Virus record (IMG/VR): IMGVR_UViG_3300044859_002374
Location: 1 to 64,000 of that record
Source of the DNA: a virus
Reading direction: 5' to 3' (one strand)
Length of the DNA stretch: 64,000 nucleotides
The translations under genes were made by a program, and so were the position numbers. The notes beneath the pieces are model-generated. The model did no database searches, had not been told where the DNA came from, and worked only from the letters and a program-made list of their open reading frames with translations. Shown here in pieces: positions 1-64,000 of the stretch (positions within the stretch are counted from its first letter, which is position 1; the number at the start of each line of letters is the position of its first letter).

Positions 1-2533
1 TTAGTTCATACAAAGTGTATTTTTGAGTTTCAGATTCTATTTCTTTTCTTAATAATTGAAATTTTTGTAATTTCTTATATATTTCACCATTAGGATTTTC
101 ACATATTTCTTCAAACTTCATTTTGAAATCATAAATAGGGGAAGAATAAAATCCTTTTAAATTTGCTCTAGCTGATTGCAAATCTTGTAATATTTCGCTA
201 TCTTCCAAATCATCAAGGTGCATCTTTTCTAACATTGAAATTTCTTCCAAAATGCGTCTTTTCTCTTGAAGATGATCATACATTGTTTGCCTATTAAAGC
301 CTTTTCCTAAAAAATTATTTGGATCATCAGCAGGAATAAATTCATCTCTAGTTCTTGCTAAGGCAGTTGTCAATTTTAAGTTTGCAATACAACAATCAAC
401 TAGTCTTAAGCATCTATTTTTAGGAGAATCAAAATTTTCCCTCAAATATCTCTCATCAATGAATTTTTCAACTTCTGGAGTTCTGCCCACGGTTTCTTCA
501 ATTAATTTTGTAGCTTTGCATCCAACTTCTGGAGTGCATCTTGGAGATTGATAAACAATACCTTGTTCATCTAATGCGCTCATCAATAGGGTAGGTTTCT
601 CTAAATGTCTGTCATCTAAAGATAAAGTTCTTGTACCCATAATGTCTGCAATTATTTCAGTGGTGAAAACTTTCCATTCTCTTTTTAATTTGTAAAACTC
701 CAAATATCTACAAAATCCACCAGGTCTTACATCGTATGTTTTTCCAGATTTTTTGTAAGAATAAACTGGCAAATCTCCATTTGGTTTGACCCATGGTCTT
801 CCTGTATATTTTGGAAAGTAAGGTTTGGTTCTTCTGTATCCAAAATACTCACCTACAAACATGACTTGCGATTCAACAACTGGGAAAGTTTGAAAAATTT
901 TGGTTCTTTCTCCAGTATTTTCATCCATAAATTCTTGATATCTTTTTCTAAATCTAACCAAAATATCGCATGGTAATAAAAAGTCAATTTCAAATCTACT
1001 TACAGATGTAGGATTGTCAACTGGGCAAGGAATCTTCACAGGGAAAGGAATAGCATCTAGATTATAATTTTCTCTAAGTTCATTGATCATATTCCCTTCT
1101 TCTCCTGATAAGAACATGAGATCCAAATCACTGTATCTAAGATCAGGTTGTTTTTCATATGCCTTTGATAATAAATCAGCCACATGACCTAATCCGGCAG
1201 CTCTTAAATCATTTCTGAAACTACCAAGTTGTGAATTTGCTTGCATTAAGCTTGCGGTATTAGTAGATTTAGTACAAATAAATCTGTAGTAATATCTGAT
1301 TAGTGATGCATCTTTATCTTTTGGCTCAGCTGCCTTGGTATCTTCAGAAATTTCTAAATCTTCGGATGGTTCTTCATCTTCTGGTGCATTTTCTACTACA
1401 GTTTGATCAATTTTGGGAGCTTTTTTGATTGTGATACTTAGTGCAGAAAATATTCTTTCATTTTCATAACCATTTTCAACACAATCTCTAAGTCTATCCA
1501 ATGCAAATTGCTTCTTTTCTGCATCTGATTCAAACTTAGTGCCATCAGGTTTTAGTCCTGGGTAAAAATATAAATAACTTGTATCTAGTAATTCTGTTTT
1601 GCCAGTTTCATTGCTAACAACTCTTACAGGCACAGCTTCATATTCAAGTTGTCTATGGAATATTTGTAAGACAGCAATAATATTCCAAGTTGCCTTTAGT
1701 TCATCTGGAATAAACTGTTTCCATTCTTCAACATTTGGAGCATCAGGATGCAATGATAATATTCTTGCCCATACTGCTCCTGAGTTGTTCATGTTCTGAA
1801 CTGATTTGGCTAAATCTACCACTTGAGCTTTGATGTTTTCTTTATCTTCGGGTGACAGAGGAATTTCTTCATTTTTAAGAATTTGATTTGCTGTATTTTG
1901 AAGAATAAAAAACATATGATCAAGAGTCAGATCAGGATTTATTTTATTGAAAGATTCCCAAATTCTTAAGAATTTAGTGTTTATTTCATTCTTTAATCTC
2001 ATGATCTCTTCACTAATAAAGTTTTGAATGGTTGCAATTTCTTCTGGAGAATCATATTTTCTCAATGCATCGACATCTAAAAGTGTTCTTGTTGAAGAAG
2101 AATGAAGTTTGACCAATTCTGGTATAAATTTTTGATTTGCAAGTTGTATGGTGTGCTCAACTATTGCGCCAAGTTTACTGGACACTGTAACATATATTAA
2201 TCTATCAAGTTCCTTTTTGGCATCTTTCTCACCATTCATAACTCTTTGTCGAAGATCAGGTCTTTGAGATAAAACAATTTGCTTCAGCGCATCTCCAGCC
2301 AAATCACGAAGTTGATTAATATTCGCTCTATATTTCTCTAAATGTTGAGCTTCTGGTCCAAGTGGCACATGTCCAAGCATTGCATATGCATCTTGAACAC
2401 TAAGTTCAACACCATTTCTTAAAAACCAATTTTTAACCCATTCTACTTTTTGCTCTAAAGTGCCGGGAATAGATTTGATATCTACTTTTTCTGCAAAGTT
2501 TAAATCGTTAGCGAATTTTTTGAAATTGAACAT
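1..2533 (-). CDS. Large protein of unknown function with a possible nuclease-like region, 3' end cut by window
   Basis: A leftward frame runs open from the ATG at 2533-2531 to the window edge, at least 844 codons. The TTA at 1-3 is out of frame, so the true stop lies outside. An AGGG ribosome site precedes the start. The protein is mostly helical and charged with an acidic linker encoded near 1330-1400. Around 960-1000 it encodes an 'EIDFLLP' strand followed about 40 residues later by a 'VVESQVMF' strand, an arrangement like the D and E of PD-(D/E)XK nucleases; the usual lysine would be glutamine, so this is only a suggestion. It is transcribed divergently from the gene at 2644. I do not recognise the family as a whole. 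Confidence 0.8.
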   Translation of the reverse strand, partial: MFNFKKFANDLNFAEKVDIKSIPGTLEQKVEWVKNWFLRNGVELSVQDAYAMLGHVPLGPEAQHLEKYRANINQLRDLAGDALKQIVLSQRPDLRQRVMNGEKDAKKELDRLIYVTVSSKLGAIVEHTIQLANQKFIPELVKLHSSSTRTLLDVDALRKYDSPEEIATIQNFISEEIMRLKNEINTKFLRIWESFNKINPDLTLDHMFFILQNTANQILKNEEIPLSPEDKENIKAQVVDLAKSVQNMNNSGAVWARILSLHPDAPNVEEWKQFIPDELKATWNIIAVLQIFHRQLEYEAVPVRVVSNETGKTELLDTSYLYFYPGLKPDGTKFESDAEKKQFALDRLRDCVENGYENERIFSALSITIKKAPKIDQTVVENAPEDEEPSEDLEISEDTKAAEPKDKDASLIRYYYRFICTKSTNTASLMQANSQLGSFRNDLRAAGLGHVADLLSKAYEKQPDLRYSDLDLMFLSGEEGNMINELRENYNLDAIPFPVKIPCPVDNPTSVSRFEIDFLLPCDILVRFRKRYQEFMDENTGERTKIFQTFPVVESQVMFVGEYFGYRRTKPYFPKYTGRPWVKPNGDLPVYSYKKSGKTYDVRPGGFCRYLEFYKLKREWKVFTTEIIADIMGTRTLSLDDRHLEKPTLLMSALDEQGIVYQSPRCTPEVGCKATKLIEETVGRTPEVEKFIDERYLRENFDSPKNRCLRLVDCCIANLKLTTALARTRDEFIPADDPNNFLGKGFNRQTMYDHLQEKRRILEEISMLEKMHLDDLEDSEILQDLQSARANLKGFYSSPIYDFKMKFEEICENPNGEIYKKLQKFQLLRKEIESETQKYTLYEL

Positions 2534-2643
2534 TTTTATCCCTGTAAATAATATACACTATCTGTTTTTTTCTCAAATACAGTGTTCTAGCCCTACAAAC
2601 TCGAATAATATTTTAGTTAAGGTTATTTTAGGGGGAGATAACA

Positions 2644-3498
2644 ATGGCGTTGTTTACTAAATTTCTTTTATCAATTAAAGCTCTTTTAACTGCTTTATAT
2701 CTATATCACGCATCATCAACTCATTTTGTTTATTTGAATACTCCAGAAACAATAAAAAAACCTGGAATTATCTACAAGAATAATTATAAACAAAATACTA
2801 GAGTAAGGTATTTTTATCATTACAAAAATGGAACTGATAAAAAACAAAGTTTTACAATCAATACTTCAAAAACAGTAAAGAATCTGAAAAAAGGATCTTA
2901 TTCAGATCAATCACCTGAAAAAGCTGGAACAATAGCAACCAAAAATTTCATGTATGCAAAGCCGCTTGATGCAATTTTAAACTGTTCCAGTGTTTTAGAT
3001 CCATCAGAAACAATATCAGGAATCATCGAAGGCGATTTTCAAAAAAGTGATTCCATAGTTTACAAGTTTGGATCATCAAATGAAACAATGTCTTCTTTGC
3101 CCTTTTATCAAAATAAATATTATTTTGAAATTGATAAAGAAGTGGATTATGATATTCCGTCAAGTTTTCGTCTTGGAGATCCAATACCATTAGCAATTAA
3201 AGGTCAATATGGAAATGACATTGTTGTGGTTATAAATCCTAAAAAATCTGGTATATTGAAAGTTTCTTTTTCTCCAAGAGGTGGAGCAGGTTTGATTATT
3301 TTTGAAAACAAAGGTAAGATATTCATAACAAATATGAAGCCTGCTGGTAAGAAATTTGATTCAGTTGTCATGTATGTTGAAAAAGACAAAAAAGAAAGTT
3401 TTAAATTTATTCCTATTGGTGGCTTAAACTATCCAATTGAATTGCATTTTTCTTTACATTCATTGATCACTTCAGAAACAAATTTATTATCTCAGTAA
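2644..3498 (+). CDS. Putative exported protein, unknown function
   Basis: The protein has 284 residues. The ATG follows a strong GGGGGAG site 6 bases upstream. The first 25 residues include a hydrophobic run after a lysine, consistent with a signal peptide or membrane anchor. A 'YFYHYKNGT' segment near residue 60 and later alternating hydrophobic strands suggest a beta-rich secreted domain; similar 'YHHxNG' openings occur in unnamed exported bacterial proteins, but I assign no family. It is the first rightward gene after the divergent spacer and is followed 13 bases later by an acidic unknown gene. Function unknown; a role at the host envelope is possible. Confidence 0.7.
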   Translation: MALFTKFLLSIKALLTALYLYHASSTHFVYLNTPETIKKPGIIYKNNYKQNTRVRYFYHYKNGTDKKQSFTINTSKTVKNLKKGSYSDQSPEKAGTIATKNFMYAKPLDAILNCSSVLDPSETISGIIEGDFQKSDSIVYKFGSSNETMSSLPFYQNKYYFEIDKEVDYDIPSSFRLGDPIPLAIKGQYGNDIVVVINPKKSGILKVSFSPRGGAGLIIFENKGKIFITNMKPAGKKFDSVVMYVEKDKKESFKFIPIGGLNYPIELHFSLHSLITSETNLLSQ

Positions 3499-3511
3499 AA
3501 AGGATACACCT

Positions 3512-3988
3512 ATGGAAAGAAAAGTAAGTGGAACAATTGCTGATGCTGCCACTGCATTAGCACAAACAGAATCTGCATTTAGTGAAATCAATGAGATTAG
3601 TGGCAGTTTGCACAATTTTCAATTTCATAAAGTGACAGTTGAAAAAGATGGACAGCTAGTTGAAATTGAAGTTCCAATTGATGATATTGATTTATTGGAC
3701 GATTTTGATGATGATGATCTTACAAGTGAGGGTGAGCGAGCATTAGGAGTAATTGATATTGATTACGACACTACTTCTGATGCTGAAAAGAATGTAAAAA
3801 GTAGAAACAAGCTTGAACTTGGTGAAATGGTTATTGATGATGAAGGGAACTACACAATCACATGTCCATACACTGGCAGCACCCAAGTTTATCAAGTAAG
3901 CACTGGTATTTTTGCAAGCTACGAAACTGATCAAAGATTCAGAATTGAAGTAAATTTAGCAGACACAAAAGCAAACGAGGAAGATTAG
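3512..3988 (+). CDS. Acidic protein of unknown function
   Basis: The protein has 158 residues, with an AGGA ribosome site 10 bases before the ATG. The centre is strongly acidic (residues about 55-75, many Asp). The C-terminal third looks like a small beta domain ('GNYTITCPYTGSTQVYQV'). No family is recognised. Its stop overlaps by a few bases the end of a leftward gene, making a convergent junction. The acidic central segment could mimic nucleic acid or bind a basic partner, which is inference. Confidence 0.65.
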   Translation: MERKVSGTIADAATALAQTESAFSEINEISGSLHNFQFHKVTVEKDGQLVEIEVPIDDIDLLDDFDDDDLTSEGERALGVIDIDYDTTSDAEKNVKSRNKLELGEMVIDDEGNYTITCPYTGSTQVYQVSTGIFASYETDQRFRIEVNLADTKANEED

Positions 3989-4227
3989 TCTTCCTCGTCA
4001 TCCTCAACAATAATTCCAAAAGCTGGACTTTGATTTTCAATAATCATATCCAGCTTTTCTTCTACACTGGATAATTGTTCTTCCAAAGATTTCATTTTAG
4101 ATTTTATCTCTTTAAAATGTCTACTATTGGATTCTAAAAGAGCCCCGCAGATTTTTCCAATTTCTGTTATAGAGATTTCGCCATTTTCAGCTAACTCCAT
4201 TATTTTATCTAATTGAGCCTGTGTCAT
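3985..4227 (-). CDS. Small coiled-coil protein
   Basis: The protein has 80 residues: an N-terminal helical segment, a heptad-like stretch at residues about 38-65 ('IKSKMKSLEEQLSSVEEKL') and an acidic tail. Its start overlaps the stop of the upstream leftward gene (ATGA type), so the two are probably co-translated. It sits in a small leftward island inside a rightward region. The coiled coil suggests oligomerisation. Function unknown. Confidence 0.6.
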   Translation of the reverse strand: MTQAQLDKIMELAENGEISITEIGKICGALLESNSRHFKEIKSKMKSLEEQLSSVEEKLDMIIENQSPAFGIIVEDDEED

Positions 4228-4418
4228 CTTTTTAGCCTCGTTTTTGGGAATGATGAAGTAACTTCTGCATCAGGATAAGTTTGTATCATTTGAACAACTT
4301 TATCAAGCTTGTCTTTTGCTTCTTTTGCATCATCAGAAATTAATGCTGCCTCCATAATATGTTTTCTTAATTCGTATAAATCCATCAATAACATATCTTT
4401 ATCAATAAGTATTTTCAT
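4224..4418 (-). CDS. Small helical protein, unknown function
   Basis: The protein has 64 residues, predicted all-helical ('MDLYELRKHIMEAALISDDAKEAKDKLDKVVQM'). On the leftward strand a GAGAAGGGG ribosome site lies just upstream of the ATG at 4418-4416, which supports this start. It overlaps the following small gene by 4 bases. The rightward gene starting at 4420 is head to head with it, leaving almost no spacer, so their control signals must overlap each other's coding sequence. Function unknown. Confidence 0.6.
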   Translation of the reverse strand: MKILIDKDMLLMDLYELRKHIMEAALISDDAKEAKDKLDKVVQMIQTYPDAEVTSSFPKTRLKR

Positions 4419-4419
4419 T

Positions 4420-4908
4420 ATGAATACCCCTTCTCATTTATATAGATTCACCAAATTCAAAAATGAAATTATGGTAAAAGTGGCAGAACCATATAAAATT
4501 TCAGACAACAAATTTGCCTTCAGTGATAATTATAAAATAAAACAAAAAAAGATTATTGAAATTGAAACTGAAGGTAAGATTATTAAGAAAACATGTCATT
4601 ACAATAAAGATTATCATTCTTCAACATATTTATCATTTGCATCTCATGATATAAATACGGAATCGCAAATAGCAATACCCTTGTATTCAAAATGCAAATT
4701 TACATGTGCATCGTGTAATAGAATTTTTATTGACCAAAAACAATCAAAATGTTGCTCAATGCGAGGGCTAATAATCATTGAAGAAGCTCAAATAAATAAA
4801 ATTTATATTCCAAAACTCAACGAAATAAATGATGTACTTTCTTTAGTCAAGGATGAATTTATAGAATTGCATTTTCCTGATTTATTGGATAGTATTATGA
4901 TGAAATGA
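4420..4908 (+). CDS. Putative zinc-binding protein, unknown function
   Basis: The protein has 162 residues from the ATG at 4420; a longer frame reaching 4309 would overlap the leftward gene fully and is not favoured. No clear ribosome site precedes it, so the start is uncertain; ATG 4471 is an alternative. The C-terminal half has a cysteine cluster (CKFTCASC, then CC about 16 residues on) that could form a zinc ribbon. Its stop overlaps the start of the SbcC-like gene by 4 bases, so it is the first gene of the recombination operon. Function unknown. Confidence 0.6.
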   Translation: MNTPSHLYRFTKFKNEIMVKVAEPYKISDNKFAFSDNYKIKQKKIIEIETEGKIIKKTCHYNKDYHSSTYLSFASHDINTESQIAIPLYSKCKFTCASCNRIFIDQKQSKCCSMRGLIIIEEAQINKIYIPKLNEINDVLSLVKDEFIELHFPDLLDSIMMK

Positions 4909-6068
4909 ATGGAAATCATATAAAAAGCGTCAGGATAGAAAACTTTGCCAATCACAAAGATACATTTGTCACTCTTGAGCCTGGTACGAATATTATCACT
5001 GGCACTTCAGACAGTGGAAAAACAGCTTTTGTCAGAGCGTTGATGTTTGTTCTTGACAATATGTCTTCAGGCACATCCTACGTTAATAAACTAACAAAGG
5101 CTAAGTTTGCTAAAGTAACAGTTGAATTTTCTGATGGCAGAGTGATATCACGTTCCAAGGGCGACAGTGTAAATAAAGTTGAATTCAAACATCCTGAAGA
5201 TGAAAACTTCACTGTGTATTCAAACTTTAGCACAAAATACCCTGAGGCTGTAAATACTTTTCTTCTGAACTTACCAAAAGATGAAGAAAACAAAGCCTTG
5301 TATTATGCCAAACAATCGAAGAAATTATTTTTGATTGATCAGACATCACAATCTATGCCCAAAACTTTATCTCAACTTCTCAATATTGGAGATCTTGAAG
5401 AAGTGGGTAAAAATCTTGGATCTGAAGTGCATACAATTGAAAAATCTTTTAAATCAAAATCCAAAGATTATGATCAGCTTAAATCTGAGATTGATGAAAA
5501 ATACGCTGATTTAGAAAATGATTTACTTCACAAAATAAATCTTGAAGAACTTTTAAATAATTGCACTTTGATTGAGCAAGATTGCAAACAGATTTCTGAA
5601 TATATAGATAAACTTCAAAGATTAAAAGATTCTAATCGTGAAATTTCTAACACCATTGGCGAATGTGACAAAATAATAAACTCCGTGTCTGATCATTTGA
5701 ATGATTTGGAAACTTTAGAAGATAAATTTAAAAATCTATCTGCATATATAAAAATAGTAAATAAATACAACAATAATAAAGCAGCTCTTGAAACTGAAAT
5801 CTCAAAAGCTACAGCCATTTGTGATGACAACTTCGTGCAATCAATTTCTGACATTGAATCATTGAAAAATAAATTGAATGATTTGAAAAAGTTTATTGAT
5901 TTTTTTTCTGACCAGAAAACTTTGATTGACACTAAAAATAATGAAATTTCAAATTTAGCTAGCAAGATTGATACTGATAAGCAAGAGTATGAGAGAATCA
6001 AAACTATCTTGATTGATGAAAAGATTGTTTGCGATATTTGTAACAAATTTGGTGGTGAATTAATTTGA
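4905..6068 (+). CDS. SbcC/Rad50-like ATPase, N-terminal half ending at a zinc hook
   Basis: The protein has 387 residues. It opens like SbcC/Rad50/gp46 ('SVRIENFANHKDTFVTLEPG') with a Walker A GTSDSGKT at residues 33-40. From about residue 165 it is a long coiled coil, and it stops just after a CxxC (Cys376, Cys379), the zinc-hook signature that in Rad50 sits mid-protein at the coiled-coil apex. The signature motif, Walker B and second ATPase lobe are absent here and are found in the gene at 7306. The SbcD-like nuclease follows with a 4-base overlap. Known role of the family: an ATP-driven Mre11/Rad50-type nuclease complex for DNA-end processing and recombination-dependent replication. The split is seen in sequence; assembly of the halves is inferred. 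Confidence 0.8.
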   Translation: MNGNHIKSVRIENFANHKDTFVTLEPGTNIITGTSDSGKTAFVRALMFVLDNMSSGTSYVNKLTKAKFAKVTVEFSDGRVISRSKGDSVNKVEFKHPEDENFTVYSNFSTKYPEAVNTFLLNLPKDEENKALYYAKQSKKLFLIDQTSQSMPKTLSQLLNIGDLEEVGKNLGSEVHTIEKSFKSKSKDYDQLKSEIDEKYADLENDLLHKINLEELLNNCTLIEQDCKQISEYIDKLQRLKDSNREISNTIGECDKIINSVSDHLNDLETLEDKFKNLSAYIKIVNKYNNNKAALETEISKATAICDDNFVQSISDIESLKNKLNDLKKFIDFFSDQKTLIDTKNNEISNLASKIDTDKQEYERIKTILIDEKIVCDICNKFGGELI

Positions 6069-7051
6069 AAAAAATCAAAACACTTGTTGTGGGTGACAAC
6101 CATTGCAAAGACAAAAATCCAGCCAATAGAATTGATGAATATTGGCTCACATCGACAAATAAATTTCTAGAAACCTTAGAGATAGCGGAAGCTAATAAAG
6201 TTGATTATGTTATATATTTAGGCGATATTTTTGACCACAGGCTATCAGGACCAAAAACAAGAAACACTCTGATCAAACATTTGCATAGTCAAAAAAATGG
6301 AGAACCATGGTCATTCAGAAAATTCGTTGTTGTGGGCAATCATGATATCGAAAGTTCATATCCACTCATGGAATCTGATTTAGGATCTTTGATTGAAGCA
6401 AATGTCATTGAAAAAATGGATTACTGTGCTGAATTTAGCGTAGCATTTGCTCATTTTATTCCAGATATTGAGGAGAGTCTTGAAAATGGATTCTTGACCA
6501 CTCAACCTGCAGTTATTTGGGCATGTCATGCTGCTATATCAGACAAGCCTAACAGTATGTATCGAGTCACGATGTTTAAGGATTTACCACTTCATCCTAA
6601 TACCCAAGTTGTGTTTGCTGGTCATATTCATACACCTATGTCCCAGGAAAGAAGTGATGGCAGAATGTTCATCAATCCAGGGGCTGTAGGAAGAACATCT
6701 GCTAAAAAAGACAATTTGGAAAGAGATATCTATGTTGTATTGATGGAATACGATTTGGATGGAAATACATACAATATTGAATATATTCCTTTGAAAACTG
6801 CCTTGCCAGCAGAGCAAGTTTTCAGATTGGAAGAAATCAAAGAAGAGAAAGCTGTAAAGCAAGAACTTAAGGAATTTGTAAAGCAAACTGCATCATTTCA
6901 ATCTGGTACATGGTCTTACACAACTTTGGAAGACAAAATTGAAGCGATTAAAGATTTTGCAAAGGCGAGAGATGTTGAAGAAGAAGTAATTGAAATTGCT
7001 GTAAATGCTATGATAAAGTTCAACAACAACACTAAAAAGACAGAGGCATAA
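6065..7051 (+). CDS. SbcD/Mre11-like DNA nuclease (gp47-type)
   Basis: The protein has 328 residues. It starts at TTG overlapping the stop of the ATPase half; no nearby ATG fits. All calcineurin-type metallophosphoesterase motifs are present in order: GDNH (Asp11, His13), GDIFDH (about residue 54), GNHD (about 92), a His in 'ACHAA', and GHIH (about 178), which bind the two metal ions. The helical C-terminal tail (about 250-328) could hold the ATPase. The family cuts DNA ends as a nuclease partner of SbcC/Rad50. Lying between the two ATPase halves in one operon strongly suggests the complex is built from these genes. Confidence 0.88.
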   Translation: MKKIKTLVVGDNHCKDKNPANRIDEYWLTSTNKFLETLEIAEANKVDYVIYLGDIFDHRLSGPKTRNTLIKHLHSQKNGEPWSFRKFVVVGNHDIESSYPLMESDLGSLIEANVIEKMDYCAEFSVAFAHFIPDIEESLENGFLTTQPAVIWACHAAISDKPNSMYRVTMFKDLPLHPNTQVVFAGHIHTPMSQERSDGRMFINPGAVGRTSAKKDNLERDIYVVLMEYDLDGNTYNIEYIPLKTALPAEQVFRLEEIKEEKAVKQELKEFVKQTASFQSGTWSYTTLEDKIEAIKDFAKARDVEEEVIEIAVNAMIKFNNNTKKTEA

Positions 7052-7309
7052 ATGGATATCGCAGATTACACAAAACGAATAAAAGCTTTGCGAGATGAAA
7101 TCACACGAGCTGAAACTGTTAAAGATATTAAAGAAAAAGAACTTGAAGTTCTTCTCACAGATTTCAAAAATACATCTACAGAGGTTAAAACAAAATATGG
7201 GATTGGAGTAAACAAGCTCCAGAGTTTATATGACTCTACTGATCAAACTCTTGTTGAAAAATTAGGCGAAGCAGAACAAATTCTTAGCGAGATAAAAAAC
7301 GCAGAATGA
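7052..7309 (+). CDS. Small coiled-coil protein between SbcD-like and SbcC C-half genes
   Basis: The protein has 85 residues, almost entirely predicted coiled coil ('RIKALRDEITRAETVKDIKEKELEVL'). An AGAGG ribosome site precedes the ATG. It abuts the SbcD-like stop and overlaps the C-terminal ATPase half by 4 bases. Its position and coil make it a candidate third subunit that bridges the two ATPase halves or replaces part of the missing coil of the C-half. No homology is claimed. Confidence 0.7.
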   Translation: MDIADYTKRIKALRDEITRAETVKDIKEKELEVLLTDFKNTSTEVKTKYGIGVNKLQSLYDSTDQTLVEKLGEAEQILSEIKNAE

Positions 7310-8007
7310 CACTGAAAGATCTTAAACAAAAGTACGACAAAATCGACAGACATTTAGAGTATCTTGAAAAACAGAAAAAAAATGATGTTGATAGATTAAA
7401 TTTATTAAACACTCAACTTGAAAAGCTTAAACTAGATAAAACTTATACTCAAAAGGCTGAAGTGATGATGATTTCAAAAGCAACAGAAATTCGCGATTCA
7501 GCTATTGATACAATTGAAAGTATTGTAACTTTAGGTGTTAAGTTTATTTACGGAGACGATTATCGTGTTCAATTCAACAAGCATGAAGAGCAAAGAGAAC
7601 AAGGACAAAAATCTGGTTTCAATATCAGTTTTGAAATTGTTTCCAATTCAAATGGTGAAGAATTAGTCACTGGAATAGATGACCGTGGTGGTGGATTGCT
7701 TGAAGTGGCAAGTGCTTTGACCAGATTAGCATTTCTTAAAATGAAGAAGCATGATGCATTTATCATTTTGGATGAATCATGGTCTGCTGTATCTGCAGAT
7801 AGCAAAATGGAAAATCTAATTGAGTTTATCAAATACCATGTCGAAGAAAATGATTTGCAATTAATTCTTAATACTCATAGACAAGAGATCTTTGGAAAAA
7901 TAGCAAACAAGATAATAAGGGTTACAAAAAAAGACGGTATTGCAAACATGACACCTGTAACATATGATGTAATCCAAGAAGAACAAAAATCTCTAATAGA
8001 TGGTTAA
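7306..8007 (+). CDS. SbcC/Rad50-like ATPase, C-terminal half
   Basis: The protein has 233 residues: a coiled coil (about 1-75), then an ATPase lobe with an ABC-signature-like 'DRGGGLLEVASAL' (126-138), a Walker B 'FIILDES' (Asp156, Glu157) and an H-loop 'LNTHRQE' (His191). There is no Walker A and no zinc-hook cysteine, so it must pair with the Walker A half at 4905. The GGG form of the signature resembles RecF/SMC-type ATPases of other phages. The coil is far shorter than that of the N-half, so the two arms do not match in length. Confidence is high for an SMC-like C-lobe and moderate for the pairing. Confidence 0.8.
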   Translation: MTLKDLKQKYDKIDRHLEYLEKQKKNDVDRLNLLNTQLEKLKLDKTYTQKAEVMMISKATEIRDSAIDTIESIVTLGVKFIYGDDYRVQFNKHEEQREQGQKSGFNISFEIVSNSNGEELVTGIDDRGGGLLEVASALTRLAFLKMKKHDAFIILDESWSAVSADSKMENLIEFIKYHVEENDLQLILNTHRQEIFGKIANKIIRVTKKDGIANMTPVTYDVIQEEQKSLIDG

Positions 8008-8008
8008 A

Positions 8009-8833
8009 ATGAGTCTTAAAAAAACGGATAGCACAGTAGAAATGGTCACGTCAATTTATTCTAAACCTGTACCTTCACAATCTGAACTTTCTAATCCTTT
8101 TGCTGCCAACAAACGGAGAAAGAAAACTACTTTGGTTGAGAAGAACGATAAGACTTTGCCTGATTCTATAGAAAATTGGTCCAGTAAGAATTTTGTCGAT
8201 TATTTTGCAGAAGAATATTATAAAATTTTCAAAGGCAAATACAAAATAACATATATTTCTGACAACAAACTTATTAATGAAATATTTGATTTCATGGAAG
8301 AAAATCAATTACCCAAACAAATATGGACCAAAAAGTTTATTGATTGGTGCTTCTTGAATAACTCTGTTTTACTACAGTCAGTAGGTTCATTTTTACTGAT
8401 GAATCTACGAAAGTTCTTGAATAAATTCTACCAAGATGTTGTTCTTACCAGTGCTAATATTAGCTTGATTGATATTTTTAATGAAGTTAAGGACATGGAT
8501 GATAAAGGTAGATCAAAAGAAATTCTTGCAAAATACGGTATTCCTATTGCTGCCACTTATTTTATTCATCAAAAAGATATATCTTATGACAATGTAGTTG
8601 CTGGATTATCTAAGTTGTTTACTAAATTTGAGTCTGGAACTGTTGAAGAGAAAAAGATATTGTCTGATATATTTCAAAAATCAATATCTCGATCTCCTTA
8701 CATACCAGAATTTGCTTTGCTAAATTGGAGAGATTTGTTTTTTTTAGCAAAGAAGTTTAGCAAAGAATCATGGTGGCGAGAAGAAGATTACCCAGGAGAG
8801 CCACGGTTTAAATACGATAAATTTTTAAAATGA
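8009..8833 (+). CDS. Replication-operon protein of unknown function
   Basis: About 274 residues. Two starts are possible: ATG 8000 overlapping the previous stop, or ATG 8009 just after it; neither has a clear ribosome site. The N-terminal 60 residues are polar and basic ('NKRRKK'), and the rest is helical with aromatic residues and a conserved-looking end ('WWREEDYPGEPRFKYDKFLK'). It sits between the recombination ATPase and a Ycf46-like AAA+ gene, and upstream of the helicase loader and helicase. A helicase- or primosome-associated role is possible from context only. No family is recognised. Confidence 0.65.
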   Translation: MSLKKTDSTVEMVTSIYSKPVPSQSELSNPFAANKRRKKTTLVEKNDKTLPDSIENWSSKNFVDYFAEEYYKIFKGKYKITYISDNKLINEIFDFMEENQLPKQIWTKKFIDWCFLNNSVLLQSVGSFLLMNLRKFLNKFYQDVVLTSANISLIDIFNEVKDMDDKGRSKEILAKYGIPIAATYFIHQKDISYDNVVAGLSKLFTKFESGTVEEKKILSDIFQKSISRSPYIPEFALLNWRDLFFLAKKFSKESWWREEDYPGEPRFKYDKFLK

Positions 8834-10443
8834 ATATACTAGATTCCCAAGAAATAATTAAAGAACTTGATTTATTGATCAGATCAAAAAGACCTATCAT
8901 TTATCTTGTCACCCAAGAAGAAAACAGAGTTGTTGATGCAATTGACGAATTATGTTCAAATGCAAGTCCTTCTTGGGATTTATTACAATGGGATATAGTA
9001 TCTGGCTTACACTCTTCATATCCTGAATTTCTACCTGTAAAACCAAACGAAAGAATTCTAGATCAAGATGAAATTCTTACTTGGTTCAAAGATCTTGTTG
9101 TACCAAAAAATAAATATGCAATTTTAGTGGTAAAAGATTTTAATAAATTTTTTGGTTCCAATAACTATAAGAATCAGATTGAATTAAGAATTATAAGGCA
9201 AATCAAGAATCTTTCTCAGCAATTTATTACTGAAAATAAAACTCTTGTTATCATTTCCAATTCATTAGAAATACCTTCAGAATTGGAAAAATTTCTTCCT
9301 GTTCTTGATTATCCATTACCTAGCAAATCTGAAATAAAAATAAAGATTGGTGATTTGCTAAAAAGAGCATCCCAAAGAAAAAATCTTGCAGATAAATTCA
9401 AGACTCAATACACTGAAGATGAATTAGATTCAATTGTTAATTCATTTCGTGGTCTTACACTATCTGAATGTGAACAAGTGTGTGCATATTGCATGATAAA
9501 ACATTCAGAACTTTCTAATGAGGCTATTTCCCAGCAAAAGAAAGATATTATCAGGAAATCAGGTTTGCTAGATTGGATTGACCCAGAGACAAATCTAGAT
9601 AAAATTGGTGGTCTTGATGGCTTGAAAACTTGGCTTTACAAGAGACAAAATGCTTTTTCACAAGATGCAGTGGATTATGGGCTTCCTTCAAGTCCAAAAG
9701 GTATTTTACTTGTAGGTATTCAGGGTGCTGGAAAATCTTTATTTGCTAAAGCTGTATCTTCTTATTGGAATTTTCCATTGCTAAGATTAGATATGGGAAA
9801 AGTATTTTCAGGTCTGGTAGGTTCATCTGAAAATAATATGAGGCAGGTATTTAGAGTAGCAGAATCAGTTGCTCCCTGCATATTATGGTGTGATGAAATC
9901 GACAAAGGAATGTCAGGCACCAGATCTTCTGGATCTACTGATGGTGGAACAACTTCAAGAGTTTTGGGTTCTTGGCTCACTTGGATGCAAGAAAGAACAG
10001 CGCCAGTTTTTGTCATTGCAACAGCTAATGATGTTTCAAACCTACCGCCAGAATTATTGAGAAAAGGCAGATTTGATGAAATATTTTTTGTTGATCTTCC
10101 AAATCTCACAGAAAGAAAAAAAATATTTGAAATCCACATTGAAAAACGTGGAAGAAATATTGACAAATTTAACTTATCTACACTGGCAAAAGAATCTCAA
10201 TTTTATACTGGTGCTGAAATTGAATCCTCTATAGAATCTGCATTGTATGAAGCATTTAGCGACAACAAAAGAGAAATCACAACAAATGATATTCTTTTAT
10301 CTCTGGAGAATACAGTTCCCATTTCCAAGCTCATGAAAGAAGATATTGAAGCTTTAAGAAAATGGGCTTCAGATCGTGCTAGAAATGCTTCTTGTAATGA
10401 TGTAAAATACAACATGCCAGATTTTAAAGAGGAAGATTTATAA
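8830..10443 (+). CDS. Ycf46-like AAA+ ATPase
   Basis: The protein has 537 residues. The N-terminal part ('LDLLIRSKRPIIYLVTQEENRVVDAI') matches the opening of Ycf46-type proteins of plastids, cyanobacteria and other bacteria. The AAA+ domain runs from about 285: Walker A GIQGAGKS, Walker B 'ILWCDEID', a sensor 'IATAND' and an arginine finger 'RKGRFDEIFFVDLP', as in the FtsH/Cdc48 class. There is no HExxH protease domain, so it is not FtsH. The start overlaps the previous stop by 4 bases. In this operon a remodelling role at the replication fork is possible; the cellular function of Ycf46 is not well defined. Confidence 0.85.
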   Translation: MNILDSQEIIKELDLLIRSKRPIIYLVTQEENRVVDAIDELCSNASPSWDLLQWDIVSGLHSSYPEFLPVKPNERILDQDEILTWFKDLVVPKNKYAILVVKDFNKFFGSNNYKNQIELRIIRQIKNLSQQFITENKTLVIISNSLEIPSELEKFLPVLDYPLPSKSEIKIKIGDLLKRASQRKNLADKFKTQYTEDELDSIVNSFRGLTLSECEQVCAYCMIKHSELSNEAISQQKKDIIRKSGLLDWIDPETNLDKIGGLDGLKTWLYKRQNAFSQDAVDYGLPSSPKGILLVGIQGAGKSLFAKAVSSYWNFPLLRLDMGKVFSGLVGSSENNMRQVFRVAESVAPCILWCDEIDKGMSGTRSSGSTDGGTTSRVLGSWLTWMQERTAPVFVIATANDVSNLPPELLRKGRFDEIFFVDLPNLTERKKIFEIHIEKRGRNIDKFNLSTLAKESQFYTGAEIESSIESALYEAFSDNKREITTNDILLSLENTVPISKLMKEDIEALRKWASDRARNASCNDVKYNMPDFKEEDL

Positions 10444-11249
10444 TGAGCGACAGTGATATCTTTGAAGATTTAATAGGATTGAAAATTACTGTTGATGATA
10501 TGAAGCATCATGCTAAGCTAGCAAGAATGAAAGAAGGCAAAGGCTGCTTTGTGTGTGACTACAATGGTTACACAACAAACTATCAAGGCAAAGCTGTCAT
10601 GTGCACTTGTACCAAGGAAAAGTTTTTTCTTGAGTTGTTTCAAAGAGCAAATGTGCCTTCACTTTTTTATAAAAAAACTTCAGATGATTGGAACACTCGC
10701 ACTGACTCGTTGGGTAATGATCTTGGTCCTCAACAAAAAATAAGTGAGATGGTTTATTCATTGTTGAAGTTTTATGATAAAAATTTATATAAAATCTGCA
10801 ATGGGGTCAATATAAAGATCACTCACACAGGTAACATCAGGAACAATCTTCATTCTATGATGTTTGAGGGAAGTTATGGCTCTGGCAAGACATTTATCGC
10901 TAGTGTTTTGGTTCAATCTGCAATAAGGCAAGGTCTCACTGCTAAATATTATGATTGGGCTGATATGATTCAAACATTGTCTGATTTTGACAAAAAATCA
11001 GAAGCAGATACTTTACTAGAAGAATTTAAGCATTTAGATTTTATTGCTATTGATGGGGTGGAGATATACCAATATATGCCTCCTCAAATAATTCCACAGC
11101 TGGATAGAGTTTCCAAAGCTAGATTGAATTCTGGCAAACCATCCATTATAATGACATTTGGAAATATACTCAATTATAATGGTGGTAGTGGTTGGAATTC
11201 ATTAATTAAGAATTGCCTTCACATACGATTACCACAGACAGTAAGGTAA
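10443..11249 (+). CDS. DnaC/IstB-type helicase loader ATPase
   Basis: The protein has 268 residues, with a TAATG overlap with the AAA+ gene and a GAGGA ribosome site. It has an N-terminal four-cysteine cluster (CFVCDYNG ... CTC), as in zinc-binding DnaC/DnaI-type loaders, then an AAA+ core with Walker A GSYGSGKT near residue 143 and Walker B-like 'FIAIDG'. The end ('IIPQLDRVSKARLNSGKPSIIMTFGN') matches DnaC/DnaI. The family loads the DnaB helicase onto single-stranded DNA. It lies directly upstream of the helicase gene. An unusual point is Gly in place of Glu after the Walker B Asp. Confidence 0.8.
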   Translation: MSDSDIFEDLIGLKITVDDMKHHAKLARMKEGKGCFVCDYNGYTTNYQGKAVMCTCTKEKFFLELFQRANVPSLFYKKTSDDWNTRTDSLGNDLGPQQKISEMVYSLLKFYDKNLYKICNGVNIKITHTGNIRNNLHSMMFEGSYGSGKTFIASVLVQSAIRQGLTAKYYDWADMIQTLSDFDKKSEADTLLEEFKHLDFIAIDGVEIYQYMPPQIIPQLDRVSKARLNSGKPSIIMTFGNILNYNGGSGWNSLIKNCLHIRLPQTVR

Positions 11250-11252
11250 AAG

Positions 11253-12809
11253 ATGAGTCAAGAACACTATGATTTAGAAGTTTTAGCACTTGCCCATATC
11301 ACTAAAAGTGCTAAAAGTATGGACAAATTGCTGTCTAAAAATATTACTAAAGATCACTTCAATTATATTGCTGAAAGCGAAACAGTTTCATACACCAAAG
11401 GCATTTTTGACTTAATCCTTAAGTATTATGAATTGTCAGGTGGATCTTTATTTACATCATACGTATTGGGTCAAAAACTTAATGACCCTAAGGTGAAAGA
11501 AAGATCAAAAGCAAAAGTACTCACTCTTTGGGAAGAAATTGAAAATACAGAAGTTAATGAAAATGATTTTCATGAAGTTCTTTCTCAGATAAAAGAGCGA
11601 AGGTGCTACAACATCCTCACTGACATGTTGGATGAAAGTCATGCTTCTTTCACTCAACAGGACATCAAATCAACAGTTAATGTCATTAGAGACAATCTAG
11701 ACAAAATTCAAGAAGAGCTTTCTGAATTTGGTGCTGATAGACATTCATTTGATGTCACTCAATCTGGTGATTTTTTCAGAAATGAATATGATAAAAGAAT
11801 AAATCATCCTGAATTATTTAAGGGTATTGAATGTGGTGTTAGCAACATCGATACTAAGACATTTGGATGGTTACCAGGTCAGATTGTAGTTTTCTTAGCT
11901 CCTTCTTCTGGTGGAAAATCTGTAATGCTTTTGAATTCTGCTATTCATGCTCACAGAAAAAATAAAAAGAATGTTCTTTACATGTCTTTTGAAATGAACT
12001 CTTGGTTATGTCTATTAAGGCATATATCTCTGTCATTTGAAATTCCATATTCTCAACTCAAAGATAATAATTTGTCTCCAGATGAATTAAAGTCTATTGT
12101 TGATGGGTTGAATGATTCTAAATCCGGAGCTTATTTTGAATACGATGTAAACATGGAAGATCCTACTCCTGAGTATATTGATCAAAAAATCAGAGAATTG
12201 ATTGCTACTAAAGGCAAACCAGATATGTTAGTTGTTGACTACATAGGTAACATGACTGTTAGGAATGCTGTCAATGGTGCAAAAGACTGGGAAAATCAAT
12301 CTAAAGCAATTACAGAATTATTCAAAATGGCTAAAAGATACAACATTCCAATTATCACAGCACAACAGATAAACAGAGAAACTATCAGAGATTCTAGAAA
12401 GTCCAAAGAAGCTAATAAATTCATGTCTTATGATCAAGCTGCTGCTTCTGGTGGACAAAACTTAATGCACCTTTGCACATATGCTATTGCAATGGAACCT
12501 AATCGTGAAAAGGGATATTGTGTATTTCATCCTGTTAAAATGCGCGATGCTTGGTTCAATCCTTTTCCAGTAAGAATGAATCCAGAATATAACAAAGTTG
12601 AAGAAATGACACCTGAAGAGCAAGAGACTATAATGGGTTATCATACTGCAGCTAGTGGAAATGTCACTGTAAAATCAACTTCTGAAGTTACTGGTGGCAA
12701 AACTCCATTGCATCCCAAGAAATTAGATGAAGTGGAAGAAATTGGATTTGAGAGAGTCCAAGATGATGATGAAGAAGAAATCAACCTTGCAGATTGGGTT
12801 CTTTCATAA
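11253..12809 (+). CDS. dnaB: Replicative DNA helicase, DnaB family
   Basis: The protein has 518 residues. It has an N-terminal helical domain (about 1-150) and a RecA-fold SF4 motor: Walker A APSSGGKS near residue 220, 'LYMSFEMN' (H1a Glu), Walker B 'MLVVDYIGNM' and 'IITAQQINRE', typical of DnaB. It unwinds the replication fork as a ring hexamer and recruits primase. The C-terminal 60 residues are acidic and likely disordered. It follows the loader by 3 bases and its TAA overlaps the ATG of the primase zinc protein (TAATG), so loader, helicase and primase part are translationally coupled. Confidence 0.92.
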   Translation: MSQEHYDLEVLALAHITKSAKSMDKLLSKNITKDHFNYIAESETVSYTKGIFDLILKYYELSGGSLFTSYVLGQKLNDPKVKERSKAKVLTLWEEIENTEVNENDFHEVLSQIKERRCYNILTDMLDESHASFTQQDIKSTVNVIRDNLDKIQEELSEFGADRHSFDVTQSGDFFRNEYDKRINHPELFKGIECGVSNIDTKTFGWLPGQIVVFLAPSSGGKSVMLLNSAIHAHRKNKKNVLYMSFEMNSWLCLLRHISLSFEIPYSQLKDNNLSPDELKSIVDGLNDSKSGAYFEYDVNMEDPTPEYIDQKIRELIATKGKPDMLVVDYIGNMTVRNAVNGAKDWENQSKAITELFKMAKRYNIPIITAQQINRETIRDSRKSKEANKFMSYDQAAASGGQNLMHLCTYAIAMEPNREKGYCVFHPVKMRDAWFNPFPVRMNPEYNKVEEMTPEEQETIMGYHTAASGNVTVKSTSEVTGGKTPLHPKKLDEVEEIGFERVQDDDEEEINLADWVLS

Positions 12810-13435
12810 TGGAAAAAATCACTAGGCAATACATAGATACATTAATTAGCACAGTTTCTATTGCTAACTATATGGAAGACGAATACAATTCTGATTTCGT
12901 TGATTCCAAGATGTCTAATTGGGCAAATACTTGTTGCCCAATGCCAAATCATGATGATTCTAATCCTTCTTTTGGAGTGAACACAGAATCAAATCGATAT
13001 AATTGTTTTGGCTGTGGTGCTACTGGGGATATTATCAAACTAGTTCAAAATGTTGAAGGCTTGAATTTTATTGAAGCAATCCAGAAAATTTCTTCATATT
13101 CTGGTATTGAAGTTGAAACTACCAATTTAGATTTCAAATATTTGGTAAATGAATTTAAGTCTACTATTAATGATTATCTCAATAAAGAAAATGAAAATAA
13201 ATTTCCTGGTGGTTTGTCCGAAACAAACTTCCTTATTGCATTTAGTGACAGATCTAAAAAGTTCTTAAGATTAGTAAATATAAATGATGAAGATTTCAAT
13301 TGGGTAGAATCTGTTTATAAAGAAATTGAACTTCTCACTGAAAAGCAAGACTATAAAAACTTGACCAAAGTGTGGAAAGATTTTGGTAAACAATCAAAAG
13401 AAAAGATGCTAAAGTACAATGAATCACAATCTTAA
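12809..13435 (+). CDS. Primase zinc-binding domain protein (split DnaG, N part)
   Basis: The protein has 208 residues from the ATG at 12809 that overlaps the helicase stop. Residues about 15-100 are a CHC2 zinc domain of DnaG: Cys43 ('TCCPMPNH'), His48, 'PSF', then 'YNCFGCGATGD' (Cys66, Cys69). The rest is helical and has no RNA-polymerase core or Toprim motif; those are in the separate gene at 22099. In DnaG the zinc domain reads the priming site on the template. The helical C-terminal half may hold the helicase or the catalytic partner (inferred). Its end overlaps the next small gene by 17 bases. Confidence 0.85.
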   Translation: MEKITRQYIDTLISTVSIANYMEDEYNSDFVDSKMSNWANTCCPMPNHDDSNPSFGVNTESNRYNCFGCGATGDIIKLVQNVEGLNFIEAIQKISSYSGIEVETTNLDFKYLVNEFKSTINDYLNKENENKFPGGLSETNFLIAFSDRSKKFLRLVNINDEDFNWVESVYKEIELLTEKQDYKNLTKVWKDFGKQSKEKMLKYNESQS

Positions 13436-13673
13436 TTTGAACATTGCTCCAAGACAAGAAATAGTAGAAAAAATTGAAGAAGCATTTAGAAATCCACCCC
13501 AAGAGATTTCAATTAATGTTATTATCAAAGGCTCAAGTGCTGCAAAATACAATATCTTGAAAACAATGTTGTCAGCATCCTTTCCAGACTTGGAAGATGA
13601 AGAAATAGATAAATATATTATCAGAGCTGGTGTAGAAAGAGAGTTGGAAAAGTTTTCTAATATAATTCAATGA
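13419..13673 (+). CDS. Small protein of unknown function
   Basis: The protein has 84 residues, overlaps the primase zinc gene by 17 bases and its stop overlaps the next ATG. It has mixed alpha/beta character with a short strand 'ISINVIIKG' and a C-terminal helix. The overlap at both ends and the operon position support a real gene. I see no motif. Function unknown; linked to replication by context only. Confidence 0.6.
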   Translation: MNHNLNLNIAPRQEIVEKIEEAFRNPPQEISINVIIKGSSAAKYNILKTMLSASFPDLEDEEIDKYIIRAGVERELEKFSNIIQ

Positions 13674-14485
13674 TTGACAAGCATCTTATAATATATCCAG
13701 AAATAGCAGCTAGTTGTTTAAAAAACAATGAGGCTGATTTGTATATTATTTGGCTTTTATCTAAAAAGATTGACATTGAAGGAAATGGTATTGTGAATCT
13801 GGCTGATATATTAAATATCACCAACAAAGTTTTGTCATTGAAATCAACTTGGGCATATACAAAAATATCCAAGGGTGAAAATACATATTGGCGAAAACCT
13901 TATGGTAAACATGGAAAAAAACAGTTAGGCTTGCTAGGGATAAATTCTATAATCAAAAGATTAAGTCCTGATATTACTAGATGTAAGCCTATAAAAATTC
14001 CAATTAAGATATTTCACAATTGCTCATCAAAGCAAATTAGAGAAATATTTATTGCTATTGTTGCTTCAAGATACGAAGACCATAGACCTATTAGTATTTC
14101 AACCATATGCAAAAATACAGGTCAAAGTGAGTCATCAGTCAGAAATGCAATTAAATCATCTCAGATGGTGGTTAAATCAAGGAATTTTGAAGTTGTGAGC
14201 AATGGTTATGACTCCAAAGTATTGTCTCACATAATGCAAAATCAAACAGATCCTTGGCGATATAGAATTATTGCTAAGGAAAATTATTACCAACTTTTAA
14301 AACAAATTCCAAATTCTTATTTCTTAAATGAATTTGATCGATTACCTCTTTGTTTGAGACCCAAAGAGTTGAAGCGAAATGACAAAATAATTCTTGCAAA
14401 TCTTGATCCAAGGAAGTATCATAATGGCAAGAATGGTTTTATAGCAGAGAATAATTCTGTATTATCACTAACCTATCATCAATAA
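13670..14485 (+). CDS. Putative DNA-binding protein with winged-helix segment
   Basis: The protein has 271 residues and overlaps the previous stop by 4 bases. A central segment near residues 140-175 ('ISTICKNTGQSESSVRNAIKSSQMV') looks like a helix-turn-helix of the kind found in replication initiators and phage regulators. The flanks are basic. It closes the replication operon just upstream of the polymerase gene. It could be an origin-binding or regulatory protein; this is inferred from the helix-turn-helix and position. No family is recognised. Confidence 0.6.
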   Translation: MIDKHLIIYPEIAASCLKNNEADLYIIWLLSKKIDIEGNGIVNLADILNITNKVLSLKSTWAYTKISKGENTYWRKPYGKHGKKQLGLLGINSIIKRLSPDITRCKPIKIPIKIFHNCSSKQIREIFIAIVASRYEDHRPISISTICKNTGQSESSVRNAIKSSQMVVKSRNFEVVSNGYDSKVLSHIMQNQTDPWRYRIIAKENYYQLLKQIPNSYFLNEFDRLPLCLRPKELKRNDKIILANLDPRKYHNGKNGFIAENNSVLSLTYHQ

Positions 14486-14524
14486 GTGTATGACTGTCTA
14501 TGACGGGGCTTATTCGGGGGAATT

Positions 14525-17500
14525 ATGTGTAACAATAAAGATTTTGTGCATTTGCATGCTCATACTCACTTTTCAATACAAGATGCTTTACCATCTCCAA
14601 AAGCATATGCTCACAAGGCTAGAGAGATGGGTTTTCGTGCTACAGCAATCACTGACCATGGAAAAATGGGCGGTGTAATTGAGTTTGTAGAAAACTGTAA
14701 GATTCCAAGTACTACAGATCCAATTAAGCCAATAATTGGTATTGAAGTGTATACCTGTCCTGATAGATTTGATAAATCTAAAACAGAAGATGGCAGAAGA
14801 AGAAAATTAAATCACCTTACTCTTTTGGCTCAAAATGAAAAGGGTTATAAAAACTTACTCTCATTGTCAGCATTAGGAAATGATCCTGAAGCTTTTCACT
14901 ATTCTCCAAGAGTTGATTGGGAATGTATTGAAAAGCATTCTGAAGGTGTCATTGCTCTTTCGGGCTGTCTTGCATCTGAACTAAATCAACCTTTGATGAA
15001 AGATGACCTTATTACTGCTAACAGTGTTGTTGATAAATTCAAGTCTTTATTTGATGATAGGTATTTTGTTGAACTTCAATATCATGGTATTGAAGAACAG
15101 AAACATAACATGGGACATCTTTTAGATTTAGCTAAAAAATATGACGTTCCAGTTGTTGCGTCAAATGATGTTCATTATTTAGATAAGCTTGATTGGGAAC
15201 TGCACGATGTTCTTATTCAAATGCGAGATCAAAGAGATTCCAGATCAGGTGCTGAGAAGAAGGGTGGCAAAAAAGAAGCATACTCTTCTCACCAGTTCTT
15301 TTTGAAATCTTATGATGACATGACAAAAGTGTTTGGTGTTGGTGCACCAGAAGCTTTGAAAAACTCTGTTCTCATTTCCGAGATGGTGGAAGACTTCTTA
15401 AAGTTGGATGTTCCCCACTTACTTCCAAAAGCTAATATTCCTGATGATCCAGATTTCAGAAAATTCAAGAACTCTAAGCTTCCTTATTACAAAGATAATG
15501 AAGCTTACTTGGCATACCTATGTTTGAATGGTCTAAAACTTGCTGGTTTTGGTGCAAATAAGAAGTATTTAGCTCGGTTACATTATGAACTAACTCAGAT
15601 TTGGCACATGGGCGTTACTGACTATTTCTTAATTCAACGCGAAATGGTTGAATTTATGAAAGGTAGAGACATTCACTATGGAATTCGTGGTTCTGGTGTA
15701 GGGTCATTGGTAAATTTCTGTTTAGAAGTTTGCAATGTTGATCCTGTTCGTTGGAATCTTATGTTTGAAAGATTTCTCAATCCTGGTCGTGGCACTCAAT
15801 ATAAGATTGATTGTTCAGAATATCCTGTGAATCAATGGATGGAGAAATATTCTCATGTTGATCAAATGCCTTTTGTTCAAAAACTCAAGAAGGTTTCTAA
15901 AATTTGGTTGAGCCAAAATCCTGACTATATTGATAAAGAACCTGACATTGAAAAAGAATTGTGGGTTTTAGAAAATCAAGGTTTATGTGCATACGTTTAT
16001 AGTCTTTCAAAAATGGGGATTAAAACAAAAGTTAATGAATCTCAACTTTGGACTTCTGTTATTCTTGGTATTACGGAAGATTTGCCTGAACAAGGTTTAA
16101 GAATTTCCAAAATTGCTGCTCTTCCTGATGTCGATACAGACATTGATGATTCTAAAAGAGCAGATGTAATTGACTGGACCAAGCACAGATTTGGAGATGA
16201 GCATGTTGCACAAATCGGAACATGGGGCAGGTATGGTGCTAAAGCTGCAGTGGTTGGGTGTCTAAAATCTAGTGAAAGATTTACCAATCATCATGGAGAT
16301 TACACTCATTCTGAAGCATTGAAGATATCTGCTCTTATATCCAAAAAGCCTGGATCTACTATTGAAGATACTATTCAAGAAAGTTCTGAGTTTGTCCATT
16401 ATTACAAAATATGGAAGACAGAAATTGACAATGCTATTCACCTTGTAGGCACCATTTCAAACTTTGGTGTTCATGCTAGTGGTGTGCTTGTTTCATCTGA
16501 ACCTATATTTATGCATGCACCTATTGAAAACTCTAAAGGAAACTTGTGTTCAGCATATGACATGAAAAATGTTGAACGCATGGGTCTTGTTAAGTATGAC
16601 TTCTTAGGATTGGCAGCTTTTCAACAAATCTCATTGTGTTTACAGCACATCAAAAGATTGCATGGAAAAGTGATAGAGTTTAAAGATATCGATTTGGAAG
16701 ATCCTAAGATTTTTAAGAACATTTATGCAAAAGGTAAAACTGCATCTGTTTTTCAATTTGCGTCTAAGGGAATGCAACAGGCTCTAAGAGATGTTGAAGC
16801 ATCTAATATTGAAGATTTGATTGCTGTTGCTGCTCTTTACCGTCCTGGTCCTATGGATTTTATTCCACAATATGCATTTGGAAAGAAAAACCCTGAAAGT
16901 GTTCATTATGACCATCCTGTTATCAAACAACACTTGGGTGTGACATATGGAATTATGGTTTATCAAGAGCAAGCTATGAAAATGGCTCGTGATATGGCTG
17001 GATTCACTTGGACTGAAGTTGACAAATTAAGAAAAGCTATTTCGAAAAAATCAGGCAAAGACTTTGATGATGCATGTAATCTTTTCAAGACAAAAAGTAT
17101 CGCAAAGGGTGTAGATGAAACAATAGTTGATTCTGTTCTTCAATTAATGGCAAAGTTTGGCGGATATGCATTTAATAGATCCCATGCATGTGCATATGCA
17201 TTGTTATCATATTTCACTGCATGGTTAAGATATTATTATCCTTCAGAATGGCTTGGATCTTGTATTCAAATAGACCGTTTGGATGAAGATAAACTTGCCA
17301 TATTGCGAAGAGAATGTCAAATTGATAAAATAGTTGTCAAGGAACCTAATATTAATGAGTCTGGTCTTGATACTATGGTAAACACTAAAGGTGAGATTAT
17401 TCTTCCATTATCTGCAGTCAAGGGTGTAGGTGCTCGTGCTGAAGATATCATAAAGAATCAACCTTACGAAGATATCAAGGATCTTTGCTATCGTACAAGA

Positions 17501-17776
17501 CCTAACCGAATGATGATTCAAGCTTTGGCTGAACATAATGCATTAGATTGTTTAACTGATATCTTACAATTTGAATATCTGGAAGACTTCATGGTACATT
17601 GGGATGAAATAGTTACTCAAAGAACTTTAGAAGAAAAGAATGCTGCAAGGCTTAAAAGATTAGCTGATAAAAATTCACTATCAATTGATCAAATAATGTC
17701 TAATAAAGTAAATGACAAACCAACAAAAAGTACGAATAAATTCAATACATTATTAAGTGACAATTTATTTGATTGA
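14525..17776 (+). CDS. dnaE: DNA polymerase III alpha subunit (DnaE type)
   Basis: The protein has 1083 residues; the ATG follows a GGGGGG ribosome site 5 bases upstream. It has an N-terminal PHP domain ('VHLHAHTHFS', His9/11/13, and 'AITDHGKMGG'). Catalytic aspartates are present: PDVDTDID (Asp535, Asp537) and 'KYDFLGL' (Asp692). 'YRPGPMDFIPQY' and 'VYQEQAMKMARDMAGF' are typical of DnaE, and an HhH segment lies near residue 970. There is no 3'-5' exonuclease insertion, so it is not PolC. Two oddities: about 105 extra residues sit between 'RFLNPGRG' and PDVDTDID, which are nearly adjacent in other DnaE proteins, and the C-terminus ends about 110 residues after the HhH, too short for the usual OB and tau-binding domains. 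Role: replicative synthesis. Confidence 0.93.
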   Translation: MCNNKDFVHLHAHTHFSIQDALPSPKAYAHKAREMGFRATAITDHGKMGGVIEFVENCKIPSTTDPIKPIIGIEVYTCPDRFDKSKTEDGRRRKLNHLTLLAQNEKGYKNLLSLSALGNDPEAFHYSPRVDWECIEKHSEGVIALSGCLASELNQPLMKDDLITANSVVDKFKSLFDDRYFVELQYHGIEEQKHNMGHLLDLAKKYDVPVVASNDVHYLDKLDWELHDVLIQMRDQRDSRSGAEKKGGKKEAYSSHQFFLKSYDDMTKVFGVGAPEALKNSVLISEMVEDFLKLDVPHLLPKANIPDDPDFRKFKNSKLPYYKDNEAYLAYLCLNGLKLAGFGANKKYLARLHYELTQIWHMGVTDYFLIQREMVEFMKGRDIHYGIRGSGVGSLVNFCLEVCNVDPVRWNLMFERFLNPGRGTQYKIDCSEYPVNQWMEKYSHVDQMPFVQKLKKVSKIWLSQNPDYIDKEPDIEKELWVLENQGLCAYVYSLSKMGIKTKVNESQLWTSVILGITEDLPEQGLRISKIAALPDVDTDIDDSKRADVIDWTKHRFGDEHVAQIGTWGRYGAKAAVVGCLKSSERFTNHHGDYTHSEALKISALISKKPGSTIEDTIQESSEFVHYYKIWKTEIDNAIHLVGTISNFGVHASGVLVSSEPIFMHAPIENSKGNLCSAYDMKNVERMGLVKYDFLGLAAFQQISLCLQHIKRLHGKVIEFKDIDLEDPKIFKNIYAKGKTASVFQFASKGMQQALRDVEASNIEDLIAVAALYRPGPMDFIPQYAFGKKNPESVHYDHPVIKQHLGVTYGIMVYQEQAMKMARDMAGFTWTEVDKLRKAISKKSGKDFDDACNLFKTKSIAKGVDETIVDSVLQLMAKFGGYAFNRSHACAYALLSYFTAWLRYYYPSEWLGSCIQIDRLDEDKLAILRRECQIDKIVVKEPNINESGLDTMVNTKGEIILPLSAVKGVGARAEDIIKNQPYEDIKDLCYRTRPNRMMIQALAEHNALDCLTDILQFEYLEDFMVHWDEIVTQRTLEEKNAARLKRLADKNSLSIDQIMSNKVNDKPTKSTNKFNTLLSDNLFD

Positions 17777-17785
17777 GGAAATGCT

Positions 17786-18514
17786 ATGAGCAATTTATAT
17801 ACAGAAGAAGATGACGAAAATATAAGCGAAGAAAATGATGACACAATTCTTTTAGCTGATTTCGAATGGAAACCTTTACCAGAAATAACTCCTTGGACTG
17901 ACCCTGATTTTGCTAAAAAAATTGCTGAAAGAATCAAGGGAGTTACAGAAGAAAGTTTTGCTGAAGAAGTGGAAATATGGCAATTCGCAATTGCATCTTT
18001 GCCTGTTTATAATGAATTTGAAATTAGAAGAGAAATTGCCACTTGGGATATTTCAATTCCCAACAAGCATGATTTTGATTTTGAAGCTCATGCTGCAATG
18101 TATGCATTGCAAGTACAATATAGAACAAGATTGTCCGAAATCATTGCCATAGTGTATGCTCATTATGAAATGATCTTTCAAGCACATAAAAACTTGAGAG
18201 AAATAGCAATGAAGTTGACAAATGGTACTAAACCTGATAAGGATGCAGTAGCTACTTTTACAGTAAGTCCATTTTCGGTGGCATTATCACATGCCAAAAG
18301 ACTTTTGAGTTACACAGAAGCAGTATTGAAAAATATTGATTTTGCTGCAACTCAAATGGATCGATTAATGAGAGAACATCAAGCTCTTTCAAGAATCAAT
18401 CAAAGCTTTAACAATGAAGGTTTGTCTTCTCTTTACAGTAAGGATCGACCATCGTTAAAGCAGTATAATAATGATAGTGCTAGTGTAAGAACTAGAAATG
18501 GAAGAATGAAATAA
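17786..18514 (+). CDS. Helical protein of unknown function downstream of polymerase
   Basis: The protein has 242 residues, with a GAGG ribosome site 8 bases before the ATG. The first 25 residues are acidic, the remainder almost all helical ('YRTRLSEIIAIVYAHYEMIFQAHKNLREIAMKL'), with a polar tail. It lies between the polymerase and SSB genes and is probably co-transcribed with the polymerase (9-base gap). A replisome accessory role is plausible from position. I do not recognise a family. Confidence 0.65.
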   Translation: MSNLYTEEDDENISEENDDTILLADFEWKPLPEITPWTDPDFAKKIAERIKGVTEESFAEEVEIWQFAIASLPVYNEFEIRREIATWDISIPNKHDFDFEAHAAMYALQVQYRTRLSEIIAIVYAHYEMIFQAHKNLREIAMKLTNGTKPDKDAVATFTVSPFSVALSHAKRLLSYTEAVLKNIDFAATQMDRLMREHQALSRINQSFNNEGLSSLYSKDRPSLKQYNNDSASVRTRNGRMK

Positions 18515-18528
18515 GTTTTCCATTTCTG

Positions 18529-18557
18529 TTGCAAAAGCCATCAACATATAGTAATAT
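18529..18557 (+). promoter_or_regulatory. Sigma70-type promoter for the SSB gene
   Basis: TTGCAA (18529-18534), 17 bases, TAATAT (18552-18557). The start point would fall near 18564, giving a leader of about 35 bases that holds a short GGGA/TCCC hairpin and the GGAG ribosome site (18588-18591). It gives the SSB gene its own transcription unit, ended by the terminator at 19599. Confidence 0.6.
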
Positions 18558-18598
18558 ATTTGAAGAGGGACCTGTGTTCCCCAGAACGGAGTTTGAAA

Positions 18599-19591
18599 AT
18601 GATTCGACGTGTTTCAGCATCTCAGATGCTTGCTTCCAACCCTGCTCGTCCGCAGCAGAATTCCTTCCCTAAGTTACAAGACATTATTGTAAACCTGTCT
18701 GTTAAAGACTCTCCTAAGGTTACTCGTCGTCTTAAACTTGTTGGCGATCCTTATATGTTCCATGAATATACCGACAAGGTATATGTGCCTAATCCTAACA
18801 ACGATCCAGAACTTCGTGGCAAGACTATGAAGGTTCCATTTCCAGATGCTGATGTCAACAAGTCATTCAACCGCATTGGACATGATGATCCAGATCAATG
18901 CCCTTGGCGCAAGATGGGTTATATCTTCACAACCCAGTATGCACAGAATGTTCTTGAGCGTCAAGAAGATGGCACATGGAAAGTAAAGATTCTCAAGAAG
19001 GGTAAGGCTATCTTTTCTGAAATTGCTAAGAAGACTCAAGGCAATTACGAAGATGAAGAATGGGATGGCGAAGATGATTCTCGCCATTATGGTTCCCGTT
19101 TATCTCCTTGTGTAAAAATCACTGCCAAAGCTACTGGCAAACAACCACCTTTGTCTGTCGAATACGATGTTTACTTTGAATCCAAAAATGTTGAAGTAGA
19201 TGACGAAATGGTTGAATTACTACGCAAAGCTGGTGAGCCTACTCCTGAAGAACTCGAAACTGAGCGTACACAGTATGCTCTTGATCGTAAATCAGATCCT
19301 TCAATGCCTGAGTGGAATGACTTCTTTGCATACGGTTATCCTTTGCATAAGATTTTCAAGCACACTCTTGTTAAGGGAGAATCTTCCAGTGCAGTTGTAG
19401 CAAAGCCTAAATCTGATTCAGGATATACAGTTTCTCCACCTAAAGTCTCTGCTCCAGTAGTGGAAGATGATGAGGTTGAAGAAGTTGTTCCTGTCAAACC
19501 AACTCGAACTGCTAAGGTTGCTCCTAAGCCAGTTGTTGTTGAAGATGACGACGACGATGATGAAGATTCAATGGGCTGGTTAAACGACTAA
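18599..19591 (+). CDS. Single-stranded DNA-binding protein, gp32-like
   Basis: About 330 residues from the ATG at 18599, chosen because GGAG lies 7 bases upstream; an upstream TTG at 18560 lacks one. The body has features of phage gp32-type SSBs: a mixed beta core with 'IGHDDPDQCPWRKMGYIFTTQYAQNVLE', a 'WNDFFAYGYPLHKIF' segment, then a proline/valine linker and a very acidic tail ending 'SMGWLND', the kind used to recruit replication partners. It would coat single-stranded DNA during replication and recombination. Codon choice (many CGT, CTT, AAG) differs from neighbours and suggests high expression. It has its own promoter and terminator. Confidence 0.75.
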   Translation: MIRRVSASQMLASNPARPQQNSFPKLQDIIVNLSVKDSPKVTRRLKLVGDPYMFHEYTDKVYVPNPNNDPELRGKTMKVPFPDADVNKSFNRIGHDDPDQCPWRKMGYIFTTQYAQNVLERQEDGTWKVKILKKGKAIFSEIAKKTQGNYEDEEWDGEDDSRHYGSRLSPCVKITAKATGKQPPLSVEYDVYFESKNVEVDDEMVELLRKAGEPTPEELETERTQYALDRKSDPSMPEWNDFFAYGYPLHKIFKHTLVKGESSSAVVAKPKSDSGYTVSPPKVSAPVVEDDEVEEVVPVKPTRTAKVAPKPVVVEDDDDDDEDSMGWLND

Positions 19592-19598
19592 TATTACT

Positions 19599-19625
19599 AA
19601 GGGGATGGGAAACCATCCCCTTTTT
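19599..19625 (+). terminator. Rho-independent terminator after SSB
   Basis: An 8-base perfect stem GGGGATGG/CCATCCCC (extended by AA/TT) with a GAAA tetraloop, followed by TTTTT. It separates SSB from the recA-like gene, whose GAGGAG ribosome site starts just after it. Confidence 0.9.
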
Positions 19626-19636
19626 GAGGAGATTAT

Positions 19637-20878
19637 ATGGCTAAATCAAAAGATTCAAAAGACAATTTATCAGAAGTAATTAGCGCTGATCAGCTTCGGT
19701 TATTGAAACAAAAAATGAAGTCATTAGGCATTGATGAAAAATGCATCAAGTCTGGTGACACCGAAGAGATTGAGTTTATTCCAACTGGAGTTTTTGAAGT
19801 TGATTCAATTTTGGGTGCTGGTATGGGTATACCTTCAGGCACTCTTGTTGAATTTTGTGGTGAATCACAATCTGGAAAAACTTGGTTAGGGTACAAACTT
19901 ATTGCCGAAGCGCAAAAGCAAGGCAAAAAATGTGCATTTTTCAATATTGAAAATTCATACTATCCTTTACGTGCAACCAGCTGTGGTGTAAGTGTTAAAG
20001 ACCTTGTTCTTGTTGAAAATGTTGGTTCTGCTGAAAAGTATGGCGAACTTCTTAAGTATATGGCAGACACTGGTGATTATTCTGTTATTATTGTAGATTC
20101 TGTTTCTGCAATGATTCCACAAGATGAACTTGCAAAATCAATGGAGCAAGTACAGACAATTGGTCTCCATGCTCGTTTTGTCAAGCGATTAACAAAAGAT
20201 CTTACTGCTAAAACAGCTACATCTGGAACTATTGTTGTTCTTATCAACCAACTTTATATGGGTGCTGGTGCAATGCCTGGTTCCATGGTAAAGCAAGCAT
20301 CTGGCGGTAATGCTATGAATTACTTTACCCATATGCGTTTATGGATTAATAAAATCAACGGAGCAAATGGTCAGGTAACCAAAAAGGATGAAGCTGGTCA
20401 AGATGTAATCATTGGCGGTAAATCAAAAGTACTAGTGATGAAAACTCGCTATGGAACTCCTGGTCTTACTGGTATTTTTAAGATCATGTTTACCGATGAT
20501 GACAACACCAATCCTGTAGATGAATTTCTTTATCGTGCAAAAGCTAAAGGCTTTGAATATATCAAAGAAGTTCGCAAGAAGTTTATTTATACAAATGTTG
20601 ATACTGGCGAAGTAGTAGAATCCAAAGACCCATATGAATTTGTAAAACTTCTTATGAGTCAAGCTTCTCCAGAAAAACGTACTCGTGGAGACAATTCTAC
20701 CACTGCCTTTGAGTATATCTGTGGAAGACTTAAAGTGTTGGGAAAACCACTTGATGATCTTCTTGCTGCTGTTAAAAAAGGTCCACCATCAGAACTGGAA
20801 AACATCACAGATCCATTTGATGAAGAAGACGATGATGGAATCTCGTTTGATGATGCTGCAAAAGAAATGCTAGAATAA
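19637..20878 (+). CDS. RecA/UvsX-type recombinase
   Basis: The protein has 413 residues, with GAGGAG 6 bases before the ATG. It has the RecA core: Walker A GESQSGKT (75-82), 'FFNIENSYYP' with the catalytic Glu region, Walker B 'VIIVDSVSAM', a DNA-binding loop 'MEQVQTIGLHARF' and 'VVLINQLYMGAGAMPGS' leading to loop 2. The C-terminal tail is acidic ('DPFDEEDDDGISFDDAAKEMLE'), as in RecA and UvsX. It carries out strand exchange in recombination-dependent replication and repair, together with the SSB just upstream, the SbcCD-like complex and RecJ. A strong bidirectional terminator follows. Confidence 0.93.
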   Translation: MAKSKDSKDNLSEVISADQLRLLKQKMKSLGIDEKCIKSGDTEEIEFIPTGVFEVDSILGAGMGIPSGTLVEFCGESQSGKTWLGYKLIAEAQKQGKKCAFFNIENSYYPLRATSCGVSVKDLVLVENVGSAEKYGELLKYMADTGDYSVIIVDSVSAMIPQDELAKSMEQVQTIGLHARFVKRLTKDLTAKTATSGTIVVLINQLYMGAGAMPGSMVKQASGGNAMNYFTHMRLWINKINGANGQVTKKDEAGQDVIIGGKSKVLVMKTRYGTPGLTGIFKIMFTDDDNTNPVDEFLYRAKAKGFEYIKEVRKKFIYTNVDTGEVVESKDPYEFVKLLMSQASPEKRTRGDNSTTAFEYICGRLKVLGKPLDDLLAAVKKGPPSELENITDPFDEEDDDGISFDDAAKEMLE

Positions 20879-20906
20879 AAAAATCCCCTCTTCGGAGGGG
20901 ATTTTT
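20879..20906. terminator. Bidirectional terminator between recA-like and leftward gene
   Basis: A perfect 12-base stem AAAAATCCCCTC/GAGGGGATTTTT with a TTCG tetraloop. The A run on one side and T run on the other let it end transcription from both the recA-like gene and the convergent leftward gene. Confidence 0.92.
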
Positions 20907-20915
20907 GTTTTACTT

Positions 20916-22007
20916 TTATCTCATACTTTGCAATAATGTAACTTTCTCTCTTAGTCTCTTAATTGCTTCATCGTAGATTGGTTTTGTAATTTGATCTCTT
21001 AAGAATTTATTTTTAATAAAATTAAATTTTCGTCCTGATTCTTGCCCGAAAGCAAGAGATACTAATTTGTTAATTTCTGCATCTTCTGCTGGTGTAAACT
21101 GTGGTGCTGTTACAGGTGCTTGTGCTTGTTGAGCTCCGTAAATCTGATTACTTCTAAGTTTTAAGAATTCATCAAATGCTGCTCTTTTCAATCCTTCTGG
21201 AATTTGTTCAGAAGTACTTATTTTTGTCCAGATAGCTTGTGGAGTTGTCATTGCTGAGTCATACAACATACTCATAAGAATATTATTTACAGCAGGTGGC
21301 ATTTGTGTAGCTTGCAATTGTCCAGCTGGTTGCCCTGGAGTTTGAGTTGCTGCTTGTTGAGATTTTAAATTCCAGAATCTAAATGCTAAAGCTTGTTCTG
21401 CTAAAGTGAAATTCGCTACTAATTTTTGCAATTCATCAAACGATTTAGCATCTCTTGCTGCGTTGTATGCTTTTAATTGGTCTAATGATGCTGATGCAGG
21501 TAATCCTGTTTGATTGGCAGTTTGTGTTGCTGGCTGAGGTTGATTTTGTGCTCTTAGAGCTTGAGTGTCTTTGAGAATTTTTTCTTCAGTTGTGATTTGT
21601 CTTTGCAATTCTTGCATTTTGACATAATTTCTTGGTTCTGGTTGTGCCTGTAATTTGATTAATTCTTCTTTTAATTTTTGAATTTTTTGTTCAGATGGGA
21701 TATTTCTTTGCTGAATTTCATTCCCTTGTTTTCTGCCAATTTCACTTCCCAATAAAGTTCCAATTGCAGTTCCAACAGGACTCTTAAAGGCAGCATTACC
21801 AAGAGCTCCACCTATAGCAGCTCCTTGCATTTGTGGAGTAAATAAATTGCCATTTCCAGCCCCCATATTACCAAAACCGCCAAAGCCTTGTGGGTTCATA
21901 TTTGGAAATTGAGCTAATCTTACAAGATTGTCAGCTTCAGCATATCTTCCCAACTTGTCAAGTTCTTCAGCAACAATTATAAAATCAATATATTCATTTA
22001 AATCCAT
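20916..22007 (-). CDS. Glycine-zipper, Gln-rich protein, probably virion-associated
   Basis: The protein has 363 residues, leftward, with an AGGA ribosome site. It starts with 'VAEELDKLGRYAEADNLVRLAQ' (residues about 12-33), a helical tag type seen at the start of many uncharacterised phage proteins. Residues about 45-100 are Gly-rich and contain a glycine-zipper-like run ('GAAIGGALGNAA ... GTAIGTLLGSEIG') that could insert in or cross a membrane. The rest is Gln/Ala/Pro-rich and helical. It is a leftward island in the replication region with its own convergent terminator. A virion or ejection protein is a reasonable guess. No family is recognised. Confidence 0.7.
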   Translation of the reverse strand: MDLNEYIDFIIVAEELDKLGRYAEADNLVRLAQFPNMNPQGFGGFGNMGAGNGNLFTPQMQGAAIGGALGNAAFKSPVGTAIGTLLGSEIGRKQGNEIQQRNIPSEQKIQKLKEELIKLQAQPEPRNYVKMQELQRQITTEEKILKDTQALRAQNQPQPATQTANQTGLPASASLDQLKAYNAARDAKSFDELQKLVANFTLAEQALAFRFWNLKSQQAATQTPGQPAGQLQATQMPPAVNNILMSMLYDSAMTTPQAIWTKISTSEQIPEGLKRAAFDEFLKLRSNQIYGAQQAQAPVTAPQFTPAEDAEINKLVSLAFGQESGRKFNFIKNKFLRDQITKPIYDEAIKRLREKVTLLQSMR

Positions 22008-22063
22008 GACAAAATTCCTAATAAAGAAAAGATTCTTACTCTGGTTTAAGTTTTATACGTTAG

Positions 22064-22092
22064 TTGCTAAAGTTCCTTTAATGTGAGATAAT
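22064..22092 (+). promoter_or_regulatory. Promoter giving a leaderless primase mRNA
   Basis: TTGCTA (22064-22069), 17 bases, GATAAT (22087-22092), then six bases (CACAAG) and the ATG at 22099. The expected start point coincides with the ATG and no ribosome site exists, so the mRNA should be leaderless. Confidence 0.65.
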
Positions 22093-22098
22093 CACAAG

Positions 22099-22854
22099 AT
22101 GGAAGATCGCAAGGCATATTATAATCAATTTACTCGTAATTTATCTGATAGTAACATTGCCCAAGAATATTATGCTACTAGAAATTTATCCAAAAGAATA
22201 GTAGATGATAATTTAGTGGGATTTTGTCCATCATATTCTAGATATCATTTTCCATTATTGAGGGGAAGATTAATAGTTCCCATTTGTGATGTTGATGGAA
22301 AAATTATTGCTCTAGCTGGTCGCCAAATTCCAAAAGCAGCAGAAATGACTGTTCAATCATTTTGGGATTCATATAGTCATGAACCGGCAAAATGTCAAGA
22401 CAGAATTAATAAATGGAATAAAGGCAAATGGATAAATGAGCCTTATCAAAAAACAAGAAATTTATTTTTTCTAAATAATGCTAAAAAAGAAGCAATTATA
22501 AGAAACTATATCATCTTAGTAGAGGGATACTTTGATGTGTATAGTTTTTACGATAATGGGTATCAGAATACATGTGCATTGTGTGGCACTTCTATATCAG
22601 ATTATCAAATTGCTTTAGCAGCAAGATATTGCGATAATATTATAGTGATAATGGATTCTGATGATGCTGGTAAAATTGCATCAGAAAAAATACTATCTAA
22701 AATTAAAGAATACTCTTTAAAAGCTCATAGGGTTTTATTGCCTAAAGGTATGGACCCTGATGATTTTGCTAGCAAGTATGATATTTCTTTTTTAGATGAG
22801 TCTATAAAGGAAATGATATCTTCTGGTCAACAGGACTTATTGGTAAAAATATAA
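22099..22854 (+). CDS. Primase catalytic core (RNA polymerase plus Toprim; split DnaG)
   Basis: The protein has 251 residues. The N part is the DnaG core ('YYATRNLSKRIVDDNLVGF', 'LRGRLIVPICDVDGKIIALAGRQI', 'WINEPYQKTRNLFFLNNAKK'). The Toprim part has 'IILVEGYFDVYSF' (catalytic Glu), 'CGTSIS' and the metal-binding 'IMDSDDAG'. There is no zinc domain (see 12809) and no C-terminal helicase-binding domain. It should make RNA primers, with the zinc protein supplied in trans from 9 kb upstream. Its start is leaderless behind a good promoter and its stop overlaps the RecJ start, so the two form a small operon. Confidence 0.88.
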   Translation: MEDRKAYYNQFTRNLSDSNIAQEYYATRNLSKRIVDDNLVGFCPSYSRYHFPLLRGRLIVPICDVDGKIIALAGRQIPKAAEMTVQSFWDSYSHEPAKCQDRINKWNKGKWINEPYQKTRNLFFLNNAKKEAIIRNYIILVEGYFDVYSFYDNGYQNTCALCGTSISDYQIALAARYCDNIIVIMDSDDAGKIASEKILSKIKEYSLKAHRVLLPKGMDPDDFASKYDISFLDESIKEMISSGQQDLLVKI

Positions 22855-24635
22855 TGGAAACAATTTGGAAACTCAAAAAAGCTGATAATGGTCTTGTAGA
22901 CGAGTTAGCATTTGATCTTGAAATGCCAGCAACAATTGCCAAAGTTTTAGCAGTAAGAGGAATCACAAATCTTGAAGATGCTAATGATTTTCTTAAAACA
23001 GAAATCAAACATTTGCACAACCCGTCATTGTTGCCAGATTTCAAACCTGTTGTAGACAGAATTAATTATGCTATTGACAATCAGGAAAAGATTTTTGTAT
23101 GGGGAGATTACGATGTTGATGGAATCACTTCCACTGCTATTGTTGTCACAGCACTTAAAAAGATGGGAGCCAATCTTGAATATAAAGTTCCCCACAGAAT
23201 GGAAGATGGATATGATATCAAAGTTCATTCTGTAGATGAAGCCATTTCTCGTGAAGCTAAATTGCTCATGTCTGTGGACTGTGGAATTGTTGCATTTGAA
23301 ACAGCTGAATATGCTAAAAAATGTGGTTTAGATTTGATAGTCACAGATCACCACCATCCTTCTGATGATGGAAAAATACCAAATTGTATTGGGGTTGTGA
23401 ATCCTAACAGAGATGACCCTAACTATCCTGGAGAACATTTCAAGTCTCATAAAACTGAAGATTTTAAGAGATATCCTTTTGATTATCTTGCAGGGTGTGG
23501 TATTGCATTTAAATTAATGCTCGGATTAGCTAAAACTCGCAAGATGGATATTATGAGTTTGATAGATGATCTTATTGAATTTGCTGCTTTGGGTACAGTA
23601 GCTGACGTTGCTCCAATGTTAGATGAAAATCGCATAATTGTAGACTATGGTTGTAAAATTTTAAGCAGAAGTACAAAACCTGGAATACAAGAACTTTTAC
23701 GAGTTGCTGGAGTCAAGGAAGTCACCACAACAAGTATTGGATTTCAAATAGGTCCAAGAATTAATGCTATTGGAAGATTGGCTGATTCTGGAACAGCTTT
23801 ATCTTTGTTATTGGCTGAAGATGATTTTATTGCAAAGTCTTTAGCAAATACATTGAATAATGCAAACACTAAAAGACAAAAACAACAAGAAGAAAATATT
23901 GCACAAGCTGTAGCATACGTTGAAAAAAACTTTGATTTAGAAAAGGAACATATACTAATACTTGGTGCAGATGATTGGCATCCAGGATTGATTGGTTTGA
24001 TTGCTGGGAAAATAGCAGAAGTTTATAATAAACCTACTTTAGTGTGTTCTTTTAAAACTGATGGATATGCAAAAGGTTCTTGTCGTTCCACTCGAAACTT
24101 TAACATCTTGAATGCATTGAAATCTGAAAAAGCATGGGCATTGTTTAAGAAAAGAGCAGATGGTTCAACTGTTTGTGGTGGACATGCTTTTGCAGCTGGA
24201 TTTGAACTTGCTATTAATAATATTCCAGCAATGAGAGATGCATTGAATGAATATGCATCAAATGTTATTGGTGATCCAACAAATATAAAAGAGATTGAAG
24301 TAGATTCAAAACTCATGTTTGGTGATCTAAATTATAAAACATACAATCACTTATTAAGATTGGCTCCTTTCGGTGCTGAAAATCCAAATCCCTTATTTTT
24401 CACCAAGGGTATTAAAATATCAGAATTAAAACCATTATCACAAGGCAAGCATTTAAAAATTAAATTTACAGATGGAAAATCTTGGATATCTGCAAATGCT
24501 TGGCGCAGAGGTTATTTAATTGATAGTTTTAAGGTTGATGATGTAGTAGATCTTGTTTACACTCTTGAAATTGACACATTTACTGGTAAAAATAGCTTAG
24601 TGTTGATTATAGAAGACATCAAGCATTCAAAGTAG
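22854..24635 (+). CDS. recJ: RecJ-type single-strand DNA exonuclease
   Basis: The protein has 593 residues. DHH-family motifs are in order: 'WGDYDVDGITST' (about 83), 'SVDCGI', 'VTDHHHP' (DHH, about 163), 'GTVADVAPM' and the DHHA1 motif 'CGGHAFAAGFEL' (about 443), then an OB-like C-terminal domain ('APFGAENPNPLF'). The length fits bacterial RecJ. It degrades 5' single-stranded DNA in recombination and mismatch repair. It overlaps the primase core gene by one base. The promoter of the following sigma-like gene begins directly at its end. Confidence 0.93.
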   Translation: METIWKLKKADNGLVDELAFDLEMPATIAKVLAVRGITNLEDANDFLKTEIKHLHNPSLLPDFKPVVDRINYAIDNQEKIFVWGDYDVDGITSTAIVVTALKKMGANLEYKVPHRMEDGYDIKVHSVDEAISREAKLLMSVDCGIVAFETAEYAKKCGLDLIVTDHHHPSDDGKIPNCIGVVNPNRDDPNYPGEHFKSHKTEDFKRYPFDYLAGCGIAFKLMLGLAKTRKMDIMSLIDDLIEFAALGTVADVAPMLDENRIIVDYGCKILSRSTKPGIQELLRVAGVKEVTTTSIGFQIGPRINAIGRLADSGTALSLLLAEDDFIAKSLANTLNNANTKRQKQQEENIAQAVAYVEKNFDLEKEHILILGADDWHPGLIGLIAGKIAEVYNKPTLVCSFKTDGYAKGSCRSTRNFNILNALKSEKAWALFKKRADGSTVCGGHAFAAGFELAINNIPAMRDALNEYASNVIGDPTNIKEIEVDSKLMFGDLNYKTYNHLLRLAPFGAENPNPLFFTKGIKISELKPLSQGKHLKIKFTDGKSWISANAWRRGYLIDSFKVDDVVDLVYTLEIDTFTGKNSLVLIIEDIKHSK

Positions 24636-24664
24636 TTTACAAATCAACCCTCCAGCACTATAAT
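24636..24664 (+). promoter_or_regulatory. Strong sigma70-type promoter for the zinc-finger sigma-like gene
   Basis: TTTACA (24636-24641), 17 bases, TATAAT (24659-24664): a near-consensus promoter starting right after the RecJ stop. The start point would be near 24671, inside the hairpin described in the next entry, leaving a leader of about 20 bases with a GGGGAGGG ribosome site. Confidence 0.75.
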
Positions 24665-24690
24665 ATTTTTATTATCGGGGAGGGTTCTTT
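24646..24690 (+). promoter_or_regulatory. Hairpin that would hide the ribosome site in read-through mRNA
   Basis: AACCCTCC (24646-24653) and GGAGGGTT (24679-24686) are perfect inverted repeats, with inner ATAAT/ATTAT pairing. The right arm is the ribosome-binding site of the GTG at 24692. The left arm lies upstream of the predicted transcription start, so it exists only in mRNA reading through from RecJ. The following TTCTTTT means the same hairpin might also end RecJ transcription. Confidence 0.6.
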
Positions 24691-24691
24691 T

Positions 24692-25651
24692 GTGTTAAAT
24701 GATATAAAGCACCTAAAAGTTCAAGAAAATTTAGAGCAAGCAATTTTACGTTATCAAAAATCATTAGTTTCTGGAAATAAGATTCTAATAGACAAACACT
24801 ATAAAGATATTTGTAAACTTTATCCACCTATGCTACATATGCAAGAGTGGTGGAATCAATATCATTATTTATATGATTCTCAAGAAGATTTTGCTCAAGA
24901 CTATATTAGAATTTTCTGCAATGTTTTGTCAAACTGGAAACCAAGAGGAGCAAGAAAAAAGTCTCGCTATGATGGTTCTGGTGAATTTAAGAATTATTTT
25001 ATTGGCGCATTACAACATAATTATATCAATTTAGTTAAAGCTGACAATGCTGGCAAAAGAAATCCATCACAAAAATGTCCAATTTGTGAAAAATGGGTAA
25101 ATCCACTTTCCACACACATCTTAAATCATCATAGTGAAATTCTATGGCTTCATTTAGAAAATATTAATATTCATTTAGATAATATTTCTCATTGTCCATT
25201 TTGCAAGTCTCACAAAATGCCAAGAACATTTGAATGTCTTCCAGATTGTGATAATAAAACAGAAAATGGTTGCGAAGTTTGTCAAAAAATTATTACTCTT
25301 TTAGCATTAAAGAAACATTTTTTATCAAAACACTCTTCTATGTTATTTCAAAAATTCAATGAACTCTATCCAAATTACCAAACAATTTCACCTCGTGCAA
25401 TGAGTGTATACATGTCTGAAGAAGATGACGATGAAAATTGTTATTATGATCATGTAGAAGACAAAAATAAAATCCAAAATCTAATGCGTTACAGCATGAA
25501 CGAAATTGAATTTAAAATTATCAACTCAGCATTAAGCGGTACAAAGGATATTAAGTACGATCCTAAAGTTTACAATTGTACATTAACTGAATTTCAAGAA
25601 GCACTTGAAAATGTAAAGAATAAGATGGCTTTAGTTGGGCTAGAAGGATAA
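24692..25651 (+). CDS. Sigma-factor-like protein with three zinc-finger modules inserted
   Basis: The protein has 319 residues, GTG start with GGGGAGGG 7 bases upstream. Residues about 35-122 resemble sigma70 region 2 ('SQEDFAQDYIRIFCNVLSNWKP', then 'GSGEFKNYFIGALQHNYINLVK'). Three metal-binding modules follow: C129-C132-H142-H146 (classical C2H2 spacing), C168-C171-C182-C186 and C194-C197-H209-H214. After an acidic linker the last 55 residues ('MNEIEFKIINSALSGTKDIKY') could be a degenerate region 4. If right, it would bind host RNA polymerase and use the fingers to choose promoters. The zinc modules are directly visible; the sigma assignment is by pattern only. It has its own promoter and a regulated ribosome site. 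Confidence 0.6.
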   Translation: MLNDIKHLKVQENLEQAILRYQKSLVSGNKILIDKHYKDICKLYPPMLHMQEWWNQYHYLYDSQEDFAQDYIRIFCNVLSNWKPRGARKKSRYDGSGEFKNYFIGALQHNYINLVKADNAGKRNPSQKCPICEKWVNPLSTHILNHHSEILWLHLENINIHLDNISHCPFCKSHKMPRTFECLPDCDNKTENGCEVCQKIITLLALKKHFLSKHSSMLFQKFNELYPNYQTISPRAMSVYMSEEDDDENCYYDHVEDKNKIQNLMRYSMNEIEFKIINSALSGTKDIKYDPKVYNCTLTEFQEALENVKNKMALVGLEG

Positions 25652-25655
25652 AAAA

Positions 25656-26039
25656 ATGGATATAATTGAAGAACCAGTAAACAAAATTGCAAACAATGAA
25701 AAGAAACCAAAAATTACAGATCCTAGGATTCTCAAAGCACGAGGTGGAGATCCTAATGATCCTGATGATTCCAGAAGACCAACTGATCCTATAGGTTTAT
25801 CAAGAAGCATTTTGCATGTTTTAAAAGAACATGAGTATGTAAGAGTTTTGTCTGTGGGACCAACTGCTCTCTCTTCAGTCATGTCAGCATTTAGATTAGC
25901 GTCAAGAGAAGTAGAATCGTTAACAAATGGCTCTGTTCTTATTTGCAGACAATCGGAATATAGTGCAGAAATTGCGGGGAAAAAGGCAAAGGGTATATCT
26001 ACCAGAATCTTCGCAATTGACATAAAATTTGCATTGTAA
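25656..26039 (+). CDS. SpoVS-like (Alba superfamily) protein
   Basis: The protein has 127 residues, with an AAGGA ribosome site. After a 45-residue charged and proline-rich N-terminus, the rest matches the SpoVS pattern: 'VRVLSVGPTALSSVMSAFRLASREVE', then 'ISTRIFAIDIKF'. SpoVS belongs to the Alba nucleic-acid-binding superfamily and is known from sporulation control in Bacillus, and from many non-sporulating bacteria. Here it sits 4 bases after the sigma-like gene and overlaps the deaminase start by one base. Binding of phage or host nucleic acid is plausible. The assignment is by motif recognition. Confidence 0.6.
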   Translation: MDIIEEPVNKIANNEKKPKITDPRILKARGGDPNDPDDSRRPTDPIGLSRSILHVLKEHEYVRVLSVGPTALSSVMSAFRLASREVESLTNGSVLICRQSEYSAEIAGKKAKGISTRIFAIDIKFAL

Positions 26040-26533
26040 TGAATAGTTTGGCATTAAGACGTGCATTGAAAATAGCATTTGATGATTGGAAATCTGATCA
26101 ATCAAAACCTTGTTTTCATTATGCTTTTGCCATAAGAAAAAATAAAGTATTAGTGTGGGGCAAGAATAACGAAACATCTGGTTCTAAAAGTGCCTTGAGA
26201 ATAGGACGAATGTGGAACATTGAAAAATGGAAAAACTATCCATATATTCATGCAGAATGTGATGTTATATCCAAATTAGATTTATCAAGTATAGAGGATG
26301 ATCTTATTATATTAAGTATCAGAATTAATAGACATGGCAAATTTAGATTGGCTAAACCTTGCCCCAATTGTGAAAAAGCCTTGCAAATGGCTAAGATAGA
26401 ACATGTTTGGTGGACTGATACAGATTTGCTAAATGAGAATCTAATTTTACGCTGCAGTGGTGATAATTACTATGAATTCAAACGACTCAGAAAAACTCAA
26501 AAAAGATTTAGTCAGGAAGCTTTTGATTGGTGA
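26039..26533 (+). CDS. Cytidine/dCMP deaminase-like protein
   Basis: The protein has 164 residues. Zinc-dependent deaminase motifs are present: 'YIHAECD' (His71, catalytic Glu73) and 'KPCPNCEKAL' (Cys108, Cys111). 'LSIRINRHGKFRLAKPCPNC' and 'AKIEHVWWTDTD' fit a family of phage and bacterial deaminases related to dCMP deaminase. With the adjacent ribonucleotide reductase and dUTPase it could turn dCMP into dUMP for dTMP synthesis; no thymidylate synthase is seen in this window. A nucleic-acid substrate cannot be excluded. The start overlaps the previous stop by one base. Confidence 0.75.
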   Translation: MNSLALRRALKIAFDDWKSDQSKPCFHYAFAIRKNKVLVWGKNNETSGSKSALRIGRMWNIEKWKNYPYIHAECDVISKLDLSSIEDDLIILSIRINRHGKFRLAKPCPNCEKALQMAKIEHVWWTDTDLLNENLILRCSGDNYYEFKRLRKTQKRFSQEAFDW

Positions 26534-26903
26534 AAAACTACCAAGTGATTTAACATTTACTCAGGAATTGTCTTCTGGTGATCAGAATATAAAGTACAGA
26601 TCTTACACTCCGTGGACTACATTGAGAAGTGTTGCCATGGCGTACAAAGGTGAATTTAATATTTCATTTAATAAAGTGAAAAATACGTTTTTTGAAACTA
26701 ATAATTTGCAATCTCAATATATATTTGATGCAGCATTTATAAAATGTGCAAAATATATAAGCAATGTCACTGAAAAAGATTTTAGCGAAGTTGTCGATGA
26801 TATGGTAAACTATCTATTGAAACGAAACATTGCTCAAAAGAATCTTTTTGAAGTGGTAGAAATATTACGCAAATTAAGACCAGAAGCATTGGAAGATGTT
26901 TGA
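26472..26903 (+). CDS. Helical protein of unknown function
   Basis: About 143 residues from the ATG at 26472, which overlaps the deaminase gene by 62 bases; a GTG at 26457 is also possible. The sequence is charged and helical in its C-terminal half ('DDMVNYLLKRNIAQKNLFEVVEILRKLRPEAL'). No motif is recognised. It ends the operon that began at 24692; an AT-rich hairpin follows before nrdB. Confidence 0.6.
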   Translation: MNSNDSEKLKKDLVRKLLIGEKLPSDLTFTQELSSGDQNIKYRSYTPWTTLRSVAMAYKGEFNISFNKVKNTFFETNNLQSQYIFDAAFIKCAKYISNVTEKDFSEVVDDMVNYLLKRNIAQKNLFEVVEILRKLRPEALEDV

Positions 26904-26950
26904 CTATTAGAAAAATAACCCGCACGATAAATAACAGGAAGGTATATAAG

Positions 26951-26984
26951 AATATCTGATAAATTGCTTCAGATATTTTTTATT
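26951..26984 (+). terminator. Probable terminator before nrdB
   Basis: A perfect 9-base stem AATATCTGA/TCAGATATT with a 9-base loop, followed by TTTTTATT. The stem is AT-rich, so termination may be partial. It separates the sigma/SpoVS/deaminase operon from the reductase genes. Confidence 0.6.
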
Positions 26985-26994
26985 GTCAAAAATT

Positions 26995-27951
26995 ATGGAA
27001 AAGATACTAGAAGAGAATAAAAATAGGTTTGTTTTGTTTCCGTTACAGCATCATGATATTTGGGATTATTACAAGAAAGCTCAACAAGTTTTCTGGACAG
27101 CTGAGGAGATTGATTTATCCCAAGACTTGACAGATTGGGATAAATTGAATGAAGGTGAGAAACATTTTGTCAAGCATGTCTTAGCATTCTTTGCTGCATC
27201 TGATGGCATTGTAAATGAAAACTTAGCTGAAAATTTCGTTTCTGAAGTGCAGTACACAGAGGCTAAATTTTTCTATGGTTTCCAGATTATGATGGAAAAC
27301 ATCCACTCAGAAACCTATTCTCTTTTGATTGATACATATATCAAAGATAAAGAAGAACAGAATTATTTATTCAATGCAATTGATACCGTTCCAGCTGTTC
27401 AGAAGAAGGCAGAATGGGCACTTAAGTGGATTGGTTCTGAATCTTTTGTCGAGCGCCTTGTTGCCTTTGCTGCTGTTGAGGGAATTTTCTTCTCTGGATC
27501 TTTCTGTTCAATTTTCTGGCTAAAGAAGCGTGGGTTAATGCCAGGTTTATCTTTTTCCAATGAATTAATTTCCCGTGATGAAGGTTTGCATACAGATTTT
27601 GCTGTTCATCTATACAATAATCATGTTGAAAATAAATTATCAAAAGAGCGATTAATTGAGATTATCGATTCAGCTCTTGTTATTGAAAAAGAATTTATCA
27701 CAGAAGCATTGCCAGTGAGCTTGATTGGCATGAATTCAAATCTTATGAAGCAATATCTTGAATATGTTTCTGATAGACTACTGATGGATCTTGGTGTTGG
27801 CAAGATATACAATGCTGAGAACCCGTTTGACTTTATGCAAAATATTGCTATGGCTAATAAAACCAATTTCTTTGAGAAGAGAGTGGCTGACTATGTCAAA
27901 AGTGGTGTTGGTGAAGTTAAAGAACAAATCTCATTTGACGAGGATTTCTAA
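26995..27951 (+). CDS. nrdB: Ribonucleotide reductase class Ia, beta subunit
   Basis: About 318 residues from the ATG at 26995 (an in-frame TTG lies 12 bases upstream; no ribosome site is visible for either). It is a ferritin-like diiron protein: '[11 protein letters not shown]', '[21 protein letters not shown]' with the ExxH pair and a tyrosine at the expected radical position, and '[10 protein letters not shown]' with the second ExxH. It generates the radical used by NrdA to reduce ribonucleotides. It lies 2 bases upstream of nrdA and shares its terminator, giving a two-gene operon. Confidence 0.93.
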
Positions 27952-27953
27952 GT

Positions 27954-30386
27954 ATGGATATTTTAAAGCGCAATGGAACAAAAGAGCCACTTAAGCTTGA
28001 AAAAATTGGCTCCAGGATTAAGAAGCTAACTTATAGTTTGCACGATATGGTTGATCCAGATCTTGTCAGCACTAAGGTTGTATCTGGTCTTTATGATGGT
28101 GTAAGCAGCACAGAGCTTGATCAATTAAGTGCTGAGACTGCTGCTTCTATGATTACTACCCATCCTGATTATGGTAAGTTGGCTGCTCGTATTGCTATTA
28201 CTGCTCTGTACAAGGATGTAGAAAAAGATTTCTCCAGAGTTGCCACAAAGCTCTATGAATATATCAATCCTAAAACTGGCGAAAAGTCTGGAATGATATC
28301 TGATGAAGTATATTCAGTAATTCAAAACCATGCAAATGAACTTGATGCAATGATTGTGCATGATCGTGATTTCAATTTTGATTTCTTTGGATTCATGACA
28401 TTGAAAAAATCTTATTTGCTTAAAGTTGATGGTAAAGCAGCGGAAACTCCTCAGCATCTATACATGAGAGTTGCAGTTGGAATCTGGCGTGACAATTTAG
28501 AAATGGTTCAAAAGACTTACGATATGCTTTCACAAGGTCTTTTTACCCATGCCACTCCAACTCTTTTCAATGCTGGTACAAATCGACCTCAATTGTCATC
28601 TTGTTTTTTACTAGATGTCGATGATGATTCTATTCCAGGTATTTATAAGACATTATCTGACTGTGCCAAAATTTCTCAGTCAGCAGGCGGTATTGGCATC
28701 AACATTCATAAGATCCGCGCTAAAGGTAGTTATATCAAGGGCACCAACGGACATTCTAATGGAATTATCCCTATGCTTCGTGTCTTTAATGAGACAGCAA
28801 GATATGTTGATCAGGGTGGTGGCAAGCGTAAAGGATCCATTGCTGTTTATCTTGAGCCTTGGCATGGAGATGTTTATGACTTCTTAGATCTTCGCAAGAA
28901 TCAAGGTAAGGAAGAAATGAGAGCAAGAGATCTGTTCTTAGCTTTGTGGATACCTGACTTATTTATGCAAAGAGTTGAGCAGAATGGCAACTGGACATTA
29001 TTTTCACCAGAACAAGTGCCAGGTTTGATCGATGCTTACGATTCACCAGATAATAAAGCTTTCACAGTTTTGTATGAACAATATGAAGCTGAAGGTAAGG
29101 GTTTAAAGACTGTCAAGGCTCGTGAATTGTGGGAAAAGATTCTTGATTCACAGATTGAAACTGGCACTCCTTATATGCTTTACAAAGATGCATGTAATTA
29201 TAAGAGCAATCAAAAGAATCTTGGAACAATCAAGTCTTCAAATCTCTGTACTGAAATTATTGAATACACTGACAAGAATGAAACTGCTGTATGTAATCTT
29301 GCCTCTATTGCTTTGCCTAAATATGTCTTAATTCCATCAGGTAAAGTAAGAGAGAAGGATAAAAAGCTTCGCAAGTTTGACTTTAGAGCTTTGTTTGATG
29401 TTACTTATCAGGCTACTGTCAATCTCAATCAAGTAATTGATATCAACTATTATCCAACAGAAGAGACATCAAATTCTAACTTCAAACATCGTCCTATCGG
29501 ATTAGGTGTTCAAGGTTTAGCAGACACTTTTGCTATTATGGGTATTGCTTTTGATTCAGATGAATCCCGTAAATTAAACAAAGATATTTTTGAGACTATT
29601 TATTTTGCAGCATTGACAGCTTCAAATGATTTAGCAAAGAAATACGGGTCTTATTCTTCATTCGAAGGATCCCCAGCGTCTCAAGGGTTATTGCAATATG
29701 ATCTTTGGGGATTAACTGAGAATGATCTTTCAGGTATGTGGAATTTTTCAGCACTTAAAGAAGAAATTAAGACACACGGTTTGAGAAACTCTTTGTTAGT
29801 TGCTCCTATGCCTACTGCTTCTACTGCTCAAATTCTTGGGAACAATGAATGTTTTGAACCATTCACTGCAAACATTTACAAGAGAAATACACTTTCCGGT
29901 GAATATGCAATTATCAATAAGCATTTGGTTGAAGATCTTGTCAATCTTGGGATATGGAGTGACAATATCAGAATGAAGCTTATTATCGACAATGGCTCTG
30001 TTCAAAATATTGATGAAATTCCAGCAGATATCAAAGAAGTATATAAGACTGTTTGGGAGATTAAAGGCAAGTCAATTCTTGAAATGGCTAGGGATCGTAA
30101 TTATTTTATTGATCAGTCTCAGTCATTGAATATGTTTATGGCTGAACCCACTGTATCCAAGCTTTCATCTGCTCATTTTTATGGATGGAAAATTGGTTTG
30201 AAGACAGGTATGTATTATCTTAGAACTAAACCAAAGGCTCAAGCTCTAAAGGGATTGGGAATTGATGTTTCTTCCATTCAACAAACTGAAAAGAAGATTG
30301 AAATAGAAATCAAGCCTATGGAAGAAGAGGTAGATGCTCCTCAATGTAGGTTAGATAATCCAGATTGTGAAGCCTGCGGGTCATAA
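27954..30386 (+). CDS. nrdA: Ribonucleotide reductase class Ia, alpha subunit
   Basis: The protein has 810 residues. It has an N-terminal ATP-cone (about 1-90), then the catalytic barrel: 'QLSSCFLLD' (first redox Cys), 'NLCTEIIEYTDKNETAVCNLASIALP' (active-site Asn, Cys, Glu and the second redox Cys), 'PMPTASTAQILGNNECFEPF', and a C-terminal CxxC ('CEACGS') that regenerates the active site. The ATP-cone suggests retained dATP feedback. It makes dNDPs for phage replication with NrdB. GAGGA lies 9 bases before the ATG. A strong terminator follows. Confidence 0.95.
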   Translation: MDILKRNGTKEPLKLEKIGSRIKKLTYSLHDMVDPDLVSTKVVSGLYDGVSSTELDQLSAETAASMITTHPDYGKLAARIAITALYKDVEKDFSRVATKLYEYINPKTGEKSGMISDEVYSVIQNHANELDAMIVHDRDFNFDFFGFMTLKKSYLLKVDGKAAETPQHLYMRVAVGIWRDNLEMVQKTYDMLSQGLFTHATPTLFNAGTNRPQLSSCFLLDVDDDSIPGIYKTLSDCAKISQSAGGIGINIHKIRAKGSYIKGTNGHSNGIIPMLRVFNETARYVDQGGGKRKGSIAVYLEPWHGDVYDFLDLRKNQGKEEMRARDLFLALWIPDLFMQRVEQNGNWTLFSPEQVPGLIDAYDSPDNKAFTVLYEQYEAEGKGLKTVKARELWEKILDSQIETGTPYMLYKDACNYKSNQKNLGTIKSSNLCTEIIEYTDKNETAVCNLASIALPKYVLIPSGKVREKDKKLRKFDFRALFDVTYQATVNLNQVIDINYYPTEETSNSNFKHRPIGLGVQGLADTFAIMGIAFDSDESRKLNKDIFETIYFAALTASNDLAKKYGSYSSFEGSPASQGLLQYDLWGLTENDLSGMWNFSALKEEIKTHGLRNSLLVAPMPTASTAQILGNNECFEPFTANIYKRNTLSGEYAIINKHLVEDLVNLGIWSDNIRMKLIIDNGSVQNIDEIPADIKEVYKTVWEIKGKSILEMARDRNYFIDQSQSLNMFMAEPTVSKLSSAHFYGWKIGLKTGMYYLRTKPKAQALKGLGIDVSSIQQTEKKIEIEIKPMEEEVDAPQCRLDNPDCEACGS

Positions 30387-30389
30387 ATA

Positions 30390-30419
30390 AAAAAGAGGGG
30401 AGAGATCCCCTCTTTTTTT
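30390..30419 (+). terminator. Rho-independent terminator after nrdA
   Basis: An 11-base stem AAAAAGAGGGG/CCCCTCTTTTT with a 6-base loop and an extended T run, ending just where the next promoter starts. Confidence 0.9.
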
Positions 30420-30448
30420 ATGACATTAGATTTATTTTGTGGTAAAAT
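30420..30448 (+). promoter_or_regulatory. Promoter giving a leaderless mRNA for the gene at 30455
   Basis: ATGACA (30420-30425), 17 bases, TAAAAT (30443-30448) preceded by TGG (extended -10), then six bases and the ATG at 30455. There is no ribosome site. Confidence 0.55.
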
Positions 30449-30454
30449 CGTTTT

Positions 30455-30772
30455 ATGGGAAAACCAGTAGTTAGAGAAGTAAAGATTTTAGATGCAGTCT
30501 TAAAAGAAGAAGAAGGCACTGAAGATGAACCAAAAGTTGTTCAATACATTTGGTTACAATTGCAAGATGTCAAATCAGATGTTACATTAACGAGTACATT
30601 ATCTTTGGATGATGTCAAAGAACTTACAGGGATGGATCGACATTTAGCTGGAAGAGAATTGATTAATTTCACAATAGCTCTAAAATCTAGAGAAGCTCCA
30701 TTATCTTTGATATTCAATCCAGATGATAGAGAAATAACTGCAGATATGATTAAGAATGTGGAAGGTATTTAA
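30455..30772 (+). CDS. Small acidic protein of unknown function upstream of dUTPase
   Basis: The protein has 105 residues of mixed alpha/beta character ('KVVQYIWLQLQDVKSDVTLTSTLSLDDVKEL'). The ATG is 6 bases behind a -10 element with no ribosome site. Its stop abuts the dUTPase ATG, so they share an mRNA. No family is recognised; position suggests nucleotide metabolism or replication. Confidence 0.65.
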   Translation: MGKPVVREVKILDAVLKEEEGTEDEPKVVQYIWLQLQDVKSDVTLTSTLSLDDVKELTGMDRHLAGRELINFTIALKSREAPLSLIFNPDDREITADMIKNVEGI

Positions 30773-31291
30773 ATGGCTACATCAGGAAGTGGACAAGTTT
30801 TAGTAACAAATGCTAATATTAAACGTGCAACAGTTGAGATTAAGGCTTTTCGTGAAGAAGCTATAATTCCAAAGAAAGCAACTGAAGGCGCTGCTGGATA
30901 TGACTTATGTGCATGTATTCCAAATTACACCAATGGGATGATGATTCACCCTGGAAACTCATTGATTGTTCCTACAGGGTTAAATGTTAACATTCCTGAA
31001 GGATACGAAATTCAAATTAGACCTCGTTCTGGATTGGCTGCAAAGCATGGCATCACAGTTCTAAATACTCCAGGAACAATTGACTGTGATTATTCAGGAG
31101 ATGGTGAAGATTTTGAATTGAAAGTTATTCTTTTTAATCACAATCGCATGCCTTTTGCTATCAATCATGGTGATCGTATTGCACAAATGGTTGTAGCCAA
31201 GCTTGCAGAACATGATTTAGTTGTAGTAGAAGAATTTAGTCAAACAGCAAACAAGTCTCGAACGGGTGGATTGGGAAGTACCGGAAAGTAA
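30773..31291 (+). CDS. dut: dUTP diphosphatase (trimeric dUTPase)
   Basis: The protein has 172 residues. The five dUTPase motifs are visible: 'GAAGYDL' (motif 1), 'IRPRSGLAAKHGI' (2), 'NTPGTIDCDYSGD' (3, with the catalytic Asp), 'GDRIAQMVV' (4) and a C-terminal 'SRTGGLGSTGK' (5, flexible arm). It hydrolyses dUTP to dUMP, keeping uracil out of phage DNA and feeding dTMP synthesis. About 20 extra residues precede the core. A GAAGG ribosome site lies upstream and it shares an operon with the small gene at 30455. Confidence 0.95.
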   Translation: MATSGSGQVLVTNANIKRATVEIKAFREEAIIPKKATEGAAGYDLCACIPNYTNGMMIHPGNSLIVPTGLNVNIPEGYEIQIRPRSGLAAKHGITVLNTPGTIDCDYSGDGEDFELKVILFNHNRMPFAINHGDRIAQMVVAKLAEHDLVVVEEFSQTANKSRTGGLGSTGK

Positions 31292-31311
31292 TGTACTCTG
31301 AGGTAAATAAA

Positions 31312-31644
31312 ATGTATTCAGAATTTAAAAAGTTTGTCAATCTTATTGGTCATGACATTACAATCTCAGGTTATGGAACTTTGACAAGAGCAGAAAATCC
31401 GTGTCGAGTGATAACAAAACAAAGAGTTATTGGTAAGGTAGCTGATATTCCAATTGTAGAAACCCAATTTGAATCTATTGAGAATCTTCCTGAACCAGAA
31501 AATGGTGTATATTACATTGTAAACAGAATATCAATGGATTTTATTCCTTTTGATAGAGAAGATGTATTATGTGTAGACACTGGTCCATCTGCTGTAAGAG
31601 ATGAAGATGGTCAAGTTGTTGCAGTCACTCAACTAAGCTTCTAA
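31312..31644 (+). CDS. Conserved phage-type protein of unknown function
   Basis: About 110 residues from ATG 31312, preferred over ATG 31291 because GAGG lies 8 bases upstream. The layout ('FVNLIGHDITISGYG', 'IPIVETQFESIENLPEPENGVYYIVNRI', 'REDVLCVDTGPSAVRDEDGQVVAVTQL') matches a widespread unnamed family of phages and Gram-positive bacteria that usually begins 'VNLTPH'. The function of that family is not known to me. It lies right after dUTPase and ends at a terminator. Confidence 0.7.
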   Translation: MYSEFKKFVNLIGHDITISGYGTLTRAENPCRVITKQRVIGKVADIPIVETQFESIENLPEPENGVYYIVNRISMDFIPFDREDVLCVDTGPSAVRDEDGQVVAVTQLSF

Positions 31645-31651
31645 AAGTTTT

Positions 31652-31680
31652 AAACCCATCGAAATCGATGGGTTTATTTT
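31652..31680 (+). terminator. Rho-independent terminator after dut operon
   Basis: A perfect 10-base stem AAACCCATCG/CGATGGGTTT with an AAAT loop, followed by ATTTTTT. Confidence 0.88.
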
Positions 31681-31697
31681 TTATGGTAATATAAAAC

Positions 31698-32180
31698 GTG
31701 GAAACTGAATATACCGAATCTTTAGAAAATAAAAGTTTAGCAGAAAGATTACAAGAGAGATATCACCCATTTATTGGATATGTGGATCTCTCTAAAATTT
31801 ATTTTGCTGAAATGATAGGTTATGAACCTAAAAATGCCAAGCCATATGTCATGAGTGGAGTAACCCAAGGTTGGGTAAGGCAAGTATTAAATACTAATCC
31901 AGAAACACGAGGCAAAGATTACTGCTTTGCTGTATGGCAAGAAAAATGGTCCCTGCTGGAAGATACTAAAAAACAATGGATTATTTTCAAAGCAATTTAC
32001 TCTGTTAGTCCTCAAGGTGATGGTAAAATAAGAAACTTTGATGTAATGGATTATGGATTCATAGTGGAATATTTTGTTCATATGGGCATGGGACCTTATT
32101 GGGAAATAAAAGAAGGTTTGCCTGATTTACTTAAATCTCCAGATCCATTACCATTAATTATTCCTATGGAAGATGACTAA
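31698..32180 (+). CDS. Phage metallopeptidase-like protein with metal site lost
   Basis: The protein has 160 residues, GTG start 5 bases after a TGG-TAATAT extended -10, so probably leaderless. Residues about 70-130 resemble the putative phage metallopeptidase domain, where 'W..F HELLH.S..G...HDV.DF' is usual; here the line reads 'WIIFKAIYSVSPQGDGKIRNFDVMDYG'. Thus Lys98, Ala99 and Ser102 stand where His, Glu and His are expected, and Phe114 where the third His would be. If the family call is right it is a non-catalytic derivative, perhaps a binding protein. It overlaps the DnaX start by one base. The family call is moderate. Confidence 0.6.
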   Translation: METEYTESLENKSLAERLQERYHPFIGYVDLSKIYFAEMIGYEPKNAKPYVMSGVTQGWVRQVLNTNPETRGKDYCFAVWQEKWSLLEDTKKQWIIFKAIYSVSPQGDGKIRNFDVMDYGFIVEYFVHMGMGPYWEIKEGLPDLLKSPDPLPLIIPMEDD

Positions 32181-33238
32181 TGAGTTTATATAATAAATAT
32201 CGACCGCAAAACTTTAATGAGATTTTGGGAAGTAAATCTTCTGAAATACTAGAGCAACAAATTGCATTGGGTAAAACTACTCATTCTTATATTCTTTCAG
32301 GTCCTCCAGGTACAGGAAAGACAACTCTAGCTCGTGTCGCAGCAAAGAAGATGAATTGCACTTCAGGCAATGAGAGTTGTGAATGTGATTCTTGTAAATC
32401 TGTAGCAAATGATTCTCATCCTGATGTATATGAAATTAATTGTGCTGTAAATAATGGTGTTGATCATATACGGGAAAATATTATTCAACTTGCGCGGTTG
32501 TCTCCGATGTACAAGTATAAGATTTTCATTTTAGATGAATGTCACATGCTTACCACTCAAGCTCAAACTTCATTAATTAAGATTACAGAAGAACCTCCAC
32601 CTTTTGTGAAATTTTTCTTTTGCACAACTGAACCAAGCAAAATACTAAGAGCAATCGTTACTAGGTCTCAAATATTTCCAATGAGAAAGCTTTCAAATGT
32701 AAATCTAAGAGACATTATGATTGGTGTTTGCACAAATGAAAGTTTCAAATATGATATTGAGGCACTAAATTTGATTGCCGTTCAAGCAGATGGAAGTGCT
32801 AGAACAGCTCTTTCTATTTTAGATCAGGCATCTTTGCAAGAAATATCTGAAGAAAATATTAGAGAACTTCTTGTCATGTCTCCAAAACAACTATCATTTG
32901 ATTTAGTTTATTCAATTCTTAATTGTGATCGAAGCGAATCATTTAGAATTATTTCTACTGCACATCAAGAGGGGAGAAGCTTGGGTTCTTTGATATTAGA
33001 TTCATCCCATATCTTAATGGAAGCATTTAAGTATAGATTGGTAAGAATGAAGAAGGTAGACAAGGATGTTGAGATTGAAAATATAAGCAAATCTGTTCCT
33101 AGTACTTATTTAGTTGAGTTAACGGAACAGTTGTATAACATATCTTGTAATATAAGGCAAACTGTTTCTGAGGATATCGTAGCAATTACCGGAATTCTCA
33201 AAGTAATCGACTGGTACGCGAAAAAAAATTCTGCGTAA
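32180..33238 (+). CDS. dnaX: Clamp loader ATPase, DnaX (gamma/tau) type
   Basis: The protein has 352 residues. It starts 'MSLYNKYRPQNFNEILG' as in DnaX, with Walker A GPPGTGKT (41-48), a zinc module (Cys60, Cys67, Cys69, Cys72), Walker B 'IFILDECHML' and the sensor and Arg-finger region ('CTTEPSKILRAIVTRSQIF'). The length corresponds to the gamma form; no long tau C-terminus is present. It opens the sliding clamp and loads it on primed DNA. Clamp and a delta-like subunit are encoded 2-4 kb downstream. No delta-prime gene is seen, so either DnaX serves that role or the host supplies it. Confidence 0.92.
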   Translation: MSLYNKYRPQNFNEILGSKSSEILEQQIALGKTTHSYILSGPPGTGKTTLARVAAKKMNCTSGNESCECDSCKSVANDSHPDVYEINCAVNNGVDHIRENIIQLARLSPMYKYKIFILDECHMLTTQAQTSLIKITEEPPPFVKFFFCTTEPSKILRAIVTRSQIFPMRKLSNVNLRDIMIGVCTNESFKYDIEALNLIAVQADGSARTALSILDQASLQEISEENIRELLVMSPKQLSFDLVYSILNCDRSESFRIISTAHQEGRSLGSLILDSSHILMEAFKYRLVRMKKVDKDVEIENISKSVPSTYLVELTEQLYNISCNIRQTVSEDIVAITGILKVIDWYAKKNSA

Positions 33239-33275
33239 ATAGTATTGTAAAAAGTAAAGTGCCTTCGGGAAAAAA

Positions 33276-33947
33276 ATGGCAACCGAAGACCCAAGAATAG
33301 TAGACATCGTTAGAAAAGCTAAAAGAGGAGAAAGTAAATCTTTTAATTACCTCTTGAAAATGGTTGAGCCTGATCTTAAAAAAATCTGCAACCATTACTT
33401 TATAGTAGGTGCTGATAGAGAAGACGTAATGCAAGAATTGCGGTTGGGAGTTTACAAAGCTGTTAATTCCTATGATCCAACCAAAGATACAACTTTTAAA
33501 AACTTTTGTGTCAATCTAGTCTGTAAACGTCATTTAGCAACAGCAATCGCAAGTGCTAAAAGAATGAAAAATTCAGTGTTGAATGATTCTATTTCTTTAG
33601 ATGCACCTATTATTTTAGGTGACGATGGAAATCTCCAAACTTTGGCTGATTTTATTCCTGAAAAGAAAAATCCATATGATGAATCTCCTGAGTGCGATTT
33701 AGTTCTTGATATTATTGGAAGAGAAGAATATGATTTAACTTCCAAGAAACTAATTGATAAACTAACTCCTTTAGAAGCTGAAATTTTCAATGAATATGGA
33801 ATGAATTCATCTTACAAAGAAATTTCAAATTCATTAAATGTTCCTCCCAAATGTGTTGATAATGCTCTTACTAGAATTCGTAAAAAAGCTAATGAAGTGT
33901 ACACTCAATACAAAAAGGATGAGAACGATTCACTGAACAAAAAATAA
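33276..33947 (+). CDS. Sigma-70 family factor, SigH-like
   Basis: The protein has 223 residues. Region 2 is clear and close to the SigH/Spo0H pattern: 'AKRGESKSFNYLLKMVEPDLKKICNHYFIVGADREDVMQELRLGVYKAVNSYDP', then 'TFKNFCVNLVCKRHLATAIASAKRMKN' and 'SISLDAP'. Region 4 is the helix-turn-helix at about 160-210 ('LTPLEAEIFNEYGMNSSYKEISNSLNV', 'KCVDNALTRIRKK'). It would redirect host RNA polymerase to phage promoters, probably of middle or late genes. It lies 37 bases after dnaX and upstream of a promoter that serves the purA-like operon. Confidence 0.85.
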   Translation: MATEDPRIVDIVRKAKRGESKSFNYLLKMVEPDLKKICNHYFIVGADREDVMQELRLGVYKAVNSYDPTKDTTFKNFCVNLVCKRHLATAIASAKRMKNSVLNDSISLDAPIILGDDGNLQTLADFIPEKKNPYDESPECDLVLDIIGREEYDLTSKKLIDKLTPLEAEIFNEYGMNSSYKEISNSLNVPPKCVDNALTRIRKKANEVYTQYKKDENDSLNKK

Positions 33948-33956
33948 ATACAACTC

Positions 33957-33985
33957 TTGCTAACATCTCTGCTATGAAGTAGAAT
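33957..33985 (+). promoter_or_regulatory. Promoter giving a leaderless purA-like mRNA
   Basis: TTGCTA (33957-33962), 17 bases, TAGAAT (33980-33985), then GTGCGT and the ATG at 33992. The -35 hexamer, spacing and six-base gap equal those of the primase promoter at 22064. Confidence 0.65.
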
Positions 33986-33991
33986 GTGCGT

Positions 33992-34987
33992 ATGGAAACT
34001 TCAATTGTTGATGTAGTTATCGGTATGCAGTATGGGGATGAAGGCAAAGGAAAAATAGCCAATCAAATGGCTTTATCTGGTGAATATGACTACGTTATCC
34101 GTTTCAATGGAGGCGGAAATGCGGGTCATACAATTTACCTCAATGGAGAGAAAATTGTTACGCATCTTGTTCCTTGTGGTATTCTGCATGGTATTCCTAG
34201 TGTCATCGGTAATGGTTGTGTTATCAATACGCAAAAATTATTTGACGAACTTGGGTATCTTAAAGGATTTGGGTTTGACACATCAATCCTTAAAATAGCA
34301 GAAAACGCACATATAATTACCCAAGAACACATTGACGAAGATTCCAAAGACACAAAAATTGGAACAACTCGCACTGGAAACGGACCTTGTTACAGAGACA
34401 AGTATGCCCGTACTGGAATTCGTGCCAAAGATGTTCCTGAATTAGAACCATATCTTGTTGATATGCACAGTTTGATTTATTCTTCCCCAAAGAAATTTTT
34501 AGCTGAAGGAGCTCAAGGTTATTGGCTTGATGTTGACTTTGGCGATTATCCTTATGTCACATCGTCAAATACAGGAGTAGGAGCAGTATTAAATAATGGT
34601 TTCAATTTTAAGCAAGTTCGGAATGTTGTCGGGGTTATCAAATGTTATTCTACCTATGTTGGAGCTAAAGGATACCAAAAACACGACGAGCGATTTGAAA
34701 AACTGCGTGAGGTTGGTCAAGAATATGGAGCCACTACTGGTAGACCAAGACAAATAGATTGGCTAAATGTTGATGAAGTAAATACTGCTTGCCAAATGAA
34801 TGGAATCACTAAATTAATTGTAAACAAAATGGATGTTTTAGCTCAGATTGAAAATGGCTGGGACTGGTATCAAGATGGTAAATTACATTTTGTTGATGAT
34901 GAAGGTTCATTTATGCTTTGTCTTATGAATCAGATTACGAAATATAATCCAGGTATTGAAATTGAATTCCAGGGGCAGTTACATTGA
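33992..34987 (+). CDS. Adenylosuccinate synthetase family protein (PurA or PurZ0-like)
   Basis: The protein has 331 residues from the ATG at 33992; an in-frame GTG lies 6 bases upstream. Motifs are 'GMQYGDEGKGK' (P-loop with Asp16), 'NAGHT' (His46), 'GTTRTGNGPCYRDKYARTGIR', 'EGAQGYWLDVDFGDYPYVTSSNT', 'GATTGRPRQIDWLN' (aspartate loop) and 'NKMD' (278-281, typical of GTP binding). The short length matches archaeal PurA and phage PurZ rather than bacterial PurA (about 430). Canonical PurZ, which makes the precursor of 2-aminoadenine, is reported to lack the P-loop Asp; here it is kept, so the product may be adenylosuccinate, or succino-dGMP if it is of the GTP-using PurZ0 type. It lies in an operon with clamp and clamp-loader genes. 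Confidence 0.88.
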   Translation: METSIVDVVIGMQYGDEGKGKIANQMALSGEYDYVIRFNGGGNAGHTIYLNGEKIVTHLVPCGILHGIPSVIGNGCVINTQKLFDELGYLKGFGFDTSILKIAENAHIITQEHIDEDSKDTKIGTTRTGNGPCYRDKYARTGIRAKDVPELEPYLVDMHSLIYSSPKKFLAEGAQGYWLDVDFGDYPYVTSSNTGVGAVLNNGFNFKQVRNVVGVIKCYSTYVGAKGYQKHDERFEKLREVGQEYGATTGRPRQIDWLNVDEVNTACQMNGITKLIVNKMDVLAQIENGWDWYQDGKLHFVDDEGSFMLCLMNQITKYNPGIEIEFQGQLH

Positions 34988-36096
34988 AATTTAAACTTAA
35001 AAAGTCTGAGCACTTAGAGAAGTTTCAGTTATTCAATAAAATTGATAAACTGAAATTATCAACTCGTGAAAATAAGAGTATCAATGGCGATAGTCTTATT
35101 TTTCATGCACATGACAATAAGTTGTTCATATACCTAAGTACTGGTGTTTCTGCAGCATATACTTACCTATGTGATTTTGATGATGATTTTATTGATTTTG
35201 CTATAGATTGTAATATTTTTACAAATGCATTTACGAACTTTCCAACTGATGAAATTCAATTCGCATTCGTTGAGTCAGACAATCAATTGGTTTTTGGAAA
35301 CAAAAAAACCAGAGTATCGTTAAAAACATCAAAAGCAGACAGCCTTGAAAATAAAATATCTAATGAATTTTTTATAAATGATAATATTGATTTCGTAAAA
35401 TATGACTCAACTAGTTTTCATAATGCTATCAAGTTTACATCATTTTCATGTGCTCCAGATTTTGAAGAGCACCCATATTCATCTATAATGTTCTTTATTT
35501 CTGAAAATAAGTTCAACGCTCAATCTTCAGATAAGCACAGAATTTCTGTTTATGGCAAAAAATATGAAAATGAACAGTCCTTCTTACTAAGTAAAAATCA
35601 AGCTGAGTTGTCATTAAACTTTGTTGACAGTAATTCAAAATTTTCAATACATAAAAACAAACTAATTATCCGTAATAATGGTAATTATTTTTGCACCAAT
35701 CTTGAAGTAAACTCATACCAAAGTGTTCATAATGGATTCAAGAGATTTTTTGATTCAAAATATATCACAACAATAGATGTATCTAAAAGTGAATTTCTAA
35801 AATCTTTGAAGTTCATAAACAATATTTCAGGTTCTCACTTGTTTAATTTATCAACTAAAAATAAAGAAATTATCTTAACAAGTTCAGGTGATATTTCTGG
35901 TGGTGCAGCAGACAAGATTACTTTTGATGAAGAATTAGAAGATTTGAATGTTTCTTATCTTACAAATCATTTTATGAAAATATTGGAAGTCATAAATCAA
36001 GAAAATATAAGTGCTAAATTTTATGATTTCAATTCATATACAATATGTATTTTGCAATCAGATAATTTCAATCATATAATGTTCCCAATGGAGTAG
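34984..36096 (+). CDS. DNA polymerase III beta sliding clamp (DnaN-like)
   Basis: The protein has 370 residues, TTG start overlapping the PurA-like stop, with an AGGGG ribosome site upstream. The length and three-domain rhythm of beta strands fit DnaN. A 'SSDKHRISVYG' segment near residue 180 matches the conserved 'ATDGHRLA' of domain 2, and the C-terminus 'NFNHIMFPME' matches the usual end '...YLIMPMRL'. Overall identity to cellular clamps looks low. As a dimeric ring it would tether the phage DnaE-type polymerase. Co-location with DnaX and a delta-like subunit supports the call. Confidence 0.75.
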   Translation: MKFKLKKSEHLEKFQLFNKIDKLKLSTRENKSINGDSLIFHAHDNKLFIYLSTGVSAAYTYLCDFDDDFIDFAIDCNIFTNAFTNFPTDEIQFAFVESDNQLVFGNKKTRVSLKTSKADSLENKISNEFFINDNIDFVKYDSTSFHNAIKFTSFSCAPDFEEHPYSSIMFFISENKFNAQSSDKHRISVYGKKYENEQSFLLSKNQAELSLNFVDSNSKFSIHKNKLIIRNNGNYFCTNLEVNSYQSVHNGFKRFFDSKYITTIDVSKSEFLKSLKFINNISGSHLFNLSTKNKEIILTSSGDISGGAADKITFDEELEDLNVSYLTNHFMKILEVINQENISAKFYDFNSYTICILQSDNFNHIMFPME

Positions 36097-36098
36097 AT

Positions 36099-37103
36099 AT
36101 GAGCGTAGTATTATCTGAGAGTTCTATTTTTATTGGTTCAAAGCCAATGGCATTACAACAGTTGTCTAGCAGTCATCCTGGATATACAATTGTAAGTGTC
36201 TTCAATTTAGAATCTCAAATAAAGAATTACTCTAAGTTTTTCGATTCAGACAAACTATTTTTAGTAGATAATCCAAGCAATGATCAAATAAAAATCATAG
36301 GACAACTGAACAACAACCAATACCATTTGTTTTTCGATGATGAAAGTTTTGATGGTAGAAATAGTTTTATTTCAAAAATAAAAAAATCTGGAAAAATATT
36401 TGATTATTCTTTTCCGATGTTTGGCGATGTTCAATCTCTCAAAAGATGTTGCTACAAAGAAGTAAAAAGTTTAGATATAAAAATAGATCAGCCATGTTAT
36501 GAATGGATAATAAATAATTGTCCAACATACAGAATAAAATCTAAAACTGCTGGCAATAAGAAAGAGAAAATTGTTTACGATCTTGATTTATTATTTCAAG
36601 AACTTAGAAAGCATGCATCTGTTAAGAATGAAGTAAAACTTGAAGACATTGAAAATTCTCTTTTTGACAACAACACTGATATTTTTGAATTTATTGATCA
36701 CTTGATTAATAAAAATGAAGATGTGTACGATACATGCAACAATCTATGCAGCGCAATTGGCGAACAAGGTTTGCTATTAATTTTGCTTTCACAGCTATAT
36801 TTTTTATTAGTAGTTTCAGACTGTAAAGAAAAAAATATTTATGATGCTAATAAAGTTGCAGAGATTTTAGAATGTAAAGATTTATTAGGCAAATATTTGG
36901 GCGAAAATTGGGTCCCTAGTGAGTTTATAATCAAAACTCAGAATCCAATCCGAATAAAGATTCAGATGGGTAAAACAACACCTTCTGTTGCTAAAATAGC
37001 ATACATGATTGAGCAAGTAGTATATACAATTAAGGATTTGAGAAATAGTGGCTCTAAAAATCATTCATTATTCTTGATGATTAATAAAATCCTTAGTGTA
37101 TAA
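36099..37103 (+). CDS. Clamp loader delta subunit-like (HolA-like)
   Basis: The protein has 334 residues and starts 2 bases after the clamp gene. It has no Walker A, as expected for delta. The order fits HolA: an N-terminal domain with 'KLFLVDNPSNDQIKIIG', a middle part with 'YDLDLLFQELRKHASVKNEVKLEDIENSL ... IFEFIDHLINKN' (the typical 'dl..l..EL.KL' and 'ifdlldail' segments), and a helical C-terminus with 'GEQGLLLILLSQLYFLLVVSD'. It would bind and open the beta clamp. Sequence similarity is weak; context next to the clamp is the main support. Confidence 0.6.
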   Translation: MSVVLSESSIFIGSKPMALQQLSSSHPGYTIVSVFNLESQIKNYSKFFDSDKLFLVDNPSNDQIKIIGQLNNNQYHLFFDDESFDGRNSFISKIKKSGKIFDYSFPMFGDVQSLKRCCYKEVKSLDIKIDQPCYEWIINNCPTYRIKSKTAGNKKEKIVYDLDLLFQELRKHASVKNEVKLEDIENSLFDNNTDIFEFIDHLINKNEDVYDTCNNLCSAIGEQGLLLILLSQLYFLLVVSDCKEKNIYDANKVAEILECKDLLGKYLGENWVPSEFIIKTQNPIRIKIQMGKTTPSVAKIAYMIEQVVYTIKDLRNSGSKNHSLFLMINKILSV

Positions 37104-37110
37104 AATTTTT

Positions 37111-37677
37111 GTGTATGAAGATCGCTACGAATATATAAATGAACTTATTTCAAAAGTAAAAGACAATGATGGCTCTGCTTTAGGAGAATTATATGATTTC
37201 TACAAGCCATTATTTATTTGTGCAATACAAAGATGTATTCAAAAAGAATTGAAATTGTCACCATATCGAGAAGATATGCTTCAAGAATCTTTATTAGTTC
37301 TTAAAAAAATAGTTGATCAGTACAATCCAAATCTTACTTATTTCTCATATTTTTTATCAACAAGAATAGATATCAACTTATATAGATCTTGTGTCGATAA
37401 ATATTTAGATCATGCTGACTATGAAAGCGATGTAGTTGTTGAAGAACATTCCACTGATCCATTCAACAGGATTGAAACTGTTATTTCACTACATTCTGCA
37501 ATCAATAAGTTAAATGAAAAACAAAAAGAAGCAATTGAGCTTTATTTTTTTGAAGGTTTAGATCAAGAAGAAGCATCGTTAAAGCTAAATATTTCCCAAA
37601 GTTCTTTCTCTAAAAGATTGCAGAGAGCCTTGGGAAATATCAAAGTTATCTTGGGAGAAGATTTTTTATCTTTTTGA
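37111..37677 (+). CDS. Small sigma-70 family factor (ECF-like)
   Basis: About 188 residues from the GTG at 37111, which stands 6 bases after TATAAA (37099-37104), so a leaderless start is likely; GTG 37096 is an alternative inside the previous gene. Region 2 is 'NDGSALGELYDFYKPLFICAIQRC', 'YREDMLQESLLVLKKIVDQYNP', 'YFSYFLSTRIDINLYRS'. Region 4 is 'LNEKQKEAIELYFFEGLDQEEASLKLNISQSSFSKRLQRAL', a typical helix-turn-helix. It is a second clear phage sigma factor. Its end overlaps the convergent leftward gene by about 12 bases. Confidence 0.8.
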   Translation: MYEDRYEYINELISKVKDNDGSALGELYDFYKPLFICAIQRCIQKELKLSPYREDMLQESLLVLKKIVDQYNPNLTYFSYFLSTRIDINLYRSCVDKYLDHADYESDVVVEEHSTDPFNRIETVISLHSAINKLNEKQKEAIELYFFEGLDQEEASLKLNISQSSFSKRLQRALGNIKVILGEDFLSF

Positions 37678-40479
37678 TCTGTTATGATTATAGACTGACG
37701 CAGTTTTATCTGTCTTGAATGGATCATCTGCATCAATAGTTATTTTAGATTGAGGCATTGGCTTTACAGGCTCTATTCCTGGAAAATTTCCCTTAGGTCT
37801 TTTTCTGTTTTCTGGACTATTTGGATCCGTCCCCTTTTCCCAAGTCCAAGAATCAGCTGGTAAAGCCTTGCCCATGAATGATGGAATAATTTCATCAATT
37901 TTTCTTCCACCAGGAATTGGTTTAGATTGTCCAATCATAAATTCAGTAATATCAGAAATATCGGAAGCTGTAGGCAATTCAGGTTCGACGGATGGTTTTT
38001 CTGAAGATTTAGGTCTATCAGGATCATCTACATTCAGGACATCGGGTCCTAATAAACCTTCAGCTACAGCATTGCTTATTTTTGTAAAATAATCTTTCAA
38101 ATAACCTTTTAAAACAGAAGTAGATACATTTTCAACATCAACAATAAGTTCTTGACCAACTTTTATCAAATCAGTTTCTGCTTCATAAAGTTCCTTCTCG
38201 AGATTAATTCTTTTTAAATATTCGTATTCAGGAAGACTTTCTAATTGTTTTTTAAGTCTATTCTTTTTGCTAATCAAACCTTTTCTTTTTTCTCTTTTAT
38301 CAGCAACTGTAAATAAATCATGAAAAATCATTTCAAGTTTTATTCTTTGCCTTGCAAGAATTTTTGATATAGCCTCAAGAGGGTCTGGTAGTTCAATTTC
38401 TGTTCCATCAGATTTTTTTAATTTACCAAAATTTTCTTTTCTAAATTCTGGTGTTTCATCTTGCATCATTAATCTTCTTAGATTAGTACCACCAGACATT
38501 AAGTGTATTTTTTCATTAACAATGTCGTGAATCCATTGTTCTTTAGCAGCTTCATATATTTTTTTAGAAACAGTTAGATTTCTAATTCTAGAATCAAATA
38601 AATTATATAAATAAGGAATATCTCCATGTACTCTTGCATACAATTCTGCCGGATCCATAATATAAGCTTCACCTTCAGTAAGCTCTGGATTTAATTCTTG
38701 CGGTTCCATTAGCATAACATCACCAACAGCAAGATATTGTAATGCATGTGCAATTTCATGTCTTCTAGTAGATTCTGTAAACCTAAAAGCTTCAAATCCT
38801 AAATTTTCTGATAGCTGTTTATGATGTTCTAAAGAGTCATATGCATCAGTTCTAATTACAATTGCTGGAACAGGTTGTCCTGAAGGTGTAGGAAACCTTG
38901 GTACAAATAAACCTCTCCATAATCCACTTACAAAATCTACACCTTGAATTTGAAATTTGGTAATATTTTTTGATTCTAAAAAAACTTTTAATTGATTTGC
39001 ATCAAATTCTAGAATTATCATATTAGATGCATATTTTTCCAAATCTTCTTTAGAAATAGATGTAAATAATCTTTCTTGCTCCATTCTGTCTAAATAACTA
39101 ATTTGCCATTCTGTAAAGATTTTTGCTGCAGAAACCTGCAATTCATATTCTTTCATTTCTTCTGGAGATGCATTTGAAGGTTTTTCAGGCTTTTTATATT
39201 CTGATGAGTAATCACGATTAAAATCTCTTACAAAAGGATCTAGTTTCTTAATTACATTTGTGTCTATAGCATTTTGTAATAAAGACAGTCCATCTTTTAA
39301 AATTGATTGTTGAGCTTCAATTGCTGATTGATTAATATTTTGGAGTGATGTAGCGTTTAATCTTGCCAATGCATCTTCTGAGAAATTCTTAATTTTTTCA
39401 GGATTTTTTGTTAAGTAGTTTTGCATTACTTCAACTGTTGAAAAACCCTTATACAACCATAGATCTTTTATATTTTCGCCTTGATTTTGACAATATTCAA
39501 CAAACATATCATCTTTTAATAATTTTTCGATATTAGATTTAGTTAAGTAAAATGAAGATAAAAATTTATAAACAATCTCTAAAAGAGATTTGGTTATTTC
39601 ATAATCATTATTATTTTTAACCACTTTGTTTCTTAGATAAAGATATATTTCTAATTGATCATCAGTCTGGACATTATAAATAATATCTTTAATAGATTTT
39701 CCATCTAAACTAGATCCTGTCAATCCATCTACAAAAGAAAATAAATCTGTAAATTTCAAACCAGAAAGAGAAAATGATTTAAGATAATCAGAAATTTCTA
39801 ACAAATTATCTTTTGTGGCTATGTCACTTTTCAAATAAAATAAAACACTGTCTAAAGATTTAAAATATCCAAGTTTAGGATATTTATCAATTGCACGTTC
39901 TATTATCTGATTTCTAGCATAATCATCTGCATTAACACCATGATTTTTGACATCGTCACCTCTCATGATGTACATCATGCAACTATTTTCAATGTTAATA
40001 TTATTTGCAGTTAATAAATTCAATGTTTCGTATCTCATTGAAATTAAATTTTTCATTGACATTGTCATTGCTTTTTCACTTGAAACTGGTGTGCCAATTT
40101 CGATTTTATTATAAGGATTATCAGTTTCATAATTTTTTGCACATTGAGCTAAGAAATTAGTAATGATAAGTGTGTCTGCGTTTGGAGATCCAGTGTGCCT
40201 AAGCTGATCAACTACAAACGTAATTAATTGTTTGCAAAACCATCTAAGATCAGAACCTTTATTTTTATCTCTTGAATAAATATCCAAGATTCTTGTATTT
40301 TTAGCATACTTAATAAAATTTATTAGGTCATAAACGGTAGGCATTTTATCATGAGAGTTAAAATTGTATTTTTTAAATGTATCCTGGAATGAACCAGTCC
40401 AATCGATACCCTCACTACTTAAGACATCAAAGGCTTCCATTGCCTTTACAGTTTTTTTATGAATGCTAAAATTCCACAT
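37666..40479 (-). CDS. Large protein with zinc metalloprotease motif, probably virion-associated
   Basis: The protein has 937 residues, leftward. The first 500 residues are helical and unrecognised. A zincin motif HEIAH lies at 574-578 ('STRRHEIAHALQYLAVG') with 'DPAELYARVHGD' 34 residues on, giving Glu612 as a likely third ligand (gluzincin-like spacing). After a coiled-coil stretch (about 730-800) the C-terminal 150 residues are proline-rich and disordered, ending with 'DKTASVYNHN'. A virion or ejected protein that cleaves a host or phage protein is a reasonable guess. It is convergent with the small sigma gene and divergent from 40628. The protease motif is clear; the substrate is unknown. 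Confidence 0.75.
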   Translation of the reverse strand: MWNFSIHKKTVKAMEAFDVLSSEGIDWTGSFQDTFKKYNFNSHDKMPTVYDLINFIKYAKNTRILDIYSRDKNKGSDLRWFCKQLITFVVDQLRHTGSPNADTLIITNFLAQCAKNYETDNPYNKIEIGTPVSSEKAMTMSMKNLISMRYETLNLLTANNINIENSCMMYIMRGDDVKNHGVNADDYARNQIIERAIDKYPKLGYFKSLDSVLFYLKSDIATKDNLLEISDYLKSFSLSGLKFTDLFSFVDGLTGSSLDGKSIKDIIYNVQTDDQLEIYLYLRNKVVKNNNDYEITKSLLEIVYKFLSSFYLTKSNIEKLLKDDMFVEYCQNQGENIKDLWLYKGFSTVEVMQNYLTKNPEKIKNFSEDALARLNATSLQNINQSAIEAQQSILKDGLSLLQNAIDTNVIKKLDPFVRDFNRDYSSEYKKPEKPSNASPEEMKEYELQVSAAKIFTEWQISYLDRMEQERLFTSISKEDLEKYASNMIILEFDANQLKVFLESKNITKFQIQGVDFVSGLWRGLFVPRFPTPSGQPVPAIVIRTDAYDSLEHHKQLSENLGFEAFRFTESTRRHEIAHALQYLAVGDVMLMEPQELNPELTEGEAYIMDPAELYARVHGDIPYLYNLFDSRIRNLTVSKKIYEAAKEQWIHDIVNEKIHLMSGGTNLRRLMMQDETPEFRKENFGKLKKSDGTEIELPDPLEAISKILARQRIKLEMIFHDLFTVADKREKRKGLISKKNRLKKQLESLPEYEYLKRINLEKELYEAETDLIKVGQELIVDVENVSTSVLKGYLKDYFTKISNAVAEGLLGPDVLNVDDPDRPKSSEKPSVEPELPTASDISDITEFMIGQSKPIPGGRKIDEIIPSFMGKALPADSWTWEKGTDPNSPENRKRPKGNFPGIEPVKPMPQSKITIDADDPFKTDKTASVYNHNRSKR

Positions 40480-40566
40480 AATACTGATATTATTTTACAA
40501 TCTAACTATAATTACCTATGGAATATATTTTATAATTCTTTGTATTATATTGATATGTTCCACAAA

Positions 40567-40606
40567 AACCCTTGACATACAACATTCTTGTCTAGGGTTA
40601 TTTTTA
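40567..40606 (+). promoter_or_regulatory. Inverted repeat with T-rich tail in the divergent spacer (operator or attenuator)
   Basis: AACCCTTGACA (40567-40577) and TGTCTAGGGTT (40589-40599) pair over 11 bases with one mismatch, followed by ATTTTTATTT. A consensus -35, TTGACA, lies in the left arm. It stands between two divergent genes, where a simple terminator is not needed, so an operator or leader attenuator for the gene at 40628 is more likely. The -10 is not clear. Confidence 0.5.
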
Positions 40607-40627
40607 TTTAAAAGGGGAGAAGTCACT

Positions 40628-41341
40628 GTGGTTGAAAAAAACATATCCGATGACATGATTTATAATTGGCGCAATGAGTTGCGTACACTTAGTGATGGCG
40701 CATTTGTTGTAGCCAGTTCCCAAGCTGAAAAATATGCTAGCCAAGGATTTTCCAAATCAGAAGTTGTAGAGTTATTAGCTGCAGACAATTTCGATTTAGA
40801 ATTAGCAGACAGAGTTGCTTCTAATTTATTTAATGAGCCTACATCTGCTCAAAAAGAAGTTATTAGTGTCGCTATAGTTCCAACAAAATATGCAGATTGT
40901 ATTCCGGTAATTGAAAAATCACTTGAAAAATACAGTGCAAGAGAATTTGTAAAAAGACTTTGTTCAGGTACATATTCAATCGTAAAAGCTGATGAGCGTG
41001 GTTTAGGATTTTGGCAAAGAGTTGCTGAAATTGCTAAATCTTCTGATCAAGGCAAGGGACATTTGCATGTAGCATTAAAACCTTGGGTAGAAGAAGCATT
41101 GTTAAATTCAGTGTTAATTGCTCAAAAAGAAAGTGCAGAAATTAAAACTGCATCTTCAAATAAATATGTTGTAAGCATGAGAAAAGGTTCAGCAGAAGTA
41201 GATTTATCAAATGGAACATCAACAAGTGAAAAATTTACAAAAGGAAATTATGCAGATTTCGGCATCGCAGATGAGTATATAGTTTCTGCTGCTGATCAAG
41301 TCTCTCCATATTTGAGACTTAAAAGAGCGCTATCTGATTAG
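40628..41341 (+). CDS. Protein of unknown function upstream of terminase
   Basis: About 237 residues from GTG 40628, chosen because GGGGAG lies 8 bases upstream; the open frame extends further left without a ribosome site. It is mostly helical ('SQAEKYASQGFSKSEVVELLAADNFDLELADRVASNLF') with 'IKTASSNKYVVSMRKGSAEVDLSNG' near the C-terminus. It lies just before the terminase genes. It may be a head or virion protein. No family is recognised. Confidence 0.65.
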   Translation: MVEKNISDDMIYNWRNELRTLSDGAFVVASSQAEKYASQGFSKSEVVELLAADNFDLELADRVASNLFNEPTSAQKEVISVAIVPTKYADCIPVIEKSLEKYSAREFVKRLCSGTYSIVKADERGLGFWQRVAEIAKSSDQGKGHLHVALKPWVEEALLNSVLIAQKESAEIKTASSNKYVVSMRKGSAEVDLSNGTSTSEKFTKGNYADFGIADEYIVSAADQVSPYLRLKRALSD

Positions 41342-41406
41342 TATTCATCCTAAAAAATGCACAAGCCGCTCTAGTAGTGGCTTGTTCTGCTTTGTATAAA
41401 GCCATT

Positions 41407-42096
41407 ATGCAAGATAATAATAAAGAAGAGATTGTTGATGCTATCATTCCTGCTGTAGATAAAACAATAGATAAACCTTCTAGAATGTTCAAGGATTTGA
41501 AAGAAGGAGATAGACCCTTATCTCCTCTTCCTCCTGACAATATGAGTGATATTCAATATCCTCAGTTTATTGAACCAAGATGTTCACTTTGTACTTCAGC
41601 TTTTAGAGACTTAGCTGAACATGTATATCTTGAAAGTGGTAAAAAGCCACAATCAGTAATCAATTTTTTCCACAAGTATTTTGATGCAAAACTTAACTGG
41701 GTTCAAGTTAACACACACATGGACCAGCATTGTGATTTTAAGAAAATTGCAACTTCAGGTCTGAAGAATTATGAGCAAAGAGAAGAATTAATTGCTCCTT
41801 GGATTTTTAGAGAACATCAATTAGCACTTACAGCTTTACTTGTGGAGCTTGACGATGTTCGTGGAATGGATTGTTCCAAAAATAATGATATGAAGCTCAA
41901 AAGAGCAGCAATGGTTGAAAAACTAATTACAAAAATTTTATATCTAAAAGAAGCAAGAGATAATCAAGGTATCTATGCTATAAATATTTTTGATGTACTT
42001 GTCAAACTCCATGAAAAAATGGATTCTGAAACTGATAAAAGAATTATTAGGGAAGAAATACAAACCCTGAAGAGCAAAATTCAATCTGACAACTAA
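41407..42096 (+). CDS. Putative small terminase subunit
   Basis: About 229 residues from the ATG at 41407, which follows TATAAA (41395-41400) by six bases with no ribosome site; a GTG at 41377 is an alternative. A possible zinc site 'RCSLCTSAFRDLAEHVYLE' with 'HMDQHC' sits in the first half, followed by a long helical region. Its stop overlaps the large terminase ATG (TAATG). The call rests on position directly upstream of TerL, size and the helical build; no terS sequence motif is recognised. If correct, it recognises phage DNA and regulates TerL. Confidence 0.5.
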   Translation: MQDNNKEEIVDAIIPAVDKTIDKPSRMFKDLKEGDRPLSPLPPDNMSDIQYPQFIEPRCSLCTSAFRDLAEHVYLESGKKPQSVINFFHKYFDAKLNWVQVNTHMDQHCDFKKIATSGLKNYEQREELIAPWIFREHQLALTALLVELDDVRGMDCSKNNDMKLKRAAMVEKLITKILYLKEARDNQGIYAINIFDVLVKLHEKMDSETDKRIIREEIQTLKSKIQSDN

Positions 42097-44219
42097 TGAG
42101 AAAACCAAATCCGCAGAAATTAGCGCAACATGACCTCAAAAGTCAACTTATGCAGCAAGCTAATGAAGTTTCTCAATTCTTCAAAGACACTGGCTATGCA
42201 TCTGAGTTTGACGATATCATTTTGCCAAGTGCCAGAACTGATATATCCCCTCCAAAAAAACCAGAGAAGACAAGATTTAACCCTGATCAAATCGTAGACA
42301 TCATAACATTTATAGAACACCCTTATTTTTGTAATCTGAAGCCACATCCTTGGCAAAGATTGATTCTCAAGTGTTTTTATATGGGGCAAGAAGGAAATGA
42401 AAATTTAGAAATTCAAGATGTTCCTTTAGAAGAAAGAAATGGATGCGAAGGGTGCGTTTGGAAACATATCAAGGACAATGAGGAAGATACTTTAAGAAAA
42501 AAGAAACTTGGTAAAATAGTAAAACCACTTTTTACAGTTGATAACTCTCCATGTCTTGAATGCGTTAATTTAGATGATGATGTCAGAATAAAAAGATATG
42601 AAGATGCAAAAGAAGAAGCTACAAACTTTGATGCAATCAGACTTGTAGATAAATTATCAGATAGACCTGTTATTGATGGTTTTCAATCAGAAAAAGATCT
42701 TTTGTTTTCTGATGAAATAGATTCCAAACTAAGACATCAAATATACGAGAAATGTACAAATAGATACAAATTTCAAGAACTTGTACTGGTACTTGGAAGA
42801 CGTAGTGGAAAATCATTCTTAGTCTCAGCTATTGCACTTTATGAACTGTACAGATTGATTTCTATGGGTCATCCACAAGCCAGATATGGTTTAATGGAAT
42901 TTGATCAAATTGTTTTATTGAATGTTGCTAAAAATGAAGAACAAGCAAAGAATGCTATCTTCTCAAAAATCAAACAAACAGTACTAGCCTCGCCATATTT
43001 CAATCCATTTATTGGCAAAGACACTGAACTTGAAATGAGATTCCTTACAGACCATGATATTAAGGAAAATGAACGCCGTACTGCTCAAGGGTTAAATCCA
43101 TTTTCTGGTTCTTTAACTTTAAAATGTGGTTCTTCAAGTGCATCAGGTCTTGTTGGTCTAACTTGCTGGTGCATAATCATGGACGAAATTGCTGCTATGG
43201 CAGGTGATAATCCCGATTCAGGATTAGATTACGCATTATATGATGATTTGAAGCCATCTCTTGCAACCTTTGGAAAAGACGGAAAGATGATGATGCTTTC
43301 AAACCCCAAAGGACCTATTGGGTTATTGCACGACTTGCATGAAAACAGAGTTGAAGATCCTACGACTTTGATAATGAGATTGCCAACATGGTTAGCAAAT
43401 CCGAATATTGGGAAAGAATTTTTAGATAACGAAAAAAAGAAAAATCCATCAGAATTTCAAATGCAATATGGGGCTGAATTTGGTGCATCTTCTCAAGATC
43501 CTATGTTTATGGCTGATTTGATTAATTCTATGTTCAGTAGCATGAGTATGGTCAAAAGAAAAGAATATGCTGACAATATGTTTGAATATTATTGTCATTT
43601 AGATCCTGCTAGAACATCAGATTATTATGCATTGTGTGTTGCTCATACAGAGCCTATGTATGGAACTGTAGGTCCTGATAATAGACCACTTAAGCGAGTA
43701 GTTATTGATCACATTCACTTTTGGAATCCAATGTCCAAAAATCAACCAATTGACACTAGAGAAGTTGAAGATTATGTCATTGATCTTCATAAAAGATTTA
43801 GATTTAAACAAGTTAGTGTTGATCAATGGAATTCACAATCTTCAATTATAAGATTGAAAACTGCTGGAATAAATATTGTTGAAAAACATTTTAATAAACA
43901 ATACAAAGAAGATATTTACACTGAATTAAGTCAATTAATTAGAGAAGAAAGAATTGACATGTATGATATTTCAGGTGGTAGTTATCTTGATATGCGTGGT
44001 GAAAGACAACCACTTAATGAAGTGCAAGAAGCTAAAATCCAATTTCAATTTTTACAAAAGAAATGGAAAGGCAAAAGATATTACATCGAGTCTTTGTCAG
44101 GATACAAAGATGACATTTGCGATGCTGTAGCTGCTGTATCTTATGAATGTTTAACATCAAAAATAATTATAAGACTTCCTAATGCAAGATTGATGAATTT
44201 AGGTGGAAGGTTTAGATAA
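42096..44219 (+). CDS. terL: Large terminase subunit
   Basis: The protein has 707 residues. The packaging ATPase has Walker A GRRSGKS (234-240), Walker B 'WCIIMDEIAAM' and a coupling motif 'MMLSNPKGP'. The RNase H-like nuclease follows with 'HLDPARTSDYYAL', 'QVSVDQWNS' and 'YKDDICDAVAAV', supplying the metal-binding aspartates. It pumps and cuts phage DNA at the portal. An oddity is a four-cysteine insertion in the N-terminal part (Cys117, Cys120, Cys153, Cys156) that could bind zinc. It is longer than most TerL proteins (about 450-600). Confidence 0.93.
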   Translation: MRKPNPQKLAQHDLKSQLMQQANEVSQFFKDTGYASEFDDIILPSARTDISPPKKPEKTRFNPDQIVDIITFIEHPYFCNLKPHPWQRLILKCFYMGQEGNENLEIQDVPLEERNGCEGCVWKHIKDNEEDTLRKKKLGKIVKPLFTVDNSPCLECVNLDDDVRIKRYEDAKEEATNFDAIRLVDKLSDRPVIDGFQSEKDLLFSDEIDSKLRHQIYEKCTNRYKFQELVLVLGRRSGKSFLVSAIALYELYRLISMGHPQARYGLMEFDQIVLLNVAKNEEQAKNAIFSKIKQTVLASPYFNPFIGKDTELEMRFLTDHDIKENERRTAQGLNPFSGSLTLKCGSSSASGLVGLTCWCIIMDEIAAMAGDNPDSGLDYALYDDLKPSLATFGKDGKMMMLSNPKGPIGLLHDLHENRVEDPTTLIMRLPTWLANPNIGKEFLDNEKKKNPSEFQMQYGAEFGASSQDPMFMADLINSMFSSMSMVKRKEYADNMFEYYCHLDPARTSDYYALCVAHTEPMYGTVGPDNRPLKRVVIDHIHFWNPMSKNQPIDTREVEDYVIDLHKRFRFKQVSVDQWNSQSSIIRLKTAGINIVEKHFNKQYKEDIYTELSQLIREERIDMYDISGGSYLDMRGERQPLNEVQEAKIQFQFLQKKWKGKRYYIESLSGYKDDICDAVAAVSYECLTSKIIIRLPNARLMNLGGRFR
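44190..44218 (+). promoter_or_regulatory. Candidate promoter at the end of terL
   Basis: TTGATG (44190-44195), 17 bases, TAGATA (44213-44218), then seven bases and the ATG at 44226. It lies inside the terL coding end and would give a leaderless mRNA for the next gene. Confidence 0.45.
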
Positions 44220-44225
44220 ATTTTT

Positions 44226-45281
44226 ATGGAAAAAAACATTATGTCTTCAAATAATATCAAAACCGCACAATTTGGTGGCGTAGGTGGTGGTGGTAATGGA
44301 TCACCTTTCTCTCCTGGTCGTAGCCCTTTTGGAAGGGGTGGCACCAATCGTGGTGGTTCTGAGCTTAATATTTATGTTGATGAAGACGACAGTTTTGAAA
44401 AAATTCTTTCAAAAACCCATATTTATTTAGATCAATATAATGTAAATGATGAAAATATTGAGAAACAACTTTCTGTTCAACACACATATACCGATGGTGA
44501 TCTTAATTACGAATTGTCTTCCACTGAAAGACTAAAATTAAAATTAAGAATGCAACTTCACAATTACAAAAAATCTTTGGAAGACCATGCATCAAGTTTA
44601 ATCAAAAATAGCCCAGCATATATCAAAGAAAACTTTCATGCTAAACCTGAACACTTAAGAACAATGGAAGAAAGTTTAGCTGAGAGAAGGCATTTTGATG
44701 ACAGCAAAAAAAGAGCTCACGAATACGAAGATAAAGTTCCTGATCAAATAAAACCTCAAAGACGACATGATGTAATCTCTTCTAACAATCCAAACAGAAC
44801 TGCAAAAGAATATGGTTTTGTTCATGATCCTCAAGATTATGACTATCCTGTAAAGAGACGTAATAGGTTTACTGTAAAGCCAGAAGGTGAGCCAAATAAT
44901 CAATTTGATGAATATCAATTTCATTCTTTTCCAGATGGACAATATAAAGTTTTAGATGGTTTAGCAGGTTTCGAAGGTCTTGAAGAATACTTAAATGAAG
45001 GTAATCAAGCTAACAGATCTTATCAAGACACATCGGGATACAATGAAGAGACCATGCTAAGAAATCCATATCCAGATACAAAAGCTAATGTTGTTCCAAT
45101 GCAAGAGATGGGTAAAAAAATTCAAATGAATCCTAAAGAAATAAGTATTTTCAATCAGCATGGCAAGTCTTTTCCTGGAAATTATTATGATTATAATGAC
45201 ATGGGTGGAGAAGATAAGGGTGTTGAAGAAATTTATGATGGGATTGGACTATATGGGCACTTTTCACCAAACCCAAGTTAA
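44226..45281 (+). CDS. Probable virion protein of unknown function
   Basis: The protein has 351 residues from ATG 44226; ATG 44241 is also possible. The N-terminus has 'IKTAQFGGVGGGGNGSPFSPGRSPFGRGG', a Gly/Ser/Arg-rich flexible stretch, followed by a helical charged part and a polar Asn/Asp/Tyr-rich half. It lies between large terminase and the mutase gene. The composition fits a flexible head or neck protein. No family is recognised. Confidence 0.65.
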   Translation: MEKNIMSSNNIKTAQFGGVGGGGNGSPFSPGRSPFGRGGTNRGGSELNIYVDEDDSFEKILSKTHIYLDQYNVNDENIEKQLSVQHTYTDGDLNYELSSTERLKLKLRMQLHNYKKSLEDHASSLIKNSPAYIKENFHAKPEHLRTMEESLAERRHFDDSKKRAHEYEDKVPDQIKPQRRHDVISSNNPNRTAKEYGFVHDPQDYDYPVKRRNRFTVKPEGEPNNQFDEYQFHSFPDGQYKVLDGLAGFEGLEEYLNEGNQANRSYQDTSGYNEETMLRNPYPDTKANVVPMQEMGKKIQMNPKEISIFNQHGKSFPGNYYDYNDMGGEDKGVEEIYDGIGLYGHFSPNPS

Positions 45282-45297
45282 TATGTAAAATAATCAT

Positions 45298-46419
45298 ATG
45301 AAATATGATTATCTTATTGTTGGAGCCGGATTATTCGGCTCCATTTTTGCTTATGAAGCTAATAAATTAGGTAAAAAAGTATTAGTAGTTGATAAAAGAA
45401 ATCATATTGGTGGAAATTGTTATTCTGAACCATTTGAAGATTATCATATACACAAATATGGTCCACATATTTTTCATACTTCAAAAAAATATGTTTGGGA
45501 TTATATAAATAAATTTGCAGAATTTAATAATTTCACTCTAAGAAATAAAGCTTTTGTAAATAATAAAATCTATTCTTTGCCAATAAATTTATCTACTATT
45601 CATCATGTTTGGAATGATGTTGTCACTCCACTTCAAGCAAAAGAAAGAATTAATTCAGATAAAATTTTATTTGAAAATCCACAAAATTTCGAAGAATATT
45701 GTCTTAGCACCATGGGTAGAACTTTGTACGAAATGTTTTTCTACGGATACACCAAAAAACAATGGGGCAGAGAGCCAAAATTATTACCAGCATCAATTGC
45801 TAAACGAATACCATTAAGATTTTCTTTAAATGATCGATATTATTCTGATGATCATGTTTACGAAGGTATTCCGATTCATGGTTACACTTCAATTTTTGAA
45901 AAACTATTATCAGGCATTGTTGTTTGGTTAGAATGTGATTACATTGTAAATAGAGATTTTTTAAACTCTTTGGCTGAAAAAGTAATTTACACAGGACCTA
46001 TTGATCAATATTTTAATTACATGTTTGGAGATTTAGAATACCGAACACTCAAACATAGTAGTTACAATACAAAGATTGACATTCAAGGCACGGCATTGAT
46101 GACATATCCATCTGAGGATTTTCATTTTACGAGAATCATTCAACATAATTATTTTTACAATAGTAAATCAGATGAAAAAGTAATTACTTATGAGTATTCA
46201 AAAACATTTGATAAAAACATTCCTAATGAAGATCCATACTATCCAATAAATGATGAAATCAATAATGAAAAATACGAAAAGTATAGAAATTTTGCATCTG
46301 TCAATTGTCCAAATTTATTAATTGGTGGAAGATTAGGCAATTATAAATATTTTGATATGGACACTACTATTGAAAATGCATTACAAGTTGTAAAAAAAGA
46401 ATTTGCAGGAAATTTGTGA
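45298..46419 (+). CDS. glf: UDP-galactopyranose mutase
   Basis: The protein has 373 residues. The FAD-binding start 'YLIVGAGLFGSIFAYEANKLGKKVLVVDKRNHIGGNCY' is typical, as are 'HKYGPHIFHT', 'FYGYTKKQWGREP' and the C-terminal 'GGRLGNYKYFDMDTTIENAL'. It converts UDP-galactopyranose to UDP-galactofuranose. The ATG is 6 bases after TAAAAT (45286-45291), without a ribosome site. A sugar enzyme inside the packaging module is unusual; with the sugar kinase at 62.7 kb it points to phage-driven glycan synthesis, for virion decoration or host surface change (inference). Confidence 0.95.
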   Translation: MKYDYLIVGAGLFGSIFAYEANKLGKKVLVVDKRNHIGGNCYSEPFEDYHIHKYGPHIFHTSKKYVWDYINKFAEFNNFTLRNKAFVNNKIYSLPINLSTIHHVWNDVVTPLQAKERINSDKILFENPQNFEEYCLSTMGRTLYEMFFYGYTKKQWGREPKLLPASIAKRIPLRFSLNDRYYSDDHVYEGIPIHGYTSIFEKLLSGIVVWLECDYIVNRDFLNSLAEKVIYTGPIDQYFNYMFGDLEYRTLKHSSYNTKIDIQGTALMTYPSEDFHFTRIIQHNYFYNSKSDEKVITYEYSKTFDKNIPNEDPYYPINDEINNEKYEKYRNFASVNCPNLLIGGRLGNYKYFDMDTTIENALQVVKKEFAGNL

Positions 46420-46441
46420 AAAATTAAGTAACACAAAGATT

Positions 46442-46885
46442 ATGGATCTCAATATTCTCCATAAAACATTAAGGATTGCCTACATCCTAGATAGTAAGGG
46501 TAATTTCAAGTCTTCTGATTTAATTTTTGAAAAAGTAGCCCAATATTATGTAGAACAATCTGTCACTAAAAACCCAAATATTTATCTTGTCGAATATGAC
46601 GAGTTGGAAGATGAATTTAAAGAGGGTGATGAGTGGAGACAGACCAAAAAACCAAATAAAATTCCTAAAGAATATTTTGATTTGGGTGGAGAAGCTGATG
46701 GACAAAATATCGAAGGGCTTTTACATGGTCCAGATAATGTTCCAGGTCCAGCGTATATAGATCCAGGCAATTTAGCATCTAGTCCTTCAATGGCTGGAGA
46801 CGTAGATTCCTTTACATTTGAAGCAACATATCAGAAAAATGTAGATGATGGAAATGGTTGGAAAAATAGAATTCCACTTAGATAG
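46442..46885 (+). CDS. Small protein of unknown function in head module
   Basis: About 147 residues from ATG 46442; the open frame begins at 46403 (TTG), overlapping glf. The first 40 residues are helical ('ILHKTLRIAYILDSKGNFKSSDLIFEKVAQYY'), then acidic and proline/glycine-rich with 'HGPDNVPGPAYIDPGNLASSPS'. No motif is recognised. It ends 9 bases before the next gene, with which it is probably co-transcribed. Confidence 0.6.
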   Translation: MDLNILHKTLRIAYILDSKGNFKSSDLIFEKVAQYYVEQSVTKNPNIYLVEYDELEDEFKEGDEWRQTKKPNKIPKEYFDLGGEADGQNIEGLLHGPDNVPGPAYIDPGNLASSPSMAGDVDSFTFEATYQKNVDDGNGWKNRIPLR

Positions 46886-46894
46886 GAGAACATT

Positions 46895-47383
46895 ATGCCT
46901 TTACCAATTAAGCCAGTTCATTCTTTAGAATTACACGCAGAATTATTTGACACTCAGTCAATGAGCAATTTGGGTTTATCAGATATCCAAATTCAACTCA
47001 TGGGTTCAACTCCACCACCACAAAAGCAAGCTGCTAAAGTTGGTGATCGTTATATGGAAATGCTTATGACTATTGACAAAAATGTTGATGAAGTTGTCAC
47101 TGCTGCAAATCAACTTACTCATAATAGAGAAGCTAAAGTTTGCCATGTTCCTTCTGATATTACAGATAATGATCTTTTAGCACTTAAAACTTCAGGATTA
47201 CTTACTGGTTACGGAAGATCAGTTTCGCTTACTGAAAAAGCTAAATTGGCTCTTAGAGATCATTATCTTAGTTCTGAAACAACAAATGAATTCAGAAAAA
47301 ATAGAACCAAAGATAAATTTGATTTAAACGAAGCTAAAGCGGTAGTTCAATCAAATACAAAATTTAAAAAAATCGCTACTTGA
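46895..47383 (+). CDS. Small protein of unknown function in head module
   Basis: The protein has 162 residues, with an AGGAGA ribosome site before the ATG. A central segment with 'VCHVPSDITDNDLLALKTSGLLTGYGRSVSLTEKAKLALRDHYL' has the form of a winged-helix-like fold: a helix, a turn, a Gly-rich wing, then a helix. The C-terminus is basic ('KFKKIAT'). It could bind DNA or be a structural adaptor. No family is recognised. Confidence 0.6.
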   Translation: MPLPIKPVHSLELHAELFDTQSMSNLGLSDIQIQLMGSTPPPQKQAAKVGDRYMEMLMTIDKNVDEVVTAANQLTHNREAKVCHVPSDITDNDLLALKTSGLLTGYGRSVSLTEKAKLALRDHYLSSETTNEFRKNRTKDKFDLNEAKAVVQSNTKFKKIAT

Positions 47384-47425
47384 CTCTCTAGTAGTGAATT
47401 CCGTGATGAATTCGAAATCAGGTTT

Positions 47426-47764
47426 ATGGCTGACAACGATCAAAAAAGAACTAAGGGATTGATGTTTGCAGAACCTTTAGAAGAATTGGAAGTAGTATTT
47501 TTTACATTTCCTTCTAAAGGTCAACATTCTTTTTGGAATAATAATGTAGATTTTTCTCTTAGTTTGGCATTTCTAAATAATGATTTTGAAATTTTAGATT
47601 TTAAAGATTTAGAAAAACAGAGCACAAAACTTGTTGCTCCAGACGCAGATGATGTCAAATATGTTGTAGAAGCATATAAAGGCATATTCAAAAAACTCAA
47701 AATTAATATTGGAGACAAATTAATTTTGAAGGGCAAAAAACTCATATTGGATAAAAAAACATAG
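47426..47764 (+). CDS. DUF192-family protein
   Basis: The protein has 112 residues. The DUF192 line-up is visible: 'RTKGLMFAEPLEELEVVFFTFPSKGQHSFWNNNVDFSLSLAFLNNDFEILDF', then 'YVVEAYKGIFKKLKINIGDKLIL'. The family is a small beta-barrel domain of unknown function, often exported in bacteria; this copy has no signal peptide. It occurs in some large phages. Head-module position suggests a structural or binding role. An AGG ribosome site lies upstream. Confidence 0.75.
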   Translation: MADNDQKRTKGLMFAEPLEELEVVFFTFPSKGQHSFWNNNVDFSLSLAFLNNDFEILDFKDLEKQSTKLVAPDADDVKYVVEAYKGIFKKLKINIGDKLILKGKKLILDKKT

Positions 47765-47843
47765 AGAAATAAAACTTCTGAAGGTTTGATAGATTAAATT
47801 TCAGAAGGTTTACAATATAATTTCTTGAGGAGTTATTAAAATT

Positions 47844-48761
47844 ATGGCAGATAGAATCTTCCCTACACATGTCAATGAAGATCCACTTGATTCAGAGATG
47901 GTTTTTCAAGGCATCAATTGGGACAATTTCAACAATAAACTAGCTGAAGTTAAAGAAGCTGGTAAAACATCAGGCAAACTTAATCCTGGATTGCAAGAAT
48001 ATCTTGATCAAAAGAATAAAAATGCATCTGAAGATCAAGATGATGATGATAAAAAAGATGCTAAAAAAGATGTCAAAGATGCTAAAGATGCATCTGTACA
48101 GGATATCATAGATGCTTTACCAGAAGCTGAGAAAAAGAAACTCAAATTAAGTTCAAGTATTGTTTTTAACCATCCATCACAGCTTTCAGCTGATGCAGTA
48201 GAAGCTGCAATTGCTGCAGGCGATGAAGATCTTAAAAATGCAATCCTTGCTGCAAGACATGAGAGAAGAGTTAGATTAGCAAGCAAAGTTGAGACCATTG
48301 TCAAAGCTGAAGCTGAAAAGAATCAAAAATTAGCTCAAAGAAAAGCATATCGTGAATCTTTAGTCACTAAAGTAGCAAACGATGAAAAGGCTGCACAAAA
48401 AGTGAAGACTGCAAAGACAAATACCGAATCTGGATTTAGACCAATCACTAATCTTCCAGTTAATGCTAAAAAAGCCTTTGCTTCAAAAGCATTAGCTCAA
48501 GGTTTTCCACAAGAATATGTGGATGCAATGCTTGGTAATAATGCTCCTGTTGCAGACAATACTGTAGACATCAAAAATGTAATGGCATCCAACCTTGCAA
48601 CATCAGTTAAGAAAACAGCTGTTGCATCTATGGTCAAGGAAGCAACTCTTTCAGATGCAGATTACAGCAGATTGATTGATTATTGGAAGAATGACCTTGG
48701 TTACGGCGATCAAGATTGGATTGAAGCCTTGTTTACCAAGAAGTACGATAAGAAATCATAA
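47844..48761 (+). CDS. Charged helical head-module protein
   Basis: The protein has 305 residues, with a GAGGAG ribosome site 12 bases before the ATG; a TATAAT hexamer at 47816-47821 lacks a good -35. It is rich in Lys, Asp and Ala, with a highly charged stretch at about 60-85 and long helices ('VRLASKVETIVKAEAEKNQKLAQRKAYRESLVTKV'). The C-terminal domain is compact ('SRLIDYWKNDLGYGDQDWIEALFTKKY'). It could be a scaffold or internal head protein. A hairpin with 8-base arms (CTTCTGAA/TTCAGAAG) lies upstream at about 47775-47808. Confidence 0.65.
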   Translation: MADRIFPTHVNEDPLDSEMVFQGINWDNFNNKLAEVKEAGKTSGKLNPGLQEYLDQKNKNASEDQDDDDKKDAKKDVKDAKDASVQDIIDALPEAEKKKLKLSSSIVFNHPSQLSADAVEAAIAAGDEDLKNAILAARHERRVRLASKVETIVKAEAEKNQKLAQRKAYRESLVTKVANDEKAAQKVKTAKTNTESGFRPITNLPVNAKKAFASKALAQGFPQEYVDAMLGNNAPVADNTVDIKNVMASNLATSVKKTAVASMVKEATLSDADYSRLIDYWKNDLGYGDQDWIEALFTKKYDKKS

Positions 48762-48782
48762 AAAAAATCCTCAAGAAATAAC

Positions 48783-48815
48783 ATCCCAGGAGTTCTATCC
48801 TCCTGGGATTGTCTT
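48783..48815 (+). terminator. Probable terminator
   Basis: A perfect 10-base stem ATCCCAGGAG (48783-48792)/CTCCTGGGAT (48800-48809) with a 7-base loop. The tail (TGTCTTG) is only partly T-rich, so it may be weak or act as an mRNA-stabilising hairpin. Confidence 0.6.
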
Positions 48816-48839
48816 GTAGATTATTCCAGGAAAATAAAC

Positions 48840-49655
48840 ATGAGCAAATTTAGAAAAGTATCAGAAATAGACAATATACCATCTTTCATTCAAAACAAAT
48901 TTGTCGGTGCACAAGTTGACGTTGAAGAAGATCCATATGCTGATTTAAAAAGAAATTCTACCGAAAATAGATTTAAAATGTCGAAACAGCAAGTGGGTAT
49001 GGGCAAAGAAGCTTCAAATCTTGAAAAGTCCTGGGAAAAGATTTCTGGCGCAGCAAAGTATGAAGATCTAAGACCTTCTTCAATGGAAGAATCTTTATTG
49101 AACAATGATTTTGGTTCAATCAGAAGATCTGATTATGGAGTTGATGAGGGATTAAATGCAAGAACTACAACAAGTGGTTTGCAAGCATTCTCTTCAGAAG
49201 AATACATGGATGCTATGCTTAGAGGCTCTGCATCTATTTTCAATCCAGATATGATTGCATTATCCCAAGAATTCTTAAATAGTCAAGAAAACACCAGTGA
49301 ACAAGTAGTTGCACAAACTCAAGCTTCAAGAGAAGCTAAAGCATCCAGACACAAAGATTGGGAAGATAGAGCAATCAATACTATCAGAAAATCAAACACT
49401 GTTAATGCTAGAGCACATTCCATCCTCAGAACTTCTTCAGATACAGAATATTCATCACAATTTGGGATGATTGATTCCGATAAACTTGATCAAAGAGAAT
49501 CTATGAGAATTGCTTCACAGCAAAAGCTCAGAGAAGAAAAAAATGAAATCAAATCTGCAACTGGTAGATCTTTCGAACAAAAATCACAGCAGCCAGCTAA
49601 AACTTTAAGAGATATTTATAACAATATTGATTTGAATTTTGACGATTTAGACTAA
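48840..49655 (+). CDS. Head-module protein of unknown function
   Basis: The protein has 271 residues, with AGGA upstream of the ATG. It is polar and probably largely disordered, with 'SREAKASRHKDWEDRAINTIRK', 'ILRTSSDTEYSS' and 'MRIASQQKLREE'. The 'ASREAK' phrase is also present in the large protease protein at 55069. The stop overlaps the next ATG. It could be an internal head or scaffold-type protein. Confidence 0.65.
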   Translation: MSKFRKVSEIDNIPSFIQNKFVGAQVDVEEDPYADLKRNSTENRFKMSKQQVGMGKEASNLEKSWEKISGAAKYEDLRPSSMEESLLNNDFGSIRRSDYGVDEGLNARTTTSGLQAFSSEEYMDAMLRGSASIFNPDMIALSQEFLNSQENTSEQVVAQTQASREAKASRHKDWEDRAINTIRKSNTVNARAHSILRTSSDTEYSSQFGMIDSDKLDQRESMRIASQQKLREEKNEIKSATGRSFEQKSQQPAKTLRDIYNNIDLNFDDLD

Positions 49656-50608
49656 TGAATAAGATTTCACAAGTACCATCTGGACCACCACCAGGCTCTA
49701 CTCCAAGTACCTCTGATGCTGTGGGTGCTACAAATATGCCCCTTAATGGACAACAACAGGGACAACAAGAACAGGGTTTGACATTGAAGAAATTTAATTC
49801 ATTAATGGATAAAATAATTAATGAATCAATGTCAATTGGTTTAAGTGCAGAAATTGAAAATGCAATTTCAGAATCCACTAGACCAGAGGTAAGAGAAAAA
49901 CTTATAAAAATTTTAAATTCTTCAAATTTAAATGGTGATAAAAGAAAATTAACAAGAAATCCTGACAATTTAAATCAGAGAGATCCTACACCAATTGAAT
50001 TAGCAAAAAAATACAAAGAAGAAGTTAATAAACTTGTGAAAGGCAATGCCGTGTACAACAATAGAACAGCTCAACAAGCAATAAAACCCAAAAAGAAAAC
50101 CAGAGGTAACCCATTCAGAGTTTTGATGGGTAAAGTTGGTAAACTTTTAGATCATGGTGTTGAGAAAAATGATATTGTTCGCTTTTTAGCAAAACTTAAG
50201 TATTGGAACAATGAAACAGTTGAAAGAGCTGTTGATATTGTTCGTGATTATAATAAGAAAAAAAATCGTGATACTAAAAAAGAAAAATCTATCAAAGAAC
50301 AAAAAAATATCAAAGATAAGATTGAGAACGAGCTTGAAAAGCATGCTGAGACCGAAAATATTATTCGCACAGCAGGTTTAGATTATGATGCTGAACCAGA
50401 TTATTCAAAGTCTTCTACAGCAGAATTGATAATGAGAACAATGTATCTCTCAGATTTACTTGTTGTTGATAAAAATACTAAACAAGGTGACTTTAAAGAT
50501 CCTGTTAGCAAAAAGGGTGTTGCTCAAAAACTATCTGCTATCAAAAAAGCTTTAACTGATAGAGGCTTCGATAAAGAAGAATTAGAAAATTTAGGCTTAG
50601 GAAATTAA
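49655..50608 (+). CDS. Head-module protein of unknown function
   Basis: The protein has 317 residues. It starts with a Pro/Gly/Gln-rich segment, then a helical domain; a basic central part ('IKPKKKTRGNPFRVLMGKVGKLLDHGVEKNDIVRFLAKLKYW') could bind DNA. The Lys/Glu-rich coiled region (about 200-235) is followed by 'IIRTAGLDYDAEPDYS' and a compact helical end. It overlaps the preceding gene by one base and lies 1 base from the next. No family is recognised. Confidence 0.65.
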   Translation: MNKISQVPSGPPPGSTPSTSDAVGATNMPLNGQQQGQQEQGLTLKKFNSLMDKIINESMSIGLSAEIENAISESTRPEVREKLIKILNSSNLNGDKRKLTRNPDNLNQRDPTPIELAKKYKEEVNKLVKGNAVYNNRTAQQAIKPKKKTRGNPFRVLMGKVGKLLDHGVEKNDIVRFLAKLKYWNNETVERAVDIVRDYNKKKNRDTKKEKSIKEQKNIKDKIENELEKHAETENIIRTAGLDYDAEPDYSKSSTAELIMRTMYLSDLLVVDKNTKQGDFKDPVSKKGVAQKLSAIKKALTDRGFDKEELENLGLGN

Positions 50609-50609
50609 A

Positions 50610-52232
50610 ATGGATAGCTATAAGATCAAATTGCATTCTCATAACCCAGATGTTGCTGAAAAAATAATGGGCAAAATTGGAGCAGAAGGTTTGATCAAAT
50701 TGCTACAAGATGAAGTAGCTTCGCTTCAAGAACATATATCAAAAAGAAGTTTTATTCCATCCGAATCAATATTTGGAAAATTAATGGAAAAAGATTTTGA
50801 TATTGATGACGCTTTGGTCAAAGCATTTTTTGAAATGGATGGTCCAGGCAAAATTAATAAAATGAGAAAATTGAGACCAAATGAAGCGATCATTAAAGTC
50901 TCCTCGGATTTGAACAAGCTTATGAACATTAGAAATTCACAAGTATGTGCATTACTTAGACATGCATACAATTCATTGCAAAATGCAGCAGGACATGATT
51001 CTGAAGCTATCAAATTTGAAAAAGTTGCATACAAACTAGAAGATAAATCTAGAGGGTCTTGGCAATTAGATGCATTAGAAACTCTTGATGAATTACTTAA
51101 GGTTGTAGAATCTAATAATTCCTCAATGATCAAAACAGCAAGAAATCATGTCTTAAAAGGTGATTCATTCAATTATTCAAAAGCTATTGCAATTATCAGA
51201 AATCAATTTGAATCAATTACACCTTCTTCAAATGTAAGAGTTGCATATACAACTTTACAAACTCAATTCAATGAACCTTATTTATTATGCCCTAAAGGCA
51301 TATTTCAAGGATACAAAAGCGCTGTTCCAATGGAAGTCAGCAAATGTAGAGATCATTGTATTGACTCAAGATTAGCAAAAGATGGCACTGTATCTTGTGC
51401 ATATGAAGCATGGTTGAAAGTATCATTCCAGCCACAAGAACAAGTCATGGCAAGATTGAATGTTCACAAGCATCCTGACAATGAAGCGAATGCTCTTGAA
51501 CTCAACGAAGGCGAAAGATCTAAGAAATTAACAGAAGGTGAAATACCTTTTGAAACAAGATTTGAAAAAAATCAAAAAGGTTATAAAAGAGATTCACTTC
51601 CAGAAGAATCTATTGAAAAGAGATTAGAATCTTCAGGTCACAGAAATGTTGAAAAGACAGTGAAGAAAGCTCAATCAATTACTGATAAAACAATTGAAAA
51701 TCAATTGCCAAGAACCAATGAGCCTAAAAAAGATTTTTTAAATGAATTGATTGAAAAATTACACACATCTGGTGATGAATTAATGAAGACAAGACAAGAA
51801 CAGCTTGGGAAAGATTCATTATATTCTCACAAAGATGAAATGGATGAGTCTTTTGCTAAACAATTAAATGATTTTTCTTCAAATGCTATTGACATCAAGA
51901 AAGAAATCAATGATGAGGCAGGAGATGGTTCTGAAGATTCAATCTCACATCTTTTAAATAAAACAGCTAAAAAAGATGTCAAACTAGATGAAAAATTAGA
52001 AGAATCACGCAATAATCCTAAAGATATCAAGCCAAAAAACGAACAATTAGAAGATAGAAGAACTATCAAGAATGACAAAGATATTGATGCTTCAATTGAA
52101 GCACTTTTAGAAGAAGAAGATTATTATGATCTTTATTCTGAAGAAGAATTAGAAGATTTTGTCAATAAGTTAAAAGATGCTGGCATAGATACCTTATTAG
52201 AAGATAAACGAAAAAGTAATTTAGAGTATTAA
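50610..52232 (+). CDS. Head-module protein of unknown function
   Basis: The protein has 540 residues, with AGGA upstream. The N-terminal 230 residues are helical. A middle part with 'YLLCPKGIFQGYKSAVPMEVSKCRDHCIDSRLAKDGTVSCAYEAWLKV' holds four spaced cysteines and may bind metal. The C-terminal 230 residues are charged and disordered with many Lys/Glu/Asp. It sits two genes before the portal. No family is recognised; a neck, internal or scaffold role would fit. Confidence 0.65.
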   Translation: MDSYKIKLHSHNPDVAEKIMGKIGAEGLIKLLQDEVASLQEHISKRSFIPSESIFGKLMEKDFDIDDALVKAFFEMDGPGKINKMRKLRPNEAIIKVSSDLNKLMNIRNSQVCALLRHAYNSLQNAAGHDSEAIKFEKVAYKLEDKSRGSWQLDALETLDELLKVVESNNSSMIKTARNHVLKGDSFNYSKAIAIIRNQFESITPSSNVRVAYTTLQTQFNEPYLLCPKGIFQGYKSAVPMEVSKCRDHCIDSRLAKDGTVSCAYEAWLKVSFQPQEQVMARLNVHKHPDNEANALELNEGERSKKLTEGEIPFETRFEKNQKGYKRDSLPEESIEKRLESSGHRNVEKTVKKAQSITDKTIENQLPRTNEPKKDFLNELIEKLHTSGDELMKTRQEQLGKDSLYSHKDEMDESFAKQLNDFSSNAIDIKKEINDEAGDGSEDSISHLLNKTAKKDVKLDEKLEESRNNPKDIKPKNEQLEDRRTIKNDKDIDASIEALLEEEDYYDLYSEEELEDFVNKLKDAGIDTLLEDKRKSNLEY

Positions 52233-52233
52233 T

Positions 52234-52635
52234 ATGTGGTACAGAATTGCTAAAGATGGAATTGGCGGGGGAGTAATAAATCCTCAAAAACCTGAAATGT
52301 CAGGAGAAATGATTAAGTTTCTTTTAGACCAAGGAAGATCTTTAGATGACTTTTATATTGATTCCAAAACAAATCAATCTCAATTATTCGAAAAAATTGT
52401 TCAAGATGTTCCACAATCTGATATAGAGGCTAATGACCCTAGATTTCAAACTTTGCAAAGTCAACTTGAAAATGGAAGACATTACGAAGAAGACTCAATA
52501 AACATGTTGCAAGTTGAAAAGGGCAAAGGCGGGATGAGTATGAAAAATGGTGAAGGAACCATACAGTACAATTCTGGTAAAGGCGATCCTTCAGTTTTTT
52601 ATGACAATTTACCGTCTAATAAAACTCTGGTATAA
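52234..52635 (+). CDS. Small protein before portal, unknown function
   Basis: The protein has 133 residues. It begins 'MWYRIAKDGIGGG', close to the 'MYRIAKGG' that opens the protease protein at 55069. The rest is polar with no motif. It starts one base after the previous stop and ends just before the portal promoter. It may share a processing or assembly signal with other head proteins. Function unknown. Confidence 0.6.
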   Translation: MWYRIAKDGIGGGVINPQKPEMSGEMIKFLLDQGRSLDDFYIDSKTNQSQLFEKIVQDVPQSDIEANDPRFQTLQSQLENGRHYEEDSINMLQVEKGKGGMSMKNGEGTIQYNSGKGDPSVFYDNLPSNKTLV

Positions 52636-52636
52636 T
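52631..52636 (+). promoter_or_regulatory. -10 element of a portal promoter, leaderless type
   Basis: TATAAT (52631-52636) preceded by TGG (extended -10), with a TTTACC-like -35 about 18 bases upstream inside the previous gene. The portal ATG follows after seven bases and no ribosome site is present. Confidence 0.6.
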
Positions 52637-52643
52637 ACTTGTT

Positions 52644-54944
52644 ATGGCAAATAGACTTTCATTGGCAGCTGCTATCAAATCATCAGCAAAATCAGTAATT
52701 GGTGAAACAACAATAAGTGATGTTACTGAAAAAAGAAATCATGCCACTAGCAGAGTTTCTCAAGGTCCAGGTCCTAATGTAAGGCAAGCATCTGTAAATT
52801 CAGTAACCACTTCTCCTAACTTTTATTCACCGTTCTTAACTCCTTCATCTTTTCAGATTCCAAATGCTCGACGTGAAGTATATCTTTGGGCAAACTGGTG
52901 GAAAAATAATGAACCTAAAGTTGCTGCTGGAATAAATTTTTATGCTACTTATCCATTTTCAGGATGGAAACTTGAGTGTTCTTCCACTTATGTAAAAGAC
53001 TATTTTGAAAAATTAATTGAAGTTTTAAATTTCCAAAAATGGCTCCCGGAGATTTCCAAAGTCTATTATTTATTGGGTGATGCATTCGTATTAATGTCAA
53101 TTGATTGCCCTCATTGTTTTGGATCAAACTGGGACAATGAAAAAGGCGAAGAATGTCAACATGACGGAGCCACTTGGAAATCATGTTCTATCCTAAATCC
53201 TGACAGTGTTTTAAAATCTCCAGGGATGATTGATCAACATGGATCATATTCTTACAGACCATCTGCAGAAGAAGTAAGAATTGTCACAGAACGTAGCCCA
53301 AAAGAAGTATATGAAAATATCCCTGATGGTGTAAAGAGATTGATACAAAAGGGTGAACCAATCAAATTAAACCCAATATCAATTCATCATTTTAAATATG
53401 GCTCTAATCCTTGGGAAGATTATGGCACATCTATTGTAAGACCATTGTTTCAAACATTAACTTACAAAGATAAACTTAGACAGGCTCAATATATAATTGC
53501 TGAAAGATTAATCATTCCTGTTAAGGTTGTCAAAATAGGCTCTGATACTCGTCCTGCATCTCAAGAAGATATTGATAGCGTTCAAGATGAATTGTCATCT
53601 TTGGCAAATGACCCTAACCTTACACTTGTTACTCACCATAACTTTGATTTAGAATGGTATGGAGCTAGTGGAAAAATTTATGATATCTCCAATCAATTTG
53701 AATTAATCGAAAATGAACTTCTAGATGGAATGATGCTTAGTAAAGTGTTATTAACTGGAGAAGGTCCTGCATACTCAGCTGGTCAAGTTGGTCTTCTTGC
53801 AATGGAGCAAAGAATTGAAACTTGGAGACATGAAGTTGCTAACTGGATAGAACAAAAAATATTTAAGCCAGTTTCTCAGTGGAATGGATTTGTAGTTGAA
53901 GGCGAAAGAGGACAAGACGAAATCATTTATCCTAAAATCAAATTCAATTCTTTGGAATTAAGAGATGAAACTAATAAACTTCAAACACTTGTAACAGCCA
54001 ACCAAAATGGAGTAGTTTCAAATGTTTCATTAATTGAAGCATTCGGTTTAGATGTCGATCAAGAAATTGAAAGATTGAGATTTGAACAAGGTGCAACATT
54101 CATGAAGGATCCAAATTATGGTGTTCCTGAATTCAGCATGAACATTCAATCAGGTCCAGTTTCAGGTCAAGGTTTTGGAGCACAGCAAGCTCCTGATATG
54201 TCAGGAATGGGCGCACCAGGATTAGCGCCACCACTTGCTAATTCAAGAGATGAAAACTATAGATTAGCATCTTCGATGATTAATGAAATTGTTGATGAAA
54301 AAATGCAAATTCATTTTGATGGAACAACTAAACGTTTAGCTAGCAAAAGATATAAATCTGCTGCGCATGAAGGGTTTATCAAGTCTTTAGTTCCTGTAAA
54401 TGGCAGAGGCTACTTGGGAAGACTACCTGATGAATATGATGGGTTGTATGGAAATATGTATACGCCTTTCTTTGGCGGAGACACTTCTAGCCCGTTAAAT
54501 CATGAAGCTAAAATTGAACTTAATAGATTTTCTGTTGATGAAGATGAAAACATTAGAACTGCTGCTAAAAAGAAAATGCAGACAAACAATCCACAGTTGT
54601 TTACATCATTAGAGAAAAAACTTTATGGAATGTTGATGTCAATCAATATGCCATATCCATTGTATGCACAATATTCAGCTGGAAACACACAAGATTTTCA
54701 ACTTGATGCTGCAATCCCAGCTTTGAGAATAGGTGTTGAAGCAGATGGTGAAATTTGGCACAATAACCCAGAAAAAATAGCAAGAGATAAAAGAAGAGAC
54801 ACCGACTTGGCATCTCATGGTTGGATTATTGTCAGATTTACAGATAAAGAATTAAATGATCATCCACAAGATTGTATAAATGTTATTGTAAATGCTATAA
54901 AGAAAAGATCAAATTTTCAACCTAATGGGCAAATTGTTTTATAA
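52644..54944 (+). CDS. Portal protein with C-terminal nuclease-like domain
   Basis: The protein has 766 residues. Residues about 60-510 read as a portal ('LWANWWKNNEPKVAAGINFYATYPFSGWKLE', 'NPWEDYGTSIVRPLFQTLTYKDKLRQAQYIIAERLIIPVKVVK', 'LLDGMMLSKVLLTGEGPAYS'). A possible zinc site is at Cys155, Cys158, Cys171, His173. After a linker, residues about 655-760 look like a Vsr/DUF559-type PD-(D/E)XK nuclease: 'QLDAAIPALRIGVEADGEIWH' (Asp688, Glu699, Asp701, His706), 'RDKRRDTDLASHGWIIVRF'. Portals form the DNA channel of the head. A nuclease fused there is unusual; it might trim packaged DNA or act on host DNA. The reading frame is continuous across both parts. Confidence 0.85.
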   Translation: MANRLSLAAAIKSSAKSVIGETTISDVTEKRNHATSRVSQGPGPNVRQASVNSVTTSPNFYSPFLTPSSFQIPNARREVYLWANWWKNNEPKVAAGINFYATYPFSGWKLECSSTYVKDYFEKLIEVLNFQKWLPEISKVYYLLGDAFVLMSIDCPHCFGSNWDNEKGEECQHDGATWKSCSILNPDSVLKSPGMIDQHGSYSYRPSAEEVRIVTERSPKEVYENIPDGVKRLIQKGEPIKLNPISIHHFKYGSNPWEDYGTSIVRPLFQTLTYKDKLRQAQYIIAERLIIPVKVVKIGSDTRPASQEDIDSVQDELSSLANDPNLTLVTHHNFDLEWYGASGKIYDISNQFELIENELLDGMMLSKVLLTGEGPAYSAGQVGLLAMEQRIETWRHEVANWIEQKIFKPVSQWNGFVVEGERGQDEIIYPKIKFNSLELRDETNKLQTLVTANQNGVVSNVSLIEAFGLDVDQEIERLRFEQGATFMKDPNYGVPEFSMNIQSGPVSGQGFGAQQAPDMSGMGAPGLAPPLANSRDENYRLASSMINEIVDEKMQIHFDGTTKRLASKRYKSAAHEGFIKSLVPVNGRGYLGRLPDEYDGLYGNMYTPFFGGDTSSPLNHEAKIELNRFSVDEDENIRTAAKKKMQTNNPQLFTSLEKKLYGMLMSINMPYPLYAQYSAGNTQDFQLDAAIPALRIGVEADGEIWHNNPEKIARDKRRDTDLASHGWIIVRFTDKELNDHPQDCINVIVNAIKKRSNFQPNGQIVL

Positions 54945-54973
54945 ATAATTTTATTGTTTGGAGTTATTTTCCT

Positions 54974-55003
54974 AAACCCGTCGATTTCGACGGGTTTAAT
55001 TTT
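54974..55003 (+). terminator. Rho-independent terminator after portal
   Basis: A perfect 11-base stem AAACCCGTCGA/TCGACGGGTTT with a TT spacer at the tip, followed by AATTTTT. Confidence 0.9.
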
Positions 55004-55026
55004 TACAGGTAAAAACATTATTTAGG
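55003..55026 (+). repeat. Conserved intergenic element, copy 1
   Basis: TTACAGGTAAAAAC followed by ATTATTTAGG. It is nearly the same as the element at 59293 and likewise sits directly after a terminator and before a large head gene. It is a candidate phage-specific promoter or other control site; it is not a good sigma70 promoter. Confidence 0.5.
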
Positions 55027-55068
55027 TAGAACTAAAGGAATTAGTTTGAGCATAAAAGAGGAAATTTT

Positions 55069-58000
55069 ATGTATAGGATTGCAAAAGGCGGAGCTATCAC
55101 AATTGATAGTTTCTTAAATGAACAAGATAGAAATATAGCCAGAGAGCATATGCTTAGGACAGCCTCATCACAAATGAGAGAGGCTGCAAAAATTGGTTTG
55201 CAATCTTTATATGCAGATCCCAAAGATGTTTTAGAAAAATATAAAGACTTTGATATTGTCAAAGAAATGAAAGCTCGTCAGGGCGCTAAACTTCTTTGGG
55301 TCAGAGCTAGAGCTATAGATGCAGACATTTGCAATGCAAATGGAGATTATTTTTCTAAAGAAGAACTTTTAAAAGAAAGAGATATTCAAGGAAAAAAGTT
55401 ACCTGCATATAAGACATTTGAAGGGGTTCCAATTTATACAAATCACAAAAACGATGACATTGAACAAGCCAAAGGGATGGTAGTTTATGCAGAGTGGGAT
55501 GATAAAGAAAATTGTGTATATTGTACCTTCTTCGTAGATGAAGAAGCATATCCTGATATTGCTAGAAATATCAGAACTGGAATCATTCACGATGTGTCTA
55601 TGGGATGTTCTGTTGATTACGGAACATGCTCAAAATGTGGCAACAAAGCATACGATGTCAAAGATTATTGTGAATGCTTAAAAAAACACAAGGGTAAAAC
55701 CCATCCAACTACAGGCAAAAAAGTTTACGAAGAAAACTACAATTTAAAGTTTATAGAGCTTTCTTGTGTAGGCGATGGTGCTTTTGAAGCTTGTGAAATT
55801 CAAGAAATTTATGATGTTGATGATGTTTTAAATCAAGCAGAAAATCTTGAAAAGAAAGCTGAACAAATCAAATCAAGTATTGTTTTAGCTCATCAAGGTG
55901 CTCCAGTAAATCCAGAATTAAGATCTGAATACGACAATTTCTTAAGATCGGCAATGTCTGCGACAAACACTGCATTGAAATTGGCACAATCGCCAGGCAA
56001 CTTGGTTGGTGGTCAACTTTTAGCAGGTCCAGGAGCAAGTCAAAACTCTACAGTGGCTGCAATTTTGAATGCTTTGGGTATTGATCCAAGAAGTGGTTTA
56101 AACATCTTGGATATGATCAACCTTGCATTAAACTTCTTAGAAGTTGCTGTGATGAACATGTTTGCAAGAAAAGACAATATTGACCTCACGCATGTTCAAA
56201 AAGTAACTAAAGCTATGTCTGATTTACAGGCAACTATGCAAGACATGATTGATGATGGTGTTGATGTTGGTTCTGGTCAAAGACCACAACCATTAAATCA
56301 AGGTCAAACTCAACAAGCAGTTCAACAAGCTCCACAAGCTGCAGCGCCTGTAGGTCTTGCTAATTATTCTCCAATGGGAAATGTTGGAAGAGTAATGGAT
56401 TTATCTTTACCGCAAGAAACATCTCCTGTAGGTGGCGGTGTAGCACTAGCATCATCTGATCTTCATTTTGTATGGGCATCAAATGATGGTTCTAGAGAAG
56501 TGTTTGCAAGTAATGGGTATAAAACACCTGAGAAAACAAATAAAGTTTTGTCATTTTCACAAAGTCTTTTAGAACTTAAGAATTCTATTGGATATTCAAG
56601 AGATGTTCAAAGCAGTATTGAATCAGTCATTAGAGTAGCTAATGAACGAAACAAAAATATCAAAAATAACACGCCAAAAAATAATGGGGCGGAGGGCAGA
56701 AACGAAATGGATCATTTTGCAAAAATCGCATCAGAACAAAGAAAAAAGCTTGCTGCTGCTGTAACTATCGATTTTAAAGTCGAAGATGCTGCAGGAAATA
56801 AAGTTGTTCTCTCTACAGATGGTTCCATCACAGGATTTACCAACGGCAAGAGAAATAGCTGGGAGCCTATTTTGACTGAATCTCAACTTAACATGATGGA
56901 GAATGGTCAAGGTACTAAAGTTGCTGCAGAATTATTAAATCAATATTCTGGTTTTGTAAGAACTGCATTGCTTGATGTCAAAGAAAGACTTGAATCAAGA
57001 CAAGAGCAACTTGAAGAAGTAAGAACTGGTGAAACTTACGACAATCTTCAAGATGGTGTCAAAAGCAAAAATACTGGTGTTATGAATAAAGTAAGAGAAG
57101 AATTACTTGAATCCAAACAAACTGGTAAAGGCGCTGAAGATGTAAAAGAAATTTTACTAGGTGAAGCTGGACTTTATGCACATAGAGTAAAAGATTCTGA
57201 AGTTATGAAAACTCTTACAGAATTAGTTGCTGAAGTTGCTAAAGGCGTTCCTACAGAAGTAATTGAAAAGAGACTTTCTGAAAGTAGAACTGAAGGTTCT
57301 GCATCTGCTCATGAAATTATGTCTGCAACAATTAATGCACTTGGTAGATCTGTTGTTTCTGCAATGGAAACTCCTGACAAAATCATCAAAGTTGCACAAA
57401 TGCTTGCAGAAGAACCAATGTTGCCTGAAATGATTGGCACCTCTGCTGCAGGAAGTGAAATGAGAGCAGATGAAGCTGATAATGCTGACTTCTTCAGCAA
57501 AGATGTAGAACCTGATAATTCAGTTGCTGCTATTCTCAAGCAACTTGGTGATGCAGTAACATCAACTATCACTGCTAAAGACTTGGCGGATGCAATCGCA
57601 GTAGTAGCAGAAGATAGCGCAATTACCAAAGAAGGCATTATGAACATTATTGGTTCATTAATGATGGACGTTAGCGTACCTTCTGAAGGCTTAGATGTTG
57701 AAGCTCCTTCTTCTAAAACAGAAGAATTAAAATCTGCTCTTCAATCAGCTGTTGATAAAGATGAAAAGTTACCATCCAAAGAAGCAATAAAGTCTGTCAT
57801 TTCTGCAGGCGCTATGGCAAGTGAAGAAACTGGAACTACACCTAGTGAAGTTATCGACAGTATGCAATCAATGCCAGAAAAACAAATGATTGCTGCTATC
57901 ACCAGAGCTAAAACAGCATCTTCCACCGATGCTAGACTTAGATCCAGAGAAAGAAGAGATTTCTGGGGAGTAAGAACTGCATCTGCTGACAATATTGACA

Positions 58001-59253
58001 ACAATGTTATTGGTTGGCTCGCTGATTATTCAACTAACTTTGACATTCCTACAAAATCAATTGTTGTAGCTGCTAAGAGACTTGTTGAAGATTATGATTT
58101 GGCTGAGAAATTACTAACTAAGGCAATTCAAATCAAAAGATCCTCAGAAAGAACTGCTGGTATTCAAGTAACTCAAGATAAATCTGAATGCTTGAGATTT
58201 GTATGCACAAAAGATGATTTAGAGGGCGTTAATCCTTCTGATGATGCATTTGAAGAAACATTCAAGCAAAAGGCTATATCTGTACTTCAAGAGCATGGTT
58301 TTACAGTAGATCCAAATACTTTCTCATTCACAGATTTGATTGTCACTGCTAATGGTGACGTAACTGCTACTGTTTCAACAAGATCAACAAAATCATTTGA
58401 TGTTTCAAATGGTTCTGATTCCATGATGTCCGAACATGATGCTGGACATGAGTCAGTTGGCGAGATTACTGAAGAACCAGTTGTTGTTATGACAGCATCT
58501 GCCAAAGCATCAAGAGAAGCTAAGAGAAATCAAATTCTTCTCAAATATGCACAAGTTCCGGGCATGACACCGGCAGCTCCTCCTGCAGGTCCTGTAGATC
58601 CTAATCTTGGTCAACCTGCACCAGATGCATCTGCTGTTCCAGGTGGAGATTTAGGTATCAGTGCTATGACTGGTGGGGATGAGATGAATGCATCTGATCC
58701 TAATGATCAAATCTCTGAGCCTGGTGCAATCAAGCCTTGGGGTTCAGTTTGTCCAGTTTGTGGCTCTGATGATGTAAACATTTCTGAATCAAATGCAGAT
58801 TGCCAAGCATGTGGTACCACATACAAGGTTCTTCAATCGATTGAACTTGTCTCAATGGGAAGCAATGGAAAAGGCGCAGAAGAGTTACCTGATTTAGGCA
58901 TGGGAGAAGACATGGGATTAGGTGCTGCAACTGCACCAACTGAAGTTCCTCCTGCTCCACCTATGGGAGCTCCTGGTGCTATGGCGCCAATGGCATCATA
59001 CAAAGCTATGTACAGATTGGCTGCTACAGTTGATTCCGATGTTTATCTTAGAACAGCAATGCCAGATTTTGATAAAACAACCGAAAAAAGATTACCAATT
59101 GGTATGATTTGCCCTAAGTGTGGAAATAGAGAAGCACATAAGGTTAAAAATAATACATTCTGTTATGATTGTGGAAACTACTCAAAAACAGTTGTAAGCC
59201 AAAACAAGAAGAATCCATCAAAACTTGATGTAAATATCACTTGGATTGACTAA
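55069..59253 (+). CDS. Giant prohead-protease-like/scaffold protein with zinc ribbons
   Basis: The protein has 1394 residues, with AGAGGA before the ATG. Residues about 65-250 look like a phage prohead protease: 'LWVRARAIDADICNANGDYFS', 'VPIYTNHKNDDIEQAKGMVV' (His126) and 'IIHDVSMGCSV' (Ser177), plus a zinc module (Cys187, Cys190 and following). The long middle is helical, Ala/Glu/Ser-rich and scaffold-like. Near the C-terminus are two more zinc ribbons (Cys1228/1231 with partners; Cys1348/1351 with about 1366/1369). Many 'RTAS'-type tetrapeptides are spread along it. It probably combines maturation protease and scaffold functions, which are separate genes in most phages; the protease call is by motif. 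Confidence 0.7.
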   Translation: MYRIAKGGAITIDSFLNEQDRNIAREHMLRTASSQMREAAKIGLQSLYADPKDVLEKYKDFDIVKEMKARQGAKLLWVRARAIDADICNANGDYFSKEELLKERDIQGKKLPAYKTFEGVPIYTNHKNDDIEQAKGMVVYAEWDDKENCVYCTFFVDEEAYPDIARNIRTGIIHDVSMGCSVDYGTCSKCGNKAYDVKDYCECLKKHKGKTHPTTGKKVYEENYNLKFIELSCVGDGAFEACEIQEIYDVDDVLNQAENLEKKAEQIKSSIVLAHQGAPVNPELRSEYDNFLRSAMSATNTALKLAQSPGNLVGGQLLAGPGASQNSTVAAILNALGIDPRSGLNILDMINLALNFLEVAVMNMFARKDNIDLTHVQKVTKAMSDLQATMQDMIDDGVDVGSGQRPQPLNQGQTQQAVQQAPQAAAPVGLANYSPMGNVGRVMDLSLPQETSPVGGGVALASSDLHFVWASNDGSREVFASNGYKTPEKTNKVLSFSQSLLELKNSIGYSRDVQSSIESVIRVANERNKNIKNNTPKNNGAEGRNEMDHFAKIASEQRKKLAAAVTIDFKVEDAAGNKVVLSTDGSITGFTNGKRNSWEPILTESQLNMMENGQGTKVAAELLNQYSGFVRTALLDVKERLESRQEQLEEVRTGETYDNLQDGVKSKNTGVMNKVREELLESKQTGKGAEDVKEILLGEAGLYAHRVKDSEVMKTLTELVAEVAKGVPTEVIEKRLSESRTEGSASAHEIMSATINALGRSVVSAMETPDKIIKVAQMLAEEPMLPEMIGTSAAGSEMRADEADNADFFSKDVEPDNSVAAILKQLGDAVTSTITAKDLADAIAVVAEDSAITKEGIMNIIGSLMMDVSVPSEGLDVEAPSSKTEELKSALQSAVDKDEKLPSKEAIKSVISAGAMASEETGTTPSEVIDSMQSMPEKQMIAAITRAKTASSTDARLRSRERRDFWGVRTASADNIDNNVIGWLADYSTNFDIPTKSIVVAAKRLVEDYDLAEKLLTKAIQIKRSSERTAGIQVTQDKSECLRFVCTKDDLEGVNPSDDAFEETFKQKAISVLQEHGFTVDPNTFSFTDLIVTANGDVTATVSTRSTKSFDVSNGSDSMMSEHDAGHESVGEITEEPVVVMTASAKASREAKRNQILLKYAQVPGMTPAAPPAGPVDPNLGQPAPDASAVPGGDLGISAMTGGDEMNASDPNDQISEPGAIKPWGSVCPVCGSDDVNISESNADCQACGTTYKVLQSIELVSMGSNGKGAEELPDLGMGEDMGLGAATAPTEVPPAPPMGAPGAMAPMASYKAMYRLAATVDSDVYLRTAMPDFDKTTEKRLPIGMICPKCGNREAHKVKNNTFCYDCGNYSKTVVSQNKKNPSKLDVNITWID

Positions 59254-59262
59254 ATATGTACA

Positions 59263-59294
59263 AATAGAGGAAGAAGCCATTCTTCCTCTATTTT
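59263..59294 (+). terminator. Rho-independent terminator after giant protease-like gene
   Basis: A perfect 13-base stem AATAGAGGAAGAA/TTCTTCCTCTATT with a GCCA loop and a TTTT tail. Confidence 0.9.
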
Positions 59295-59316
59295 GCAGGT
59301 AAAAACTATTTAAAAA
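59293..59316 (+). repeat. Conserved intergenic element, copy 2
   Basis: TTGCAGGTAAAAAC followed by TATTTAAAAA. It matches copy 1 at 55003 in sequence and in its place between terminator and head gene. Confidence 0.5.
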
Positions 59317-59382
59317 TAGAAGAAAAATAACAGTTTCTTGTAATACAAGATTTTGTATTTTAATTAAGGGAAGCAGCAGAAA

Positions 59383-61062
59383 ATGAAAGAAAATATGACG
59401 AATGCCGATCACCAACAAAGATTAGCTGCGCTTCGTCTTGCTGAACTTCAAGTTACTGACAAGGAAGATTTTAACTCATGTGTCAATGACATGGTAAAAA
59501 CTGCATCTTTAAACAAAGATGAAGCTGCCATTGTCGCTAATGCAATAAGAGCTAAATATTTACCGTCAGTTGCCAGAGAAGCAGGCATGGACGAAATGCA
59601 TGTCAATAAAATGATCAATCTTGACGGTGGGGCAGAAGAGACTGCAGACTTCGCAAACGATGAAACAGAAGATGAAGAAATTGAAATGCATCAATTTGAA
59701 GATGACGAAGACATGGAAGACATGGACGAAGACATCGAAGATGATGAAGATGATTTAGAAGACGATTTAAATGATGACGAAGACGAAGTAGACGATGTTG
59801 AAGAGATGGCTACGTTTGAAATAGAAGTTCCCGCTGATATGGTTGACGTTGCACAGAAAGCAGTGCAGAAAGCGCTCGACAATCTTCTAGGCGGAGAAGA
59901 TGATATGGACATGGACGTTGATCTTGATGATGAGGACATGGAAGATGATTCTGACATGGATACTGATTCAGACGATATGGATTCAGATATGGATTCAGAA
60001 GACGACATGGACATTGATGAAGATGAAATGGAATTAGATTCCGAGCCTAAAATGCACACAAGTAATGGAGTGAACAAAATGACTAAACAAGCATTAGCTG
60101 CTAGACGTGCTGAGAGAGAGGCTATTCTTAAGAAGATTGCTTCAGAGGAAGAGCAATATCCAGCGTCAGCAGGATTCAAGTACAACGAAGACATGGTAAA
60201 CATGCCAGGTGAAGTAGAATATCCTTCTATGACATTAGAAGGAAGTGATGGGAATTCTCTCAAGGAACAGAACCCTTCATTTGCTGACCAAAAAGTTCCT
60301 ACAAACATCCCTGATTCTTTACAATTCCCAGATATCACTAAGCCTAGCAAGTTCGAAGGTTCAGGCGATGGCTCTTTAGAGTATACAGTGGATTGGGATT
60401 CATTAGAGAATCCATCAGAAGGACTTGATGCAAAGTATTTTGAGGTTCCTACTCAAATGCCATCAATGCCACATAAGACCACTGTTGCTCAAGCACAAAG
60501 ACATGCAGTCAAGTGTACAACATGTGGATATGAAACATCAATGACAGATGCTGAAATGCATGATGAAAAAACTGAATGTTCAAACTGCGCAAAGATGGAA
60601 AAAGACAACTATTCTGAAATGATGAATAAGGGCACCTATTCTGATAAGGATGCTGCAACTGTCACAGTCAAGCAAACTCCTGGTGATCAGGTCAAGTTGA
60701 TGACATCTTCTTCTGATCTTGAAAAAGCCAGAATTAAAGCAGCTTATTCATGTTCAAGTAAACTAGCATTAGCTGGAATCATTGAAACATCTGAAGTTGA
60801 TGCATATGCTGATCAAATGTTAAACGACAACCTTAAGGCTGACGCTATGATCAGACAAACCAAACTTCTACTCAAATCTGCACAAGCATCTTCTGAAAGA
60901 GTTGCTGCTGCAGCTGCTGAGAGAATGAGTAATACCAGAACAGCATCTACACTTGGTATTTCTACAACCCCTGCATTTAGTGGCAGCAATGTCAATAATG
61001 CAGCTCTCGACATCCAATCTGCCCTTAGAGGCACTTGGTCAATGCCACAAATCGAGGATTAG
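59383..61062 (+). CDS. Very acidic scaffold-like head protein with zinc ribbon
   Basis: The protein has 559 residues; a GGGAAG ribosome site lies upstream. Residues about 90-225 are extremely rich in Asp, Glu and Met, with a short structured island near 142-170 ('FEIEVPADMVDVAQKAVQKALDNLLGG'). A zinc ribbon starts at Cys378/Cys381 with a second CxxC about 20 residues on. The C-terminus is helical with 'TRTASTLGIS'. An acidic scaffold just upstream of capsid genes would fit. The start of the frame has 'MVKTASLNKDEA'. Function by context. Confidence 0.65.
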   Translation: MKENMTNADHQQRLAALRLAELQVTDKEDFNSCVNDMVKTASLNKDEAAIVANAIRAKYLPSVAREAGMDEMHVNKMINLDGGAEETADFANDETEDEEIEMHQFEDDEDMEDMDEDIEDDEDDLEDDLNDDEDEVDDVEEMATFEIEVPADMVDVAQKAVQKALDNLLGGEDDMDMDVDLDDEDMEDDSDMDTDSDDMDSDMDSEDDMDIDEDEMELDSEPKMHTSNGVNKMTKQALAARRAEREAILKKIASEEEQYPASAGFKYNEDMVNMPGEVEYPSMTLEGSDGNSLKEQNPSFADQKVPTNIPDSLQFPDITKPSKFEGSGDGSLEYTVDWDSLENPSEGLDAKYFEVPTQMPSMPHKTTVAQAQRHAVKCTTCGYETSMTDAEMHDEKTECSNCAKMEKDNYSEMMNKGTYSDKDAATVTVKQTPGDQVKLMTSSSDLEKARIKAAYSCSSKLALAGIIETSEVDAYADQMLNDNLKADAMIRQTKLLLKSAQASSERVAAAAAERMSNTRTASTLGISTTPAFSGSNVNNAALDIQSALRGTWSMPQIED

Positions 61063-61092
61063 TCCTCAAACACAAATTTAGGAGAATAAAAA

Positions 61093-61770
61093 ATGGCTAT
61101 TCGTGCATTAAATTCTGCAATTGTTGCAAACTATGACACACTCGCTGGTGCTGTTATCTTTGCTGGTGACGCTTTAATGATTGAAGCTAACGGCAAGGTA
61201 GTTCCAGCTTATAGAAACAGATCTGACTTCAACAACAACTCCCTTCAATTAGGTAGATTCGTTGGTTTCTCAGCTGACGATACAGCTAGATCTGGTAACA
61301 CCATGATCTTGGCTGATCCAGTTGGTGCATCTTACACCGACTCATCTGGCAACTTTGTTGCTAACAACAACGCATTCTATGTCGTTGCAAAGAGAGCAAT
61401 TGCTGACTTCTTAGCTGAGAACGTCAATACTGTTACTAACCCAACAGCTGGTTCAACTGGTTTTGAAGGTCCTAGAAGAGGCGTTGCTGCATTCAACACC
61501 CCAGGTGGTCAGTTCATTACTGACAGATTTATTGGTTTTGCAACAACTTCTGCTACTGCTGATGATACAGCTGGTTCAGCATGGACACCTGCAATCGGTG
61601 ATCTCTTAACTGTTGCTGCTGCTGTAGGTTCATCTGGAAAAGTTACCAAGATTGGTATGACTGGTCTTCTTTCCGGTACTGGTTCCTCACACGGCTTCGT
61701 TGTAGGTAGAGTTGACAGTTACGATTCCGCAACTGGTCTTCTTTACTTCACCCAGTTAAGTGCACTCTAA
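61093..61770 (+). CDS. Probable capsid decoration or minor capsid protein
   Basis: The protein has 225 residues, with GGAG 8 bases upstream. It is rich in Gly, Ala, Thr and Val and reads as beta-sheet ('GDALMIEANGKVVPAYRNRSDFNNNSLQLGRFVGFSADDTARSG', 'VGSSGKVTKIG'). Such small beta proteins directly before the major capsid gene are usually head decoration or stabilisation proteins. Codon use here and in the next gene shifts to C-ending codons, indicating high expression. No family name is assigned with certainty. Confidence 0.65.
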   Translation: MAIRALNSAIVANYDTLAGAVIFAGDALMIEANGKVVPAYRNRSDFNNNSLQLGRFVGFSADDTARSGNTMILADPVGASYTDSSGNFVANNNAFYVVAKRAIADFLAENVNTVTNPTAGSTGFEGPRRGVAAFNTPGGQFITDRFIGFATTSATADDTAGSAWTPAIGDLLTVAAAVGSSGKVTKIGMTGLLSGTGSSHGFVVGRVDSYDSATGLLYFTQLSAL

Positions 61771-61799
61771 TTTTAGGAAGATATTAGGAGAAAAATAAA

Positions 61800-62654
61800 A
61801 TGTCAATGATCAAAAGAAATACAAACGAGCAGAGAGAAGCTATCATTGCGATGGCTCTCGAAACTCCTGAGGGACGCACAGCATTAGCTCAAGCTATGGT
61901 TGAGCCAATCAAGACTTCCCTTATGTACCAAGCTATCGGTAGAAAACTTCTCATGGTTGATGAGCTCCCACAAGGCGCTCTTGCAAGATATGAGAGAGAT
62001 GTAGCTGTAAAGTCCTATGTTATTCCTAAGAGAGGCGCTGTTCCTTCTGCTGAAGTTGAAGCTGAAGAGCTCCTTGTCCCAACAATTGAACTTGCTGCAC
62101 ATCCACAAATCAGACTTAACGAAATTCGCCAAAGAAGATTTTACATTGTCGATAGAGCACAGGTTCGCGCAAAGGATTCCCTCCAAAGACAAGAAGATAC
62201 AGAAGTCTTCAAGGTTGTCAATGCTGGTGTTCCAACTGACCAAGCTATCACTGTTTCCGGTACTCTTCAACCAGAGAACATCAACCTTGCGTTGACTCTC
62301 ATCGAAGAGCACGAACTCATTGGTGCTAAGGTTGTTCTTCACCCACAAAGATACAAGGATATCAGAAACTGGGGTAAGGAATTCTTCGATGAGGCAACTC
62401 AAAGAGACGTTCTTATGACTGGTCTCTACGGACATATTTATTCCGCAGACATCCACGTTTCCACAATGGTTCCTAAGAACTCTGTATACGTTCTCGCACC
62501 TGCACAATTCGTTGGTGCTCTCCCAGTTCGCCAAGACATCACTGTCCTCCCAGCTGACGATCCAAAGAGACTCAGACTTGGATGGGTTGTTTACGAAGAA
62601 CTCGGATTTGCATTAATCAACGATTACGCAGTTTCCAGAATCACCGTCAGCTAA
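61800..62654 (+). CDS. Major capsid protein
   Basis: The protein has 284 residues, with AGGAG 9 bases before the ATG. The length, the N-terminal helix ('NEQREAIIAMALETPEGRTALAQAMVEPIKTSL'), the 'DELPQGALARYERDVAVKSYVIPKRGAVPS' strand region and the C-terminal 'DITVLPADDPKRLRLGWVVYEELGFALINDYAVSRITV' resemble short HK97-fold capsid proteins. Strong codon bias (GTC, CTC, ACC, AAG) unlike most genes here supports very high expression. The last gene of the head unit, followed by a strong terminator. It forms the icosahedral shell. Confidence 0.8.
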   Translation: MSMIKRNTNEQREAIIAMALETPEGRTALAQAMVEPIKTSLMYQAIGRKLLMVDELPQGALARYERDVAVKSYVIPKRGAVPSAEVEAEELLVPTIELAAHPQIRLNEIRQRRFYIVDRAQVRAKDSLQRQEDTEVFKVVNAGVPTDQAITVSGTLQPENINLALTLIEEHELIGAKVVLHPQRYKDIRNWGKEFFDEATQRDVLMTGLYGHIYSADIHVSTMVPKNSVYVLAPAQFVGALPVRQDITVLPADDPKRLRLGWVVYEELGFALINDYAVSRITVS

Positions 62655-62670
62655 TTACTGACACTATATA

Positions 62671-62705
62671 AAATAAGGGGAGATTTTTCTCCCCTTATTT
62701 TTTTA
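62671..62705. terminator. Strong bidirectional terminator after major capsid gene
   Basis: A 13-base stem AAATAAGGGGAGA/TCTCCCCTTATTT with a TTTT loop and flanking A and T runs. It serves the capsid gene and probably also the convergent sugar kinase gene. Confidence 0.92.
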
Positions 62706-62706
62706 A

Positions 62707-63684
62707 CTATATATATTTAGCAATAGTGCCATTTGTATTTATTTTGATATCTGATGGATTGTAATCTGAAAAGAAATTTTTAATTTTCTTTTTTATATCA
62801 GGCTTAGCATAAATTAATAGAAATCCACCGCCACCAGCTCCTAATAATTTTCCACCTTCTGCTCCAAGGCTCATACAAAAGTCATACATCTGATCAATAT
62901 GATTACTACTTATAGAATCACTAAGATTCTTTTTCAAGATCCATGATTCATGCAATAAATAACCAACATTGTCTATATCATTTTTCTGCAACATATCTTT
63001 GAAATTTTTTGCTAAATCAATCATTTTCGAAAGATTGTCAGATACATTTGAACTTTTTTTAATGTTATCAGATTGTTTAACTAAAATATCTTCTGCATTT
63101 CTTGGATTTTTTGTGTCAAGAAGCAAAAGATTGTTTTGTAAATGGGCAATTAAGTCTTTTGAAACATTCAATGGATTGACAAGAACATTTCCATCTTTTT
63201 CAAATATTATTTCATTAAACCCACCAAATGCTGAAGCATATTGATCTTGCTTACCTATGCATTTTCCCAATATTTCTATTTCAACATGGCATGCTAAATT
63301 AGCAATTTCATGAGTAGATAGTTTCAATCTTAAATATTTATTTAATGCACTGATCAAACCAACAGTAAATGCACTTGACGAACCAAGTCCAGTACCGTTG
63401 GATGGAAGTTCTCCCACACAAGTAATATCCAAATAACTTGTTAACTCAAAATATTTCAATACTTCTCTAACAATATCGTGTTTAATTTCACTTACATTAT
63501 TAACATTTTCAGTTTTTGAATAATTTACACGTATTGATTTTTCGTATTTTTTATTAATACTAAGATATATATACTTGTCTATTGATGTAGAAATTACATA
63601 TCCAGTATTTTTTTCATAATAAGATTCCAAGTCACTTCCGCCACCAAAAAAACTTATTCTATATGGAGTTTTGCTTGTAATCAT
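62707..63684 (-). CDS. GHMP sugar kinase, heptose-7-phosphate kinase (HddA)-like
   Basis: About 325 residues from the ATG at 63684-63682; TTG 63699 is an alternative. GHMP motifs are present: 'TPYRISFFGGGSDLESYYEK' (motif 1), 'ELPSNGTGLGSSSAFTVGLI' (ATP-binding motif 2) and 'KLLGAGGGGFLLIYA' (motif 3). The pattern is closest to D-glycero-alpha-D-manno-heptose 7-phosphate kinase and related sugar kinases. It would feed nucleotide-sugar synthesis for a glycan. Leftward, with a leaderless-type promoter, and divergent from the methyltransferase gene. The exact sugar cannot be told. Confidence 0.82.
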   Translation of the reverse strand: MITSKTPYRISFFGGGSDLESYYEKNTGYVISTSIDKYIYLSINKKYEKSIRVNYSKTENVNNVSEIKHDIVREVLKYFELTSYLDITCVGELPSNGTGLGSSSAFTVGLISALNKYLRLKLSTHEIANLACHVEIEILGKCIGKQDQYASAFGGFNEIIFEKDGNVLVNPLNVSKDLIAHLQNNLLLLDTKNPRNAEDILVKQSDNIKKSSNVSDNLSKMIDLAKNFKDMLQKNDIDNVGYLLHESWILKKNLSDSISSNHIDQMYDFCMSLGAEGGKLLGAGGGGFLLIYAKPDIKKKIKNFFSDYNPSDIKINTNGTIAKYI

Positions 63685-63690
63685 AGATAT

Positions 63691-63719
63691 ATTGTACAAT
63701 TGGTTATGAGGAATATCAA
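63691..63719 (-). promoter_or_regulatory. Leftward promoter of the sugar kinase, leaderless type
   Basis: Read leftward: TTGATA (63719-63714), 17 bases, TACAAT (63696-63691), six bases, then the ATG at 63684. The -10 is half of the palindrome ATTGTACAAT (63691-63700), which also offers a rightward TACAAT (63695-63700) with TTGCTT about 18 bases upstream for the methyltransferase gene. Confidence 0.6.
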
Positions 63720-64000
63720 TGATTGAAATTAAAACAGATAATCCAGTAGCGCTAGATATACCGGATCATATTTTTCCTGATGGTATATTTTTTGACAATA
63801 ATACTAATCCTTTATTAATTCATCAAATAGAAAAATTTATAAATAAAGATAAAATTAACATATTGGATTTAGGGTGTGCTGGTGGACAATTTATCACAGA
63901 TTTTTATAATCTTGGGCATACAGCAGTTGGATTAGAAGGTAGTGATTTTGCATACAAGAATAATTTACATTGCTGGAGAGACCATTACCAAGAGTGTTTA
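63719..64000 (+). CDS. SAM-dependent methyltransferase, 5' part only
   Basis: 94 codons are inside the window; the gene runs past its end. A GAGG ribosome site lies before the ATG. The segment 'INILDLGCAGGQFITDFYNLGHTAVGLEGSDFAYKNN' is motif I and II of class I methyltransferases of the FkbM/glycan-associated type. Next to a sugar kinase it may methylate a sugar, though this cannot be determined from the fragment. Confidence 0.75.
   Translation, partial: MIEIKTDNPVALDIPDHIFPDGIFFDNNTNPLLIHQIEKFINKDKINILDLGCAGGQFITDFYNLGHTAVGLEGSDFAYKNNLHCWRDHYQECL

Follow-up and report, generated by a model that had tools for sequence, protein, structure and literature searches.

What kind of protein is encoded between a recJ-like gene and the ribonucleotide reductase genes of a group of very large phages, in an ORF whose product has three putative zinc modules between ends that resemble conserved regions of sigma factors? 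The window analyzed here comprises 64,000 nt, positions 1–64,000 of IMG/VR record IMGVR_UViG_3300044859_002374, which is 74,443 bases long in full. The reading that we favor, at a probability of roughly 57%, is that the product is a jumbo-phage factor of the sigma-70 type that has diverged strongly, with a three-site zinc block lodged between a region-2-like and a region-4-like domain.

Gene and Distribution

The ORF at positions 24,692–25,651 (+ strand) is a real gene of 319 codons with a GTG start, as evidenced by its homologs and their dN/dS ratios; a Shine-Dalgarno-like sequence, GGGGAGGG (24,677–24,684, +), can be read directly 7 nt 5′ of the GTG. We found homologs in 27 IMG/VR contigs, of which the largest measures 378,848 bases. 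A Kapaibacterium MAG contains another, on a 5 kb contig resembling a phage fragment. The dN/dS ratio of the gene is approximately 0.03–0.07 (0.035–0.065 across six pairs), indicating strong purifying selection on the protein. The gene is carried by very large bacterial viruses (jumbo phages) that form one family. Tblastn retrieved no homolog from 50,697 phage records, and no such protein was detectable by HMM in gut-phage relatives of the neighboring genes. Records of the same lineage lacking the gene are mostly short pieces, and the two longest end before its expected position.

Genomic Context and Promoter

Gene order is fixed in the contigs examined: recJ, the sigma-like zinc gene, a gene for a product of 119–127 aa, and the ribonucleotide reductase genes. 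In the window, the upstream neighbor encodes a RecJ-like exonuclease (22,854–24,635, +; phrog_2484, E 4e-99), and the downstream partner gene (25,656–26,039, +; 127 aa), which also adjoins the gene in relatives, lies 4 bp past its stop codon. The partner product has no family match, although it contains a near-invariant stretch, RGGD.N..D...RPTDP.GLSRSI; a SpoVS-like identity was considered for it and found no support in family searches. The surroundings consist chiefly of genes for replication and nucleotide metabolism, which counts against a sigma factor. Among the wider gene complement of the window, the primase is split, with a CHC2 zinc ribbon and a Toprim part at 12,794–13,435 and 22,099–22,854, some 9 kb apart, and positions 33,986–34,987 encode a 333-aa adenylosuccinate synthetase. 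This enzyme reaches 121 bits against the PurZ model, whose cut-off is 300, and a higher score against PurA; a connection with modified adenine in the DNA of the phage is conceivable.

A sigma70-type promoter, TTTACA-17-TATAAT (24,636–24,664, +; 11 of 12 consensus matches), lies between the recJ stop codon and the sigma-like zinc gene. A promoter of this type precedes the gene in the window and in most relatives, with the same arrangement in contigs L026, L027, L037 and L039 and similar boxes in L034–L036 and others, so that the gene itself is probably transcribed by a host housekeeping-type holoenzyme. No convincing class of promoter motif emerged from 24 upstream regions. Separately, the leader of the window gene (24,646–24,691) contains AACCCTCC ... 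GGAGGGTT followed by CTTTT, which spans the -10 box and the ribosome site; this candidate hairpin could affect expression of the gene, and it is absent from the other relatives displayed, except for the near-identical L021.

The location of the gene bears on an alternative that we consider unlikely, namely that the product is a helical, zinc-finger protein unrelated to sigma factors, binding nucleic acids in replication, repair or nucleotide metabolism, and that its likeness to sigma factors would arise from convergent amphipathic helices. Its placement between recJ and the ribonucleotide reductase genes would suit such a role, while possession of its own promoter, separate from that of recJ, speaks against it.

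The phages already encode ordinary sigma factors. The window has a SigH-like one (33,276–33,947, +), with Pfam Sigma70_r2 and Sigma70_r4_2 matches over cut-off and SigH as the top NCBIfam models, and a second one (37,096–37,677, +; Pfam Sigma70_r4_2 E 2e-12, TIGR02937 over cut-off); larger relatives contain between two and four region-2 matches. Six phage records showed no RNA polymerase beta subunit and, within the reach of that search, the phage supplies no polymerase. This absence and the conserved promoter of the sigma-like zinc gene favor a sigma factor. For group 2 of a jumbo phage survey, which is devoid of its own polymerase, it has been proposed that phage sigmas recruit the host enzyme (PMC7824862).

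Three Putative Internal Zinc Modules

The three CxxC-based metal modules of the original prediction are all present, with ligands conserved in the 18 homologs aligned. Module 1 (25,073–25,135, +) is C129-x2-C132-x9-H142-x4-H147 and module 3 (25,271–25,333, +) is C194-x2-C197-x11-H209-x4-H214, both invariant; module 2 (25,193–25,252, +) is C168-x2-C171-x10-C182 with a fourth ligand of variable position. Eleven ligands (C129, C132, H142 and H147; C168, C171 and C182; C194, C197, H209 and H214) are thus invariant among homologs with identities down to 51%. Every homolog aligned has a candidate for the fourth ligand of module 2, which is C186 in most, C184 in L104, H184 in L223, and a later Cys in L018 and L039; such a shifting ligand fits a metal site. 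The first finger had been read as C129-C132-H142-H146, and its first three ligands hold; the fourth has to be reassigned, since relatives have H, C, S or D at position 146 and all of them keep H147. In the full-length AlphaFold model this finger adopts a beta-beta-alpha arrangement, with strands at 127–128 and 135–136 and a helix at 139–146. From these patterns, the three modules are predicted to bind zinc. They are all internal, and C296 is the sole conserved Cys near the C-terminus, so that the protein has no C-terminal cysteine-rich domain.

The ligand spacing of finger 1, C-x2-C-x9-H-x4-H, is also that of intact MucR fingers, among the prokaryotic C2H2 fingers of Ros/MucR. Outside the ligand positions, fingers 1 and 3 resembled Ros/MucR no more than did shuffles with fixed C and H positions (z 1.2 and 0.8), which scored equally well in 9 of 80 cases for finger 1 and 15 of 80 for finger 3, and the protein has no Pfam match to Ros/MucR; homology to these proteins is not supported beyond the spacing. 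A match to p300 TAZ2 (E 0.026) was likewise dismissed as a coincidence of cysteine spacing.

Similarity to Phage Sigma Factors

Comparisons by hhalign were done with the 18-row family alignment, from which the zinc block (residues 127–229) was excised, against an alignment of phage sigma factors. This produced one ordered alignment of 162 columns with a score of 31.3 and P 0.00056, although P values here are optimistic because we decided on both the excision and the sigma sets used in the light of earlier results. The match includes a region-2-like N-terminal domain (residues 28–126; 24,773–25,069, +), with helices at 30–43, 50–60, 64–81 and 99–123, and the region-4-like C-terminal helices (residues 260–316; 25,469–25,639, +), which align with the SigH-like phage sigmas at z 5.2 over shuffles. 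In the profile alignment, an acidic linker (residues 230–258; 25,379–25,465, +), modeled by AlphaFold with low confidence, takes the position of region 3.2 of sigma factors. The N-terminal half also retains FKN(Y/F) and, at residues 65–70, an acidic ED-x-x-(D/E) patch, both of them present in the SigH-like phage sigma.

The score was not reproduced by any control. In a first set of 40 column shuffles the mean was 14.2 and the maximum 18.2, and none of 300 further column shuffles (maximum 25.3) or 100 local shuffles (maximum 23.4) attained 31.3; exchanging the two halves lowered the score to 24.3 and reversing the sequence lowered it to 13.4, while the zinc block by itself gave no comparable match. 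Accepted sigma pairs, scoring 63–128, stand far above the family. Two sigma HMMs, searched against some 570 real proteins of the same set of loci, placed the family immediately under the true sigmas; for one of the HMMs an unrelated protein was intermixed near the top. Eight of the 18 excised sequences outscored all 3,600 residue shuffles, the 18 being mutually related and hence not independent. Ranked against 35 gene families of these loci, the sigma alignments came at or close to the top, and one non-sigma family matched across 22 columns only. By profile statistics, the sigma-like patterning of residues ca. 28–126 and 260–316 is more than chance, and a match that is ordered across both halves, with sigma templates above nearly all other phage families, argues against a convergent, non-sigma origin. 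Single-template hhalign comparisons with narrower sigma sets (p1, p2 and grp2) gave no significant match and, given that the tests were also built stepwise, we consider the sigma profile evidence as good, not decisive.

Curated models add no match. Sigma models from Pfam, PHROGs and NCBIfam did not detect the window protein even at E up to 1–10, Pfam sigma models did not match 13 family members, and no family in the three collections covers the protein, which suits a non-sigma protein; sequence matches in these databases and in PDB were weak zinc-finger or chance matches and were discarded. Conversely, a better match to a nuclease or recombination family, which the original prediction had named as an outcome that would refute it, did not appear in family searches, and the absence of nuclease or recombinase matches counts against a non-sigma protein of replication or repair.

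The region-4-like part has no Pfam HTH match. Together with the ordinary sigmas already present in the genome, this weakness would accommodate a sigma-derived regulator that has lost promoter selection and binds RNA polymerase or a host sigma in order to inhibit, appropriate or modulate it, using the zinc block as its protein- or nucleic-acid-binding part. The sequence evidence is the same for this regulator as for a true sigma, but we judge it quite unlikely, since the protein has retained both sigma-like ends and their order, which a pure inhibitor does not need.

Predicted Structure

AlphaFold modeled residues 1–126 with a pLDDT of 87.9 and a pTM of 0.80 from a shallow alignment of 18 similar sequences; a conserved PP interrupts helix 1 of this domain. 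Confidence was low over the region-4-like C-terminal part. The original prediction had proposed structure comparison as a check for a sigma2 fold at the N-terminus and had named the lack of this fold as a refutation, and here the result went against it: Foldseek, run without a positive control, returned no sigma structure among the 50 PDB matches listed for the N-terminal model, and no convincing sigma2 structure with the whole-chain model. The missing match weighs against a canonical sigma2 domain, as far as the model can be trusted, and favors a non-sigma protein. The predicted likeness to sigma70 region 2 and to the sigma C-terminus therefore holds at the level of profiles, in order and in both halves, but extends neither to curated models nor to a sigma2 fold in PDB, and for this reason we do not assign the protein to the sigma-70 family. 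We describe it as probably a remote relative of sigma-70 proteins that has a zinc block in its interior and whose function we infer from sequence.

Proposed Mode of Action and Comparison with Known Factors

If the protein is such a sigma-70-type factor, its region-2-like (28–126) and region-4-like (260–316) domains would flank an insert of about 100 residues holding zinc at three sites. Both ends would dock on the host core RNA polymerase as those of other sigmas do, and the zinc block, occupying the usual place of region 3 and the linker, may supply an extra contact with DNA, e.g., the spacer or an extended -10, or with a protein. The polymerase would thereby be directed to a class of phage genes, the protein acting alongside the two ordinary phage sigmas on the host enzyme. 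RNA polymerase binding, promoter recognition and the zinc-block contacts are all features that we infer. As hypothetical roles, the original prediction had put forward a new means of promoter selection or a coupling of RNA polymerase to a further nucleic acid. The stretch between sigma2 and sigma4 normally crosses the active channel of the polymerase. More tentatively, and in our view somewhat doubtful, the family may constitute a sigma class with a tandem array of three zinc modules in place of the sigma2-sigma4 linker. By itself reading DNA or binding a partner, this array would give jumbo phages a third holoenzyme type, with a new class of promoters. If true, the segment of a sigma factor that crosses the active channel could accommodate a large zinc module. 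Such an arrangement would come as a surprise to specialists in transcription and, in a lineage of jumbo phages that depend on the host polymerase, would open the way to promoters of an unknown class.

The closest relatives by profile are the SigH-like sigmas of the same genomes, which share with the family the order of region-2-like and region-4-like helices and give its best profile match; they exceed the Pfam sigma cut-offs and lack a zinc block, whereas the sigma-like zinc family matches no curated sigma model. Among ECF sigmas, CorE/CorE2 (ECF238) and OrbS (ECF243) have on-board metal-binding cysteines, and CorE has an additional CXC motif within the sigma2-sigma4 linker (PMC8999054, PMC9023288). 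The main cysteine clusters of CorE and OrbS are, however, short C-terminal extensions, while here the two halves are separated by some 100 residues that comprise three four-ligand sites. The cysteine modules by which such sigma factors respond to metals (PMC8999054, PMC9023288) are precedents for a self-sensing sigma, switched on or off by a zinc block serving as metal or redox sensor; we regard this as highly improbable, as three complete four-ligand sites, two of them CCHH, would appear to be structural, not labile. Likewise, a zinc-finger domain is fused to the sigma factor in ECF48, ECF52 and ECF53 (e.g., SCO4117) (PMC8999054), but this is a C-terminal fusion of anti-sigma type with transmembrane helices, and the zinc block described here is internal. 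Phage T4 gp55 and SPO1 gp28/gp34 are described in PMC9429907 as phage-encoded factors controlling middle or late phage transcription. We found no sequence match between these factors and the sigma-like zinc protein in phage records. They are not known to have zinc blocks. A sigma factor of this layout was not described in the open papers searched, whose coverage is incomplete.

Two further coding sequences deserve mention. A 766-aa ORF of the window (52,644–54,944) fuses a Mu-type portal domain (226–465) with a C-terminal DUF559/MTES_1575 Vsr-like nuclease domain (682–752), and the related 379 kb phage contig L223 encodes translation initiation factor IF-3 at positions 10,394–10,969 (TIGR00168, E 4e-42).
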